Origin: a virus
Virus record (IMG/VR): IMGVR_UViG_3300049001_000024
Location: 1 to 49,632 of that record
Reading direction: 5' to 3' (one strand)
DNA: 49,632 nt
Both the position numbers and the translations under genes were made by a program. Within the stretch, counting starts at the first letter, position 1. Each line of letters begins with the position of its first letter. The notes beneath the pieces were generated by a model that made no database searches, had not been told where the DNA came from, and saw only the letters and a list, made by a program, of their open reading frames with translations. Below are positions 1-49,632 of the stretch, in pieces.

Positions 1-127
1 GATCCACGCCAGCGCCTTGCTGGCATTCACCGATGCCTGCACGGTGAAACCGGCATCGATGCCCAGCTCCGTTTCCGTGCCTTCTTCGTAATCATTCCAC
101 GTGACGACCATCATGTAGGGCAGGATG
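1..127. repeat. Terminal overlap of a circular assembly (left copy)
   Basis: These 127 bases are identical to 49506-49632. The open frame that runs off the left edge continues in the same frame from 49505 downwards, so the overlap is best read as the join of a circular assembly of about 49,505 bp. A biological terminal repeat of the same length is possible but less likely, because it would lie inside a coding sequence. Confidence 0.9.
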
Positions 128-2409
128 CGCTTGCCGGTGCCAAATGCCACATCCGGGAATTTCCACGTATCCAGCCACGTCTGTGCATTGCGCCGGTCAA
201 TGAAGCGCTCCGCACCATTGGAACAATTGAATTTCCAGCTCGCCATCTTGTCATAGAACCCGGCAAGCCCGGCGCCGATGATGGGCCAGTCATCCGGGGC
301 GTTTGCAGCCACGGTAGTGTAGTAATTCTTGTAATAGCTGGCGGCTGCACCGGATCGAGAATCGGTATCACAGGTGGATGTCCATGCAAAGGTGCCGCTG
401 GCATAAATCTTGGACGTGGCGCCACTGTTGCGGACCACCAAGCGCGGATTGCCAGCAGATGAGGCAAGGTGAGTGGTAATGGTGTTCCATTGCGTCACAT
501 CGGAATTGGTCAATACCTGTTCCTCACTGAATAGCAGCACCAGTGGGCGGCCGTTGTACTTCTCATACGCTGGGGACTGGAAGAAATTGGCATAGGCGTA
601 ATCCATATCGAGATTGAAATTCGCTGCCTTGTCATCTTTGGTGGCGCCGCGCCAGATGTTCAAGCCCGGCATCAGGCACATCTTCATGCCGAATTTCAAG
701 CAGGCATCACGCAACTTGAGCGCGGCTGCATTGATCGCAATGTGATTGGACACGCCATCAATGCCACCGTACCACGTAGGACATAGCACCTGAATCCCGC
801 GTGCCTTGGCATCCTGCACCATCTTTTCCATCTGCGCCACGGTGTTGGATTGATATCCATTGGTGATATGCCCGGTGACCCCGCCACCCCACCAGTCTTC
901 CGTGGAGGCGATGATGCGGGTGGTTTCAAATCCCACACCTTTATTGGGCAGCAGCTTGCGGACATCCTCCCGGCTCACGTTGCGCGCTACCGGATTGAAA
1001 CCTAGATCATTGCGATCCGTGGGAGCTGCAAAATTAGCACGCACCGATGAATTAGGAGAATCGCCACGATAGTCCGCATAAGCGCTGGAGTTGACTGCCT
1101 TCTCTGCACTCACAGAGCTGGTTGCGATGGGTGGAGGTGGAGGCTGCACCGGCACATCCACGGCGGTATATGCCACTTCCGGCGAGATGTGATTGAATAT
1201 CGATGGCTTGCCTTCCGCCTGCACGCGGAATTTGTAATCACCTGCGGGCAGCTTCAATGATCCAAGATCAAAATTGAGCGTGCCGGTTTTGACGGTAGCT
1301 ACCAGCGAGAGATTCTGCCCATCCACGCTGCCATAAACTTTGTACTGAGCGATCATTTTTTCGCCGCTGCCACCTGTGACCGTCCAATTGAGCGTGTCAC
1401 CGGATACCGATGCACCCACTGCCACGTGATTGTTGATACCGAATTCGTTTGCCGTACCTTCCTCGATATCATTCCATGTCACGATCTGGAGCATGGGAAG
1501 CTGGAAGTTGGTGCTGAAATATTTATTGATGAGATCGAACTGGGACTGCCAGAACAAGCCATCATTCTGCGCCGTGTAGCGCGCATCACCCCAGCTCGCC
1601 ATGTCATCCCAAAAGCCTTTGGACGCGGCGCCGATGGTGAGCTTAGTGGGATAGCTCTTGGCCTTGCTATAGACAGTTTCCGCTGCTGTCCACGCATAAG
1701 CGCCATCGGATAACCCATCGGATTCATTGCCGGTGTAGGCGCCTGCATTGCGGAATACCAGCAGCGGGTTGCCCTTGAGCGCAGCCTTGATGGTGGTCCA
1801 ATTCAGCTCTGTCTCAAACGCGCTGAATCCAAAGAATGTCAACAGTGGGCGATTGTTCCACTTCGTATATTGTGGGGATGCGAAGTAGGTTGCCGCCACG
1901 TAATTGCAGGCTTCAATGATCTTGGCTTGCCGGGTCCCGGTGGCGAGGCCGGAGATGATTCCGACATCCATCATTATGGAAAATTCCATGTCCTTGCGCC
2001 GGTTGCACTCATCTCGGACCTTGAGAGATACGCCGTCATATTTCAGATAGTAGTAATCGATGATGCAGCCCTGCCCGCCACGCTCGTGCATGTCCTGTAG
2101 CTGTTTCTTCACCTGCACTAAATCATTGGACACGTAGCCCGATTGCGCTGCGGTATGCGGCCACCACGGCATCAAGTGGAAGAAAATCTTGGTAGTGCTG
2201 CCGGGATACAGAAGCTCACGGATGCTGCGCCGCGACACATTGCCAATCTCGTTCTTATTGAAATCCGGGCATCCGCTGCCGCTGCCGATGCGCACGCGTG
2301 GCGATCCACCATACTTGGGCTGGGTGAGTGAGCAATAGTTAGGAGCTGCGGAAGTGTTGACGCTGGTTTCCTTGGTGAGCGTAGTGGTGGATGCGGGCAA
2401 TGCAGGCAT
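1..2409 (-). CDS. Tandem GH71/GH99-like glycoside hydrolase, N-terminal 803 residues
   Basis: The frame opens at ATG 2409, preceded by a GGAG ribosome site, and leaves the window at base 1. It continues at 49505-49170, giving a 914-residue protein. It holds two homologous units of about 400 residues. Each has an alpha/beta domain ending in the motif WNDxEEGT (WNDIEEGT at residue 312, WNDYEEGT at 771), followed by a beta-rich Ig/FN3-like domain. Proline-rich linkers close both units. The WND-x-EEG motif and layout resemble bacterial GH71/GH99-like proteins, so an endo-acting polysaccharide hydrolase is likely. There is no signal peptide. The gene lies downstream of a papain-like protease in the non-structural region. 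The catalytic acids and the substrate cannot be assigned by eye. Confidence 0.85.
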   Translation of the reverse strand, partial: MPALPASTTTLTKETSVNTSAAPNYCSLTQPKYGGSPRVRIGSGSGCPDFNKNEIGNVSRRSIRELLYPGSTTKIFFHLMPWWPHTAAQSGYVSNDLVQVKKQLQDMHERGGQGCIIDYYYLKYDGVSLKVRDECNRRKDMEFSIMMDVGIISGLATGTRQAKIIEACNYVAATYFASPQYTKWNNRPLLTFFGFSAFETELNWTTIKAALKGNPLLVFRNAGAYTGNESDGLSDGAYAWTAAETVYSKAKSYPTKLTIGAASKGFWDDMASWGDARYTAQNDGLFWQSQFDLINKYFSTNFQLPMLQIVTWNDIEEGTANEFGINNHVAVGASVSGDTLNWTVTGGSGEKMIAQYKVYGSVDGQNLSLVATVKTGTLNFDLGSLKLPAGDYKFRVQAEGKPSIFNHISPEVAYTAVDVPVQPPPPPIATSSVSAEKAVNSSAYADYRGDSPNSSVRANFAAPTDRNDLGFNPVARNVSREDVRKLLPNKGVGFETTRIIASTEDWWGGGVTGHITNGYQSNTVAQMEKMVQDAKARGIQVLCPTWYGGIDGVSNHIAINAAALKLRDACLKFGMKMCLMPGLNIWRGATKDDKAANFNLDMDYAYANFFQSPAYEKYNGRPLVLLFSEEQVLTNSDVTQWNTITTHLASSAGNPRLVVRNSGATSKIYASGTFAWTSTCDTDSRSGAAASYYKNYYTTVAANAPDDWPIIGAGLAGFYDKMASWKFNCSNGAERFIDRRNAQTWLDTWKFPDVAFGTGKRILPYMMVVTWNDYEEGTETELGIDAGFTVQASVNASKALAWI

Positions 2410-2412
2410 GAT

Positions 2413-2622
2413 CTACTCCATGAATTTTACGGTTGAAGGATTACGTAATTCGCATACCACCGTGCCATCGACAAAGACACGTAGCACGCGCTGGTGGTGC
2501 TGCACGATGACATGGCGACCGCTGGCGTCATCCACATGCGCTGCCCATGTCACGCTGGCATGAATCTTGGGATCAACCAGCGATTTGCGGATGTCGTTGC
2601 GATCTACCTTGCCATCGTGCAT
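2413..2622 (-). CDS. Small hypothetical protein (69 aa)
   Basis: ATG 2622 has a clear AGGAG ribosome site eight bases upstream, and the stop lies three bases before the start of the tandem glycoside hydrolase gene, so the two are probably co-translated. The protein is rich in His, Val and Arg with alternating hydrophobic residues, suggesting a small beta fold. No family is recognised. Confidence 0.75.
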   Translation of the reverse strand: MHDGKVDRNDIRKSLVDPKIHASVTWAAHVDDASGRHVIVQHHQRVLRVFVDGTVVCELRNPSTVKFME

Positions 2623-2631
2623 GTGAAGCTC

Positions 2632-3414
2632 CTATGCTGCGGGGATGGATGTTTGCCGGGCGTCTGCGGGAGGTTCTTGCTCGCTGTCTTCCGCTTCGCG
2701 CTCCTCCACTTTGATTTCATTGGAGGTGGCGACTTCACCCCATGCCGCTATCAGTTTAGCCGCATCAGGGAATGAAATCCAAGCGCGTCCTTTTTCCCGG
2801 CCCCAATCGGTGCCCCAGCTATTCTGCATGCGGAACGCACCCAGCGATCCATCGGGGCATTTCTTCTTGAGGCTTCCACCGATGATGTCGTAACCGTGGC
2901 CACCCGCGATTGATCCGGCGACGTGGATAAATCCGTGGGAATCGGGCACGCTCATGCCACTGTACCAATCGGTGCCGAATACCACTGGCCCATGCTCCAA
3001 CACAAAGGCAATGGCGGTGTCCACGTCCGTGGCCCAGTTATAGACGCTGACAAATCCTTTGGCTTGCAGGACCTTGAATAATGCGCGCACGCTGGTGCCC
3101 TCGTGCGGCTGATCCTTCCACTCATCCACCTTCTGGCATTCGTTGTATAAATCCTGCGGCGTCTTCCATGGCTTGTTCTTCACCGGCGCATCCATCAGGA
3201 AGCCTTCACCGGCAAAGGCCACGCATTGCGGCGTGTCGCCTTGATCGAGGACCTGTCCCACACGCCAATAGCGAGATGTGCGAGTGGGGGCTTTAGTGGG
3301 GCGCTCCAGCATGTAGCCGCGATCCCGGAAGTCGATGGCGGGGAGGCGTCCAAATCCTTTGCCAGTGAGTGAGAGAGTTTTATCGTGGGCAGCGTGCTTG
3401 GTAGGTAGGGTCAT
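2632..3414 (-). CDS. Papain-like (C1A fold) cysteine protease
   Basis: The 260-residue protein carries the papain signatures in order: oxyanion Gln58 and nucleophile Cys64 in DQGDTPQCVAFA (spacing of six, as Gln19/Cys25 in papain), His173 in GGHGYDIIG, and Asn198 in NSWGTDWG. The catalytic set is therefore complete. There is no signal peptide and only about 45 residues precede the catalytic core, so the usual inhibitory propeptide is absent and the enzyme would act in the host cytoplasm or be carried with the virion. The last 30 residues are acidic and probably disordered. The start overlaps the upstream stop as ATGA. Candidate roles are cleavage of a host protein or of a phage precursor; the substrate is unknown. 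Confidence 0.9.
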   Translation of the reverse strand: MTLPTKHAAHDKTLSLTGKGFGRLPAIDFRDRGYMLERPTKAPTRTSRYWRVGQVLDQGDTPQCVAFAGEGFLMDAPVKNKPWKTPQDLYNECQKVDEWKDQPHEGTSVRALFKVLQAKGFVSVYNWATDVDTAIAFVLEHGPVVFGTDWYSGMSVPDSHGFIHVAGSIAGGHGYDIIGGSLKKKCPDGSLGAFRMQNSWGTDWGREKGRAWISFPDAAKLIAAWGEVATSNEIKVEEREAEDSEQEPPADARQTSIPAA

Positions 3415-3617
3415 TTTTTCTCCTGTGATGGTTTGTATTCTTCACCGCGATAGAAGATGCCAATATTTGGGGTGCGCACGTGCGTGACACCATTGAATTG
3501 TGAATTAGCATAGCGCTTGAGTATGTCATGGACCATCTGCACATCCGCCAGCGATCCGCGCAAAATCGCGGGGTAAGTGCGGAGTTGAAAGACGCGCAGC
3601 TCATAAATCTTCTTCAT
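3411..3617 (-). CDS. Small hypothetical protein (68 aa)
   Basis: The gene is linked by ATGA overlaps to both neighbours (winged-helix protein upstream, papain-like protease downstream), which fixes the frame against the competing frame at 3380-3604. The product is basic, with a helical stretch and a C-terminus rich in Lys and Glu. No domain is recognised. Confidence 0.75.
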   Translation of the reverse strand: MKKIYELRVFQLRTYPAILRGSLADVQMVHDILKRYANSQFNGVTHVRTPNIGIFYRGEEYKPSQEKK

Positions 3618-4057
3618 AGCTTTTTCAGGGAGTAACGTCCGCCGTTTTTATCGATCAGCCCGGCTTTGTTCAAATGCCAAATGTATTTGGGGACATTATT
3701 GCGGTGCATGTGCGCAGCCACGGCGAGCTGTTGCGTATTGAGATTGTCATGCAGCAACAGTGCGTCAATGATGCGTGCGCTGGGCTGCGGGACTTTGCGT
3801 TTCCAGTCTTCCCACACTGCGCTGACTCGCGCTGGGACATCAGGATGAGGGAAATCATTTGCGTTACTCTCCGCTGGCAAGTTTTCCATAATGGACCGCA
3901 GCGCTTGATACAAGGGCATCAGGATTTGCCGGAGCTGACGCTGCCCGCTGATGAGCTGGTGATTCTCGTGCTCCAGCTCCGCGATCTTCTGACGCACTCC
4001 AGCATCATCGAATGCAGACGTGCTGCCAACGTATTCCCCTTCAAGCAGCTTGGTCAT
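3614..4057 (-). CDS. Winged-helix DNA-binding protein with coiled coil
   Basis: The protein is 147 residues. Residues 20-60 form a likely coiled coil (ELEHENHQLISGQRQLRQIL). The C-terminal 60 residues look like a winged helix: a helix, then NTQQLAVAAHMHRNNVPKYI as the turn-recognition pair, then the wing KAGLIDKNGGRYSL. A dimeric DNA-binding regulator is likely. ATG 4057 has a GGAG site and overlaps the J-domain gene by 17 bases. The target sites are unknown. Confidence 0.8.
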   Translation of the reverse strand: MTKLLEGEYVGSTSAFDDAGVRQKIAELEHENHQLISGQRQLRQILMPLYQALRSIMENLPAESNANDFPHPDVPARVSAVWEDWKRKVPQPSARIIDALLLHDNLNTQQLAVAAHMHRNNVPKYIWHLNKAGLIDKNGGRYSLKKL

Positions 4058-4673
4058 GGGCAGCTCCAGCGGGCAAGGCGGATTTGAACGCGCTCGACAT
4101 CACGCGCTCCAAGATGGCCGGAATTCCCACACGCTCCAAGCCACGGAAGTGGCGCAGCGCGGATGCAATGGCAGCAAGATTCTGCCGGGCATCCATGAAG
4201 CGATCACAGGGGATGCAGCTATCATGCTTGGTCACGTCCGATCCCAGCACCCATGCGCGTGCTTTCTTGCGGAATTCAGTCAGCTTGTGGAACATGGCGA
4301 TGTCACCGCCCGATCCATTGGCTACCCGATCCGGGTGATGCTTTTCCGCCAGCCTGCGGTAAGCGGCGTCGATATCGGAAATGGTGGGCATCGGATTATC
4401 CAGTTGCAATCCAAGCTGCCACGTCAAATCTTCCGTGGGCTTGAGCGAGAACCACACCGACACGCCGGGATCGAGGCGCTCTTTGGATGGCTCATTGCGG
4501 GTGATTTCAATGGCCACCACACCCATGCGCTCCAGCTCGCGGTGTACGTTGTCCCGATAGAACGCAAAGGATTTCTTCCATGCGCCTTGATTCTTGCGCT
4601 CTGCGATCAGCGTCCGGGACCATCCTTCCGGCCAGCGCAATGGCTGGGATTCTTTCAATTCAACCTTGTTCAT
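4041..4673 (-). CDS. J-domain (DnaJ-like) protein
   Basis: The 210-residue protein has a J-domain at about residues 97-145, with the family's HPD tripeptide at 113-115 inside AYRRLAEKHHPDRV. J-domains recruit and stimulate host DnaK (Hsp70). The N-terminal 90 residues do not match the usual DnaJ zinc or client domains and are probably the phage-specific targeting part. It is followed by a winged-helix gene and preceded by small zinc-ribbon genes in one tight run. A role in remodelling a host or phage replication complex is inferred from the family. Confidence 0.85.
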   Translation of the reverse strand: MNKVELKESQPLRWPEGWSRTLIAERKNQGAWKKSFAFYRDNVHRELERMGVVAIEITRNEPSKERLDPGVSVWFSLKPTEDLTWQLGLQLDNPMPTISDIDAAYRRLAEKHHPDRVANGSGGDIAMFHKLTEFRKKARAWVLGSDVTKHDSCIPCDRFMDARQNLAAIASALRHFRGLERVGIPAILERVMSSAFKSALPAGAAHDQAA

Positions 4674-4830
4674 AACTCACCTTCTCCAGCGTCATGGGCA
4701 TGTTGCATTCCTTGCAATATGGCTGGCCGGTACACAGCGCGCCGGGGCGCTTATCCACGCTTTTGCACATCACGCAGCGCAGAGTAAACATCACTCGCGT
4801 CTGAATCTTTTTTCTAACTCGTGCTTTCAT
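4660..4830 (-). CDS. Small zinc-ribbon protein (56 aa)
   Basis: ATG 4828-4830 overlaps the upstream stop as ATGA, and the frame runs 57 codons to TGA at 4660-4662, overlapping the J-domain gene start by 14 bases. The product has two CxxC knuckles (CVMC and CKEC about 20 residues apart) with a basic N-terminus, the pattern of a zinc ribbon that binds nucleic acid or protein. No closer family is recognised. Confidence 0.75.
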   Translation of the reverse strand: MKARVRKKIQTRVMFTLRCVMCKSVDKRPGALCTGQPYCKECNMPMTLEKVSYEQG

Positions 4831-5015
4831 TTCTTACACTCCGGGCATAAACGCTCTACATGCTCGCCATTTTCATCTTCAATCATGGTGTCAGTCATAG
4901 GCAGGATGTAGTGAAATTCAATCCCGCATCCATCACAGGTGCGAGCACGGCAGAGATGCAACGTATCTTCCGGCATTTCTTTGCCGCAATCGACACACTC
5001 AATCATCTCTGCCAT
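4827..5015 (-). CDS. Small zinc-finger protein (62 aa)
   Basis: An AGGAG ribosome site precedes ATG 5015. The protein has CVDC, CRARTCDGC and CPEC motifs, which could ligate one or two zinc ions, and the spacer between them is acidic. It is one of at least six small Cys-rich proteins encoded on this strand. The function is unknown. Confidence 0.8.
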   Translation of the reverse strand: MAEMIECVDCGKEMPEDTLHLCRARTCDGCGIEFHYILPMTDTMIEDENGEHVERLCPECKK

Positions 5016-5024
5016 GCCATGCTC

Positions 5025-5345
5025 CTAGTCGGGATATTTAGCTTTGTCGGGATGGGCCATTTGATATTCGCGCATGGCCCGCGCATCCCCGAATGCGGTC
5101 GTACTTTTATCAGGATGTACGTTGTGTTCTTTGGCTTTGATGGCCCAGTATTCGATAGCTACCGGCGCAATCAAATCCTGCCCGCGCAGCACGAAAATAG
5201 GTTCATCGTCGCGCACCTTGGCCAAGCAGCGATCCTTTGCGACCGGCACCAGCACATATTCCCCCGGTGCCAGATCGGACAGGTTGCCGCCGTCTACATC
5301 CATGACGGTCATGCTGTTGTGTTGCTTGATTGTCAGTATTCGCAT
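5025..5345 (-). CDS. Hypothetical protein (106 aa)
   Basis: The N-terminal 60 residues are beta-rich (GEYVLVPVAKDRCLAKV) and the C-terminal part is helical and charged. The gene sits two bases after the upstream stop, so it belongs to the same transcript. No family is recognised. Confidence 0.75.
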   Translation of the reverse strand: MRILTIKQHNSMTVMDVDGGNLSDLAPGEYVLVPVAKDRCLAKVRDDEPIFVLRGQDLIAPVAIEYWAIKAKEHNVHPDKSTTAFGDARAMREYQMAHPDKAKYPD

Positions 5346-5347
5346 GG

Positions 5348-5551
5348 TTAGCTCCGGCCAGTTGCAATGCGGTTCTCGCTGGCGCCATGCGGTGACATAT
5401 TGGGCATGGACTCAAGATCAAGTCCCTTGACGGTGTTGGCCACGGCGCGAATCTTGGTAGCTAATTCTTCCGCCGTCTCGCATGTAACCTGCCCGGTATG
5501 GAGCACTGTCCCATCCGTGCGGATCACGCTGATTTGAAATCTTTGCTTCAT
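5348..5551 (-). CDS. Small hypothetical protein (67 aa)
   Basis: The product has a beta-beta-alpha pattern (RFQISVIRTDGTVLHTG, then AEELATKIRAVANTV), typical of very small phage accessory proteins. The stop lies two bases before the next start. The 64 bases upstream, to the stop of the preceding gene, hold no other frame. The function is unknown. Confidence 0.7.
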   Translation of the reverse strand: MKQRFQISVIRTDGTVLHTGQVTCETAEELATKIRAVANTVKGLDLESMPNMSPHGASENRIATGRS

Positions 5552-5615
5552 ATTGCTTCCCCTTCAAACTAGATTTGCGCGTGTACCATGCGCGCCCCGG
5601 TTGCTGGAGTGGGAC

Positions 5616-6431
5616 CTATGCTTGTGCGCCTTGCTCTACCTGCGCTTCGGCGTGCAATTCTTCCAGCGTTTCTTTCGTCGGCTGGACGCGTGTGATCGTT
5701 TCGTTTCCCTCGTGACGAGATAGCGAGCCATCTCTTTCACGCCACCAAGGCTGTTCAACCACCGTGATCTTTTCCCCAGTTTTCTTGTCAACCTTAGCGT
5801 AGGGCTTTTGGGGGGCGGTGGAGGTAACCACACCAGTCTCGGAGTCCCAAAAGCGCCACTGTACCAAACCCCGAAACACCCGTTGCTCACCTTCCGCTTC
5901 TTGCAACAGCGCGAGGATGTCGGATGACTTTTTCTGCGTCTGCTTGAATTTGCGCATCTTGCCCAGCGAGAAAAGCAGCTCATCGACGCGTGAGCTTTCC
6001 ATCTTCCCGGACCTGAACGTGGTGGCTTGGCAGAATCGAATCGTCTTGCCGGGTTGATTGTGCTCATCCAGCACGGTGGCGGTGTAGTTGAATTGCGCCC
6101 ATGTCTTGTCCTTGATGGGAGCATTCTGCACCGGCTTTTCCTTCTCCAGCGCGAAGATGAAATTGTGGAATTTGCCCGGCGTGAGCGATGGCGCGTAGGC
6201 CATGCGCTTTTCCATGTCCTGTTCATCGACATCCGCGACCGGCTCGGTAATCATATCCAGCTCGGCAATGTCGGTGACCACGCCGCTGGCTTGCTGATCG
6301 GTGGCAGTGGATTCCTCGTGACCAACTCCAGATGTGTCAAGTGGATCGTCTTGTGGCTGTGGCTCAGACTGGGGGGATGCAAGCTCCTCCACTCCAGCAG
6401 CAAATTGGGTGTTCTCATCATCAGTTCTCAT
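5616..6431 (-). CDS. Hypothetical acidic protein, possible ssDNA-binding partner
   Basis: The protein is 271 residues. The first 75 are rich in Asp, Glu, Gln and Ser and look disordered. The middle (residues 85-220) alternates beta strands and helices (KTWAQFNYTATVLDEH, RVDELLFSLGKMRKF) and could be an OB-like domain. The C-terminus is again acidic. It is encoded just downstream of a Sak4-like ATPase and a RecB-like nuclease; loci of that kind often carry a single-strand DNA-binding protein. That role is inferred from position only. ATG 6431 follows a GGAGG site. Confidence 0.75.
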   Translation of the reverse strand: MRTDDENTQFAAGVEELASPQSEPQPQDDPLDTSGVGHEESTATDQQASGVVTDIAELDMITEPVADVDEQDMEKRMAYAPSLTPGKFHNFIFALEKEKPVQNAPIKDKTWAQFNYTATVLDEHNQPGKTIRFCQATTFRSGKMESSRVDELLFSLGKMRKFKQTQKKSSDILALLQEAEGEQRVFRGLVQWRFWDSETGVVTSTAPQKPYAKVDKKTGEKITVVEQPWWRERDGSLSRHEGNETITRVQPTKETLEELHAEAQVEQGAQA

Positions 6432-6493
6432 TTTTATCCTCCAAGGATTGACTTGCAGTGTTGAATTACATATACGGCGATGGTGCCCAAATA

Positions 6494-6817
6494 TCAGGCC
6501 GGTGGTTTGTGGGTATGAATTTCAAAATGTGCGCGTTCCTTGCCGGTGACTGGCCGGGACAGGATCGCAGCCAGCGCCATGAGCTGTTCCACGCACCATA
6601 GTTGCATCATGGCTGGATCATCCACGTTGCTGCTGCGCTCGGCGGGGAAGTAACTGAATATCGGCACCATGGCTTGAACTGCTGGCGTGCTCGCATCTTC
6701 CGGCGCTTGAAACAATACCGCAGCAATCCGCCATGGCCGGTTTTTCCTAACTTGTCCCATCAGGTGATCTACCGCAGCGTAAACTTCCTGTGGCAGCACG
6801 TCTTTAATCATCGGCAT
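6494..6817 (-). CDS. Hypothetical helical protein (107 aa)
   Basis: The start ATG overlaps the upstream stop by one base (TAATG), indicating translational coupling to the Sak4-like ATPase gene. The product is mostly helical, with one hydrophobic helix (MQLWCVEQLMALAAILS) too polar to be a clear membrane segment. No family is recognised. Confidence 0.75.
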   Translation of the reverse strand: MPMIKDVLPQEVYAAVDHLMGQVRKNRPWRIAAVLFQAPEDASTPAVQAMVPIFSYFPAERSSNVDDPAMMQLWCVEQLMALAAILSRPVTGKERAHFEIHTHKPPA

Positions 6818-7932
6818 TACTTCTCCCCTCTTGCTGCCTTGGCCTCAGCTTCCAGCTCATCCATCTTGGTGTAGAACTTCGCCAGATCAGGTTCCATGAA
6901 ATCGGGGACCTTCTGCCACAGCTTGCGCGGCGCACGCGTCTTAGCGGGCCATGGCAGCTTGTAGGTATCCGTGGGATCAATGTGATCGCGGAGATAGATG
7001 AACGGAATGGCTTTGGAAACGGTGATCTTGCGACCGGACAAGCTGGGGTCATCCACTTGCACATCTCGCGCTGTCTTCTGGATATGCAGCATGTTGCCGA
7101 ACCATGGACCGCAGCGCCCGGTGGCCTTCTGGCCGCTGATGTCGGGGCCATAGACCGGCTTTTTATTCTCGCCCTCTCCCTTTTGCTCCAGCGCTGTCCA
7201 AATAACTTTCTTCACTGGGAGCATGCCGGAATCGCGCACAAACTCCGCGATGGCATCCTGCACGCCCATGTAGTCAGATCGCCCGGCAAAGCGGCGCACA
7301 TATTCCCCGGATGTGATCCGAGAATCTTTGGGCATCTCCGGCACTTGGATATTTTCCAAATCCGTCATGTTGGTGTGGAAAAGAATGTCGCAAATGGAAG
7401 TGAGTCCTTCAATGAACAGCGCGCCGATATCCCGCAGCCCATTATCCTTGGGCGCTACCAGTACGCTCTGCGGATTAGTGGGATCAGATGGCCACCAGCC
7501 AAGGCACAACTTCTGCACCGTCTCATACAAATATTCCCGATGTTGGATCAGCGCAAAAGTGTTAATGATGCCGGTGGGATTGTCTTTCGATTTCACCAAC
7601 TCCTCAATCACGCTCCAGCCTCCGGGATCAGCGGAGATCATGCGCGACTCTAATCCATATTTCTGCTTGATCCATTCCGCAACGTCACCCAGCCGCGATG
7701 TCTTTGTGGCGCCGGTGGCACCATAAAGCAAATCAGCGCGACCGCCAGCGATGGGACCGAATGATGCCAGCGTGGTGATGGGCGTGGATGTAACGGGCCT
7801 AGGTGGGGCAATACGAGTGACAGTTCCTGTTGGCGTCGATCCCGGCTTGGGCATCCCGGCTGGAGCTGCGGGGCGTGGAGGAAGTGGCTTGGCGGGGGCA
7901 GCAGGGGCGCCCGCTTGATTCTGAATTGGCAT
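6817..7932 (-). CDS. Sak4-like / phage AAA ATPase (RecA fold)
   Basis: The protein is 371 residues. A proline- and alanine-rich tail (residues 1-50) precedes a P-loop at 71-79, GATGATKTS. The motif keeps the Lys-Thr pair (K77, T78), but the glycine usually found before the lysine is Thr. The strand SRMISADPGGW after the P-loop is typical of phage RecA-fold nucleotide-binding proteins, some of which (Sak4) promote annealing during phage recombination. The C-terminus is a charged helix. A RecB-like nuclease lies upstream and a possible ssDNA-binding protein downstream, consistent with a recombination or replication-repair module. It has its own promoter and an AAGAAGG ribosome site. Confidence 0.8.
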   Translation of the reverse strand: MPIQNQAGAPAAPAKPLPPRPAAPAGMPKPGSTPTGTVTRIAPPRPVTSTPITTLASFGPIAGGRADLLYGATGATKTSRLGDVAEWIKQKYGLESRMISADPGGWSVIEELVKSKDNPTGIINTFALIQHREYLYETVQKLCLGWWPSDPTNPQSVLVAPKDNGLRDIGALFIEGLTSICDILFHTNMTDLENIQVPEMPKDSRITSGEYVRRFAGRSDYMGVQDAIAEFVRDSGMLPVKKVIWTALEQKGEGENKKPVYGPDISGQKATGRCGPWFGNMLHIQKTARDVQVDDPSLSGRKITVSKAIPFIYLRDHIDPTDTYKLPWPAKTRAPRKLWQKVPDFMEPDLAKFYTKMDELEAEAKAARGEK

Positions 7933-7953
7933 GTGACCTTCTTACAGAATGCG

Positions 7954-7983
7954 TTTATAACGCAATGGTTTGGATTCCGTCAA
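7954..7983 (-). promoter_or_regulatory. Sigma70-type promoter for the Sak4-like operon
   Basis: Read on the minus strand, TTGACG (7978-7983) and TATAAA (7954-7959) are separated by 18 bases, with the start codon of the ATPase gene about 25 bases downstream. The -10 box lies within the palindrome GCGTTTATAACGC (7951-7963 on the plus strand), a short relative of the 24-base motif found at four other upstream regions. Confidence 0.65.
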
Positions 7984-7986
7984 CAG

Positions 7987-8511
7987 TTATTTTACCTTAG
8001 AACAATCTCGAATGAGAGAACCATTTGGATGCGCTCGATGCCAGTCTTCAAGATACTTTTGGCGCTTTGCGCAATCCTTATCCAGCACGGCCACGCCCAG
8101 CACCGGATGAATCTCATTCCAGCGGTGCCAGCGGTCATAGCGTGATATCCCCCAAATAGTAACTAGATCACCATGATGGAGCACTTTGCACGCGAGAGGC
8201 ACAGCGGGGATACATTCCGCTAGCACACACCCTTGTAGCCAATGATGCACGGTGCCAGAACTAGATGGAGTCTCACACACCATCACGTGGACATCGCCAT
8301 CATTCTCACCGCGCACGTAGCGCACGATGCCATTGGTTTCCACGTGGGTGAAAGTGTTGCCGACAAACTCACTGGGCTTGATGTGTTTGAAATGCGGAGC
8401 GCCATTCGCACCTTCTGCTGGCTCTTGCGCGTGCGAGAGCAAGGCCAAGATGATGACGATGGAAAGGAAAGCAGCGGCGATCATTGCGATGCGGAAAGTG
8501 CGTGGGTTCAC
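7987..8511 (-). CDS. Exported or membrane-anchored protein, OB-fold-like
   Basis: I place the start at GTG 8511, which overlaps the upstream stop as GTGA and follows a GGAGGT site; a longer frame in the same phase extends into the upstream gene. The 174-residue product has an N-terminal hydrophobic segment (about residues 8-25) ending in ALLSHAQEPA, a likely Sec signal or anchor. The mature part has six cysteines and a beta-rich region around GDLVTIWGIS and EIHPVLGVAV that resembles secreted OB-fold proteins. It may act at the host envelope during infection. The function is unknown. Confidence 0.75.
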   Translation of the reverse strand: MNPRTFRIAMIAAAFLSIVIILALLSHAQEPAEGANGAPHFKHIKPSEFVGNTFTHVETNGIVRYVRGENDGDVHVMVCETPSSSGTVHHWLQGCVLAECIPAVPLACKVLHHGDLVTIWGISRYDRWHRWNEIHPVLGVAVLDKDCAKRQKYLEDWHRAHPNGSLIRDCSKVK

Positions 8512-9014
8512 GGTGTTACCTCCATACTCCAAATTGGTTTCAAATGCGGTGGCCAAACGATGATACAGCGCCGGTGATACTGGCCCACATCGGAAATCCA
8601 TCCTACCTTGTATGCGTCCTGCTTGGTGATCCAGCCCACAATAAACATCTCCGGGGGGATTCCATAAACCAGCGCGTGACGTGAATCGTGCTTGGTGCGC
8701 AGCGGGATGTAAAGATGGCTCCAGTCATGGGACCACTTGGCATAGATTCCTTGCGGCAGATCGGGCGCGAGCCAGCGATTGAATTTGGGCGCCCAATTCA
8801 ACTTGAGAAATTTCGCCACGGCAATATCCGCGCACGTGCCGCAGAGATGCATGTCGTATTCTTCAAATTCATCCGCTGGTTTTTGCAGACTAGTTTTAGC
8901 ATTGTGGAGCTTGGCCCAGTCCATGCGCTTGCGGGCAATGTCATGGGCCTGTTTCATATCCAGATCGTTAAGCAGGACCCTGCACGCGTGCGGAATGTAA
9001 TCTTTCAGCGTCAT
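8508..9014 (-). CDS. Hypothetical protein (168 aa), possible nuclease fold
   Basis: The gene is coupled by 4-base overlaps to both neighbours. Residues 60-120 contain CGTCADIAVAKFL, then W..PDLPQGIYAKW, then a strand HLYIPL, an arrangement similar to small phage proteins with a Vsr/PD-(D/E)XK-like fold. The catalytic residues are not convincing. It directly follows a RecB-like nuclease gene, so a role in DNA metabolism is plausible. Confidence 0.75.
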   Translation of the reverse strand: MTLKDYIPHACRVLLNDLDMKQAHDIARKRMDWAKLHNAKTSLQKPADEFEEYDMHLCGTCADIAVAKFLKLNWAPKFNRWLAPDLPQGIYAKWSHDWSHLYIPLRTKHDSRHALVYGIPPEMFIVGWITKQDAYKVGWISDVGQYHRRCIIVWPPHLKPIWSMEVTP

Positions 9015-10327
9015 CCTTCTTCCACAACTATTTCTTCCGGGTGGTTGGGCGTGCGTGGCATGTAGCCATCTGCCATGGGATCAACGGCAGCCGTGCCCCA
9101 GCAGATGTTGAACATGGGACATTGCGACGGCCACAGGCAATTGCCGTGCGCGGTGTGCTTGGGGAAAGTCTGATCGAGGATGGGAAGTATAGATTGTAAA
9201 TCCCCGGCTATTGGCCGCACATCACTGCCATCCGCCATCACGTCACGCACCATCTGCGCTTTGGTGGCAATCATCTTTTCTTCACTCAAAACACTTCGCA
9301 TCCACGTCTCGATATCAAATGGGGATCGCATGATGGGATCAAGCGTGTGGAATTGCTCTTTAATAAATCCCGGCTCGTTATCCTCCAGCCATTGGAACCA
9401 GTCGAGGATTCCATTGGGAAACACCTCAGTCACCAGCGTGCGGCGCCACTGCGGCGAGAGCTTATGATTCTTGCCACCGGGGCAAGCTCGCTTTCCCGAT
9501 CCGTGGGGTGCCTTGCATTCATATTCCCACTTGGCGGCAATCTCATCCTCGGTGATGCCGCTCTGGCCTTCCTTCACGTAGCACCAAATCAGTGGCGAGT
9601 TGTTATGCCACACGCCGGAACCTTTGGGATATTCCACCTTGCGCTTGCCTTTCACCAGCAGATCGTAAATCACGCCATCCACTTCTGACTGTTGCGCGTG
9701 CTCGCTGGCCAGCACTTCTGAAATCGTTTGCGTGTCATAGCGGAATGCTGCCAGCTTGCGGGCGCTGGGTTCATTGATGGTTTTCAGATTCCGCACGAGA
9801 ATGCGCTCATCCTTTTTCCGTTGCAGCACCATATCAGCGCGAGCCAGCAAGATGAAATGATCGCCTTCGTATTCAAATGGCGCTCGTGTCTCTTGCTCCA
9901 GCGAGATGATCGAGTAATCGCGTTCGATGGTGGGATAGACGTAGCGAATCCAGCCGCGTCCCAGCGCTTCGATCAATGCGCGCTGTACTTTAATAACCCA
10001 TTGTGGCTCCGGCGCCAGCTCGTCCACTTCAATGCCGCGCTCTACCACCGTGGCATCGTAGGCTTCGAGTCCATTGTTAATGGCCGCGTCTTCACCATAA
10101 CCGTTAACAAAGAATTCCGCGATCTTATGCACCATGCCACCGGACAGCAGCGGGACCGCAGCTTCGCGGCGCTGGATTCCATGCGCAACTATTTCTTCAC
10201 CACTACCACTATCATCAGCAGCAGGCGAATATCCCAAACTCACCGGCAACTCATACGCAAGGAAACGCAAGCGTGGGCACTTCTCGTAAGCCTCGTGCCG
10301 GGATCGATCAAAGATGATTTCAGCCAC
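9011..10327 (-). CDS. RecB/Cas4-like PD-(D/E)XK nuclease
   Basis: The start is set at GTG 10327, which overlaps the upstream stop; the protein is then 438 residues. Seen in order: SRHEAYEKCPRLRF with Cys17, GGMVHKI with His67, RADMVL with Asp165, RNLKT with Lys182, then FRYDTQ, and near the C-terminus CLWPSQCPMFNICWG with three cysteines spaced C-x5-C-x5-C. One early plus three late cysteines is the iron-sulfur pattern of Cas4/AddB-type nucleases. The catalytic D/E-x-K motif reads N-L-K (Asn180), so the usual acid is replaced. Exonuclease action next to a Sak4-like ATPase fits phage recombination, but activity is uncertain. Confidence 0.85.
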   Translation of the reverse strand: MAEIIFDRSRHEAYEKCPRLRFLAYELPVSLGYSPAADDSGSGEEIVAHGIQRREAAVPLLSGGMVHKIAEFFVNGYGEDAAINNGLEAYDATVVERGIEVDELAPEPQWVIKVQRALIEALGRGWIRYVYPTIERDYSIISLEQETRAPFEYEGDHFILLARADMVLQRKKDERILVRNLKTINEPSARKLAAFRYDTQTISEVLASEHAQQSEVDGVIYDLLVKGKRKVEYPKGSGVWHNNSPLIWCYVKEGQSGITEDEIAAKWEYECKAPHGSGKRACPGGKNHKLSPQWRRTLVTEVFPNGILDWFQWLEDNEPGFIKEQFHTLDPIMRSPFDIETWMRSVLSEEKMIATKAQMVRDVMADGSDVRPIAGDLQSILPILDQTFPKHTAHGNCLWPSQCPMFNICWGTAAVDPMADGYMPRTPNHPEEIVVEEG

Positions 10328-10556
10328 GGAACACCGCCTTGATCCGCTGGCCCAGCGTGGGCTTGGGCTGGTAGTCCACCAGCGCAATGATGTCTTCGAT
10401 AGATTCCATCACCGCAAGGAAATCATCTGCATCACCGGACAGGTAAATCCGTGATCCGGGATTGCCAACTAATCCACGGCGCATGAATTTGATAGATGTG
10501 GGAGGGATGAAAACTTTGAAACGTGTGTTTACTTCGGTTAGTCCGATGAATACCAT
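10320..10556 (-). CDS. Small FlbD-like hypothetical protein (78 aa)
   Basis: The pattern is short beta strands (MVFIGLTEVN, RFKVFIPPTSIKFM, SRIYLSG) followed by a helix with VMESIEDIIALV, like the small FlbD-type domain found in flagellar and phage proteins. That match is weak and says nothing firm about function. The C-terminus is basic. It overlaps the genes on both sides and is probably coupled to the nuclease. Confidence 0.7.
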   Translation of the reverse strand: MVFIGLTEVNTRFKVFIPPTSIKFMRRGLVGNPGSRIYLSGDADDFLAVMESIEDIIALVDYQPKPTLGQRIKAVFRG

Positions 10557-10744
10557 TTATCCTCCACGTGTTTTACGCGTTGCCGAACCTGTCCGCAGTA
10601 CCGGCATTTGTAGGTTGTCTTAATCCAAGTGCCATACCAGTATCCGTCCTGATCCTCACGGAACAGCTTCCACGAATGCCAGCCAACGAGGCAGAGGAAC
10701 ACCCGCCACCACCACCAAGCGCCGGAATGTTCGATGTAAGCCAT
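10538..10744 (-). CDS. Small Trp-rich CxxC protein (68 aa)
   Basis: The N-terminal half is unusually Trp-rich and hydrophobic (WWWWRVFLCLVGWHSW), possibly membrane-associated. A single CRYC knuckle follows. It overlaps the next gene by 19 bases. About 250 bases of structured non-coding DNA precede it. No family is recognised. Confidence 0.65.
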   Translation of the reverse strand: MAYIEHSGAWWWWRVFLCLVGWHSWKLFREDQDGYWYGTWIKTTYKCRYCGQVRQRVKHVEDKWYSSD

Positions 10745-10995
10745 ATCTAAATTCTCAGGTGGCCTCCGGTTGCAATCCCTTTGGCCACCGTCGCGCGTGC
10801 GGCATCGCTCATTCCCCGATATTTTTACAGCCGCGACCCCTTGGGGCTAGCAGGGTGAAGTATGACTTCACACGTTTGCAAACTTTTTTTTTTTAACGGG
10901 CCACGCTCCTGCGGTGACATGAGAACGTGACCCGTTCGCTCCATTGAGTGCTCTGAAGCAATAAAGCACTCAAGCAGCAAACTTAATTATTGAAC
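10745..10995. other. Intergenic region with stacked inverted repeats
   Basis: No credible gene is seen. The stretch holds: a 7-base inverted repeat GTGAAGT/ACTTCAC around ATG (10855-10871); the 10-base palindrome GTTTGCAAAC (10874-10883) followed by 11 T residues (10884-10894); ACGGGCCACG (10896-10905) against CGTGACCCGT (10926-10935), one mismatch; and TTGAGTGCT (10944-10952) against AGCACTCAA (10965-10973) with a 12-base loop. These could be operators, a processing site, a promoter region for the Trp-rich and nuclease genes, or a secondary origin. Confidence 0.6.
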
Positions 10996-11148
10996 CTAAC
11001 AAACTCGATTCCTAAAATGCGCATGCCCTTCCTCGCGCCATGAACCTAAGCGAAGATAGCCACCCTTGATTTGCTGGAGTCTCCATGTGTGGAATATCCA
11101 TGCACCCAAGCTGGTGCAGCTCTTGCGTGTTGAGTAACTGATTTTCAT
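10996..11148 (-). CDS. Small basic hypothetical protein (50 aa)
   Basis: The frame starts at ATG 11146-11148, which overlaps the upstream stop as ATGA with GGGG just before, and ends at TAG 10996-10998. The product is basic and aromatic (for example KGGYLRLGSWREEGHAHFR). The tight coupling supports it, but no relative is recognised. Confidence 0.5.
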   Translation of the reverse strand: MKISYSTRKSCTSLGAWIFHTWRLQQIKGGYLRLGSWREEGHAHFRNRVC

Positions 11149-11345
11149 CCCCGACTCCCAATGAAACTTTGCAGCCGATCAAACGCACCATACGCCTTGT
11201 CGAAAAGCTCCATGGCCTGCGCTTTAGCTTCCTTGTGCGTCATCTTGTCGATGAATTCCTTGATCTTGTAAATCTCGCGCTTGGCCGCAGTGCATTGCAC
11301 ATTCACAACCTGATATTGATTGAGTGGTGGTGTGGCGGCGCTCAT
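11145..11345 (-). CDS. Small helical hypothetical protein (66 aa)
   Basis: The start is joined to the upstream stop by an ATGA overlap. The product is almost entirely charged helix (YKIKEFIDKMTHKEAKAQAM), suggesting a small coiled-coil protein. The function is unknown. Confidence 0.7.
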   Translation of the reverse strand: MSAATPPLNQYQVVNVQCTAAKREIYKIKEFIDKMTHKEAKAQAMELFDKAYGAFDRLQSFIGSRG

Positions 11346-11509
11346 GCATACCTCTCATAAATCTGTTGCAACTTGTCCTGCTGCGCTGGGGTCAGAGATG
11401 TGGTGCGCTGCCACTGGTCCGTGATGTCAGTGAAGAATTGAGACTCCCAGCCGTTCATGCGCTCGGTTTCATTCTCCAGATCGTCAATCATCTTTTGAAT
11501 GTCGATCAT
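11342..11509 (-). CDS. Small helical hypothetical protein (55 aa)
   Basis: I choose ATG 11507-11509, which overlaps the upstream stop as ATGA; a longer frame to 11596 would overlap that gene by 90 bases. The product is acidic and helical (MIDIQKMIDDLENETERM). The function is unknown. Confidence 0.7.
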   Translation of the reverse strand: MIDIQKMIDDLENETERMNGWESQFFTDITDQWQRTTSLTPAQQDKLQQIYERYA

Positions 11510-11712
11510 AGTTTGTCCAAATCCTTGGGTGGCGGCGTCACGCCCTTTTGCAGATTCTTCTCCATGATGGGCCGCTGAAAATAATTGAGATGACAATCGT
11601 AGCGGTCAAAACATAATTCAGTTTTCAAATCTACGATGGGGCGCTGGGCATGCTCCAGATCAGCTCCACATTCTGCGCAGACGAGTTTGGTTGCTGGCGT
11701 GAAGCCGGTCAT
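11506..11712 (-). CDS. Small zinc-binding hypothetical protein (68 aa)
   Basis: The start ATG 11710-11712 overlaps the upstream stop as ATGA. CAEC and two later cysteines (ELCFDRYDCH) could bind one zinc ion. The C-terminal tail is basic with a PPP run. No family is recognised. Confidence 0.7.
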   Translation of the reverse strand: MTGFTPATKLVCAECGADLEHAQRPIVDLKTELCFDRYDCHLNYFQRPIMEKNLQKGVTPPPKDLDKL

Positions 11713-11909
11713 ACTTCCCACCCTAGCCGCCTGCGCATGGCATTGCGATTCACTTCCTTATGCTTCAAATAATGCTCCATGCAGTAATCACCTTTGACTG
11801 CTGGCTTGGTACAGCTCGTGCATTTGCCATGCGCCTTCTGGCGCAATTGCCAGCGGCGCTGATTCGGCACCTTGAGCTTGCTGAATTGATCGCGGATGAT
11901 CTTAGGCAT
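11709..11909 (-). CDS. Small zinc-knuckle protein (66 aa)
   Basis: The pattern CTSCTKPAVKGDYCMEHY (Cys-x2-Cys-x9-Cys-x2-His) is a common small phage zinc knuckle, sometimes linked to HNH-like proteins, but no HNH core follows. The rest is strongly basic and helical, which suits nucleic-acid binding. It overlaps the upstream gene by eight bases. Confidence 0.75.
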   Translation of the reverse strand: MPKIIRDQFSKLKVPNQRRWQLRQKAHGKCTSCTKPAVKGDYCMEHYLKHKEVNRNAMRRRLGWEV

Positions 11910-12102
11910 TGGCTTCTTGCTTCCTCAGCGCCTTGGCCGCACGCTCATACCAACGCCGGGATCGGAAGGTGTTGCCGCAGGACCGCTTGTCATAAATCTT
12001 GCGTGCATCATCGGTGGTGAATTCGGTGTGGCACTCCGGGCACGTACGCTTTATCTCGCCCTGCTTGCCCCGGTTTTTGTACTTGTCTCTTGGATTCGCC
12101 AT
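11902..12102 (-). CDS. Basic zinc-finger protein, first gene of the early minus operon
   Basis: The protein has CPEC and, 22 residues on, a single Cys (RSCGNTFRSRRWYERA), with a basic recognition-like helix. I place the start at ATG 12102 (66 aa); ATG 12150 would add 16 residues but would leave little leader after the -10 box. It is the first gene transcribed leftward from the divergent promoter at 12164-12193 and so is likely expressed early. The function is unknown. Confidence 0.7.
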   Translation of the reverse strand: MANPRDKYKNRGKQGEIKRTCPECHTEFTTDDARKIYDKRSCGNTFRSRRWYERAAKALRKQEANA

Positions 12103-12150
12103 TCTCACAATTCCATTTCTGTGACCCTTACTAAATCGGATGCCTTCCAT

Positions 12151-12203
12151 TCATTTAAGTTGCATTATAACCGTATTGTATTCCGCAATACAATAGGTAT
12201 AGA
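12151..12203. promoter_or_regulatory. Divergent promoter with a shared palindromic operator
   Basis: The 9-base arms TATTGTATT (12174-12182) and AATACAATA (12187-12195) flank CCGC. Each arm supplies a -35 box. Leftward: TTGTAT (12188-12193), 18 bases, TATAAT (12164-12169). Rightward: TTGTAT (12176-12181), 16 bases, TATAGA (12198-12203), ahead of the RepA-like gene. A protein bound to the palindrome would block both promoters. The leftward -10 also lies in a copy of the recurring 24-base motif (12151-12174). Confidence 0.65.
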
Positions 12204-12245
12204 GTGGACCCCGGCTCGTAAGTCCAAATCTAAGGTCAAGGTCAC

Positions 12246-13142
12246 ATGCCATCCCATGAATTCCTGATTGATGCCATCCTCCCGACAAGCGAAGTACACC
12301 TTATAGGCGGTCCCAGTGGCGCCGGTAAAACCACGTGGCTTTTCCAAATGCTGGAAGACTGGAGCAATGCTAAACCCATCCTCGGCTACGGATCGAATCC
12401 CTGCCCATGGAAATACATTGCAGCGGATCGCAGCATGCGCACCACCAAGCGAACCATTGCACGCACCGGCAGCAAGGTGACTGATGACATCGTGCATTCC
12501 ATGCTGTTCAACTTCAAATACTCGCGCAACATCACCGGCATATTGCAGTGGTGTGACGCCATAAAATTCCGTGATGGCTTGCTGGTGATCGATGGAATCC
12601 AATCACTCACGCCGCAAGGAAAAATAAACCACTATGATGTCGTCGCTGAATTCCTGATCGGAATACAAAAACTATTCGCCACGCGTGGGATCACTATCAT
12701 CGGCACTGCGCATTCCACCAAAGTCCGCGAAGATGAACAGATCAAAAATCCCCGGCAGCGCATTCTCGGATCAGTGGCATGGGGCGCATATTCTGAAACC
12801 ATCATCCTCGTGGAACCTGCCAAGGAAGATAATCCAGCTTGCCCGGAACGCTGGCTTTCACTTCTCCCGCGCAATGCACCGGAAATAAAACTACGCTTGC
12901 AATTCGATAGCGCCGGTCGTCTCGTGGAGCAAGATGAGGACGTGTCCAACACCGTTCTGGATGCCAAGCTATTCAGCATCACACCGGGCACGGAGCTGAC
13001 CACGGCCATGATCTGGACGGAATGGGCGCAACCTGCCAACCTCTCGCGCCGGGCGCTGGAACGCTGGCTTACCCAGTCCATCCACAGCGGCAGGCTGGAA
13101 CGCACCGGCAAAGGGAAATACCGCAGGACCTACCAAAACTAA
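12246..13142 (+). CDS. RepA/AAA_25-like replication ATPase with C-terminal winged helix
   Basis: The protein is 298 residues. Walker A is GGPSGAGKTT (21-30) and Walker B is LLVIDG (112-117), followed by the conserved strand GTAHSTK (153-159), a combination typical of hexameric RecA-fold helicases of the plasmid RepA/AAA_25 group. Residues 250-298 look like a winged helix (LSRRALERWLTQSIHSGRLE) that could bind DNA. It is the only replication gene on the plus strand and lies directly upstream of a cluster of TYCCGCCA repeats, as an initiator or helicase next to its origin would. It is transcribed from the divergent promoter at 12176-12203. It could instead be a helicase loader. Confidence 0.85.
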   Translation: MPSHEFLIDAILPTSEVHLIGGPSGAGKTTWLFQMLEDWSNAKPILGYGSNPCPWKYIAADRSMRTTKRTIARTGSKVTDDIVHSMLFNFKYSRNITGILQWCDAIKFRDGLLVIDGIQSLTPQGKINHYDVVAEFLIGIQKLFATRGITIIGTAHSTKVREDEQIKNPRQRILGSVAWGAYSETIILVEPAKEDNPACPERWLSLLPRNAPEIKLRLQFDSAGRLVEQDEDVSNTVLDAKLFSITPGTELTTAMIWTEWAQPANLSRRALERWLTQSIHSGRLERTGKGKYRRTYQN

Positions 13143-13150
13143 GGTGTTCA

Positions 13151-13407
13151 TTCCGCCACTAAGGCCCAAAAGCTGGCATACACCGGGGATTCGTGGCGGA
13201 ACGGATGCCATCTCCTTACTATATATAGTACTTACCTAATAATTCACGCTTGGCGGGATGGTGGCGGAACCGGGCGGATAGAGGGATGATCCCGCCACTT
13301 TTCCGCCATTGATTCCGCGATCCCGCCATGATCCCGCCCCTCTTGGCGGAATATCTATACGCAACCATACTTACTGATGATGAAGGAGATAGCACACATC
13401 CCGCCAC
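13151..13407. other. Candidate replication origin with iteron-like repeats
   Basis: About ten copies of TYCCGCCA occur here in both orientations: forward at 13151, 13289, 13301, 13321 and 13398; reverse at 13193, 13251, 13261 and 13343; partial copies at 13272 and 13331. Between the first and later copies lies an AT-rich tract with the 14-base palindrome TACTATATATAGTA (13217-13230), a possible unwinding element. The block directly follows the RepA-like ATPase gene. A 68-codon minus frame across it (13219-13425) is made of repeat DNA and is not called. No other gene is seen between 13143 and 13453. Confidence 0.65.
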
Positions 13408-13453
13408 AAAACAACCATCCCACATGAAATGGGCCTTAGAGTGTAATTCTGCC

Positions 13454-13681
13454 CTACCCCAATCCAGAGTTGGTTTCTCTCTGATTTCGCTTAATCAGGC
13501 GTGGCCGTTCGCTGGGTGCGAATAGAGACTGCCTGCCACGTGCTCTGATGAGTGTTCCTAGGCGTGACTCACGCGCTTGGCCCTTGCCACAGCGATAGCA
13601 GTACTTCCGTCGCTTTCCTTTGCCGCTGCCGCGTCCAGTAGCTTCCCGGTGACATCCCGCGCACTCGAATGTGTAAATCAT
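13454..13681 (-). CDS. Small basic zinc-finger protein (75 aa)
   Basis: FECAGC and YCYRC form a CxxC...CxxC ribbon, with a run of basic residues between (GKGKRRK) and after it. It is the last gene of the 18.3-13.4 kb minus run and sits beside the candidate origin. Nucleic-acid binding is likely from composition. The ribosome site is weak (GAGCAG before ATG 13681). Confidence 0.6.
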   Translation of the reverse strand: MIYTFECAGCHREATGRGSGKGKRRKYCYRCGKGQARESRLGTLIRARGRQSLFAPSERPRLIKRNQRETNSGLG

Positions 13682-13700
13682 CTGCTCATTCTAAATTGAA

Positions 13701-13738
13701 GCCGCTAGCCCCGGATGGCTGGTCCATGAGCTAGCGGC
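13701..13738 (-). terminator. Hairpin, probable terminator
   Basis: GCCGCTAGC (13701-13709) pairs perfectly with GCTAGCGGC (13730-13738) across a 20-base loop. Read leftward it is followed by TTCAATTT, a modest U-tract, after the stop of the gene at 13766-14011. Confidence 0.5.
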
Positions 13739-13765
13739 GTGTCCTAGGCCCCATTGCTGGCGATC

Positions 13766-14011
13766 CTAGGCGCTTCCAGCGACCGCAGCGGCCTCGGAGG
13801 GTATTGAGGCACTGGCGGGCTGATGCAGCGGCTTGGCTGGCCGCTGAACGTAACAACTGATGCAGGTGGTATGGCCATGGGCATTTACAAAAACATAATG
13901 AGCTGCGTGGCAAGCCGGGCATGGGATCGTGTCATCCAGCAGGATCGTGGAGCACTCGCCATCAGTGCGGAACATCATCGAAGTGTCTACTTTCAAATTC
14001 AGCAGTAACAT
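13766..14011 (-). CDS. Small zinc-finger protein (81 aa)
   Basis: CPAC and CISC are 22 residues apart (TIPCPACHAAHYVF, then TTCISCYV), a zinc-ribbon pattern with an extra His pair. The C-terminus is Ala/Pro-rich and probably disordered. It precedes the hairpin at 13701-13738. No family is recognised. Confidence 0.6.
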   Translation of the reverse strand: MLLLNLKVDTSMMFRTDGECSTILLDDTIPCPACHAAHYVFVNAHGHTTCISCYVQRPAKPLHQPASASIPSEAAAVAGSA

Positions 14012-14044
14012 AAGTCAACCTGATTCTACTTGCAATAAGTTTTT

Positions 14045-14233
14045 TTACTTAGAACTGTTGAAAAGCTGTGCAAGCTCTGGAAAATTCCGCTGTAGATATT
14101 CCGCCAGCGCTTTGAGCACGTTCGGCTCCAGATAAATCGTATCCGTGGCCGCGATTCCATTCTCTGCGGTGAGCACGATGGAATCATGTTTAACTTGCAC
14201 ATAAACCGCATCGCCTAGATATTCTTTTTTCAT
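14045..14233 (-). CDS. Small hypothetical protein (62 aa)
   Basis: The start overlaps the upstream stop as ATGA. The N-terminal half is beta-rich (VYVQVKHDSIVLTAENG) and the C-terminal half a helix (NVLKALAEYLQRNF). It is coupled to the Spo11-like gene and may share a role with it. No family is recognised. Confidence 0.75.
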   Translation of the reverse strand: MKKEYLGDAVYVQVKHDSIVLTAENGIAATDTIYLEPNVLKALAEYLQRNFPELAQLFNSSK

Positions 14234-15150
14234 TCTGCCTCCAAGAATTCCGCAACCTCATCCCAGCGCTCGGAAGTTTTGCCCAGCAATTCTTTATCTT
14301 TCGTTTCCTGTTCCTTGATCTCGTCCATGATGTCGTCATCAATGAACGGCTCCACGTTATCCCGAATCAATTGCTCAATCACTTCCGGCGTCAATGCGTC
14401 CAACTCCCAGCTTTGATCGCCATACTCGTCAATGTAACCAGTAGCGCGAGAGTCTGAAATCTTCGCCGGGTTCGGTGGCGGATTGTATTCTTCGATCTGA
14501 TCCATGGTGAGTGCGATCCGCTTCACGATGGGCGCGGTGTATCCATGGTGATGGCAGAACATCGCTAGCCGTTCGGTGATGTCCCGCGTCATGTCGATGC
14601 CGCTGGGATCGTGATCGCCAAGATGCAGGATCGTGGTGAGCTGCTTGGTCAACATCTGGCGTTTCATAATCCGATGCGCAGCTCCCCACATTTCCGATTG
14701 GCTGGTATAGCCACGGCAGCTAAAGAATGGGCAATCAAGCTCCGTGCAAGGTCCCTCGATCACGCCCACCAGCGCGTCTTTTTCAATCCATACTTCCACG
14801 CGTGTCTTTTGACCCCTCCACCAGTCTTTGTGATAGGCATCCTCGACACGCTCGATTAGCTCACCCGGCGAATTCCATGCCGCTTGGGATTGCAGATTAC
14901 GCGTGCGATCCTCAATTGCATTCCAATCCACCAGCCCAGCAAGCCGGGCATCGTTTATCAGCGCGCCTAGGTTGTCGTAACTCTTGGGTGTGTTCGGGAT
15001 GATGGCCGCAGCTACAAGCTGGTAATAGAGCTGCCGCAGCGTGAGCTGATATCCACGTGCGCGCATGTCATCCAAGATCGTGTTGGATTGCGCGATCAGC
15101 GCCACGCTAGCCGGGCGGAAATTCTTTTCGATATAACAAATCTTGCTCAT
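14230..15150 (-). CDS. Spo11/TopoVI-A-like protein (Topo mini-A type)
   Basis: The protein is 306 residues. LTLRQLYYQLV (36-46) matches the R-x-x-Y-Y active-site motif of TopoVI-A and Spo11, with Tyr42 or Tyr43 as the DNA-linking residue. A Toprim domain follows: the acid Glu123 in VWIEKDALVG and the DxD pair Asp179/Asp181 in HLGDHDPSG. Known type IIB A subunits cleave DNA through that tyrosine with metal bound by the Toprim acids. The length and order fit the short, partner-less A-subunit relatives reported in viruses (Topo mini-A); no B subunit is encoded here. A DNA-breaking role in replication, packaging or host attack is inferred. It is coupled to genes on both sides. Confidence 0.85.
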   Translation of the reverse strand: MSKICYIEKNFRPASVALIAQSNTILDDMRARGYQLTLRQLYYQLVAAAIIPNTPKSYDNLGALINDARLAGLVDWNAIEDRTRNLQSQAAWNSPGELIERVEDAYHKDWWRGQKTRVEVWIEKDALVGVIEGPCTELDCPFFSCRGYTSQSEMWGAAHRIMKRQMLTKQLTTILHLGDHDPSGIDMTRDITERLAMFCHHHGYTAPIVKRIALTMDQIEEYNPPPNPAKISDSRATGYIDEYGDQSWELDALTPEVIEQLIRDNVEPFIDDDIMDEIKEQETKDKELLGKTSERWDEVAEFLEAE

Positions 15151-15428
15151 GCATCCCCCTTGGAATTCAGCAGCGCGAATGCGATCACATCCCCAAAATA
15201 AACTTCCAGCCCGGCGTCGATCATTCTGCGCATTGTCCGCCGTGCATCGTCCAACTCATTGCAAACCATTTTCTTGACATTGGCTCCGGTTCCCTGTAGC
15301 TGCAATTCTTCCTCCAGCCAATCCTGTCCCATGGACGTGATGGGGCGAAATTCAAAGCTGGTATGGGTGCCATCGTGAATGCGCCAGATGTCGATATCGG
15401 CTAGCGGCGTGGTTTTAATTGCTGACAT
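15147..15428 (-). CDS. Hypothetical protein (93 aa)
   Basis: I choose ATG 15428, six bases after a GGGGG site and 14 bases inside the upstream gene; a frame open to 15608 would overlap that gene fully. The product starts with a Thr/Ile-rich beta part (WRIHDGTHTSFEFRPI) and ends with helices. It is coupled to the Spo11-like gene by ATGA. The function is unknown. Confidence 0.7.
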   Translation of the reverse strand: MSAIKTTPLADIDIWRIHDGTHTSFEFRPITSMGQDWLEEELQLQGTGANVKKMVCNELDDARRTMRRMIDAGLEVYFGDVIAFALLNSKGDA

Positions 15429-16245
15429 CATAGGCCCCCGTTTCCAGCAGCCGCAGCGCTTCGATCTGACTGCGCAGCGCTTTCCCTTGGCGGATGTTCG
15501 CAATCCATTCACTAATATATTCAGCGTGCCGATCCATGAGTTTGGTCCAATCCTCCGGCTGTCGATACCACGGATGTGTGGGAGTGCGATATCCATGCGC
15601 GCCAGCACCGTCTACAAATCGCCAAATGTCACGCCAATATTCATTCACGGTCCGTTCCTCGTGCTTGCGCAATTGTGAATGGGTCCGATTCAGCGGAACT
15701 ATCTCGCGCACTAACTTATAACCTTGCACGGTTGTGATCTTGGACTTGAGCACCTGCCCGGCCACGCGTGCGAGTTGCTTGCGGAGCTGCTTGCCATGCG
15801 CCCAGTCTGCTAGCTCCCGGTTGTAATACGCTTGCCCACTGGCGTCCCGATCCTCGTGCAATAAGGGATTGCGCGGCGCTTTCAAATCCAGCTTGCCCAG
15901 CTCCCTTTCCAGCTTGGCAATCTGCTTCTGATATTTATTCAATGCTGGTTTGGCCGGTTGCGCTTTGATCTTGTCCATGCGCCGTGCCCAGTCTCGCATT
16001 GTATTGACCATGCGCCATTCCGACACGCGCCACAAATCATAGAAAACATATCTGCCGCGCACGTTTCCGGCGTTTCCTACCACTTCCAAATGCCCATCCT
16101 CGCGGATGTCCTGAGTGAAGGAATCCAGATTCTTGATTACATTCTCGTAACGGTTTCGATCACATACAAATGGGCGCCTGCCCGGTTGTGGGATCGCATA
16201 GAACGGTGACTTGATTCTCAGCTTTGCCCTCGCTGCTGCTGCCAT
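15415..16245 (-). CDS. Hypothetical basic protein (276 aa)
   Basis: The protein is rich in Arg, Lys, Trp and Tyr, with a helical, coiled-coil-like stretch in the middle (KYQKQIAKLERELGKLDL) and several WR/YWR patches (VNEYWRDIWRFVDG). It looks like a nucleic-acid-interacting protein, but no motif is decisive. ATG 16245 follows GAGGGTATC, the leader shared with three nearby genes, and a copy of the 24-base motif lies 23 bases upstream of the start. Confidence 0.75.
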   Translation of the reverse strand: MAAAARAKLRIKSPFYAIPQPGRRPFVCDRNRYENVIKNLDSFTQDIREDGHLEVVGNAGNVRGRYVFYDLWRVSEWRMVNTMRDWARRMDKIKAQPAKPALNKYQKQIAKLERELGKLDLKAPRNPLLHEDRDASGQAYYNRELADWAHGKQLRKQLARVAGQVLKSKITTVQGYKLVREIVPLNRTHSQLRKHEERTVNEYWRDIWRFVDGAGAHGYRTPTHPWYRQPEDWTKLMDRHAEYISEWIANIRQGKALRSQIEALRLLETGAYDVSN

Positions 16246-16267
16246 ATTGATACCCTCTCATTTCAAT

Positions 16268-16291
16268 GTAACTTAAATGCATTACAAACGC
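16268..16291 (-). promoter_or_regulatory. 24-base near-palindromic motif, copy 2
   Basis: Read leftward it begins GCGTTTGTAATGCAT, sharing the GCGTTT and TAATGCAT blocks with the other copies. TTGCGT (starting two bases upstream), 17 bases, and TACATT could form a promoter for the gene at 15415-16245. AACTTAAAT occurs directly on both sides (16270-16278, 16292-16300). Confidence 0.5.
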
Positions 16292-16294
16292 AAC

Positions 16295-16516
16295 TTAAAT
16301 ATCGCGCAGATGAGTTACGACCGGCCCGGCCAGAATGCTCATCAGGTGACGGCGGATTTGCAGCAGCGCTGCGGACACTTCCATATAATCCGCATGCTGC
16401 CCGGCATTGTAGATTGCCTCTCGTGCTGCCACTAAGGCGCGATCCGATCCATTCAACGTGTCTTCAATCGCGCCAAGATTCGCAACTAATTCCAATACAA
16501 CTCTGTTGCCTGCCAT
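16295..16516 (-). CDS. Small helical hypothetical protein (73 aa)
   Basis: The product is helical throughout (VLELVANLGAIEDTL, ALVAAREAIYNAG, MEVSAALLQIRRHLMSIL) with no membrane segment. ATG 16516 follows GAGGGTATT, close to the shared leader. The function is unknown. Confidence 0.75.
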   Translation of the reverse strand: MAGNRVVLELVANLGAIEDTLNGSDRALVAAREAIYNAGQHADYMEVSAALLQIRRHLMSILAGPVVTHLRDI

Positions 16517-16559
16517 ATAAATACCCTCTAGTTGGATTTGTGTTACTGGGTGCGTGCCG

Positions 16560-16718
16560 CTACTTGGTGCTGCAAAGCCGGGCTAACTCATTAATGGCCG
16601 TGAATAAATCCTGTGTGTTGATCTCCAGATTAGTGAGTGACCCCTTGACGCGATTCCGGGCCAGCTCCACTTTGTCCTGCTGCTTGCGGATTTCCTGCTC
16701 AGTGCCGACAAATTCCAT
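16560..16718 (-). CDS. Small helical hypothetical protein (52 aa)
   Basis: The frame starts at ATG 16716-16718 after GGAGGGTATC and runs 53 codons to TAG. The product is a single charged helix pattern (QEIRKQQDKVELARNRV). Its ribosome site lies in the 3-prime arm of the hairpin at 16722-16780, so its translation probably depends on ribosomes reaching the DUF932 stop. The function is unknown. Confidence 0.7.
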   Translation of the reverse strand: MEFVGTEQEIRKQQDKVELARNRVKGSLTNLEINTQDLFTAINELARLCSTK

Positions 16719-16721
16719 GCT

Positions 16722-16780
16722 GATACCCTCCACAAAAAGCTGGGACCTTTACCAGCGCCCCAGCTTTCAAGCAGGGTATC
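16722..16780 (-). promoter_or_regulatory. Two-arm hairpin covering a ribosome binding site
   Basis: Outer arms GATACCCT (16722-16729) and AGGGTATC (16773-16780) enclose inner arms AAAGCTGGG (16736-16744) and CCCAGCTTT (16759-16767). In the leftward mRNA the 5-prime outer arm overlaps the DUF932 stop codon and the 3-prime outer arm is the Shine-Dalgarno stretch of the 52-residue gene. The inner stem followed by TTTTTG could also act as a terminator. Confidence 0.65.
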
Positions 16781-17607
16781 AAGCTGCTACTGCGGCGCCT
16801 TTCAGCTCGGCCATCTTTTCAGCCAGCGTCCACAATCCTTTATTAAGTTTTACGTCCTGATCGATGCCATTAATATGGCGTGTCGTAGTGCGACGGCGAC
16901 GATTCTGAGAATCCCGGCCCATGGCGGACAAACCACCTTTGATTACGTTCTCCTGTACCCGGTTGAATGTGTGCCACAGGTCCGCTTTGTTATCTTCCAA
17001 GCGGCGTGGCCGCAGCAGCATTTCCGCTGTGATGGGCGTTTCTACCTTGCCCTCAGCATCAGCAAAGCGCGTGACGCGTGCCGCTTCTGCAAATGCCTGT
17101 TGCTCGCCGCCAGTCAGCATCAGCCCATTCCAGCGGTTAATCTGTTCTGTGATCCGTGGCGCGGCTTCGATGATGCGCCCAGCACCTTCCAGAACATCAG
17201 GAATTACGTTGCCACTGTGGCGCACTTTGATGGATGCCAGCGTGCCTTCTGAAACGCAAGCGCCATTGGGCGCAAGTGAAACGGAAGATGCCACCAAATA
17301 ATTGATAGGTGCTGCTGCCATCATGCGCATTGACTAGCACCACTTCCAAAAATGAATCTCCCACAATGGCGATAGTGCCGGGCTGACGGAAGCGCAACAT
17401 GTGCTTAGTAAATCCCGCCTTGCCTGCATCGCGGTAACGTGATTCCACGGCATTGAATACTTGGAAGCCGCTCTGCATCATTCCCTCGATCACATTCGAT
17501 GTTGGAATGTAGGTATAACGGTCCGATCTTGACTCGTGCGCTTCGGTTGCGAATGCGGATGGGACGCGTGCCCGGAGCTGATCCATTGTCATTGGCTGAT
17601 TGTTCAT
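16779..17607 (-). pseudogene. DUF932-family protein gene, split by an apparent one-base insertion
   Basis: Two frames together make one DUF932 protein of about 275 residues. The first runs from ATG 17607 (leader GAGGGTATC) through LVNAHDGSSTYQLFGGIFRFTCA. The rest lies in another frame, starting at about NGACVSEGT and running through IKVRHSGNV to the stop at 16779. The switch falls at a GGG run at 17268-17270 on the plus strand: removing one base restores TC-A-NGACV, which fits the family. DUF932 proteins are common in phages and plasmids and have no settled function. A sequencing or assembly error, a real mutation or a programmed shift are all possible. Confidence 0.75.
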
Positions 17608-17640
17608 CTTGATACCCTCGTTTTGAATTTGACTACTCTT

Positions 17641-17664
17641 GCAGTTTAGATGCATCTTAAACGC
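17641..17664 (-). promoter_or_regulatory. 24-base near-palindromic motif, copy 3
   Basis: Read leftward it begins GCGTTTAAGATGCATC and is a near-palindrome (18 of 24 positions symmetric). It lies about 34 bases upstream of the DUF932 start. TTGCAT, 17 bases and TAAACT could form a weak promoter through it. Confidence 0.5.
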
Positions 17665-17706
17665 TATGCAAGCAGAATCTTACCTTAGAAAACACCTTAG
17701 CTGGAT

Positions 17707-18252
17707 TTACTCATAATCAGGTAGTAATTGATCCTTCACCGGCTGAACATTCTCCACTGTCTTAACTGGTTCAGGATAGGGCTGGTTTGGAGCTTGGATC
17801 ACAACCACATTCTGCGCGGCATCCTGCACGAATGCTGGCGAGATGGATTTGTGCGCAGCTAACAACTTTGCAGCGGGCACGCCATCGGAATTGCGATCCA
17901 TCATGGCCTCATACATTTCACCGATTACACGCGCCTCCAGCTTGCTAGGGTCCTTGAGTAGCTGCTTGCCGATCTGTTCTAGTCTCGTATCACGCTCAAT
18001 CAGATATTCCCATGCTCCACGCGGCACAACTTTCCATCCCTTGCGCGCTTGGCGCTCTGGCCAGCCAGCAGCTAACAGCGCTGCCATGATGGGCTTGCCC
18101 TCTTTCAGTGCAACCGATAAACGCTCATATCTGGCCCGGCTTTCATCAGGGCTTAGGCGTGGCGTGTGGTTGCGAGTGTGGTTGCTGGTGGCTTCGACAA
18201 CTGATGGCGTGGTGTCCATGCCTATATAAGATAGCGCATCAGGTTGGATCAA
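17707..18252 (-). CDS. Helix-turn-helix protein, small terminase candidate
   Basis: I place the start at TTG 18252, because it overlaps the stop of a 19-codon leader frame as TTGA and follows GAGG; ATG 18219 is the alternative and would remove 11 residues. Residues 45-80 hold an HTH-like pair (PIMAALLAAGWPERQARKGW), as in small terminase subunits and phage DNA-binding proteins. Helices follow, and the last 45 residues are Pro/Val-rich. It is far from the large terminase gene, so the terminase reading is tentative. A regulator is equally possible. Confidence 0.7.
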   Translation of the reverse strand: MIQPDALSYIGMDTTPSVVEATSNHTRNHTPRLSPDESRARYERLSVALKEGKPIMAALLAAGWPERQARKGWKVVPRGAWEYLIERDTRLEQIGKQLLKDPSKLEARVIGEMYEAMMDRNSDGVPAAKLLAAHKSISPAFVQDAAQNVVVIQAPNQPYPEPVKTVENVQPVKDQLLPDYE

Positions 18253-18308
18253 GTTGCCTCAGAGGGAATGCGGTGCGTTTCTCTTTCCTCTATTTGATCC
18301 TTATGCAT
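18249..18308 (-). CDS. Possible leader peptide (19 aa)
   Basis: A short frame from ATG 18306-18308 (AGGG six bases upstream) to TGA 18249-18251 ends exactly at the TTG start of the HTH gene. Its sequence is charged (MHKDQIEERETHR). It may couple translation to that gene. The evidence is positional only. Confidence 0.35.
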   Translation of the reverse strand: MHKDQIEERETHRIPSEAT

Positions 18309-18430
18309 ATTCAACCCTGCTTATGCAAATCAATCATGTATATCATTGAGTAATACACAACAGTTAGATGGATATCGAAGTGTTTTCTTCGCTGAGTGAT
18401 GCAAATATTTTTGATGGGACCCAATTTTAT

Positions 18431-18473
18431 GCCCCGGCGTGGATCACCCTGCCGGGTGCTTGTCTTCCGGGGC
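18431..18473. other. Nested hairpin in a divergent intergenic region
   Basis: GCCCCGG (18431-18437) pairs with CCGGGGC (18467-18473), and inside it CACCC (18445-18449) pairs with GGGTG (18454-18458). It sits in the AT-rich gap between the leftward HTH gene and the rightward gene at 18540. The nesting suggests a structured leader or regulatory element. No U-tract follows on either strand. The rest of the gap (18309-18430) is AT-rich with no clear gene. Confidence 0.45.
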
Positions 18474-18514
18474 GCTGTGCGTCTCACACTCCAGCCTGAA
18501 ACTTGACAACCTAA

Positions 18515-18538
18515 GCGTTTATAATGCATCATAAATGC
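18515..18538 (+). promoter_or_regulatory. 24-base near-palindromic motif, copy 4
   Basis: The motif begins GCGTTTATAATGCATC and ends TAAATGC, symmetric at 20 of 24 positions. It contains the -10-like TATAAT (18520-18525) and ends two bases before the start codon at 18540. If TATAAT is the -10 box the mRNA would have almost no leader. A TTGACA at 18503 is too close to serve as its -35 box. Confidence 0.6.
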
Positions 18539-18539
18539 T

Positions 18540-18728
18540 ATGAAAGTTAGTGAGCTACAAATCGCCTTGGACAAACTCCCACCGGAAGCTGATGTATGGG
18601 CGGCACACATTGGGCGGGAAATGTTTGATAGTGCAACCGCAGTGGAGCGCGTCATCGTGGGTGGCTTGCGCGGATCGGGTGGTAAAGTCATTGCGGGGAT
18701 CATCCGATTCAAGTGTGGACATCCATAA
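18540..18728 (+). CDS. Small hypothetical protein (62 aa)
   Basis: The protein opens with a helix (MKVSELQIALDKLPPEADVW) and ends with beta strands and KCGHP. The start lies directly after the 24-base motif, with no ribosome site, so translation may be leaderless. It heads a short rightward run of four small genes. The function is unknown. Confidence 0.7.
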   Translation: MKVSELQIALDKLPPEADVWAAHIGREMFDSATAVERVIVGGLRGSGGKVIAGIIRFKCGHP

Positions 18729-18759
18729 CCATTACCAACCCATTATAAATGGAGTGTCA

Positions 18760-19023
18760 ATGAAATATCTATTCCTGCTGCTGTGGTTTGTCGCCCTCTC
18801 CGTGGATGCCTTTGTGGATGCCGGGCAGCAATTCTCCATCTCTCACGTCACGCGGGATGTGAAGATGCGGCTGGTGGAATGCCCGCATCCGGCGCCCCAA
18901 GTCATCAACTATATCGGCTGGCGGAACGCGGCCAACACGGCTGTTTTCTATGTGCCCATGGAAGCCGTGGGCTGCGTGTACGATGTGGGCGGGACCATGA
19001 TTGGAGTGATTGGGAAATTATGA
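18760..19023 (+). CDS. Small exported protein (87 aa)
   Basis: ATG 18760 has a GGAG site eight bases upstream. Residues 1-18 (MKYLFLLLWFVALSVDAF) form a clear Sec signal peptide or anchor. The mature part is beta-rich with two cysteines (VECPHPAP and GCVYDVGG) that could form a disulfide in the periplasm. A role at the host envelope, such as superinfection exclusion, is possible but only inferred. It is coupled to the next gene by a stop/start overlap. Confidence 0.75.
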   Translation: MKYLFLLLWFVALSVDAFVDAGQQFSISHVTRDVKMRLVECPHPAPQVINYIGWRNAANTAVFYVPMEAVGCVYDVGGTMIGVIGKL

Positions 19024-19169
19024 AAGTCTCAAAGGAACTGATCCAAGCTATTGCATGCGCGGTGGCTGTGATGGAAGGGACCGCAGGAGGCTACAGCGCC
19101 CAAGAAAAGATGCGCGCTAAAATGGTCCTGCTGCGCTTCTTCAATGACCATGCCAAGGATGCAGAATGA
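19020..19169 (+). CDS. Small helical hypothetical protein (49 aa)
   Basis: ATG 19020 overlaps the upstream stop and the stop overlaps the next start as ATGA. The product is helical (KELIQAIACAVAVMEGT, KMRAKMVLLRFFNDHAK). The function is unknown. Confidence 0.65.
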   Translation: MKVSKELIQAIACAVAVMEGTAGGYSAQEKMRAKMVLLRFFNDHAKDAE

Positions 19170-19258
19170 AAAATGAAATGGATACATTCCTTCCAGCGGA
19201 TCGCTACTTCATCGCTGGGCTGGTGTTCGGCGCCATTCTCGCGCTGATCTTTAGGTAA
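19166..19258 (+). CDS. Membrane peptide (30 aa)
   Basis: A 31-codon frame starts at the ATGA overlap. After ten polar residues it has one hydrophobic helix (YFIAGLVFGAILALIF) ending in Arg, as in small single-span membrane peptides. Its stop overlaps the convergent gene by eight bases. The function is unknown. Confidence 0.5.
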   Translation: MKNEMDTFLPADRYFIAGLVFGAILALIFR

Positions 19259-19748
19259 GGTTGTAGCTGCCATCCCGCTGCTTGCGCATGCGTTCTGGAC
19301 TCTTGCGCGGCTCCTGCATCTGCTGCGCTTGGGGCGGGACCTGATCGGCGTGATCCACAGAATCCGCTGGCACCCAAACGGAATCCTTGGCGGATTCAAA
19401 TTTCAGCATATAAATCCCGCCCTGCACCTCAGCTCCCACCACCCGGCCATAGGTCCCATGCACGCCATGATCGAACAGGAATTGATGCTTGTCGGTGCGC
19501 TTGTCACGCGGCACGCGCTCCGCGTTCACCATCACCCAATCGCCAATTCCGGGATAAAGTGTGGCCAACTTTTGCGCGCTCGCGGAGGGTGGGCGCTGTG
19601 GTGGAATGATGATGGCTGGATTCGGGCCGGATTGCTTGGGTTGGATTCCGGGCTTGCCGGTCCATTCCGTCCGATGGTGCCCGGTGGATGTCTTCGCCAT
19701 CTCAGCGGTGCGGGGTTTATTGCGTGGGATTGCAGGCTTGGCTCTCAT
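19251..19748 (-). CDS. Hypothetical protein with central beta domain (165 aa)
   Basis: I place the start at ATG 19748 because a terminator-like hairpin (19770-19799) lies between it and the longer alternative start, GTG 19838. The first 55 residues are basic and Pro-rich. Residues 60-135 form a beta-rich, SH3- or KOW-like domain (GDWVMVNAERVPRD, GTYGRVVGAEVQGGIYMLKF). The tail is Gln/Arg/Pro-rich. Its middle resembles the neighbour at 19838-20308, which has a similar strand pattern. The function is unknown. Confidence 0.65.
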   Translation of the reverse strand: MRAKPAIPRNKPRTAEMAKTSTGHHRTEWTGKPGIQPKQSGPNPAIIIPPQRPPSASAQKLATLYPGIGDWVMVNAERVPRDKRTDKHQFLFDHGVHGTYGRVVGAEVQGGIYMLKFESAKDSVWVPADSVDHADQVPPQAQQMQEPRKSPERMRKQRDGSYNLT

Positions 19749-19769
19749 ACCCGCAAAGTCTACAACAAA

Positions 19770-19799
19770 ATGGCCCCACCAGTTTCCCGATGAGGCCAT
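19770..19799 (-). terminator. Probable rho-independent terminator
   Basis: Leftward, ATGGCC (19794-19799) pairs with GGCCAT (19770-19775) and is followed by TTTTGTTG. It lies about 40 bases after the stop of the basic protein gene at 19838-20308. Confidence 0.55.
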
Positions 19800-19837
19800 G
19801 TGCGTTTGAAGGAGAGAGTTGCGAATCCATCCTAGCA

Positions 19838-20308
19838 CTACTTTTTCTTGGCTGACTTTTTCTTTGCCGTCTTTTTCTTCGCAGCCGATCCCTTGCGCGC
19901 CTTTTGCGCTTCATCAGCGCGGCGAACCGCTGCCGCTGGAACACGATGCGCGAAGTCCGGGCCTTCCACGTGGTAGAAAACGCCGTCGCTTGTCTGTTCC
20001 ACTCGCGCAACTCGTCCTGCCTTTCCATGTGCTCCAAGTCCGGTGAGACTGTTAAGGTGTGAGGCTAGCGCGGAATTCTTGATCGCATCCGGCACTGCTT
20101 CAATATCTACCACCACCTGATCGTTTTCCTTGATGGCGGAATCGCGCTCGGCTTGGGCTTGGCGCTGCGTCTCCGCAGCCGCGTCCCCCTCCCGTTCGCG
20201 TATCTGCCGCTGGAATGCCTGCGTCCCGCGATCTGCGCTGGCGCGCTCGGCATCCGCATTCCGCTTACTGCTGCGACTACGTGACTTCGCTTTCGATTTG
20301 GTTGCCAT
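19838..20308 (-). CDS. Basic nucleic-acid-binding protein with histone H1-like tail
   Basis: ATG 20308 follows a GGAGG site at a spacing of ten; an in-frame ATG at 20317 is too close to that site. The first 40 residues are Lys/Arg/Ser-rich (KSKAKSRSRSSKR). A charged helix follows, then a beta domain (DQVVVDIEAVP, GRVARVEQTSDGVFYHVEG). The last 25 residues are Lys/Ala repeats (KKKTAKKKSAKKK), like the tails of bacterial histone H1-like proteins. DNA or RNA binding through both tails is likely. Confidence 0.75.
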   Translation of the reverse strand: MATKSKAKSRSRSSKRNADAERASADRGTQAFQRQIREREGDAAAETQRQAQAERDSAIKENDQVVVDIEAVPDAIKNSALASHLNSLTGLGAHGKAGRVARVEQTSDGVFYHVEGPDFAHRVPAAAVRRADEAQKARKGSAAKKKTAKKKSAKKK

Positions 20309-20343
20309 TGTGACCATTCCTCCATGGAGTGGGTGATGCAAAA

Positions 20344-20359
20344 ATGCTGCGCACAGCAT
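20344..20359. promoter_or_regulatory. Short inverted repeat between divergent genes
   Basis: ATGCTG and CAGCAT flank CGCA in the 87-base gap between the leftward basic-protein gene and the first rightward late gene. An operator or small hairpin is possible. I could not find a convincing late promoter in this gap. Confidence 0.35.
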
Positions 20360-20395
20360 ACTCCAATTCTGATGCAATCGTGCTAGGCTTTCGGC

Positions 20396-20560
20396 ATGTT
20401 CATTGCGAAAGTAATCTTGCTGGTTCTCGCGCTGATCTGTTTCCTCGTGGACACCGTAGGGATCACCGGCATTGAAGGATCACGAAGCCGCATCGTCTTT
20501 CGCCCGCTGGGGCTGGCGTTCTGGACGATGTACTGGATGTTGCAACTTCTTGTGAGGTAA
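20396..20560 (+). CDS. Small membrane protein (54 aa)
   Basis: The protein has one clear hydrophobic span (FIAKVILLVLALICFLV) and a second, amphipathic one near the C-terminus (LAFWTMYWMLQLL), with a basic loop between. It is the first gene of the late rightward run, ahead of the lysis genes, and may assist lysis. The function is unproven. Confidence 0.65.
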   Translation: MFIAKVILLVLALICFLVDTVGITGIEGSRSRIVFRPLGLAFWTMYWMLQLLVR

Positions 20561-20566
20561 GCGTGC

Positions 20567-20872
20567 ATGCTGATGATCGAAACCGGCGATCCCACACAGA
20601 GCAATACGACTGGCCAAATCATTCTGTTCTTCACCTTCCTCATCAACATAGGCGTGCAGCTCTGGCGGGAGTGGCGTACTGAGAGGGCACGTGAGAAGTT
20701 AGCCCAAGAGAACCGCGAGCGCGAGGAGCGAGAGCGCAAGGAAGCGCTTGCCCGCGAGGAACGTATCAAGCATGAGACAGAAGTGCAGCATACCAAGACC
20801 CGCGAGATGGTTTCGCAGCGCATGGATGCCCTGAAAAAGCGCTTCAATGGATTGCTGGAGGACAACAGATGA
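20567..20872 (+). CDS. Membrane-anchored coiled-coil protein, i-spanin candidate
   Basis: After 16 polar residues there is one membrane segment (IILFFTFLINIGVQLW, about 18-33). The rest is a long, highly charged coiled coil rich in Glu and Arg (RAREKLAQENREREERERKE). A single N-terminal span with a coiled-coil outer part is the layout of phage inner-membrane spanins. A lipoprotein, a holin candidate and an endolysin follow within 2 kb, which supports a lysis role. The assignment rests on topology and position. Confidence 0.65.
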   Translation: MLMIETGDPTQSNTTGQIILFFTFLINIGVQLWREWRTERAREKLAQENREREERERKEALAREERIKHETEVQHTKTREMVSQRMDALKKRFNGLLEDNR

Positions 20873-21168
20873 CCGATCCCGCCACGCCCGATCCCCACCC
20901 GGCAACTGAGAAAACGATGGAAAAACTGGAATCCATCGCCCAGTCCGTTTCTCCCATCTCACCTAAGCAGGAACTAAAGCGGCGTATCATTAACGTGGCC
21001 AAACGGGATATAGCCGCATACTACGACCGCTGGCCAGAACGGGCGCTGGATGAACGTGGCCGCGATAATCAGGATTTGAACATCCATTTTGTGGAAGACA
21101 TCCTGCAAGTTATCGATGACTACAAAATCGGTGCTCGTGATGATAAAGACTTCACTGGAGGCACGTAA
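20869..21168 (+). CDS. Hypothetical protein (99 aa)
   Basis: The start overlaps the upstream stop as ATGA. The protein is hydrophilic, with a Pro/Thr-rich N-terminus and a charged helical C-terminal part (RRIINVAKRDIAAYYDRW, HFVEDILQVIDDY). It lies within the lysis gene run. No family is recognised. Confidence 0.7.
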   Translation: MTDPATPDPHPATEKTMEKLESIAQSVSPISPKQELKRRIINVAKRDIAAYYDRWPERALDERGRDNQDLNIHFVEDILQVIDDYKIGARDDKDFTGGT

Positions 21169-21629
21169 TGCTTGAATCACTGAAACGCGCATGGCTCATC
21201 TGCATGTGCATCTTCTTCACTTCCATCCTGTGGGCACAGACCACCGTGGATACCCACGGCATCCAAGGCGCGGTACCCAATCTCGCCGTGCAAGCTCGCA
21301 TCATCGCCGTCATTGGCATTGTGTATGCGGCTTTGCAGGCACTCAAGCTAGCATTCCCCGCAATCGCTGGTGGCTGGGCGATCTTGCTCAATGTCATCTT
21401 TTCCGCTGCGGGCATTGTGGTAGCGCTCCCAGCTGAAAAAGTATTCAGCTTGGAGACACTCACCGCCGTTATCGTTGCAGCTATCGGCGCGGCAGGCGTG
21501 CATGGCACAGTCAGCTCCATGCGCAATCGTGCCCAGCTGAAAAGTGTGGCGCGGAACTATCCACCCATCCAACCCGCAGCCACTACGCAATATGATCCGC
21601 ACGGTCCCACTAAAGGGAGGCATCCATGA
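21168..21629 (+). CDS. Holin candidate with N-terminal signal-like segment
   Basis: The 153-residue protein has a signal-like segment (about 8-22, ending SILWAQ) and three further hydrophobic helices near 43-63, 68-88 and 97-114, then a polar Pro-rich tail. Multi-span small proteins next to an endolysin are usually holins, which time lysis by opening the inner membrane. It sits between a spanin candidate and a lipoprotein gene and overlaps the next start. The signal-like first segment is unusual, and it could instead be another membrane protein. Confidence 0.65.
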   Translation: MLESLKRAWLICMCIFFTSILWAQTTVDTHGIQGAVPNLAVQARIIAVIGIVYAALQALKLAFPAIAGGWAILLNVIFSAAGIVVALPAEKVFSLETLTAVIVAAIGAAGVHGTVSSMRNRAQLKSVARNYPPIQPAATTQYDPHGPTKGRHP

Positions 21630-22069
21630 ACAGATCGCGCAAATACTCCGCGATTATCCTTTACACGTGCTTGCTGGCGCTCTCCGGCTGCGGGCTTATT
21701 CACAAAAACAATCCGCAACTCCCCGCCGCGCTCGCTAACGAGCTGACCATAGCTGACCAGCTCCAGCAACAGGAACGCGATTACCGTACATTCTTTACCG
21801 ATGTCGGTATTGCCAACCGCGAGGGCCAGCTCACCGATCAGAACGTGTCGGACCTGAACGCCATTGGCGACAGATGGCAGAAGGTCATCGAGCGTGGTAA
21901 CGCCGGATTCAAGGCGTTTCAAGCTGATCGCAACGATTCCACCAAGATGGCCATCGTGCTGGCGGCAATCCAAGAAGGAACTGGATTGTTCCTCGACCTC
22001 ACCACGAAAAAGGGCCAGATGCAGGCGGCATCATCTACAAAAGCCGCTGACAAACGGAGGGCACCATGA
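21626..22069 (+). CDS. Lipoprotein, o-spanin candidate
   Basis: The N-terminus is a lipoprotein signal with lipobox LSGC (LLALSGCGLI), so the mature protein begins at a lipidated Cys. The rest is helical (LTIADQLQQQERDYRTFF) with a basic tail. Lipidation indicates an envelope with an outer membrane, hence a Gram-negative host. Within the lysis run it could be the outer-membrane spanin partner of the coiled-coil protein at 20567, although at 147 residues it is longer than many o-spanins. Confidence 0.75.
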   Translation: MNRSRKYSAIILYTCLLALSGCGLIHKNNPQLPAALANELTIADQLQQQERDYRTFFTDVGIANREGQLTDQNVSDLNAIGDRWQKVIERGNAGFKAFQADRNDSTKMAIVLAAIQEGTGLFLDLTTKKGQMQAASSTKAADKRRAP

Positions 22070-22254
22070 ATCCAATGGTTATCTTCATCATCAACGAGAC
22101 GTTGAAAATCCTACTTACTCGCCTTGGTGATGCCAACAAATACAAGGACCTCACGCAAGCACAAGCGCAGCAAATCGTGGATGACATCGGCGCTTCGCTA
22201 TCCACGTCACTACCATCACCCGGCGATCTGGAGGCTGGAACCGGACCGGCATGA
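22066..22254 (+). CDS. Small hypothetical protein (62 aa)
   Basis: The protein begins with a moderately hydrophobic helix (MVIFIINETLKILLTRL) and continues with polar helices and a Pro/Ser/Gly tail. It is coupled by 4-base overlaps to the lipoprotein and the endolysin. It may modulate lysis; nothing in the sequence proves it. Confidence 0.65.
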   Translation: MNPMVIFIINETLKILLTRLGDANKYKDLTQAQAQQIVDDIGASLSTSLPSPGDLEAGTGPA

Positions 22255-22652
22255 TTAGTTTCAAACAGGGAGTGAATCCGCTTAACGTCCATCCAGCAAT
22301 TTGGGTGGCGGTCGGGGTGGTGCATCAGATACGCACTGCCATCAATCGAGACGGCCTGTGGATTACCAGCATGAACGATGGCGGGCATGAAGCAGGTTCA
22401 CTCCACTATCCCAAGAACGCACCGGATAATCTTTGCCGCGCATGTGATTTCCGTATTCACGATCTTATGCGCACCTACTGGCAGCAGTTCTACCACACCG
22501 TTTACAACGCACTCGATATATTCGGCTTCGATGTCGTATTGCACGATGGCACCGATGGCCTTGCTCCCCATTTGCACGTAGAATTTCAGCCAAAGACCGG
22601 CGAGCATGATATCTTCGCCGCATTCAAATTCCATCCGCAGCAGGAGGCATGA
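22251..22652 (+). CDS. Endolysin, M15-type zinc peptidase
   Basis: The 133-residue protein carries the M15/VanX-like signature: HEAGSLHYPKNAPDNLCRACDFR, with His52 and Asp66 in the usual SxHxxxxAxD order, and PHLHVEF (His107, His109, Glu111) as the late H-x-H zinc and catalytic site. M15 enzymes cut peptide stems or cross-links of peptidoglycan. It has no signal peptide, so it needs a holin. Position and size fit a minimal phage endolysin. Confidence 0.85.
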   Translation: MISFKQGVNPLNVHPAIWVAVGVVHQIRTAINRDGLWITSMNDGGHEAGSLHYPKNAPDNLCRACDFRIHDLMRTYWQQFYHTVYNALDIFGFDVVLHDGTDGLAPHLHVEFQPKTGEHDIFAAFKFHPQQEA

Positions 22653-22655
22653 GCC

Positions 22656-22979
22656 ATGCCGATGCAACAGAACACCCGCCAAGCTGACATCAACATCAAC
22701 GCCATCGGTGACAACATCGTGGTCCCGCTGGTAACCGGACGAAAGATCAGGGTATGGAAAATCTGGCTCAAGGCAGTGGGCGCCGTGGGCGTGATCTTCA
22801 AGAACGGCGTGGCCGGTGTGGCCTTTAATGCCCGCGCCATCCCCTTGGCAGTCGGTGAGCAATGGGAAAAGCCGCAGGATGAAACTCCGCTCTGGCAAAC
22901 CGGCAAGGGCCTCGATTTCGTCATTAACACCGATGCCGTGGGACCGATCACCGGGCGTGTGGATTACACTTTGCTGTAA
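22656..22979 (+). CDS. Small structural protein candidate (107 aa)
   Basis: The protein is beta-rich without helices (IGDNIVVPLVTGRKIRVW, then VGVIFKNGVAGVAFNAR), like the small sandwich proteins of phage heads or tails. It follows the endolysin and precedes fibre genes, so it probably belongs to the virion. No family is recognised. Confidence 0.65.
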   Translation: MPMQQNTRQADININAIGDNIVVPLVTGRKIRVWKIWLKAVGAVGVIFKNGVAGVAFNARAIPLAVGEQWEKPQDETPLWQTGKGLDFVINTDAVGPITGRVDYTLL

Positions 22980-22991
22980 CTGGAGTGCGCC

Positions 22992-23432
22992 ATGCCAATG
23001 TGGGATACCGATATTCTGCCCGATGTGGAGGGCCGCAATGTTGGCCTGCCCGATCAGCGTTACGATGGCAACTTTCGCAACCTGAATATCAGCGGCATTG
23101 TCAGTGGCAATTTCACCGGGCTTGCCATCTTCAATCTCGGACAGATCATTGTCCCATTCAGCGCCACTCCCATATTCGATGCGCTCGCCAGCTCCAGCTT
23201 CATCATCACTCTCACCGGCAATGTCACCGTGCCCAGCATCGTTAACATGAAACCCGGCCAGCTCGTGGCATTCGTAATCAAGCAGGATGCGGTAGGTGGG
23301 CGCGCATTCCCATGGCCTGCAAATGTATTCGGCGCCGCAGACATCGGCACCGGGCCAAATGAAATTACTTCGCAACTTTTCTTATCCGATGGCGTGAACC
23401 TGTACGCTCAAACTCCGGGGGTCATCTTCTAA
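22992..23432 (+). CDS. Tail-associated protein sharing an N-terminal module with the fibre at 36409
   Basis: The first 35 residues (DILPDVEGRNVGLPDQRYDG, then NFRNLNISG) closely match the start of the 397-residue protein at 36409-37602 (DLIPDVTGRNCGIPSKRYDG, then NFRNVNISG). The shared module probably docks both to the same tail component. The remainder is a beta domain (FIITLTGNVTVPS, LVAFVIKQD). The last base overlaps the next start. Confidence 0.75.
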   Translation: MPMWDTDILPDVEGRNVGLPDQRYDGNFRNLNISGIVSGNFTGLAIFNLGQIIVPFSATPIFDALASSSFIITLTGNVTVPSIVNMKPGQLVAFVIKQDAVGGRAFPWPANVFGAADIGTGPNEITSQLFLSDGVNLYAQTPGVIF

Positions 23433-25270
23433 TGAAAGTCCGATTTCTACTTCCTCTGCTGGCGCTTGTATCTTGGCTTCCTGCTGTGGCGCAAATAGTC
23501 CCCGGTACCGAAGTGCGATTCAAATCCAAGGCCAGCTTTTCTGCCATTGCAGGCTACTATCGATTCGGCGTGCTCACTTCCACCGGCAAGCTGGTATGCA
23601 CCATGCCATCGGGTGCGAGCTGCCTCCCCGCAGGAACCGGCACCGTGACCAGTGTGGGCTTGAGTGCTCCCACAGAATTCACCGTGACCAATTCTCCAGT
23701 CACCGGATCGGGCACGCTTACCATGAACTGGGCCACCCAGCCGCAGGGATTGGTATTCGCATCCGCTATCTCCGGCACCCACGTGCCCGGCTTTCGCTTG
23801 CTGGATGTATCCGATCTTCCTGCGCATACCCACGTGGCCGCAGACATCACCAGTGGCGTCTTCGATCCAGCACGCATCATCACTGGCGGCGCAACCAACC
23901 TGAATTGCTTGCACGTCAATGGCAGCGGACAGATCACCGTCACTGGATCGGACTGCGGCGCGGGTGGAGGCTCCGGGATCACATCGCTGGGTGGGCAAAC
24001 TGGTGCAACTCAGACATTCAGCAAATCCGATGACACCAATGTGACACTGGGCATCACTTCGCTCACCAACAATCATGCCTTCACGCTGGGATGGACTGGC
24101 ACGCTGGCCAAGTCACGCACGCTAGGCACTACGGTGTACACCGATCAACTCAATAACTACACCGCAGGCATGAAGCAATCTTTTGCTGCGAGCGCGACCA
24201 CTGCGGGTGCAAACTTTGCTGGCGTGTCTTCCGATCCCAGCGTATTGGTGAATGGTGACGTGTGGATGAATACCACCACCAACATATTGAAAGGCCGCTT
24301 TGGAGGCGCCACTAAATCATTCGCTTTCACTGATTCCGCAATGTCCGGCAACACCACTGGCAACGCAGCGACCGCAACCGCTTTCGATCACACTCCAACC
24401 CTGTGCAGCGCGGGTAACTATCCACTTGGTATCTTGGCATCAGGCGCAGCCACAGGATGCACCGCAGCCTCTGGCGCTCCCACCGGCGCTCACTATGTCA
24501 CCTCCACCGCAGACGGCACGCTCACTAATGAAGTAGTGGCCACAGGTGGCGACAACATCCAGCGGCGCCCGGCAGAAACAGATTCCAACGGCGGACCGTT
24601 CACCATCGATTGGAATCCCACCGATCCCACCACCTTTGTGCAGACAGAAGAATTCGGCGTGGCGGGTGCAGCCTCCGCAGCTATCGGTGATTTGGGATGG
24701 TCATTGGGCACCATTGGCGCAGCGCCCACTGTAAGCAAAGTCACTGGCACGTGGCCCAATCTCGGCATCACGCGGATTACTACCACTGCCACCAGCGCGC
24801 AAGGTGGCACGCTGGCAGATGGTGGCACCATGCTATTCGACAACTTGCGCGATAACACTACTTGGACATCCACTTTCGTGTTCGCGCTTGGCCAAACCAC
24901 CACCACCCGATTCCGCATCGGCTTCGCCAACTCCATCACCACCACTGCACCATCCAACGGATTCTGGCTGCGTTATGACACCAGCGCGGGCTTTGCAGAC
25001 GCCGCTTTCACCGTGGAAACCTGTGCATCCACCTGCACGGTTGGCGGGACCACCTACACCGTGAACACCGCATTCCACACCCTGCGCATCTCCAACAATG
25101 GATCGGGCGGCATCAGCTTCCAGCTCGATGCCAATGCAGTGCAGACCATCACCACCAACGTGACAGGCGGCAGCGTGACGCCGATAATGATCTTGGTCAC
25201 GGATGCAGCCTCCACCAAGACGGCTGATTTCGATTTCTTTGCGATCAAACTGAGAGGGTTAGCACGATGA
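23432..25270 (+). CDS. Fibre-like protein with a Sec signal peptide
   Basis: The 612-residue protein opens with a textbook signal peptide (FLLPLLALVSWLPAVAQ, cleavage after about residue 21). Residues 68-100 carry the tail-fibre repeat style GTGTVTSVGLSAPTEF, followed by low-complexity Gly/Thr/Ser-rich beta repeats. The last 200 residues look like a jelly-roll, lectin-like domain ending in ADFDFFAIKL. Phage fibres normally assemble in the cytoplasm, so a signal peptide is unexpected. The protein could be exported during infection, or the N-terminus could serve another purpose. It overlaps both neighbours. Confidence 0.75.
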   Translation: MKVRFLLPLLALVSWLPAVAQIVPGTEVRFKSKASFSAIAGYYRFGVLTSTGKLVCTMPSGASCLPAGTGTVTSVGLSAPTEFTVTNSPVTGSGTLTMNWATQPQGLVFASAISGTHVPGFRLLDVSDLPAHTHVAADITSGVFDPARIITGGATNLNCLHVNGSGQITVTGSDCGAGGGSGITSLGGQTGATQTFSKSDDTNVTLGITSLTNNHAFTLGWTGTLAKSRTLGTTVYTDQLNNYTAGMKQSFAASATTAGANFAGVSSDPSVLVNGDVWMNTTTNILKGRFGGATKSFAFTDSAMSGNTTGNAATATAFDHTPTLCSAGNYPLGILASGAATGCTAASGAPTGAHYVTSTADGTLTNEVVATGGDNIQRRPAETDSNGGPFTIDWNPTDPTTFVQTEEFGVAGAASAAIGDLGWSLGTIGAAPTVSKVTGTWPNLGITRITTTATSAQGGTLADGGTMLFDNLRDNTTWTSTFVFALGQTTTTRFRIGFANSITTTAPSNGFWLRYDTSAGFADAAFTVETCASTCTVGGTTYTVNTAFHTLRISNNGSGGISFQLDANAVQTITTNVTGGSVTPIMILVTDAASTKTADFDFFAIKLRGLAR

Positions 25271-26250
25271 TAAAAATGCGTTTTAGGAGAGCGCTTGGTT
25301 ATCTTGGCTTCCTGTTGAGTGCCTTTGCATGCTACGCGCAAAGTGACAACTACCAAATCGTTGTCGAATCCAACACGGTTGCCACGAACGGTCAAATCAG
25401 ATGGCGCTGTGAGAAAAATGCCACCGTGGTCTACACAGCGCGCACCAATCTATTCGCGGTGGGCACGCCCAATGCTGACTTGCGCGCATTTCTTAAAGCG
25501 CAATTGGGCCAGTGTATTTCTGACAACTCCGGCACCATCACCAACCAGCTTGAATCGGACTCGCTCCCGCCCATTCACGGCGCCGCGCAGCACGATGGAA
25601 CGGTAGAGGCGACCACGCGCAAGGATGTGGCCAGTGGATATCCCGGCTTGAGCGCGGCAGGCAAGATCAGCGCCACGGAAGTCCCTACGTTGAACCAATC
25701 CACAACCGGGAATGCCAGTACGGCATCTGCACTCGCGGCTGATCCTGTGGATTGCGCTGCCAATCAAACTGCTGGTGGAGTCAATGCATCTGGTACAGCG
25801 ACCGGCTGCATCAAGCAATTGCAATTCGCCGTGCTCGCTGGGGATTACACCAATGCCACCACCACTGCCAGTGCCGTAGGTGCGCTTAATTTTGCCGTGG
25901 CCGCGTCCACTAACTACATCGGCGTGTGTAATCTTACTCATCAAGTCAGCGCCACCACATCCGGGATCAAGCTATCCTTCACTGGCCCTGCATCTCCAAC
26001 CGCCATTGTGATGGTGATCCAAACATCCACCAGCGCCACAACTGTGCGCAACGATGCAGTCACCGCCTTTTCCACCTTGAGCATTGGCGCAGCTACCACG
26101 CTTGCAGCCACCAAGCTCCCAGTGCAACTATTCTTCCGCCTGTCGAATGGCACCACCGCAGGCACGTTGCAATTGAACGCTGCATCCTTTGGCACTGGCA
26201 CATTGACCATCGCGCAGAACGTATCCTATTGCTGGATGAGGGAGCAATGA
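25267..26250 (+). CDS. Second fibre-like protein with a signal peptide
   Basis: The 327-residue protein also begins with a signal peptide (RRALGYLGFLLSAFACYAQS, cleavage near residue 25). Its body is Ala/Thr/Ser-rich with fibre-like phrases (GNASTASALA, VNASGTATGC) and a terminal beta domain ending VSYCWMREQ. It is joined to the previous gene by ATGA. The pairing of two exported fibre-like proteins suggests a shared role, for example coating or altering the host surface. Confidence 0.7.
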   Translation: MIKMRFRRALGYLGFLLSAFACYAQSDNYQIVVESNTVATNGQIRWRCEKNATVVYTARTNLFAVGTPNADLRAFLKAQLGQCISDNSGTITNQLESDSLPPIHGAAQHDGTVEATTRKDVASGYPGLSAAGKISATEVPTLNQSTTGNASTASALAADPVDCAANQTAGGVNASGTATGCIKQLQFAVLAGDYTNATTTASAVGALNFAVAASTNYIGVCNLTHQVSATTSGIKLSFTGPASPTAIVMVIQTSTSATTVRNDAVTAFSTLSIGAATTLAATKLPVQLFFRLSNGTTAGTLQLNAASFGTGTLTIAQNVSYCWMREQ

Positions 26251-26474
26251 AGGCCCAATTCTGGAAGCCACCCAAATTGCCGCAGCCCATACTCAAGCCC
26301 AAAATCAGTGAGCTTGAAGACATCCATATCCGATCCCTGATGAAAGGCCAAACACCGCCGCGCCAGCAAGCAGGCAATCTATTGCGGCAGGCGATCCCGG
26401 TTGACCACTACAATGCCAACACCGGATTCAGTCACCGTTCGCTCGGATTCCGCTTCCGGCGCTACGGCAAGTGA
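26247..26474 (+). CDS. Small hypothetical protein (75 aa)
   Basis: The start overlaps the upstream stop as ATGA. The product is basic with Pro-rich segments (WKPPKLPQPILKPKI). Its last 60 bases overlap the terminase gene in another frame, which is longer than usual here, so the call is moderate. The function is unknown. Confidence 0.55.
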   Translation: MKAQFWKPPKLPQPILKPKISELEDIHIRSLMKGQTPPRQQAGNLLRQAIPVDHYNANTGFSHRSLGFRFRRYGK

Positions 26475-28221
26475 TCTTTCCACTCACGCAATAGCGCATG
26501 ACGAATGGCTGCGCTATCGCCACTGGGCGCGCACCAACCTGCCATGGTTGTGCAAATTCATCCTGCAATATCAGGATGCCTCCACGGAAGTAGAACCGCA
26601 CATGGCCATGTTCCAAGCCCTCCAGAAATTCCCCGGTGGAGATGACTCACAGGATAAAGTTGTCACGCTTGCCAAGCTACGCCGGGAATACAAACCGCAC
26701 ACTTTGATGTGGGACCTGTACAATCCATCCCCACAGCGCCGCACGCTGATCCTTGAATCGCGCCTGTTCCTGAAAACGTCCATCGCGGTCATCGGGCACA
26801 TCATTCAATGGATCATCAACTTTCCCAATGTGCGCGTGCTCATCTCTAGCGGCACCGGCCAGCTCGTGGAAGCGTCCGCCTTGCTCATCAATCAGCACTT
26901 CCGCGTGAATGAGACATTCCGCTGGCTTTTCCCGGAGCATGTACCACAGAAAACAGTGGAGAAATTCGGCAGCTCCATCGGTATGACCACGCTGGCGCGC
27001 ACCAGCATCTTGCGCGATCCCACCATCTCCACTACTTCCGTGGGCGCTGCCATTGCCGGTGGCCACCATGACGTACACAAGCATGATGACGTAGTAGACA
27101 AAGAGAACGTGCGCACCGCCGAATCCATTGCCATGGTCAATGCACACATTCAAGCCACCTCACCGCTGCTGGATCGCCACGAAGACTCCAAAGGTGTGGT
27201 CATGCCGGGATGGACCGATTTCATCGGCACGCGCTACGATTTCTCGGACGCATACGGCCAGATTCTTGACTCGGAAAAATCGAAGACTCCAGAACGGCGT
27301 GTTTATTCCATCGTCTACCAGCCCGCATGGCGTGGCACGTGGGGCACGGAAGATTGCAAAGCCACGTGGCCGCAGAAGGTGACGCTGGATCAGCTCAAAG
27401 CCATTGAAGACGATCCCCTGCAAGGTCCCGATGTGCTGGCATCACAATATGGGCTGCGTCCCCGCCCCGGCAAATCTGGCTTGCTAGACGACCGCAAGCA
27501 GATCAGATTCACTCCCCGCAAGGTGCTCAATGACCTTTACCCATTCCTGCGGCTGCACGTGACGCTGGATTTGCACGGCATGGAAGCCACCACGGCGCAG
27601 AACAAGCATGCTGACAACGATTTCACCGCCATCAATCTCAGCGGCTTTGCGCGAGATGGCCATTGCTACGTGCTGGAGCTGTTCCACGGACGCCCTACAC
27701 CCATGGAAGTGATCGATTACATTTTCAAACTTTGGTTCCGGCATCCGCGCATCGTGGATTTCAAAGTGCCCAAGGACTTGCTGGGGCGCGTGTTGCTGCC
27801 ATTCCTTGCACGCGAGCAAACCAAGCGGCAGAAATTCCTGCCCATCGTGCCCATTGCCATCAACAATCGCATCTCAAAAAAGCAGAAGATCAAGGGATTG
27901 CAGCCGTGGTTTCGGGGTGGCATCATCAGCTTTGCGGAGGACCTGCAATGCCGCTACCAGCTTGAGGAAGAAATCATCCGCTTCCCGGTGTACGCGCATG
28001 ATGACTTGCTCGATACCATCGTGGATCAGATGGAGAACCGGCAAGGCGGGGTAGAATCTGACACGCTGCACAACGTACTCCCGGCGCCACCACCAAGCTA
28101 TGGGCTGTTGCCGGGCAGCGCGCCGCGTTTCCAAGGATTTGGTCCCGGTGGCACGGAGCACTGGCAGGGCGTGGAAGAAGACACGGAAGTGATTACGCAG
28201 GACCCCACCACCGGGTTATAG
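26413..28221 (+). CDS. terL: Terminase large subunit
   Basis: The start is taken at ATG 26413 (602 aa); TTG 26401 would add four residues. A degenerate Walker A lies at about 114-127 (LESRLFLKTSIAVI), with Lys-Thr-Ser kept but the usual glycines lost. A Walker B-like HKHDDVVD lies near 222-229. The nuclease part has Asp386 (TLDLHG), Asp403 (NDFTAI) and the late cluster Asp530/Asp531/Asp534 (AHDDLLDTI). This order, ATPase then RNaseH-like nuclease, is that of phage terminases, which cut and pump DNA into the prohead. The portal gene follows within 12 bases. No clear small subunit is adjacent. Confidence 0.85.
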   Translation: MPTPDSVTVRSDSASGATASDLSTHAIAHDEWLRYRHWARTNLPWLCKFILQYQDASTEVEPHMAMFQALQKFPGGDDSQDKVVTLAKLRREYKPHTLMWDLYNPSPQRRTLILESRLFLKTSIAVIGHIIQWIINFPNVRVLISSGTGQLVEASALLINQHFRVNETFRWLFPEHVPQKTVEKFGSSIGMTTLARTSILRDPTISTTSVGAAIAGGHHDVHKHDDVVDKENVRTAESIAMVNAHIQATSPLLDRHEDSKGVVMPGWTDFIGTRYDFSDAYGQILDSEKSKTPERRVYSIVYQPAWRGTWGTEDCKATWPQKVTLDQLKAIEDDPLQGPDVLASQYGLRPRPGKSGLLDDRKQIRFTPRKVLNDLYPFLRLHVTLDLHGMEATTAQNKHADNDFTAINLSGFARDGHCYVLELFHGRPTPMEVIDYIFKLWFRHPRIVDFKVPKDLLGRVLLPFLAREQTKRQKFLPIVPIAINNRISKKQKIKGLQPWFRGGIISFAEDLQCRYQLEEEIIRFPVYAHDDLLDTIVDQMENRQGGVESDTLHNVLPAPPPSYGLLPGSAPRFQGFGPGGTEHWQGVEEDTEVITQDPTTGL

Positions 28222-28233
28222 TAGGGAGCGACG

Positions 28234-30354
28234 ATGGGCAGCTATCCTCTTAGCAACGTCCCCGATCCGTACTCTGTGCTCACCGAAGCGCAGCGTTATC
28301 AGATCATTCCACCCACCGATCCGTGGACCAATTCCTACGCGCTTACCATTGTTTCCCAGTCCATCAATTACATGGAGAATTTCATTCAGGCCAGTGGTCA
28401 TTTGAACCGCTGGCGGCAAGCGGATGAAATGCTCGCGGGATGGCGACCACAGAAGAAATGGGAGAATTCGCAAAAGCTCCGTGCTCGCGTGCCAGTCTTC
28501 CTGCTGTTCTCCCAGCTCCAAGCGCTGCTGCCCAATGTGCTGCAAGCCATCTTCCCGCTGCACGAGAATGTAGACGTTGCGCCCCGCCCCGGATCAACCA
28601 TGGAAAATGCCCGCGAAGCTGCGGACTTAATCATGGCGCAACTCGATTCCCTTGGTGAAGAAGGACTGACGCGCTTCTACAGCATCGCCATGGATTGCTT
28701 CAATCAGGGCTTCCTCTATGGCTGCGGCATTCTTGAAATCACGTGGCTATTCAAGATGCTGGAAAAGCTGGCGTGCATGGTGAGCTGGGAGCCACCCATG
28801 CAGCAGGTGTTCGATTCGCTCACCAATCAAATGTTGAATGTGCCGGTTGGTGAACCCCGCCGCGTGGTCCATGAAATGGTGCAGCGCTACATCGTCAACC
28901 AGCCGCATATCCAGAATCTTGACGTGCGTGATTTCCTGATCGATCCGCATTGCCGCACTCCCCGCGTGCAGGATGCGCGCATGTGCGCCGCCCGCAGCTA
29001 TCCCACCGTGGGCGAGCTGATCCAATATCGCAACCAAGCGTATTTCCAAATCCCCGATGACAAAACGCTGATCGAGCTTGCCATGGCGAAGACTGCCAAC
29101 ATGATGGAGAACGCCAAGCGTGGCGTGGGCATGTGGGGCAGTGGGTGGAACATCAGCGACGATTACTCCACCGATCCATACCAGCTCCGGCTGGAGCTGT
29201 ATCGCTGGTTCTCGCGGGATCGCTGCGTATGGCTCCTGAATCGCACGTGGGTGGCATACAACCGAGCGAACATCTACCAATTCCTGCCGTTCCTTAACGC
29301 GTTTTACGTGCCATTCCCCAATCGCTTCCATGGCCTGTCACTGGCGGACATCACGGAAGGAAATCAGAATCTCATCGCATCGCTGAAAGAGGCGCGCATG
29401 GATGAGCTATCGCTTGCCATGAATGCGCCGTTCATCCGCCGCAACGGCACCATGCTTGGCTCACCGGGCACGCTGCCCATGTCGCCCGCTAAGGTGATCG
29501 ACGTTAACGATGAGCCGGAAAAATCTCTCATGCGCTTGGAAGTACAGGCGCAGACGCAGGAAGCATTCCTAGAAGCCGCCGATGCGGAGCGCCAAACCGC
29601 AAAGGACACTGGCCTCAGTGATCTTGCCGTGATGGGCGTGCCATCGGCTGGTGGCAACAGCGCCAATCGCACCGCCACTGGCGTGGAAAAACAAACTGCC
29701 GCAGCAGGCGTACGCATTCAATTCCTCGTGGAAAATCTGGAGTCATCCCTGATTGAGCCGATGTGCTCCATCCTCCACCAGTTCAATATCAAATTCCTCC
29801 CCCGCGATCAGCTCGTGCCCATCACCGGCATGGACGGCCAGCAGCGCGCTATCGATCCGGTCCGTGTCCTGAATGCCATGCCACGTTTCACCATGCGTGC
29901 CAGCTCGCGCATGCGCGCACGTGCCACGCTTCAACAAGTGCTGCCATGGCTGGTACAAACCGTGCTTAACCCGGAAGTGCTGGGCATGATGGGCAAGCAG
30001 CTCAAGAAGAAATTGAAGCTGATGAACCTGATGCAGCTCATTACTGACACCATGAACATCCCCAAGATCGATCTGTGGGAAGACATGACGCCGCAGGAAA
30101 TCCAAGAGATGTCACAGCCTGATCCTAAGTCCATGATGGACCTGCAAAAGCAGCGCGAGCGCATGCAAGCCATGGGTGAGATGCAGCAGGATCAAGGCGA
30201 CACGGAGCTGTTGAACACGCTGGCCAATCGGTTAGTGACGCCGCGTGCTGCGGAAGACTTCCTTGGATTCAGCGATCCGCAGCACATGCAGTCCCAAGCC
30301 GCGCTTATCAAGGCGCACCAGCGCCCGCGTGCAAATGGCAATGGACAGCGGTAA
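28234..30354 (+). CDS. Portal protein
   Basis: At 706 residues it matches the size of large podovirus-type portals. The order is N-terminal helices with many aromatic residues, a stem-like region (RFHGLSLADITEGNQNLIAS), a central segment RTATGVEKQTAAAGVRIQFL typical of portal crown/stem helices, and a Gln/Met-rich C-terminal barrel helix (MMDLQKQRERMQAMGEMQQD). It forms the dodecameric DNA channel at the head vertex. It follows the large terminase and precedes scaffold and capsid genes, the usual order. Confidence 0.85.
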   Translation: MGSYPLSNVPDPYSVLTEAQRYQIIPPTDPWTNSYALTIVSQSINYMENFIQASGHLNRWRQADEMLAGWRPQKKWENSQKLRARVPVFLLFSQLQALLPNVLQAIFPLHENVDVAPRPGSTMENAREAADLIMAQLDSLGEEGLTRFYSIAMDCFNQGFLYGCGILEITWLFKMLEKLACMVSWEPPMQQVFDSLTNQMLNVPVGEPRRVVHEMVQRYIVNQPHIQNLDVRDFLIDPHCRTPRVQDARMCAARSYPTVGELIQYRNQAYFQIPDDKTLIELAMAKTANMMENAKRGVGMWGSGWNISDDYSTDPYQLRLELYRWFSRDRCVWLLNRTWVAYNRANIYQFLPFLNAFYVPFPNRFHGLSLADITEGNQNLIASLKEARMDELSLAMNAPFIRRNGTMLGSPGTLPMSPAKVIDVNDEPEKSLMRLEVQAQTQEAFLEAADAERQTAKDTGLSDLAVMGVPSAGGNSANRTATGVEKQTAAAGVRIQFLVENLESSLIEPMCSILHQFNIKFLPRDQLVPITGMDGQQRAIDPVRVLNAMPRFTMRASSRMRARATLQQVLPWLVQTVLNPEVLGMMGKQLKKKLKLMNLMQLITDTMNIPKIDLWEDMTPQEIQEMSQPDPKSMMDLQKQRERMQAMGEMQQDQGDTELLNTLANRLVTPRAAEDFLGFSDPQHMQSQAALIKAHQRPRANGNGQR

Positions 30355-30363
30355 ACTATTCCC

Positions 30364-30747
30364 ATGCCCGACCTAAACCCGATTGTGACGGAAGATGAAA
30401 TCCAGATTTTCCATGACGCGGAGCGCTTGGGGGCACTCAAGAAGCTGCCGGAATTCAATCGCATCCTCGTGGTGATGCAGCAGGTAGTGGATGCTGCCCG
30501 CGCTGATTTGGAAAACAATCGCCAACCCTACTTGGTGCAAGAGTTGACAATCCGCTGGCAGGAACGCAAATATTTCCACGATTTCATCACCCGCTATATA
30601 GATGGTGTGATCGCCAAGCGCCGTCAAACGGTACGTGACCTATTTGAAAGCGCGGGCTTGGATGAAGACGTGATCCAGCGTAACCTTGATGCATCACTAG
30701 ATTTCTTACGACCATTCATGGAGGCAAGAGGCAATGGCAACAAATAA
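30364..30747 (+). CDS. Hypothetical helical head-region protein (127 aa)
   Basis: The protein is almost entirely helical (FNRILVVMQQVVDAARADL, YFHDFITRYIDGVIAKRRQT). It lies between portal and scaffold genes and overlaps the scaffold start by 14 bases. A role in head assembly is inferred from position. No family is recognised. Confidence 0.7.
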   Translation: MPDLNPIVTEDEIQIFHDAERLGALKKLPEFNRILVVMQQVVDAARADLENNRQPYLVQELTIRWQERKYFHDFITRYIDGVIAKRRQTVRDLFESAGLDEDVIQRNLDASLDFLRPFMEARGNGNK

Positions 30748-31969
30748 CAACGTCCCGCAAATCCCGCCCGCAGAGGACCCCAATTCCCTAACTCCACAGC
30801 AGATCAGGGATCGCGCCGCTGGAGTTCCACAACAAGCTCCACCCGCGCCAACCCAGCAGCCACCAGCACCAGCTCCCGGCCAGCAGCCTCCCTCGCAGCA
30901 ACCGCCGCAACCGGGCCAGCCGCCAGCGCAACAGCCACCGGCGCCGGGACAGCAGCCGGGCCAGCTCCAACCCACCCGCCAGCAAGATGGTAGTTTCGTG
31001 CTCGCGCTTCCCACCGGCCAGCGCTACAAGGGCGCATCGCCAGAGGAAGTGTGGCAGCAGGTTGCCGCCGCGCAAGTCTCAGCATCGCAAACCATCCGGG
31101 ATATCTCGCTGGAACGTGATCGCTACCGGCGCGGGATTCAAACCATCTCCGGCGCACCGGAAGTCGATCCTGCCACCGGGCAGGCCAAGCCAGTGTTTGA
31201 CCACGGAATATTTGAGAACCTGTGGGGCAATGATCCGATGATGGGCATGCAGTACATGCTGCAACATCTGTTCGGATTGAATTCCATCGATGAAGTTGTG
31301 CCCACTTTGGAAGACGTACGTTATCAGACACGCGATTACGCATACCAAATGGCGATCAATCGCTTTCGTGCCGCAGCTCCAGATTTCCCCGGCACCCAGC
31401 AAGCCGTGGATGCGCTGCTTGACACCATGAAAGCGCACAATATGCCATTCACTTCTGACGCATTGGTGATGGTCCACAACGCACTCAAGCAGCAGAATCG
31501 CTACCCAGTCGCGCAGCAGCAGCCGCCACAAGGCCAGCAACCACAGGGGCAGCAACCACCTCCACCGCAGCCTGCATTCAATCCAAATCCGCAAGGTCCA
31601 TACGCTTACGAGATGGGACGCGGGTTTGGCCCGCCTGCCGTGTTCGCGCCGCCAGCTCCACCGCAGCCGCAATACCAAGCACCACCAAATCCATATCAGC
31701 AACCACCCAATCCCTACGCTGCCCCGCCAGCACCTCCGGGCTTCGCGCCCATGGGACCGCAAGGGTACGCACCGACACCGCCACCGGGCTTCTACCAACC
31801 GGCGCCGGGGACATTCCCCACTATGCCTGCAATGCAAACGCCGCCGCTGCCAACAGTGCAGCCCGGCATGGGCATGCAACCGGGTTCAAATGTTGTCGAT
31901 GAAGGCGCACTGAACAACATGGACCGTGCTACGTTGCGCGCTGCGCTGGAATCGGGCTTGCCACGCTAG
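30734..31969 (+). CDS. Scaffold-like protein, Pro/Gln-rich
   Basis: The protein is 411 residues. Residues 30-85 and 255-375 are very rich in Pro and Gln (QQPPAPAPGQQPPSQQPPQ). Between them lies a helical core (about 100-250, GASPEEVWQQVAAAQ to MVHNALKQQ). The last 25 residues form a charged helix (NMDRATLRAALESGL). Low-complexity helical proteins directly before the capsid gene are usually scaffolds, whose C-terminal helix binds the capsid protein. That role is inferred from position and composition. Confidence 0.7.
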   Translation: MATNNNVPQIPPAEDPNSLTPQQIRDRAAGVPQQAPPAPTQQPPAPAPGQQPPSQQPPQPGQPPAQQPPAPGQQPGQLQPTRQQDGSFVLALPTGQRYKGASPEEVWQQVAAAQVSASQTIRDISLERDRYRRGIQTISGAPEVDPATGQAKPVFDHGIFENLWGNDPMMGMQYMLQHLFGLNSIDEVVPTLEDVRYQTRDYAYQMAINRFRAAAPDFPGTQQAVDALLDTMKAHNMPFTSDALVMVHNALKQQNRYPVAQQQPPQGQQPQGQQPPPPQPAFNPNPQGPYAYEMGRGFGPPAVFAPPAPPQPQYQAPPNPYQQPPNPYAAPPAPPGFAPMGPQGYAPTPPPGFYQPAPGTFPTMPAMQTPPLPTVQPGMGMQPGSNVVDEGALNNMDRATLRAALESGLPR

Positions 31970-31997
31970 CCCTAGTTGTGGCATCTTAGGCAAATTA

Positions 31998-32030
31998 GGA
32001 GCTGGAGCCAGTGACCCTGCTTCCAGCTCC
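31998..32030 (+). promoter_or_regulatory. Hairpin in the leader of the capsid gene
   Basis: GGAGCTGGA (31998-32006) pairs perfectly with TCCAGCTCC (32022-32030). Only a short ACCTTT follows. It lies in the 199-base gap between scaffold and capsid genes. It may stabilise or process the capsid mRNA, or act as a weak terminator. The rest of the gap has no gene. Confidence 0.5.
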
Positions 32031-32168
32031 ACCTTTCGCGCAAACGACCTTTGCCACGGAAGACACGAGCCAAACGCGAGTGACCCTCAGCGATTTGTGT
32101 TACGGTTCAAAGCACCGACCGTGCATAGAACCTCCAAGGTTGTGATGTAAACATTCTGGAGGCTTATC

Positions 32169-33122
32169 GTGTTCCAACCAGCAATCAATACCACTCAAAG
32201 CGTGGGCCTCGCTCCGGTCGCAACTCAGATTTATTACAAGAAAACTGGGTTAGACCGATTGACTCAGACCTTCCGCTTTTACAGCGCGGGTGATCCAGAC
32301 GATATTCCCAAACGCTCTGGCCGCACTGTGCAGTGGTACCGCTTCAATCTGCTAGGCAGCAACACCACGCCATCTGCCGAAGGCGTAGTTGGAATTCCGC
32401 TGCCTTTGTCATCCGGTCAATTCACCGGAACGGTTGAGGAATATTCGGATTTCACTAACCTATCCACGCTGCTGATCGATACCGCCATCAATGACATGGT
32501 GGCGCAAGCAGCGGAAGATATGTCCTACCGTGCTGCTCTCTCCGTCGATTTGACGGTGCGCACGGAAGTGGAAGCCAATTCCGCAGCTATCCAACAGACG
32601 CAGGGCCAGTACTTCTCTGCGGCTGACATCAACGCGGCCATCACGATCCTCAAAGCATCGAACGTGCTGCCCCGCGAAGATGGCGGATGGCTGGCGATCC
32701 TGCATCCTTACATGACCTATGATCTGCTGTCGGATAACACCGCTGGTGGATTCGTGGAAGTGATGAAGTATGCGGACCCCAATCGCTTCATCTCCGGCGA
32801 GATCGGACGAATCTTTAACACGCGAATCGTTGAAACCACCAACGTGGCTACCGTGGGCACCAATCCCACCAAGTATCACGGCTACATTTTCGGCAAAGGT
32901 GGCTTGGGTGTCGTATCCCTCGCGGGACGCGGGCCTAATAACGTGGTCGATCCGCGCAAATCCACATTCAACATTTCAACCATCAAGGGTGAAAAGTCGA
33001 TCTATGATCCAGAAGGAAAGATCGGCGCCGCCGTCTCGTACTACTACGTGATGTTGGCAAAAACCCTCGATTCAACCGTGCCCCGCTTCCGCATCATCGA
33101 GGCGGACGTATCGCTTGCATAG
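32169..33122 (+). CDS. Major capsid protein, N4 gp56-like family
   Basis: The start is GTG 32169 after a GGAGG site. The 317-residue protein has the family's features: an N-terminal YYKKTGLDRLTQTFRFYSAG, the pair DIPKRSGRTVQWYRFNLL, TPSAEGVVGIPLPL, and later ADINAAITILKASNVL and a C-terminal beta part. These match N4 gp56-type HK97-fold capsid proteins. The order scaffold-capsid-decoration candidates supports this. It would be the most abundant virion protein. Confidence 0.88.
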   Translation: MFQPAINTTQSVGLAPVATQIYYKKTGLDRLTQTFRFYSAGDPDDIPKRSGRTVQWYRFNLLGSNTTPSAEGVVGIPLPLSSGQFTGTVEEYSDFTNLSTLLIDTAINDMVAQAAEDMSYRAALSVDLTVRTEVEANSAAIQQTQGQYFSAADINAAITILKASNVLPREDGGWLAILHPYMTYDLLSDNTAGGFVEVMKYADPNRFISGEIGRIFNTRIVETTNVATVGTNPTKYHGYIFGKGGLGVVSLAGRGPNNVVDPRKSTFNISTIKGEKSIYDPEGKIGAAVSYYYVMLAKTLDSTVPRFRIIEADVSLA

Positions 33123-33131
33123 GAGAACATC

Positions 33132-33650
33132 ATGCCATCGGTAGATACCTTTTATCGGGCAAAGCGGGCACTAGCAACGGGAAATGTAGTAGCTGAGACT
33201 ACGGTGAAGTCTGCCGATGACGCAACCAAGCCGATCTTCACGCTCTTGCCTGCCAGCGGAAAACTAGCTGGCCAAGGCGTGCGGATCGCATCGCGTGGTG
33301 AAATCATCGCCGGTGCATCACTTAACGTCACCATCAGCTATCGCATCGGACTCACCGTTGCAGGCACTTTGCTTGCTACCACCGGCGCTGTAGGAACAGG
33401 CGGCGCTGGCAACTTCAACTATGAGTTGGTATTCGAGGGAGTATGGGATGCGAATTCCAGCTCCATCCGTGGACGCATGTTCGGCCATGTGGCCGGTACT
33501 GCGGTTGCGGAAGTCATCAACTCTACCGTCATTTCGGGTGTAGACCCGAATGGCTCGACTGACGTGCAAGTTTGCGTGACTGCATTGTTCGGCACTTCCA
33601 ATGCCGCCAATGACGTTCGCGTGAAAGAGCTTGTCAGCGAAACCGACTAA
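33132..33650 (+). CDS. Head decoration protein candidate (172 aa)
   Basis: The protein is beta-rich with many Gly, Thr, Ala and Ser residues (GEIIAGASLNVTISYRIGLT, VAEVINSTVISGV). It follows the capsid gene by nine bases with an AGGAG site. Proteins of this size and composition after the capsid gene are often head-stabilising decorations. The call rests on position and composition. Confidence 0.7.
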   Translation: MPSVDTFYRAKRALATGNVVAETTVKSADDATKPIFTLLPASGKLAGQGVRIASRGEIIAGASLNVTISYRIGLTVAGTLLATTGAVGTGGAGNFNYELVFEGVWDANSSSIRGRMFGHVAGTAVAEVINSTVISGVDPNGSTDVQVCVTALFGTSNAANDVRVKELVSETD

Positions 33651-33661
33651 GGAGCACTGTC

Positions 33662-34120
33662 ATGCCATCGCAAGCAGCTTCGCTTAGACCAGCGAACCGC
33701 CAACTAGTTGCGGCCCAAGCGGTCGTAGCCAGCGGTGCCAGCGCAGTGTTCGAGTTGCCCAATGATGCAGTGGAAGTGCTATTCATCATTGAAGCAACCG
33801 CCGTGGCCGGTACCGCTCCAACCCTCGATGCAGTCCTACAAGTCACCCCGGATGATGCCGCTTCCAAGTGGTTTAGCTCCGGCAACAAGTTCACGCAGCT
33901 AACCGCTGCGGGACAAGCACGCGCCATTTCTATGAGCCGTATGCGCCATGCTGGGCAAGCGGCTGCGGAATTCGACGCTGCACAGGTGACCGGCGCCGCA
34001 ACCAGTGCCAATGGACCACTCAGCCGCAAATGCCGATTCTTTTTCACGCTCGGCGGATCGGCTGGCCCATCGGTCACTGTCAACGTGTGGATGATCGTGA
34101 ATCCACCGGCAACGGTGTAA
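33662..34120 (+). CDS. Second head decoration candidate (152 aa)
   Basis: The protein is Ala/Val-rich and beta-rich (ASGASAVFELPNDAVEVLFI, KCRFFFTLGG, VTVNVWMIV), similar in style to the preceding protein. It overlaps the next start by one base (TAATG). A virion decoration or head-fibre role is plausible. Confidence 0.65.
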   Translation: MPSQAASLRPANRQLVAAQAVVASGASAVFELPNDAVEVLFIIEATAVAGTAPTLDAVLQVTPDDAASKWFSSGNKFTQLTAAGQARAISMSRMRHAGQAAAEFDAAQVTGAATSANGPLSRKCRFFFTLGGSAGPSVTVNVWMIVNPPATV

Positions 34121-34755
34121 TGGGACGTATCGAAACCAAGTCGCCGGATGTGGACTCGATCCTCAAGTTTCTGCGGGGATTGAGTCCTATCCAGCCATCA
34201 TTCGGCACCAATCGTAAATCGAACGTGGCGCCTAGTCTCACTGCGCACGAACGCCACAAGGTTGATAAATTCTTCCAGCATCGGGATCACTCAGACCGCG
34301 CCGTGGCAGAAAAAGAAGCCGCCGATGCCATAGCCAGCAAGGATGGGGACATTCCCACCACCACGTTGGAGCGCCAGATCGGACGCCCCATGCACAGCAG
34401 CGAAGTTTCAAAGCGCTTGCTCAAGCTGAATTCCAATTTTGTATTTGAGCGCAGCATCGCATTTCCCTCCATCATGGGAATCTACATGCATGATCCCAAT
34501 GCAGAAATGCGCGATGGCCGCAGGCTGCGCCACATCGCAGGCTTTGAATTCAACATGTCCCCGGAATTCACCGTGTACCACAACAACACCAAGGGACCCA
34601 AGAAAGTGACGCGGGGCTGGCGAGCGCTGATCCTGATCCTCTCCAATCGCGGACTGATCGACATCACGCGGGCGGCTGAGATATTTGACATCGAACGCGG
34701 GCAAGCCCGCAAACGCTGGCACGAGGAAGTGAAGAAATTGAAGCGTCGGCGCTGA
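34120..34755 (+). CDS. Hypothetical basic protein (211 aa)
   Basis: The start ATG 34120 is coupled to the upstream stop (TAATG). The protein is charged and basic. A helical N-terminal half contains DRAVAEKEAADAIASK, and the C-terminal part has ALILILSNRGLIDITRAAEI followed by a Lys/Arg-rich end (KKLKRRR), which resembles an HTH region. It lies among structural genes. It may bind DNA at the vertex or regulate late expression. No family is recognised. Confidence 0.7.
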   Translation: MGRIETKSPDVDSILKFLRGLSPIQPSFGTNRKSNVAPSLTAHERHKVDKFFQHRDHSDRAVAEKEAADAIASKDGDIPTTTLERQIGRPMHSSEVSKRLLKLNSNFVFERSIAFPSIMGIYMHDPNAEMRDGRRLRHIAGFEFNMSPEFTVYHNNTKGPKKVTRGWRALILILSNRGLIDITRAAEIFDIERGQARKRWHEEVKKLKRRR

Positions 34756-34773
34756 CAGGAGTAAACTTCCGCC

Positions 34774-35079
34774 ATGGCGAAGATCACACGTGCAAGAGCT
34801 ATTCGCAACTTGAACGCTGCCATTTTGGAGCTAAAGAAATTCAACATCGATGCGTGGGGATTTTTATTCACGGATCACGGCGCGGACGAAACTAATCTGG
34901 AGTTATTTTCCGGGCGCCGTGAGCCATTGCCAGTGTTCATTGTGAAAACTGAGGAAGCATTGAAAGTAATACGCACCATGCCGGTAGATGGCATTCCTGT
35001 AAGCGAGTTGGAACAGGACTTCGCTGAGGCGCATGCCGCTGCCATGCAAGGATCGCGCAAGATCATCAAACCGAATTGA
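34774..35079 (+). CDS. Hypothetical protein (101 aa)
   Basis: A CAGGAG site lies 13 bases before ATG 34774. The pattern is alpha/beta: basic helix, strand (WGFLFTD), then PLPVFIVKTEEALKVIRTM and a helix. The function is unknown; it lies between two genes of unknown function in the structural run. Confidence 0.65.
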   Translation: MAKITRARAIRNLNAAILELKKFNIDAWGFLFTDHGADETNLELFSGRREPLPVFIVKTEEALKVIRTMPVDGIPVSELEQDFAEAHAAAMQGSRKIIKPN

Positions 35080-35088
35080 AGGGGAAAT

Positions 35089-35721
35089 ATGGGACCGAAT
35101 CAGACACCGAATCAAACACCTCCGCAGCGCAATCCAGAACAAGCCGCAGCGGAAAAAGCTGTCAACACACAGGACCCTACCACCGCAGAGCAATTGCTGA
35201 AATCGAAAGCCACCTTGAGTGGCATTGACCCGGACACGCTGCAAATGCTCATGTCCATGGTGGGCGAGATGGGGCGTACCATCGCCACCGAATTACGCAA
35301 GCCCACTGAGGAAGAACAAAGGAAGATCGACGCGGAAAATAAGCGCATCCAGCAGCAGCGCATCCAAGCTGCCGCATCGGGTAAGGCAGTCGAAGACGCG
35401 ATCCGCCGCGAACAGGAATCCTGTGGACACATCAAGCCCAATGGCGAGCACACATGGGGCGGACAGGTACATTCCGATGGCTGGGCACAGATCACCTGCC
35501 AGCGCTGTGTGAAACGCTATCGCGTGCGCCCGCTGCCGGAGATGATCGCGCAGGGGTTGAATCTCAGCAACGTGCCGGGATTAACTGAGGCACATTTAAT
35601 CCAATGGTCCAAGCAAAGCGCAGCCATCGATGCCAAACTGGCGGAAGTTGCCCGCGCTCAAGCTGCCATGTCGGGCATGCGCTTCAATCCCAATGCGGGC
35701 GAAGCCATCACCGGACTCTAG
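35089..35721 (+). CDS. Hypothetical protein with a putative zinc site (210 aa)
   Basis: The N-terminal 100 residues are Gln-rich and helical. Residues 111-143 hold a possible zinc site: CGH, then GEHTWGGQVHSDGWAQITCQRC. The C-terminal part is helical and Ala-rich. It precedes the head-tail region genes, so it may be a minor virion protein. No family is recognised. Confidence 0.7.
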   Translation: MGPNQTPNQTPPQRNPEQAAAEKAVNTQDPTTAEQLLKSKATLSGIDPDTLQMLMSMVGEMGRTIATELRKPTEEEQRKIDAENKRIQQQRIQAAASGKAVEDAIRREQESCGHIKPNGEHTWGGQVHSDGWAQITCQRCVKRYRVRPLPEMIAQGLNLSNVPGLTEAHLIQWSKQSAAIDAKLAEVARAQAAMSGMRFNPNAGEAITGL

Positions 35722-35730
35722 GAGTGAGCA

Positions 35731-36408
35731 GTGGCCTTTACATACTCGTGGAAGGATGGCATCGAATTCTTGCGCAGCTACACGCGCCAGATTCCGGTGG
35801 ACAAAATCGGGGTGCAGGTATGCGATAGCGTTTCCTCTGAAATATGGAACGCTTTTCCATGGCGGGATACCTGCACCACCATCCCCACGAAAATCCTTGT
35901 ACATTTGCAACAAGAATACGATGTGCCACCGCTCATCTCTCGCTTGGTGAGCGCGCAGATTTCCCGCACCGCTCCTGATCCCACCACCAGCTTTTACGAT
36001 CCACTGGAAGTGAAGGAAGCGCTGCCATCCACGCATGGTCAAGTACATCCCTCCAGCATCCGGGGGATCGCGCTGGAGCGCGGTGTGGGGCTTATTCGGC
36101 TGGATCAGCAGCCATTCATCAACAGCAATGAAGTATTTGAATTGAACGGTGTATTCCAGATGCAGCACACTCGCGTGGCCAGCGTGGATTCTGATATGTG
36201 GTTTAAGGATCAGCTCTACCACGTGGCACAAGAGGGCTTGCTGTACTGGGGCTATAAGCTCGCGGATCGCGTGCAAGCCGCCAAAGACCAATACACCTTA
36301 TTCCGCGCCAAGATCAAGGAAGCGGCCATGATGGAGGATCAAGGCGCATCGGATTCTATTTATCCCGCAGAGGGCAGTATTGGCAGCGACTTTCAGGGGA
36401 CTTTGTAA
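35731..36408 (+). CDS. Head-tail adaptor candidate (225 aa)
   Basis: The start is GTG 35731 after a TAGGAG site. The protein is alpha/beta, with a conserved-looking beta part (LERGVGLIRLDQQPFINSNE, VFQMQHTRVASV) and a long C-terminal helix. Size and position (after capsid genes, before nozzle) suit a tail-tubular-A-like adaptor that joins portal and tail, but the match is not strong by eye. Confidence 0.65.
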   Translation: MAFTYSWKDGIEFLRSYTRQIPVDKIGVQVCDSVSSEIWNAFPWRDTCTTIPTKILVHLQQEYDVPPLISRLVSAQISRTAPDPTTSFYDPLEVKEALPSTHGQVHPSSIRGIALERGVGLIRLDQQPFINSNEVFELNGVFQMQHTRVASVDSDMWFKDQLYHVAQEGLLYWGYKLADRVQAAKDQYTLFRAKIKEAAMMEDQGASDSIYPAEGSIGSDFQGTL

Positions 36409-37602
36409 ATGCTAGATATCGATCTCATTCCAGATGTAACCGGGCGCAATTGCGGCATTCCCAGCAAGCGATACGATGGCAATTTCCGCAATGTCAATAT
36501 CAGTGGCACGCTCACCGGCACTGGCGTACAGATCAGCTCCATCATCAACGCGATCCCGGATACCGATTCCCTCAGCATCTCATCCGACACCGGCAATGGA
36601 CAGGTACGCGAGCGCTTGCGCGTGGGCAATGACGCAGGCGCGGATTATGTGCCATTTGAAATCCGTAACGTGGTCCCGCAATTTGGCTCATCCGATGCCG
36701 GGCAAGGTGGCGCGATTGAATCCCAGTTCTACAGCGCCATCGGTGATAATCCATTCGATTTCCTAGTGTTCTACCAGCGCGGCCAAGCGGATAACGGCTT
36801 GCCTGCTTTGCGCGTCACCACGGATGGGGAAATCATCAACCATGGCAATGGATACGCGCCATGGTCATTTCGCAGCTTCAATGCCAATGACGCCAATCCC
36901 CTGTTTGGCCTCAAGCCCACCGGCGAGCATGTATGGGGACCGGGCGGCGCCACAGCTCCAGATGCAGGATTGAAACGCATCTCGCCCGCACTGCTGGGGA
37001 TCACCAATGGCGCTGGTGCCGATGGCGCGCTGCAAATGCGCACGCTCACACTCACTGCACCCAATGGCACGTCACCCATGGCAGTGGCATCGGCCACGCT
37101 GGTGGCTAATCTCAATTCCGAATTACTGAATGGCAAGAATTGGGGCGCCCCGGATGTGATCGGTGACGTAGCACCCAATGATGCCAACTTCGATGCGCTC
37201 GCGGCCACCACGCTGGGTTTGAGCGTGCCCGATGGCACTACACCCATCACCACTCTATCCAAAACGCCGGTAGACAACCTCACCGTCAAGCGCGTGTTGG
37301 ATGTGGAATTTGCAGGCATCATCCTGAAAGATTCATCCGCCTACAAATCCAAGCGCGTGAGCACTGGCAGCATTGCATCGGGTGCGCGCACTTCCGTGGC
37401 AGTGAATTGGGATACCGCATTCGCATCCGCCAACTACACCATCAGTGCAGAGATTTTCGATGCTTTGAATCCGGGCACGGCAGGTATGACGGTGGAGCGC
37501 ATTGTGGCTCAAGCCGCCGATCACGTGACCTTGCAAGTCTTCAACAATGGAGCTGAGGCACGGACCGGCACTATCCATTGCCTCGCATTCCGGGAGGCGT
37601 AA
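36409..37602 (+). CDS. Tail fibre or appendage protein with shared N-terminal module
   Basis: Residues 1-36 match the N-terminus of the protein at 22992 (DLIPDVTGRNCGIPSKRYDG, then NFRNVNISG), so both likely dock to one virion site. The 397-residue body is Gly/Asn/Asp-rich, fibre-like beta sequence (TSDG and PNGT turns), and the C-terminal 90 residues form a compact beta domain (TSVAVNWDTAFASANYTISA, VTLQVFNNGAE). It sits between the adaptor and nozzle candidates. Confidence 0.75.
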   Translation: MLDIDLIPDVTGRNCGIPSKRYDGNFRNVNISGTLTGTGVQISSIINAIPDTDSLSISSDTGNGQVRERLRVGNDAGADYVPFEIRNVVPQFGSSDAGQGGAIESQFYSAIGDNPFDFLVFYQRGQADNGLPALRVTTDGEIINHGNGYAPWSFRSFNANDANPLFGLKPTGEHVWGPGGATAPDAGLKRISPALLGITNGAGADGALQMRTLTLTAPNGTSPMAVASATLVANLNSELLNGKNWGAPDVIGDVAPNDANFDALAATTLGLSVPDGTTPITTLSKTPVDNLTVKRVLDVEFAGIILKDSSAYKSKRVSTGSIASGARTSVAVNWDTAFASANYTISAEIFDALNPGTAGMTVERIVAQAADHVTLQVFNNGAEARTGTIHCLAFREA

Positions 37603-39501
37603 TTGCCAGCCGCCGCGCAAACCGGCCATCGTCTCATTGATGACATGGCCATTCCTTATGTCACTTTTGATTCCCCGGTGGCGGACACCCCCGCATTTGA
37701 AGATGGATTGAATATCTTGACATCCATGCGGCGCGTGCTGGAACGCAGGCCGGGGTTCGCTACTCCAGTAGAAGCCAGCGTTACTAATCTGCCCGGCACC
37801 ATCAATAACATCTTCACGTGGCGGCGCTGGAGTAGCAGCTTTTTTGTGATGTTGTCCATTGCGGCTAATGGCCACAGCCAAGTATGGAAGCTGGAGCTGG
37901 GCGTGGATGCGTCCTTTTCCCTGCTGCTGGATATCCCCGGTACCACGGAACCATTCAGTTTCATTGCGCGCAATAACTTCTGTTTCATGGGCTGCGGTGT
38001 TGCGGGGTCCATGCAGAAATTCGGTGGGCGTGGCGCGCAGGGAGAAAACTGGATCACTGGATGGGGCATTGCAGCTCCCACGTGGAAGCCAGTCTGTACA
38101 GCGGTTGCAGTGGGCGCCGGGTTGAATGGCATCAATTGCCAAGTGGATTACCACTATCGCTGCACCTATTGTCACGAGCTGGTAGGTGGCGAATCCAGTC
38201 CATCAGATTTGAATGAATGCATTGGCCAATTCACCAACAGCGGCGTGCAGGTGCAGCTCAAGGCCAGCCCCGATCCGCAGGTGGGCCATATTCGCGTCTA
38301 TCGCTCGCGGGATGGAGGCTCGACCGATCCCCAACAGATGCAGGAAATCGTGGGATCACCATTCTTGAATGCCGATCAGACCATTACGGACCGCACCGAG
38401 GATGCAGATTTGCACAACCGTTTTGCTCCCGGCCTGCTGCGCAACGATCCCCCGCCACCGATGAAAGGCTTTCAATCTCACAGCTCGCGCATTTTCGGAT
38501 TCGCGGATAACGTGGTTTGGTTCTCCGGCTTCGATGAAATCGTGAACGGCATGATGGAAGAATGTTTCCCCGGCGCCAGCATTGGTCCTATTGCGTCCAA
38601 CTCCGGCAATTGGTATCCATTCGATGATGAAATCAGCGCGCTAGCCCAAATCGCAGGGGACGCGCCCGGCATGGCAGTTTTCATTCCCGGCAGCGTATCC
38701 AAGATCGATGGCGCCATTCGCAATGAGATGACGCGCTACACCATTGATGAGCTACATGGTGCGCGCTCTCCGCAGGCAGTCCGCGGATTGGGATCGGATG
38801 TGGCATGGGTGGACACCGCAGCGCAAATCCGGCTATCCAGCGTGGGTGAGATGAGCACCGACATCCGCCCCGATGCAGCCAAGATCAATCCATCTAATGC
38901 CATGGTGGTGGCCCACGTATCCGGCACTAAGCAGTGGGTATGTGTTTTGGACACTATCACCGGCATCCTGTACGTCCTCGATATGGATTTGAAAATCTGG
39001 ATGGTGCCATGGAAGATCGGTGCATCTGCCATCTGGAGTGGTGAGATCGCACCCGGCAAGCGCGTGCTCATGGCGGCGATCAACAATCAGGTTTGGTACA
39101 TGACGGATGGGAAATTCAACGATGCAGGCCAATCGTATGCCGCGTTCGGGAAGACGAACCTAATCCCACTTTCTCCGCAAAACAATCCTGATGAGGTGCA
39201 AACGCTGGATGCGGTGTCCATCGAACGCGACCGCAACAATGTGTCCGATATCCGCGTGCTGGTGGATGAGAACACCAGCTTGGATTCCGCTTACAAAACC
39301 ATCTTCCTCAAGGAAAATGAAAGCGATCCCAGCATGCGCGCAGCGGGCAAGGTTCTCATTGAAAAGCGCTATACCATCCCGCCCGATCAGTTCTCACCAG
39401 CACGCCGGGGCAGCGTTCGGATAGACTGGCCAGCAGTAGATGCACCGTTTGAGCTGTACTCGATCAACGTGGAGATTCATCCAGTGAGTGGAGAGCAATG
39501 A
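37603..39501 (+). CDS. Tail nozzle (tail tubular protein B-like)
   Basis: The start is TTG 37603, five bases after GGGAGG; ATG codons further in are possible. The 632-residue protein opens with NILTSMRRVLERRPGFAT, the usual start of podovirus nozzle proteins, and continues as repeated beta blades (FCFMGCGVAGSMQKFGG, IFGFADNVVWFSGFDE, WVCVLDTITGILYVLDMDLK), as in a beta-propeller. T7 gp12 and P22 gp10 are of this type and form the DNA exit tube. This is the best evidence for a short-tailed particle. Confidence 0.78.
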   Translation: MPAAAQTGHRLIDDMAIPYVTFDSPVADTPAFEDGLNILTSMRRVLERRPGFATPVEASVTNLPGTINNIFTWRRWSSSFFVMLSIAANGHSQVWKLELGVDASFSLLLDIPGTTEPFSFIARNNFCFMGCGVAGSMQKFGGRGAQGENWITGWGIAAPTWKPVCTAVAVGAGLNGINCQVDYHYRCTYCHELVGGESSPSDLNECIGQFTNSGVQVQLKASPDPQVGHIRVYRSRDGGSTDPQQMQEIVGSPFLNADQTITDRTEDADLHNRFAPGLLRNDPPPPMKGFQSHSSRIFGFADNVVWFSGFDEIVNGMMEECFPGASIGPIASNSGNWYPFDDEISALAQIAGDAPGMAVFIPGSVSKIDGAIRNEMTRYTIDELHGARSPQAVRGLGSDVAWVDTAAQIRLSSVGEMSTDIRPDAAKINPSNAMVVAHVSGTKQWVCVLDTITGILYVLDMDLKIWMVPWKIGASAIWSGEIAPGKRVLMAAINNQVWYMTDGKFNDAGQSYAAFGKTNLIPLSPQNNPDEVQTLDAVSIERDRNNVSDIRVLVDENTSLDSAYKTIFLKENESDPSMRAAGKVLIEKRYTIPPDQFSPARRGSVRIDWPAVDAPFELYSINVEIHPVSGEQ

Positions 39502-40592
39502 GGGCTGACACCGCCAACATCGACCGCATGCGGCGCGTTAAGGTGAATGGTCAATGGAAATTCGTTGACACGCTGGAAGTGAAGCTGCGCAAGATACAGA
39601 AGACTACCGATGTCAATAAATTTCATGGCATCGTGCTTCCCACGCCATCTCTGTATCGCCCGGTGCCCAAGGCAATCATCAGTGCAAACGCTTCGCAGGT
39701 TGTGCTGGCATCCTCCGGGATCGCGGTGGCAGGCAGCTTCGCGGACACCATTGATGACGCTGGTTTCACGCACGTACCCACGCAGAATTCCACGGTCATT
39801 TATTGGGATGGCACCAACCAATCGCGCCGCATCGTGCGCCGCCGTGCCGATGGATTCAAGCAGCCATTGCCACCGGGGCATCTTGCCATCACTAATCTAC
39901 CCATGGGCGCGGAAGGTGCGCCGGGTCCAACTTACTTGCTCTATCCCTATGGCATTCCCGGTGCATGCAACATCGGCTGGGTAGTGGGTGACGTGGGCAC
40001 GCCTAAATTCTGTCACCTGAAAGCCACCAATGACGCCGCGCACCAGCAGCGCATTCTTGGCCGGGAGCCGATATCCGATGGCGCCATGGCAATTCAGCTC
40101 TTGCCAGTACAACCTCCAGCGCCACCACCTGATCCCACCTTGCCACCCCCGGACCCGCCACCGCCGCCAGCTCCAGCGCCGGTGACTGATCCCACGGCGC
40201 CGCCCACCTACACCCCGCCACCCGTGCCGCCCGGTGGCACCACGTATTGCGTCATGCTGGGTACGGAGATTGTCCCCATCGGTGACTCGCCGTGGTGGAC
40301 TGAGGAAGTGCAACAAAACGAATGGGTGCAAGTCATCACCAACTTGCGTCAGTTAACCGGCGTGCCGGAACACATCATGGTCACTGGGCGCGCTGGCTAC
40401 ACTGAGATGCGAGATATACGCAAAGGCGATCTTGTCATCACCTGCTGGGGTGAGGAAAAAGTGGAGCGTACCTCCTATTTCAAGCGTCCCGGAATCAAAG
40501 TTAATTTGCACATGGAATGGGGCCATCTGGCATGGTTCAATGGATTCCTTGGACACAACTTAAAGAAGTCGAACCCGGATTCACTTTTATAG
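39498..40592 (+). CDS. Tail protein with a C-terminal Hint (intein-like) domain
   Basis: The 364-residue protein has an N-terminal virion-like domain (1-200), a linker of nearly pure Pro/Ala/Asp/Thr (203-248), and a C-terminal domain with Hint landmarks. Cys251 opens block A (CVMLGTEI, the usual C-x-x-x-G-T-x-I/V form). A central IRKGDLVITCWGEEKV follows. The end reads IKVNLHMEWGHLAWFNGF, then LGHN (His353-Asn354), the block F/G pattern. Only ten residues follow Asn354, so splicing to a C-extein seems unlikely; N-terminal cleavage or cross-linking of the upstream part is more plausible. The start overlaps the nozzle stop as ATGA. Confidence 0.8.
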   Translation: MRADTANIDRMRRVKVNGQWKFVDTLEVKLRKIQKTTDVNKFHGIVLPTPSLYRPVPKAIISANASQVVLASSGIAVAGSFADTIDDAGFTHVPTQNSTVIYWDGTNQSRRIVRRRADGFKQPLPPGHLAITNLPMGAEGAPGPTYLLYPYGIPGACNIGWVVGDVGTPKFCHLKATNDAAHQQRILGREPISDGAMAIQLLPVQPPAPPPDPTLPPPDPPPPPAPAPVTDPTAPPTYTPPPVPPGGTTYCVMLGTEIVPIGDSPWWTEEVQQNEWVQVITNLRQLTGVPEHIMVTGRAGYTEMRDIRKGDLVITCWGEEKVERTSYFKRPGIKVNLHMEWGHLAWFNGFLGHNLKKSNPDSLL

Positions 40593-40599
40593 AGGGAGC

Positions 40600-41079
40600 A
40601 TGAGCCGAGATATCTTCGTTCGCAGCTTGCAAGGATCGCCACAGCAAAATCCCCGGATCGCCAAAGCAGTGGAATGGCTGGCGCGCATCCGCGAGCAATC
40701 CCATCTCGATACGGACGTACTCACCTATCCCGCCACATGCATGTTGGAGGCTTACATAAAAGGGACTGGCGAGCCGGTTTTGTACATGCCGATCCAGCAC
40801 GTTTACATGATGGAATCGCTAGGACCGAATCCCGTTGCCAGCCCAGTGGATATCGCCAAAGGTTTGGAGGAAATCACCAAGATACTGAGTTATGATGCCC
40901 ATAAATCGGGCATTGGGGAAATCTACTATCCCAGCACGGACCCGATGGTGAATGCATTTGCGCAGCGTCATCATTTCTCATTGATGGACTACGAGGCACC
41001 ATGCGCAGTGAGCGAACAGAATCCCAGCGGCATGGAAAAGCGGCTGATCCCGTTCTTCAAGATGAAGGTGTACAAGTGA
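40600..41079 (+). CDS. GNAT-like hypothetical protein (159 aa)
   Basis: The alpha/beta pattern (TCMLEAYIKGTGEPVLYMPI, then IGEIYYPSTDPMVNAFAQRH-HF) resembles GNAT N-acetyltransferases, including the late F-x-x-x-H-x-F element, but the acetyl-CoA loop is not convincing. GNAT-like proteins occur beside tail genes in several phages. The stop overlaps the next GTG start as GTGA. It may modify a virion or host protein. Confidence 0.65.
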   Translation: MSRDIFVRSLQGSPQQNPRIAKAVEWLARIREQSHLDTDVLTYPATCMLEAYIKGTGEPVLYMPIQHVYMMESLGPNPVASPVDIAKGLEEITKILSYDAHKSGIGEIYYPSTDPMVNAFAQRHHFSLMDYEAPCAVSEQNPSGMEKRLIPFFKMKVYK

Positions 41080-42077
41080 AACGAGTACACACCAAAATTT
41101 ACATGGAGTGGGATGGCACCCACTATGTAACCGTAGCGGAAGAAGGATACGACTATGATGGCGAATGGGAGCTGTTGAAAGAATCCAGCGCGGAAAAGCA
41201 GCAGCGCATCCAGCTTCAAAATCTGCAATATCAAGCCGCGCAGAATTACTACAACGTCGATCAGCCTTTCCAGCGCGACATGGCCAAGCAACAAATGGAT
41301 CAGTACATGAAGCAAGCGGCCATGCAGGAACAATTCCAGAAGCAATACATGGACATGCAGCAATCCCAGTTCTCATGGGAAAAGCAGCAAGCCGCAGACG
41401 CGCTCCAGCGCCAGCAAGCGTGGCTCGATCCCATCAAAGCCACCATGACGCCGTATCTCTCCGGTGATGCATTCGGCCCGGCTGCGGTGAACACTGCGCA
41501 GGATCAGGCCATGCAGCAGATCGCCAGCGGTTATGGTGATGCAGCCGGAAATGTGCGCGCCGCGCTTCTCAGCCGGGGTGGCGGTGGCGCCATGCCCATG
41601 GGTGGAGATTTCACGCGTGGCATCTCAGAGCTGGAATCCGGCATGGCCAATCAGGTAGCGACCACGCGGGATCAAATCCGCCAGAGTTATCTGGATCGCA
41701 ACCTTGCCGCAAAATTTAACGCAGCCGGTGTGCTCATGGGTGGCGGATCACAATACGGTGCTGACTTCGGTGCATTGAATAGTGGCACCGCACAGGCCGC
41801 GCAGGGATTCGGTGCAGGCGCCAACACCTTTGCCCAGCAGCCCATCGTATCCACGCCCGGCGTGCCTGCCATGCTCGCACCGCCAAAGCCGCAAGGTTTC
41901 TGGAGTAGCCTTGGCGCAGGATTGCTGGGGCAGGCCGCGAACGTGGGCATGGGCTTCGCCACTGGTGGATTAGGCAACATGTTCGGTAATTGGTTCGGTA
42001 AGCAAAGCTCGTCGCTGGGTGCAGGTGTCAGTGGCGGATTGCCGCCGAATCTAGCACCACCACCAATACCGTTCTAG
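41076..42077 (+). CDS. Internal virion / ejection protein candidate (333 aa)
   Basis: The start is GTG 41076, overlapping the upstream stop as GTGA; a longer frame to 41001 lies inside the neighbour. Residues 35-125 are a Gln-rich coiled coil (QRDMAKQQMDQYMKQAAMQE). The second half is Gly/Ala-rich with weakly hydrophobic segments (SSLGAGLLGQAANVGMGFAT). Such proteins in podoviruses are stored in the head and enter the host envelope with the DNA. This is an inference from composition and position. Confidence 0.7.
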   Translation: MKRVHTKIYMEWDGTHYVTVAEEGYDYDGEWELLKESSAEKQQRIQLQNLQYQAAQNYYNVDQPFQRDMAKQQMDQYMKQAAMQEQFQKQYMDMQQSQFSWEKQQAADALQRQQAWLDPIKATMTPYLSGDAFGPAAVNTAQDQAMQQIASGYGDAAGNVRAALLSRGGGGAMPMGGDFTRGISELESGMANQVATTRDQIRQSYLDRNLAAKFNAAGVLMGGGSQYGADFGALNSGTAQAAQGFGAGANTFAQQPIVSTPGVPAMLAPPKPQGFWSSLGAGLLGQAANVGMGFATGGLGNMFGNWFGKQSSSLGAGVSGGLPPNLAPPPIPF

Positions 42078-42083
42078 GATTTT

Positions 42084-43571
42084 ATGGATCAGTTGACCAT
42101 GATGATGCTGCAAAAAGCCATGCAAAATGGCGTGCAGCCCCCGCCCTCCATGACTGGAGCACCCGGCCCATCTCCACTCATGGCGTCAATGGGAGGGCCA
42201 CCCGCTACACCCGGCATGCCTCCGTCCGGTCCAACTCCCGGAATGGGCATGGGTGGTTCTCCTACCGGCGCTCCAGCCGATCCGATCCGCTCACAGATGC
42301 CCACGCCGCAGTCAACCATACTGGCACCACCCGCACGCGAGCCGGGCCACGTGAAGCGCATGCTGATGGATTTCATGTATGGAGGTGCGCAAGCACTCAA
42401 AAAGATGTCGGGCATGCCTACCGATGAGGAATTGCAGCAGCAGGATTTTAAGAATCGGATGATGGTGCAGGATGCGCAGCAACGCTCCCAGCTCCAGCAG
42501 GCACAGATTCAGAATTACGCTGCTGACAATGCGCGCCAGTTGCAAGAGGCTGAGGATCGCCGCACGGCTGCGGTAGAAGCGCAGCGCATGAAAGCCAATG
42601 ATCCCAAGAATTGGGACCCGGACAAGCGCGATTCTTACGGTAGAGCTATTGGATTGAAAGGTGACGCGTTCACTCGATTCAAAGCCACTGGAGAATTTCC
42701 ATCGGACTATGGCAAGAATGATCCTAACGTGACGGAATCGGAATTGGCACTCCGCGCTGCCAGTGGAGGACCGGATTCCGCTGCTGCCCGGCAAGCGCTG
42801 GGACTGATCGCGCAAACTAATCGTGCCGGAAGATCAGTTACCAATATCAGTACTGGGATGCCGGATGCCGCGATTGGTGACACGCCGCTGACAAATCCCA
42901 ATGAAGAAAAGATTGCACAGATGCGCGCACGCGGGCAGACATCCGATGACCAAATCAAGCTCATGTATCGCGGTACTAAGAGCAACGCGCCGGTACAACG
43001 CATCATGTTACGCGTGGCTGCACTCAGCAAGGGCAATGTAAATGATGCTATGTCACCGGCTGGCTCCAAGGTTGTGGCGGACACCATGCCCACGCTTTCA
43101 TCCCTCGATAGTGTATTGAGTGACATCAAGCGCTTGGGGCTGGAGAAAAATAATTCACGCGGCTACCTTGCGGGATCGCGGCTGGCTTATGCGACTGGTA
43201 AAGCAGCTCCAGAAGGCGCGCTGGCCAAGGACATTAGTGGATTGGAGTTGGATCGCATTCTTGCGGCAACGTCCATCCTAAAAGGATCTTCTCGCGCTTA
43301 CCCAGCGCTGGAAAAAGCATTGGTCCACACGCCCAATCCATGGATCGATTCACCGCAGCTCATCCATGACAAATTGATGACCATTCGTAATCGGCTGCGG
43401 GATGTCATCAACGATGCACGGCGCTATCAGACTAAATCCGGCTTGCCTAATATGGACACCCCGGACACGGCTGTAGGGGCAGACGTTCCACCACCGACTG
43501 CGGATGCGGTGACGGCACCTGCGGCTGGTGGCTGGGACGCCTATACTCCCAAGACAGGTAGGCCACGATAA
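42084..43571 (+). CDS. Internal virion / ejection protein candidate (495 aa)
   Basis: The first 85 residues are Pro/Gly/Met-rich. A helical, coiled-coil-prone region follows (QQDFKNRMMVQDAQQRSQLQ, then ADNARQLQEAEDRRTAAVEA), and a mixed C-terminal half ends in a Pro/Ala tail. It lies between two other candidate ejection proteins and shares one base with the next start. Confidence 0.7.
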   Translation: MDQLTMMMLQKAMQNGVQPPPSMTGAPGPSPLMASMGGPPATPGMPPSGPTPGMGMGGSPTGAPADPIRSQMPTPQSTILAPPAREPGHVKRMLMDFMYGGAQALKKMSGMPTDEELQQQDFKNRMMVQDAQQRSQLQQAQIQNYAADNARQLQEAEDRRTAAVEAQRMKANDPKNWDPDKRDSYGRAIGLKGDAFTRFKATGEFPSDYGKNDPNVTESELALRAASGGPDSAAARQALGLIAQTNRAGRSVTNISTGMPDAAIGDTPLTNPNEEKIAQMRARGQTSDDQIKLMYRGTKSNAPVQRIMLRVAALSKGNVNDAMSPAGSKVVADTMPTLSSLDSVLSDIKRLGLEKNNSRGYLAGSRLAYATGKAAPEGALAKDISGLELDRILAATSILKGSSRAYPALEKALVHTPNPWIDSPQLIHDKLMTIRNRLRDVINDARRYQTKSGLPNMDTPDTAVGADVPPPTADAVTAPAAGGWDAYTPKTGRPR

Positions 43572-44557
43572 TGTCAACCACAATCGTAAGACGCGATGGC
43601 AAGGTGTTCGATAACGTCGATGACAAAGAAGCCTCGCAATTGCTGAGTGGCGGTGCATTCGTGCCTTACGGATCACCCGCGCACATGGCCATCCTGAAAG
43701 TGAAGCCGCCCAATGCACCTGCTGCGGTCCCGGATGAATCACTGCGCAACTTCGATCCTTCCAACCGATCGTTTGCGGAAGGTGGCGGGAATGAATATGC
43801 ACGTGGCGCCACCAAGGGAATCGTGCAGAGCGCGCATGGACTGTTAAGCCTCGTGCCTCAGCGCATGTACAGCGAGCGCTCACGGCAGGGATTACGTGCC
43901 ATGCAGGAATATGCCCAGCCCGCCTCCGGGCCAGAACAAGCCGGGAAGATCGGGGAGCAAACTGCGGAATTCCTTATCCCAGCAGGTGCCGGGCGATCCG
44001 CTGCCAAGGCGGTGCAGGTTGGCGAGCGCGTGATGCAGACGCGTAATGCAATGGGACAATTCCTCAAGGCAACACGTTCACCACTTATGCGCGATCTAGT
44101 GAAGCGCGCCCTAGTGCGCACTGGCGTGGAAGCTGGCGCGTCCGGGTTGGTGAACAAAGCGCAAGGTGGTGATTTCACTACTGGTGCGGTGGCGAGTGGC
44201 GCGGCGGCAGGGGGAGCTTACGGAGTTAGAGCTGCTGCGCCTTACGCTGCGCGCATGATCGCGCCGCTGGTAAAAAGTAACGTGGTGAAGACTGGCGCCG
44301 GTGTGGCGCTAGGATCGGTGCTGGGAACGCGCTATGCAGGTGGGCATCTGGAACCCGGTGATGTGGCCAAGGCACTGATGCTGGCCACGTTCGCATCCCC
44401 ACGGACCTATTCATTGGCTGGCAAGATCGCACCTTTCGCTACGCGTGCGACCGCAGCAGGTGCGCTGCAAATGGATCGCCCTGATGACAGCGCTGATCCA
44501 GTGAATTGGAATAATGAATACATGGGTGGACCCGGCCACAAGAATGTTGGACCTTAA
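43571..44557 (+). CDS. Internal virion protein candidate with membrane-active segments (328 aa)
   Basis: Residues 195-275 are Gly/Ala-rich and moderately hydrophobic (FTTGAVASGAAAGGAYGVRA, VKTGAGVALGSVLGTRYAGG), as in proteins that insert into membranes during DNA ejection. The N-terminal part is polar. It is the last gene of the late run and is followed by a strong hairpin. Confidence 0.7.
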   Translation: MSTTIVRRDGKVFDNVDDKEASQLLSGGAFVPYGSPAHMAILKVKPPNAPAAVPDESLRNFDPSNRSFAEGGGNEYARGATKGIVQSAHGLLSLVPQRMYSERSRQGLRAMQEYAQPASGPEQAGKIGEQTAEFLIPAGAGRSAAKAVQVGERVMQTRNAMGQFLKATRSPLMRDLVKRALVRTGVEAGASGLVNKAQGGDFTTGAVASGAAAGGAYGVRAAAPYAARMIAPLVKSNVVKTGAGVALGSVLGTRYAGGHLEPGDVAKALMLATFASPRTYSLAGKIAPFATRATAAGALQMDRPDDSADPVNWNNEYMGGPGHKNVGP

Positions 44558-44565
44558 CGCAGAAC

Positions 44566-44595
44566 GCCCCCGGAAAAGGTCACTAAACCGGGGGC
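44566..44595. terminator. Strong hairpin between convergent genes
   Basis: GCCCCCGG (44566-44573) pairs perfectly with CCGGGGGC (44588-44595) across a 14-base loop. It lies in the 92-base gap between the rightward late run and the leftward glycosidase gene, so it probably ends both transcripts, although neither side has a long U-tract. Confidence 0.7.
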
Positions 44596-44649
44596 ATCTG
44601 ACTTCTGGCTCGCTCGTTCACCTGTTGGGCTGAGACAGATTCTAGCACA

Positions 44650-45795
44650 TCAATCAAGCATCATTGGACTGACACCGATAGTCAAACTCCCACCAGTGAT
44701 CGTCCCACTCGTCCCATCTAGTTTGTGCCAGTGCGTATAGGTAGTGGAATACGCGGAATTGCCCGCTGTGTTCCATACGAACTGCGATGGGATATTGCCG
44801 CTGCGAGTGACGTTGCAAGTCCAGCGCGTGCCGGACGCGATACAAGCGGATGGCGTGCTACCAGTGATCCAGTCGCGCATCAGACCATACGCGGTGCCAG
44901 CCGGTCGGATGCCTCCGGTGTACCACCATAACGTGCCCCATGTCTGTTCATCCCAGCCGTACCAAACGAAACGATTGACGATGCCGCCGTTGCCGCCAGC
45001 CTGCAACAGATACATCTTGGCAACTACATCGGCTTCCTTGGCAAGATCAGGATAGCTGGCATCGCTGCCCCATGAGCCTTCCGTATCCCATAACGATTTG
45101 TTGCCTACGCCGCGATTGGTCATCACGGTGCGCATGTTCTGCACCAGCGTAGGTAGCGAAGTTTCCACTGTAGTAGGTGATACATAACCGTGGAAAGTCA
45201 CGATGTTGGACAGTGGCCCACCGCCAGCGGCGAGATATCCATCCATCCACGTGTATGCATTCGGGCCTTGTGGAGCTGGTGACAATACCAGCGCAGTGGG
45301 GTCGATATTCTTGATGATGGTGTAGGCTCGCTGCGCCATGGTCACGAGCTGCGCCGTGGTGCCAGTCCAAAAGTTGGTGGCATTGGGTTCATTCCAAATC
45401 TCCCAATACTTGATGCGACCGGCGCTATGGGTCACGATGTTGGTAACAAAATCGTCCCAATCCTGCAAGTTGTCGGGCTGCTTAGTGTCATTGGGAACGG
45501 CTTGCGACCATGCAGGAGTGTGACCAAAGGTGTAGATCAAATCCAGTCCATGCGTGCCCGCTCTATCCATGAACGCATCGAGCTTGGCATAGTTGTACAC
45601 GCCACGCGCCGTCTCGATGGCTTTCCATGAGCACGTATCACAGTCCCAAATACGTTGCGTGCCAAAATTAACGGTGGGCCATGTCACCGTGGATGACCAC
45701 ATGTGCATGCCGAAGAATCGTGAAGTGATGGTTGATTGTGGAGATGCGGGAATCGATACAGCAAGTGCGAGTAGGATGCACCAAAGGTGTTTCAT
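44650..45795 (-). CDS. Secreted clan GH-A glycoside hydrolase (GH39/GH5-like)
   Basis: The 381-residue protein has a signal peptide (LWCILLALAVSIPASPQ, cleavage near residue 20) and a TIM-barrel with the clan GH-A signatures. KYWEIWNEPN supplies the acid/base Glu136, and SLWDTEGSWG supplies the nucleophile Glu239. FGHTPAW and TFHGY mark other barrel strands. The last 70 residues are a small beta domain. It would be exported by the infected cell to the periplasm or outside and cut a polysaccharide. It is the last gene of the leftward run that also encodes the DNA polymerase, so it is probably made before lysis. The substrate is unknown. Confidence 0.85.
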   Translation of the reverse strand: MKHLWCILLALAVSIPASPQSTITSRFFGMHMWSSTVTWPTVNFGTQRIWDCDTCSWKAIETARGVYNYAKLDAFMDRAGTHGLDLIYTFGHTPAWSQAVPNDTKQPDNLQDWDDFVTNIVTHSAGRIKYWEIWNEPNATNFWTGTTAQLVTMAQRAYTIIKNIDPTALVLSPAPQGPNAYTWMDGYLAAGGGPLSNIVTFHGYVSPTTVETSLPTLVQNMRTVMTNRGVGNKSLWDTEGSWGSDASYPDLAKEADVVAKMYLLQAGGNGGIVNRFVWYGWDEQTWGTLWWYTGGIRPAGTAYGLMRDWITGSTPSACIASGTRWTCNVTRSGNIPSQFVWNTAGNSAYSTTYTHWHKLDGTSGTITGGSLTIGVSPMMLD

Positions 45796-45815
45796 AAACC
45801 CTCCAGCCGCTAATA

Positions 45816-48476
45816 TTATGTCGGTTGGTGGGCGTCAATCTTGGACATGATGCGCCAGTTGTCTCCTATCTTCACTTCCACGTCCACCGCCAAGCCAGTG
45901 GGTGCAGTGACAGGATCGATCAACACCGGGCTGGGCAGGATCATTTGCGCATGGATGCGTTCAATGCATTCATCCACCAGCGCATTAACTGGGTGGAAGA
46001 AAAGAGAATCGTGGATGGTGTTCACTAATTCAAATCGTGCGTCCAATTCCGTATCCCGCAGCCAAAGGAATTGCTCATTCATGTGGCCGAATGCATCGTT
46101 GACGTGATTGAAGCACAGCGCCGCTTCTGAATCCTCACCCGGCACGAGTTCCTTGGTGTCACCATTCCAGTGCATGACATCGAAGAACCAGCGAATGTAG
46201 CCAAAACGCGTGGTCAAATAGGTGCGCTCATGGGCCTCCCGCCGTCTTCGATTCTGATACTGGAAGACTTCCGGGAAAATACCGCGTATGGTGTCAAGCA
46301 ACGTCTTCGCTTCCTTCTCTCCCTCAAAAAAATCACTGTACTGGCGATAGAGCTTGCGGTAACCAAGGCCATTGCCCACACCAAGGATGGCATGCTTCGC
46401 TTTGTTATCACGCGTCTCACCATATTTCTCCTTTACCCATGCAAGATATTCCTTGAGCTGGTCATCTGGCCAGTCTAGGAGCTGATCGCGCTCCGGGAGT
46501 TTCAGGAAATGCGCGGTAGTGAAGGAATGGATGTCAGATCGGGCAAGCCGCATCCAGTTGACCGATTGGGCCTCGAATGCCAACGTCACCGCATGGAACG
46601 CGCTGAAATCGAATTCGATGAGCTTGTGGCCTTCCTTGGCCCGGATCATCTCGCGCATCTTTTTCGCAATGGCTTTGCGCTTGGGGAAATTCTGCGCATT
46701 GGGACCCTTGGAATTGAGCTGGCCCACTGGCGTGCCATGATTGAAGCTGGGATGCACACAACCATCAGGCCCCGGCGTCCAACCCAGCACGTAAGTGGAT
46801 CGCATCTTCTCGTGCTCGCGGTAATTGAGCACTAGCGGCAACATGGGGTCCTTAGTCTTACGGATGAGCTTGAGCAATTCATTTTCTTCCGTGGTCAAAT
46901 CTTCGCTGCGGTATTTCTTGGGCACCGCGTAGCCCTTGCGCGGGAATTTCTCTTTCATGTATTCGATGTACTCGATCACCTGATCCCGCGATCCCGGATT
47001 GAATGGAACCTGCTGGCACCAGCGAATCACTGGAGCATCGAACATGTCCTGCTGATTAGGGTCCTTCACGTGTTCTGAAAAATCCCGCTGGATCAATCCA
47101 GTCTTATCCTTGGGTGGGCGCACGTAACCATTGGGCGGGTGGAATTTAATCAACTCCGTGGGCCATAGCGCCTGTGTTTCTTCGCGCACCCGTTCGCGCT
47201 CTGCGGTAAGCTCCACATCCAACTCTTGCCGCTTGACATCATCGATGGGAATGCCACGCCGGGTCATGCCCAGCAGGATGGGTTCACGTCCCAAGATGTG
47301 ACGCTCGTATCCGCGCCACACGTCTTTTTTCTTGAGCTGATCGGGGCAGCGCGCCATGATGCGAGACACTGCATCACCATCACCGCATCCATAGAATTCT
47401 TCGTCATACTGCGCCAGATGCTTCCACGGAAATGGCATCTCGTAAAAGCTGGCCACGAATTGCAGATGTGCCGGAAGATCAGGTTGGAGATGGTGCCACA
47501 TCCAGCGCGTGTCATGCACGATGCCAGCGACCGTGGCGCCCTCACGCTTGAGCACCGGCAGATCGAAGCGCCACGCATTGTGCCCTGCTTTCACGTGTTT
47601 CATCATCAGAATGCGCTTGGCTATAGATTTGAATGGCTCACGCCACGGCATGGCGATAGCTTTGCCCACGCCAAGCGAGAATTGAATCTGTGAAATCTGC
47701 CCGGCGTCGATCTCCAGTTGGACATCATCATCCGCGTCTTCATCCACGAACATGGAGTTGTCAGTCTCAATATCGAACGCCAGCAATGCAGCCAGCGAGT
47801 CCGCGCACAGCAACTCAAAGGACCGCGCTTCCTCCGTGGTCACCTTGGTTTGATATTGCACGTAGCGCCCAGCTTCCAGATCAGGACGCAGGCAGAAATT
47901 GGTGAGCTTGCCGGATGCAATGGAGATGGCCTTGCGAATATCCGCCACCAGCACGTTTATCAAATTAGGCTTGCCCCGACGCAGGTAGGAAGGATGGAAG
48001 CTGGGCACCACTGGGATGCCGCCCCAATCCACACTGGGTAGGACATAGCCCCGCAAATATGTGATTCCACGTGACTTACCAGCTTGCCCGGTGATGGTGC
48101 GCAGGGCTACATTGCCCAGCGCAAGGATGGCGCGGGGTGGTTGCTCTTCCACGATCCGGTCACGGTGGACTTGGCAGTGGGCGATGGCGCCTAGCTCCCA
48201 CGGCGCTCCTTCCAGCCAGTCACGCGGCGGCTGGCAGTTGACGATGTTGTAAAGGCGGAATTGCTGGCGATCTAGCCCGCACATGCCGATGGTGCGCTCC
48301 AGCAGCGAGCCAGCTTGTGCGTAGGGGCGGAATGGTTTGCCATCTCGCGCTTCGCTCGCGCCTAGCGCTTCACCGAATACCAGCACGCCCAATGAGCCAA
48401 GGCCCTCCGGCTGACTGAATCCGGTGGCCTTGTCATCGAGCGCGCATCCTCTGCACTCAAATGGACGAGATAGCAT
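45816..48476 (-). CDS. Uracil-DNA glycosylase fused to family A DNA polymerase
   Basis: The protein is 886 residues. Residues 1-190 form a family 4-type uracil-DNA glycosylase: Cys8, Cys11, Cys81 and Cys101 in the iron-sulfur pattern, GEALGASEARDGKPF (35-49), NIVNCQPPRD (77-86) and PSFHPSYLRR (158-167). Residues 225-400 are a 3-5 exonuclease (FDIET 234-238, HNAWRFD 299-305, YGCGDGDA 362-369). Residues 550-886 are a family A polymerase: motif A EFDFSAFHAV (Asp623), motif B from RDNKAKHA (689-696), and motif C TIHDSLFF (Asp823, with Ser where HDE has Glu). It would copy the genome and remove or sense uracil in one chain. Its start overlaps the DUF1643 gene by 20 bases. Confidence 0.9.
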   Translation of the reverse strand: MLSRPFECRGCALDDKATGFSQPEGLGSLGVLVFGEALGASEARDGKPFRPYAQAGSLLERTIGMCGLDRQQFRLYNIVNCQPPRDWLEGAPWELGAIAHCQVHRDRIVEEQPPRAILALGNVALRTITGQAGKSRGITYLRGYVLPSVDWGGIPVVPSFHPSYLRRGKPNLINVLVADIRKAISIASGKLTNFCLRPDLEAGRYVQYQTKVTTEEARSFELLCADSLAALLAFDIETDNSMFVDEDADDDVQLEIDAGQISQIQFSLGVGKAIAMPWREPFKSIAKRILMMKHVKAGHNAWRFDLPVLKREGATVAGIVHDTRWMWHHLQPDLPAHLQFVASFYEMPFPWKHLAQYDEEFYGCGDGDAVSRIMARCPDQLKKKDVWRGYERHILGREPILLGMTRRGIPIDDVKRQELDVELTAERERVREETQALWPTELIKFHPPNGYVRPPKDKTGLIQRDFSEHVKDPNQQDMFDAPVIRWCQQVPFNPGSRDQVIEYIEYMKEKFPRKGYAVPKKYRSEDLTTEENELLKLIRKTKDPMLPLVLNYREHEKMRSTYVLGWTPGPDGCVHPSFNHGTPVGQLNSKGPNAQNFPKRKAIAKKMREMIRAKEGHKLIEFDFSAFHAVTLAFEAQSVNWMRLARSDIHSFTTAHFLKLPERDQLLDWPDDQLKEYLAWVKEKYGETRDNKAKHAILGVGNGLGYRKLYRQYSDFFEGEKEAKTLLDTIRGIFPEVFQYQNRRRREAHERTYLTTRFGYIRWFFDVMHWNGDTKELVPGEDSEAALCFNHVNDAFGHMNEQFLWLRDTELDARFELVNTIHDSLFFHPVNALVDECIERIHAQMILPSPVLIDPVTAPTGLAVDVEVKIGDNWRIMSKIDAHQPT

Positions 48477-48936
48477 GCGGCGTGCGCTCCGTGACGTAGC
48501 CCAGCATCAGAGGATGTTTTGGCTGGCCATTGGTACAGCGACCAAATGTAAAGTAATTGACGTTCATATTTTGTAGCCACACTTCCATGGTATGACCCCG
48601 GCCCATGATCTCACCGTGCGTGCCCCACGCACAGATAACATCCGCTTCTATGATTGCTTTGCGAATGTAATCCTCATTCCCAAATCCAATCGGATCATTC
48701 ACCTTGAGCAAGTTGCGCCAATCAGTGGACCGCAGCGCAAATAAATTGACTACTATGATCCCGCCATATTTCCAGCGCCGTGCGAAGCCCATACACTTCC
48801 GAATCGTTGCATCATCTTGCATGGCGTCTGCGGTGGAGGGATTCAGCATGATAAAGCACAGCAGTGGCAACGTAGTGTCCCACACGCGCCGCAGCTCGTA
48901 ACGATAGTTATTAACAATGATCGCGGACTTGTTCAA
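48457..48936 (-). CDS. DUF1643 family protein
   Basis: The 159-residue protein matches DUF1643 well: YRYELRRVWD, FIMLNPSTADAMQDDATIRK, VVNLFALRSTDW, then AWGTHGEIMGRG and QPKHPLMLG. The family is common in phages and bacteria and has no settled function. The start is TTG 48936, overlapping the upstream stop as TTGA. Its place next to the UDG-polymerase suggests a link to nucleotide or DNA metabolism, which is only inference. Confidence 0.88.
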   Translation of the reverse strand: MNKSAIIVNNYRYELRRVWDTTLPLLCFIMLNPSTADAMQDDATIRKCMGFARRWKYGGIIVVNLFALRSTDWRNLLKVNDPIGFGNEDYIRKAIIEADVICAWGTHGEIMGRGHTMEVWLQNMNVNYFTFGRCTNGQPKHPLMLGYVTERTPHAISSI

Positions 48937-49157
48937 GCAGTAGCCATGTCCCTGCGGAATTCCCGCCAGTCCGCCCCGATGGTGTGACCCGGCAAGTACG
49001 CGTGCATGGTCACCTTTTTACATTTTGCGCAATTGAGCATGGCGCGCCTGCGGTCCTTATCCGGGGCAGGATATCCTGCTGCGCCCCAGCCGCGAATCTC
49101 AGCACAATCTAGCTCATCCTCATCCACTTCCAAGCATTGCCAGCCTTGCAGGATCAT
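48933..49157 (-). CDS. Small CxxC protein (74 aa)
   Basis: The N-terminal part is acidic (CLEVDEDELDCAEIRGWG) and a CAKC knuckle lies in the second half; the other cysteines could complete a zinc site. The stop overlaps the DUF1643 start. It is encoded 12 bases after the tandem glycoside hydrolase gene. The function is unknown. Confidence 0.65.
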   Translation of the reverse strand: MILQGWQCLEVDEDELDCAEIRGWGAAGYPAPDKDRRRAMLNCAKCKKVTMHAYLPGHTIGADWREFRRDMATA

Positions 49158-49169
49158 AGTGGCCTTTCC

Positions 49170-49632
49170 TTACGAGTTTGCGGTTACGACTGGGTTTTCA
49201 GGTTGCAGATGCCGCTGCCGGTAACGCTCACAGATCAAGCGTGCCGGATCGGGATCAACTTCCGGGGGTGGTGGATTGATGACTGGAGGCAGCACAGTGT
49301 AGGTGACTGGAGAACCAAGCGCATTCTGCACGCCGCCCACGCCAACAGCTTGCACATAGAATTCATACGTGCCGGGAGGCATTTGCAGATCAGCAATGGG
49401 CACACTGCCATTAGCTGCGGTTTGCTCAAGCAGCAGATCGAGATTGTTATTATCCGTGGTCAACCACACGCGCACTTTAGCCAGCGCATTGAGGTTGCCA
49501 TTTACGATCCACGCCAGCGCCTTGCTGGCATTCACCGATGCCTGCACGGTGAAACCGGCATCGATGCCCAGCTCCGTTTCCGTGCCTTCTTCGTAATCAT
49601 TCCACGTGACGACCATCATGTAGGGCAGGATG
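49170..49632 (-). CDS. Tandem GH71/GH99-like glycoside hydrolase, C-terminal part
   Basis: This is the end of the gene that starts at 2409 and crosses the circular join; bases 49506-49632 duplicate 1-127. The stop is at 49170. It contains the second WNDYEEGT motif (in the duplicated overlap), the second Ig/FN3-like domain (ending PPGTYEFYVQAVG), and a Pro-rich segment (PPVINPPPPEVDPDP) before a short basic tail. The full product is 914 residues. Confidence 0.85.
   Translation of the reverse strand, partial: ILPYMMVVTWNDYEEGTETELGIDAGFTVQASVNASKALAWIVNGNLNALAKVRVWLTTDNNNLDLLLEQTAANGSVPIADLQMPPGTYEFYVQAVGVGGVQNALGSPVTYTVLPPVINPPPPEVDPDPARLICERYRQRHLQPENPVVTANS
49506..49632. repeat. Terminal overlap of a circular assembly (right copy)
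   Basis: Identical to bases 1-127; see the left copy. The coding frame stays open through the join. Confidence 0.9.

What the first reader, a model, noticed from the sequence alone, without database searches (positions are those of the whole stretch)
39498..40592. Hint (intein-like) domain at the end of a tail protein
Cys251 in CVMLGTEI opens a Hint block A, and the protein ends with the F/G pattern including His353-Asn354, after a nearly pure Pro/Ala linker. Only ten residues follow, so classic splicing is unlikely. Self-cleavage at Cys251 could release or cross-link the virion domain during assembly or entry.
Basis: partly seen in the sequence, partly recalled or inferred. Interest (0 to 1): 0.75.

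Follow-up and report, generated by a model that had tools for sequence, protein, structure and literature searches.

The report
Intein-like self-cutting domain on phage tail
A tail protein of an uncultured phage ends in a very small but complete intein-like (Hint) domain that keeps its main catalytic residues but has nothing to splice to, so the tail protein probably cuts itself free of it; related phages carry the same optional add-on.

Summary
Window 39498-40592 encodes a 364-aa tail protein ending in a Hint domain: Cys251, block-B His292, block-F His343, His353-Asn354, then ten residues. No library matched it alone. A degenerate DNA pattern uncovered a hidden family in viral contigs and Acidobacteriota genomes: a 'YWDGT' domain, a flexible linker, then usually a C-terminal Hint. 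In 26 aligned Hint domains the Cys, block-B His and His-Asn are invariant. A profile built without the window scores it at 2.8e-25. The family profile hits solved BIL domains and inteins (to 1.2e-12). AlphaFold gives pLDDT 90, with Cys251..Asn354 superposing on whole inteins (Z 13-14). There is no splicing nucleophile, real C-extein, toxin or sterol region, so it is a BIL-like autoprocessing domain, not an intein, Hedgehog or pretoxin domain. At 104 residues it is compact. Hint-less homologues sit in the same gene slot and end inside the linker, so cleavage before Cys251 would give a naturally occurring form. Best explanation: self-cleavage at Cys251. Whether the thioester is hydrolysed or captured by another molecule is open; activity is untested, and the block-B Thr is Val here. 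New variant of a known kind.

The parts
39498..40592 (+). tail protein gene, 364 aa, with C-terminal Hint domain
39750..40094 (+). YWDGT domain, about residues 85-199, beta-rich; ends with the motif REPISDGAM
   Evidence: 31% identity over 128 aa to the end of gpJ-like L100; conserved in the family
40104..40247 (+). Pro-rich linker, residues 203-250 (25 Pro of 48)
   Evidence: Gly-rich in most relatives
40248..40559 (+). compact Hint domain, Cys251 to Asn354, 104 residues
40248..40250 (+). Cys251, block-A nucleophile
   Evidence: invariant in 26 domains; superposes on intein residue 1
40362..40373 (+). block B, Val289-Pro-Glu-His292 (TxxH in 23 of 26 domains)
40524..40526 (+). His343, block F
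   Evidence: present in 25 of 26
40554..40559 (+). His353-Asn354, block G
   Evidence: invariant in 26 domains
40560..40589 (+). ten-residue tail LKKSNPDSLL, +1 is Leu
   Evidence: low model confidence
37603..39501 (+). upstream tail/connector-like protein, syntenic in relatives
40600..41079 (+). downstream acetyltransferase-like gene (by eye only), syntenic in relatives
   Evidence: no Pfam match

Best explanation
The gene encodes a tail (host-contact) protein of a podovirus-like phage: an N-terminal part, a beta-rich 'YWDGT' domain, a Pro-rich linker and a compact C-terminal Hint domain of the bacterial intein-like (BIL) kind. The Hint domain catalyses an N-to-S acyl shift at Cys251 and then cleavage of the Tyr250-Cys251 bond, most simply by hydrolysis. 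This sheds the Hint domain and leaves a mature protein of about 250 residues ending in the linker, the same form as homologues that are encoded without a Hint domain. His-Asn may also cut off the ten-residue tail; splicing is not expected. Shown by computation: fold, catalytic residues, family, gene order, presence and absence among relatives. Inferred: the cleavage, its timing and its purpose.
For: Cys251, His292 and His353-Asn354 invariant in 26 Hint domains at about 13-39% identity to the window. Profile matches to BIL4 1.2e-12, gp41-1 1.9e-10, BIL2 3.6e-9 and, for the close group, NrdJ-1 intein 2.2e-6. AlphaFold pLDDT 90, pTM 0.83; Cys251..Asn354 aligns to residue 1..last of inteins, e.g. 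Mtu RecA Z 13.8, 102 residues, 1.6 A. No Cys/Ser/Thr at +1 in any of 26, the pattern of BIL domains, which mainly cleave (PMC7664689). Hint-less relatives L130 and L132 keep portal type and gene slot and end in the linker. Hint presence changed at least three times on the YWDGT tree; a single Hint-less clade is rejected.
Against: Block-B Thr is Val289 in the window, which may weaken the acyl shift. No cleavage data exist. Without a sterol region or +1 nucleophile the second substrate is unknown. Retention of Asn354 is not needed for N-terminal cleavage alone.
Confidence: 0.6

Rival explanations
1. Thioester transfer: the thioester at Cys251 is attacked by an amine or hydroxyl on another virion protein or on the host surface, so that the tail protein becomes covalently attached through the end of its linker, as Hedgehog attaches to cholesterol.
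For: Same active site would do it; Hedgehog structures align at Z about 13; long flexible linkers precede the Cys in all members.
Against: No acceptor or recognition domain follows the Hint (ten residues only); no conserved partner gene found only with the Hint; Hint-less relatives exist.
Confidence: 0.15
2. The domain keeps the Hint fold but is catalytically weak or dead here, and serves as a structural or binding cap at the tip of the tail protein.
For: Block-B Thr replaced by Val289; the window and L124 are the longest branches of the close group in the Hint tree.
Against: Cys1, both active-site His and the His-Asn pair are all kept; a dead domain would be expected to lose some of them.
Confidence: 0.17
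3. Asn354-driven C-terminal cleavage or low-level BIL-type ligation is the selected activity, trimming the short tail or joining it to the linker.
For: His-Asn invariant in 26; Terriglobia-group tails are conserved (Y-[TN]-F-x-S).
Against: Tails vary freely in the close group and the window's tail is poorly ordered in the model; it does not explain the invariant Cys.
Confidence: 0.06
4. A selfish intein inserted near the end of a tail gene.
For: Intein fold and His-Asn end.
Against: No C-extein, no +1 nucleophile, no room for an endonuclease in 104 residues; always C-terminal behind a linker, on several kinds of protein.
Confidence: 0.02

Closest known systems
Bacterial intein-like (BIL) domains, A type (C. 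thermocellum BIL4 2lwy; Tetrahymena BIL2 6y75)
   Same: Best profile and Foldseek matches; Cys1, block-B His, His-Asn, no required +1 nucleophile (PMC7765530)
   Different: On a phage tail protein, at the very C-terminus, 104 residues against a 138-residue BIL4 chain; block-B Val instead of Thr
Inteins (gp41-1, Mtu RecA, NrdJ-1; phage terminase inteins)
   Same: Whole-domain superposition with Cys1 and terminal Asn in register
   Different: No +1 Cys/Ser/Thr and no C-extein
Hedgehog autoprocessing (Hog) domain
   Same: Fold, Cys nucleophile, C-terminal position
   Different: No sterol-recognition region; ends in His-Asn
Pretoxin HINT (PT-HINT) of polymorphic toxins
   Same: Hint behind a secreted or adhesive stalk; some members match PF07591; release role proposed in PMC3482391
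   Different: No toxin follows the Hint here
Vint (PF14623) and Hint-bearing proteins of uncultured Caudovirales
   Same: Hint of relative L100 reaches the Vint cut-off, 27.3 vs 27 bits; BFVD has phage proteins named 'Hint domain' or 'Fibronectin type III' that match the fold
   Different: The window protein has no Vint match; I found no paper on the tail arrangement

Membership tests
Hint superfamily | Hint (horseshoe) beta fold over the whole domain | tested here: met
   pLDDT 90; Z 13-14 over 102-113 residues; Foldseek 2.3e-6
Hint superfamily | Cys/Ser nucleophile at the start of block A | tested here: met
   Cys251, invariant in 26
Hint superfamily | block-B His (TxxH) | tested here: met
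   His292, invariant
Hint superfamily | block-B Thr (TxxH); common, not obligatory | tested here: not met
   Val289; Thr in 23 of 26 relatives
Hint superfamily | sequence-profile homology to known members | tested here: met
   single-sequence Pfam search negative
A-type BIL domain | His-Asn end without +1 Cys/Ser/Thr | tested here: met
A-type BIL domain | type-specific sequence motifs | not tested
   no A-type profile at hand; BIL4 is the best PDB match
A-type BIL domain | autocatalytic cleavage | not testable with these tools
   needs protein chemistry
Intein | C-extein with +1 nucleophile | tested here: not met
   +1 Leu and ten residues only
Hedgehog / Hog | sterol-recognition region after the Hint | tested here: not met
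   ten residues follow
PT-HINT | C-terminal toxin domain after the Hint | tested here: not met
   ten residues follow
Vint (PF14623) | score above the Pfam cut-off | tested here: not met
   no match for the window; met by relative L100
Phage tail protein | syntenic slot among tail genes / tail homology | tested here: met
   same slot in relatives; module ends a Phage-tail_3 protein
Phage tail protein | presence in virions | not testable with these tools
   uncultured record

The most novel reading that the evidence does not exclude
A phage tail protein uses a Hedgehog-like thioester at Cys251 to attach itself covalently, through its linker, to a nucleophile on another virion protein or on the host surface during assembly or adsorption.
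Probability: 0.12. Interest if true: 0.85.

Novelty: new variant of a known kind. Interest (0 to 1): 0.57.

Why it matters
It points to self-processing of phage tail proteins by an intein-type domain, a use of Hint chemistry for which I found no description in the papers searched. The module is optional, terminal and found on tail proteins of different architectures, and its key residues can be tested with simple mutants. The 104-110-residue Hint domains are shorter than the solved natural mini-inteins and BIL domains matched here (about 125-170 residues), so if active they could be useful minimal cleavage or ligation tools.

Tried and rejected
Direct searches with the window protein found nothing: Pfam, PHROGs, NCBIfam, PDB sequences, phage records, viral and genome contigs. 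Scans with the neighbouring tail protein and the capsid protein were empty. A search of 50 records of the broad set of portal relatives found no member of this family, Tunturi_3 included. A 46%-identity hit in G005 lies in a 60-aa chance frame. A full-length AlphaFold job on eight rows was weak (pLDDT 54), though its Hint region already matched inteins; its YWDGT part matched SPP1 gp22 only weakly (Z 4.5). Sampling 396 Acidobacteriota genomes gave one already known member and L153. Exchange of Hint domains between tail proteins (L124's two domains group differently) is suggestive but not significant (p-AU 0.119). A truncated or frameshifted C-extein was considered and rejected: the next gene starts seven bases after the stop codon and is syntenic in relatives. 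Intein, Hedgehog and pretoxin readings fail their defining features.

Full report
Observation. The ORF at 39498-40592 encodes 364 residues with Cys251 in CVMLGTEI, His353-Asn354 and ten residues after the Asn. The linker (203-250) is Pro-rich, 25 of 48 residues, rather than nearly pure Pro/Ala. The stop codon is followed by another gene at 40600, so the Hint is truly C-terminal.

Finding the family. The protein is an orphan by ordinary searches. The window carries an SU10-type portal (PF23899, 3.6e-26) and a Phage_capsid_4 capsid protein, which suggests a podovirus-like phage. A guess, from memory of phage proteins, that YWDGT ... YPYW marks a module was turned into a degenerate DNA pattern. 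It matched nine viral stretches, two of which (L097 and L100, near-identical) encode a 1346-aa gpJ-like tail protein (Phage-tail_3, phrog_1101) ending in the same order: YWDGT domain, short motif, Gly linker, Hint. Its YWDGT domain aligns with the window at 31% identity over 128 residues. An alignment search then gave 16 Acidobacteriota genome loci and 20 viral loci. Six viral relatives (L124, L129, L131, L133-L135) have the closest Hint domains.

Is it a Hint domain? In 26 aligned Hint domains the Cys, block-B His and His-Asn are invariant, and the block-F His is in 25. A model built from relatives only scores the window at 2.8e-25; the best decoy scores 0.42. The family profile finds BIL4 (1.2e-12), the gp41-1 intein (1.9e-10), Tetrahymena BIL2 (3.6e-9), other inteins and Hedgehog in the PDB; the close group alone finds the NrdJ-1 intein at 2.2e-6. 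Members match Pfam Intein_splicing, Vint, Hint and PT-HINT weakly, though the window itself does not. Relative L109 finds Caulobacter phage inteins by tblastn at 3e-3. AlphaFold on the 26-row alignment gives pLDDT 90 and pTM 0.83. Solved Hint structures fill the list at Z 10-14, with Cys251 on intein residue 1 and Asn354 on the last residue; Foldseek ranks BIL2 and BIL4 best.

What is unusual. Cys251 to Asn354 is 104 residues; the close group is mostly 104-110 (L131 is 126) and the Terriglobia group 130-140. The shortening lies between blocks A and B. The block-B Thr is Val289 in the window and Thr in 23 of 26. Position +1 is never Cys, Ser or Thr. No toxin, sterol region or real C-extein follows.

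Tail location. In relatives the order is connector or tail protein, YWDGT protein, acetyltransferase-like gene, internal-protein-like gene (L107, L119, L129, L131). L129, L134 and L135 carry the same portal type as the window. L130 and L132 have the same portal type and slot but no Hint, and their proteins stop inside the linker. On the YWDGT tree, Hint presence needs at least three changes, and holding the Hint-less rows as one clade is rejected (p-AU 0.0005). The tree is short (131 columns) and has long branches. The Hint is therefore an optional C-terminal module, and cleavage before Cys251 would give a form that other phages encode directly. This is the main argument for release by self-cleavage, and it is indirect.

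Mechanism. A conserved Cys1, block-B His and His-Asn without a +1 nucleophile is the A-type BIL pattern; BIL domains produce mainly cleaved products (PMC7664689, PMC7765530). The expected steps are the acyl shift at Cys251, thioester hydrolysis and optional Asn cyclisation. A thioester captured by another molecule, or an inactive domain, remain possible. Nonsynonymous change is well below synonymous change among close relatives, with synonymous sites near saturation.

Known or new. Hint domains, BIL domains and phage inteins are well known. BFVD already holds uncultured-phage proteins named 'Hint domain' or 'Fibronectin type III' with this fold. In nine paper searches I found no description of a C-terminal Hint on phage tail proteins, but the library is partial. 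The family showed no tail-protein member among 50,697 phage records at the sensitivity used.

Noticed in passing
window 45816-48476 (-): A uracil-DNA-glycosylase-superfamily domain (PF03167, 9e-14) fused in front of a family A DNA polymerase (PF00476, 1e-27) in one 886-aa ORF.
   Followed up: no
window 44650-45795 (-): Glycosidase-like protein (GH5 4.7e-7, GH10 5.5e-7) with a signal-peptide-like start.
   Followed up: no
window 2632-3414 (-): Papain-like peptidase by eye (QCVAFA, GGHGYDIIG, QNSWGTDWG); no Pfam match at 0.01.
   Followed up: no
window 40600-41079; also L086, L087, L119, L129-L133: Acetyltransferase-like small gene (by eye) kept directly after the tail-protein slot in many relatives; no Pfam or PHROG match.
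   Followed up: partly
L153 (G110 C24:162140-162421): An ORF of 725 aa in an Acidobacteriota genome with a Gly linker and C-terminal Hint but no YWDGT domain seen.
   Followed up: partly
L101-L128 Hint tails: The five residues after His-Asn are conserved (Y-[TN]-F-x-S) in the Terriglobia group, though a cut after Asn would release only them.
   Followed up: no
L130 about 5860-6290; L133 1469-1918: HNH-like endonuclease ORFs (by eye) sit close behind the YWDGT gene slot.
   Followed up: no
L100 7682-11719: The gpJ-like tail protein also has a carbohydrate-binding module (CBM_5_12, 7.9e-6) ahead of its YWDGT-Hint end.
   Followed up: no
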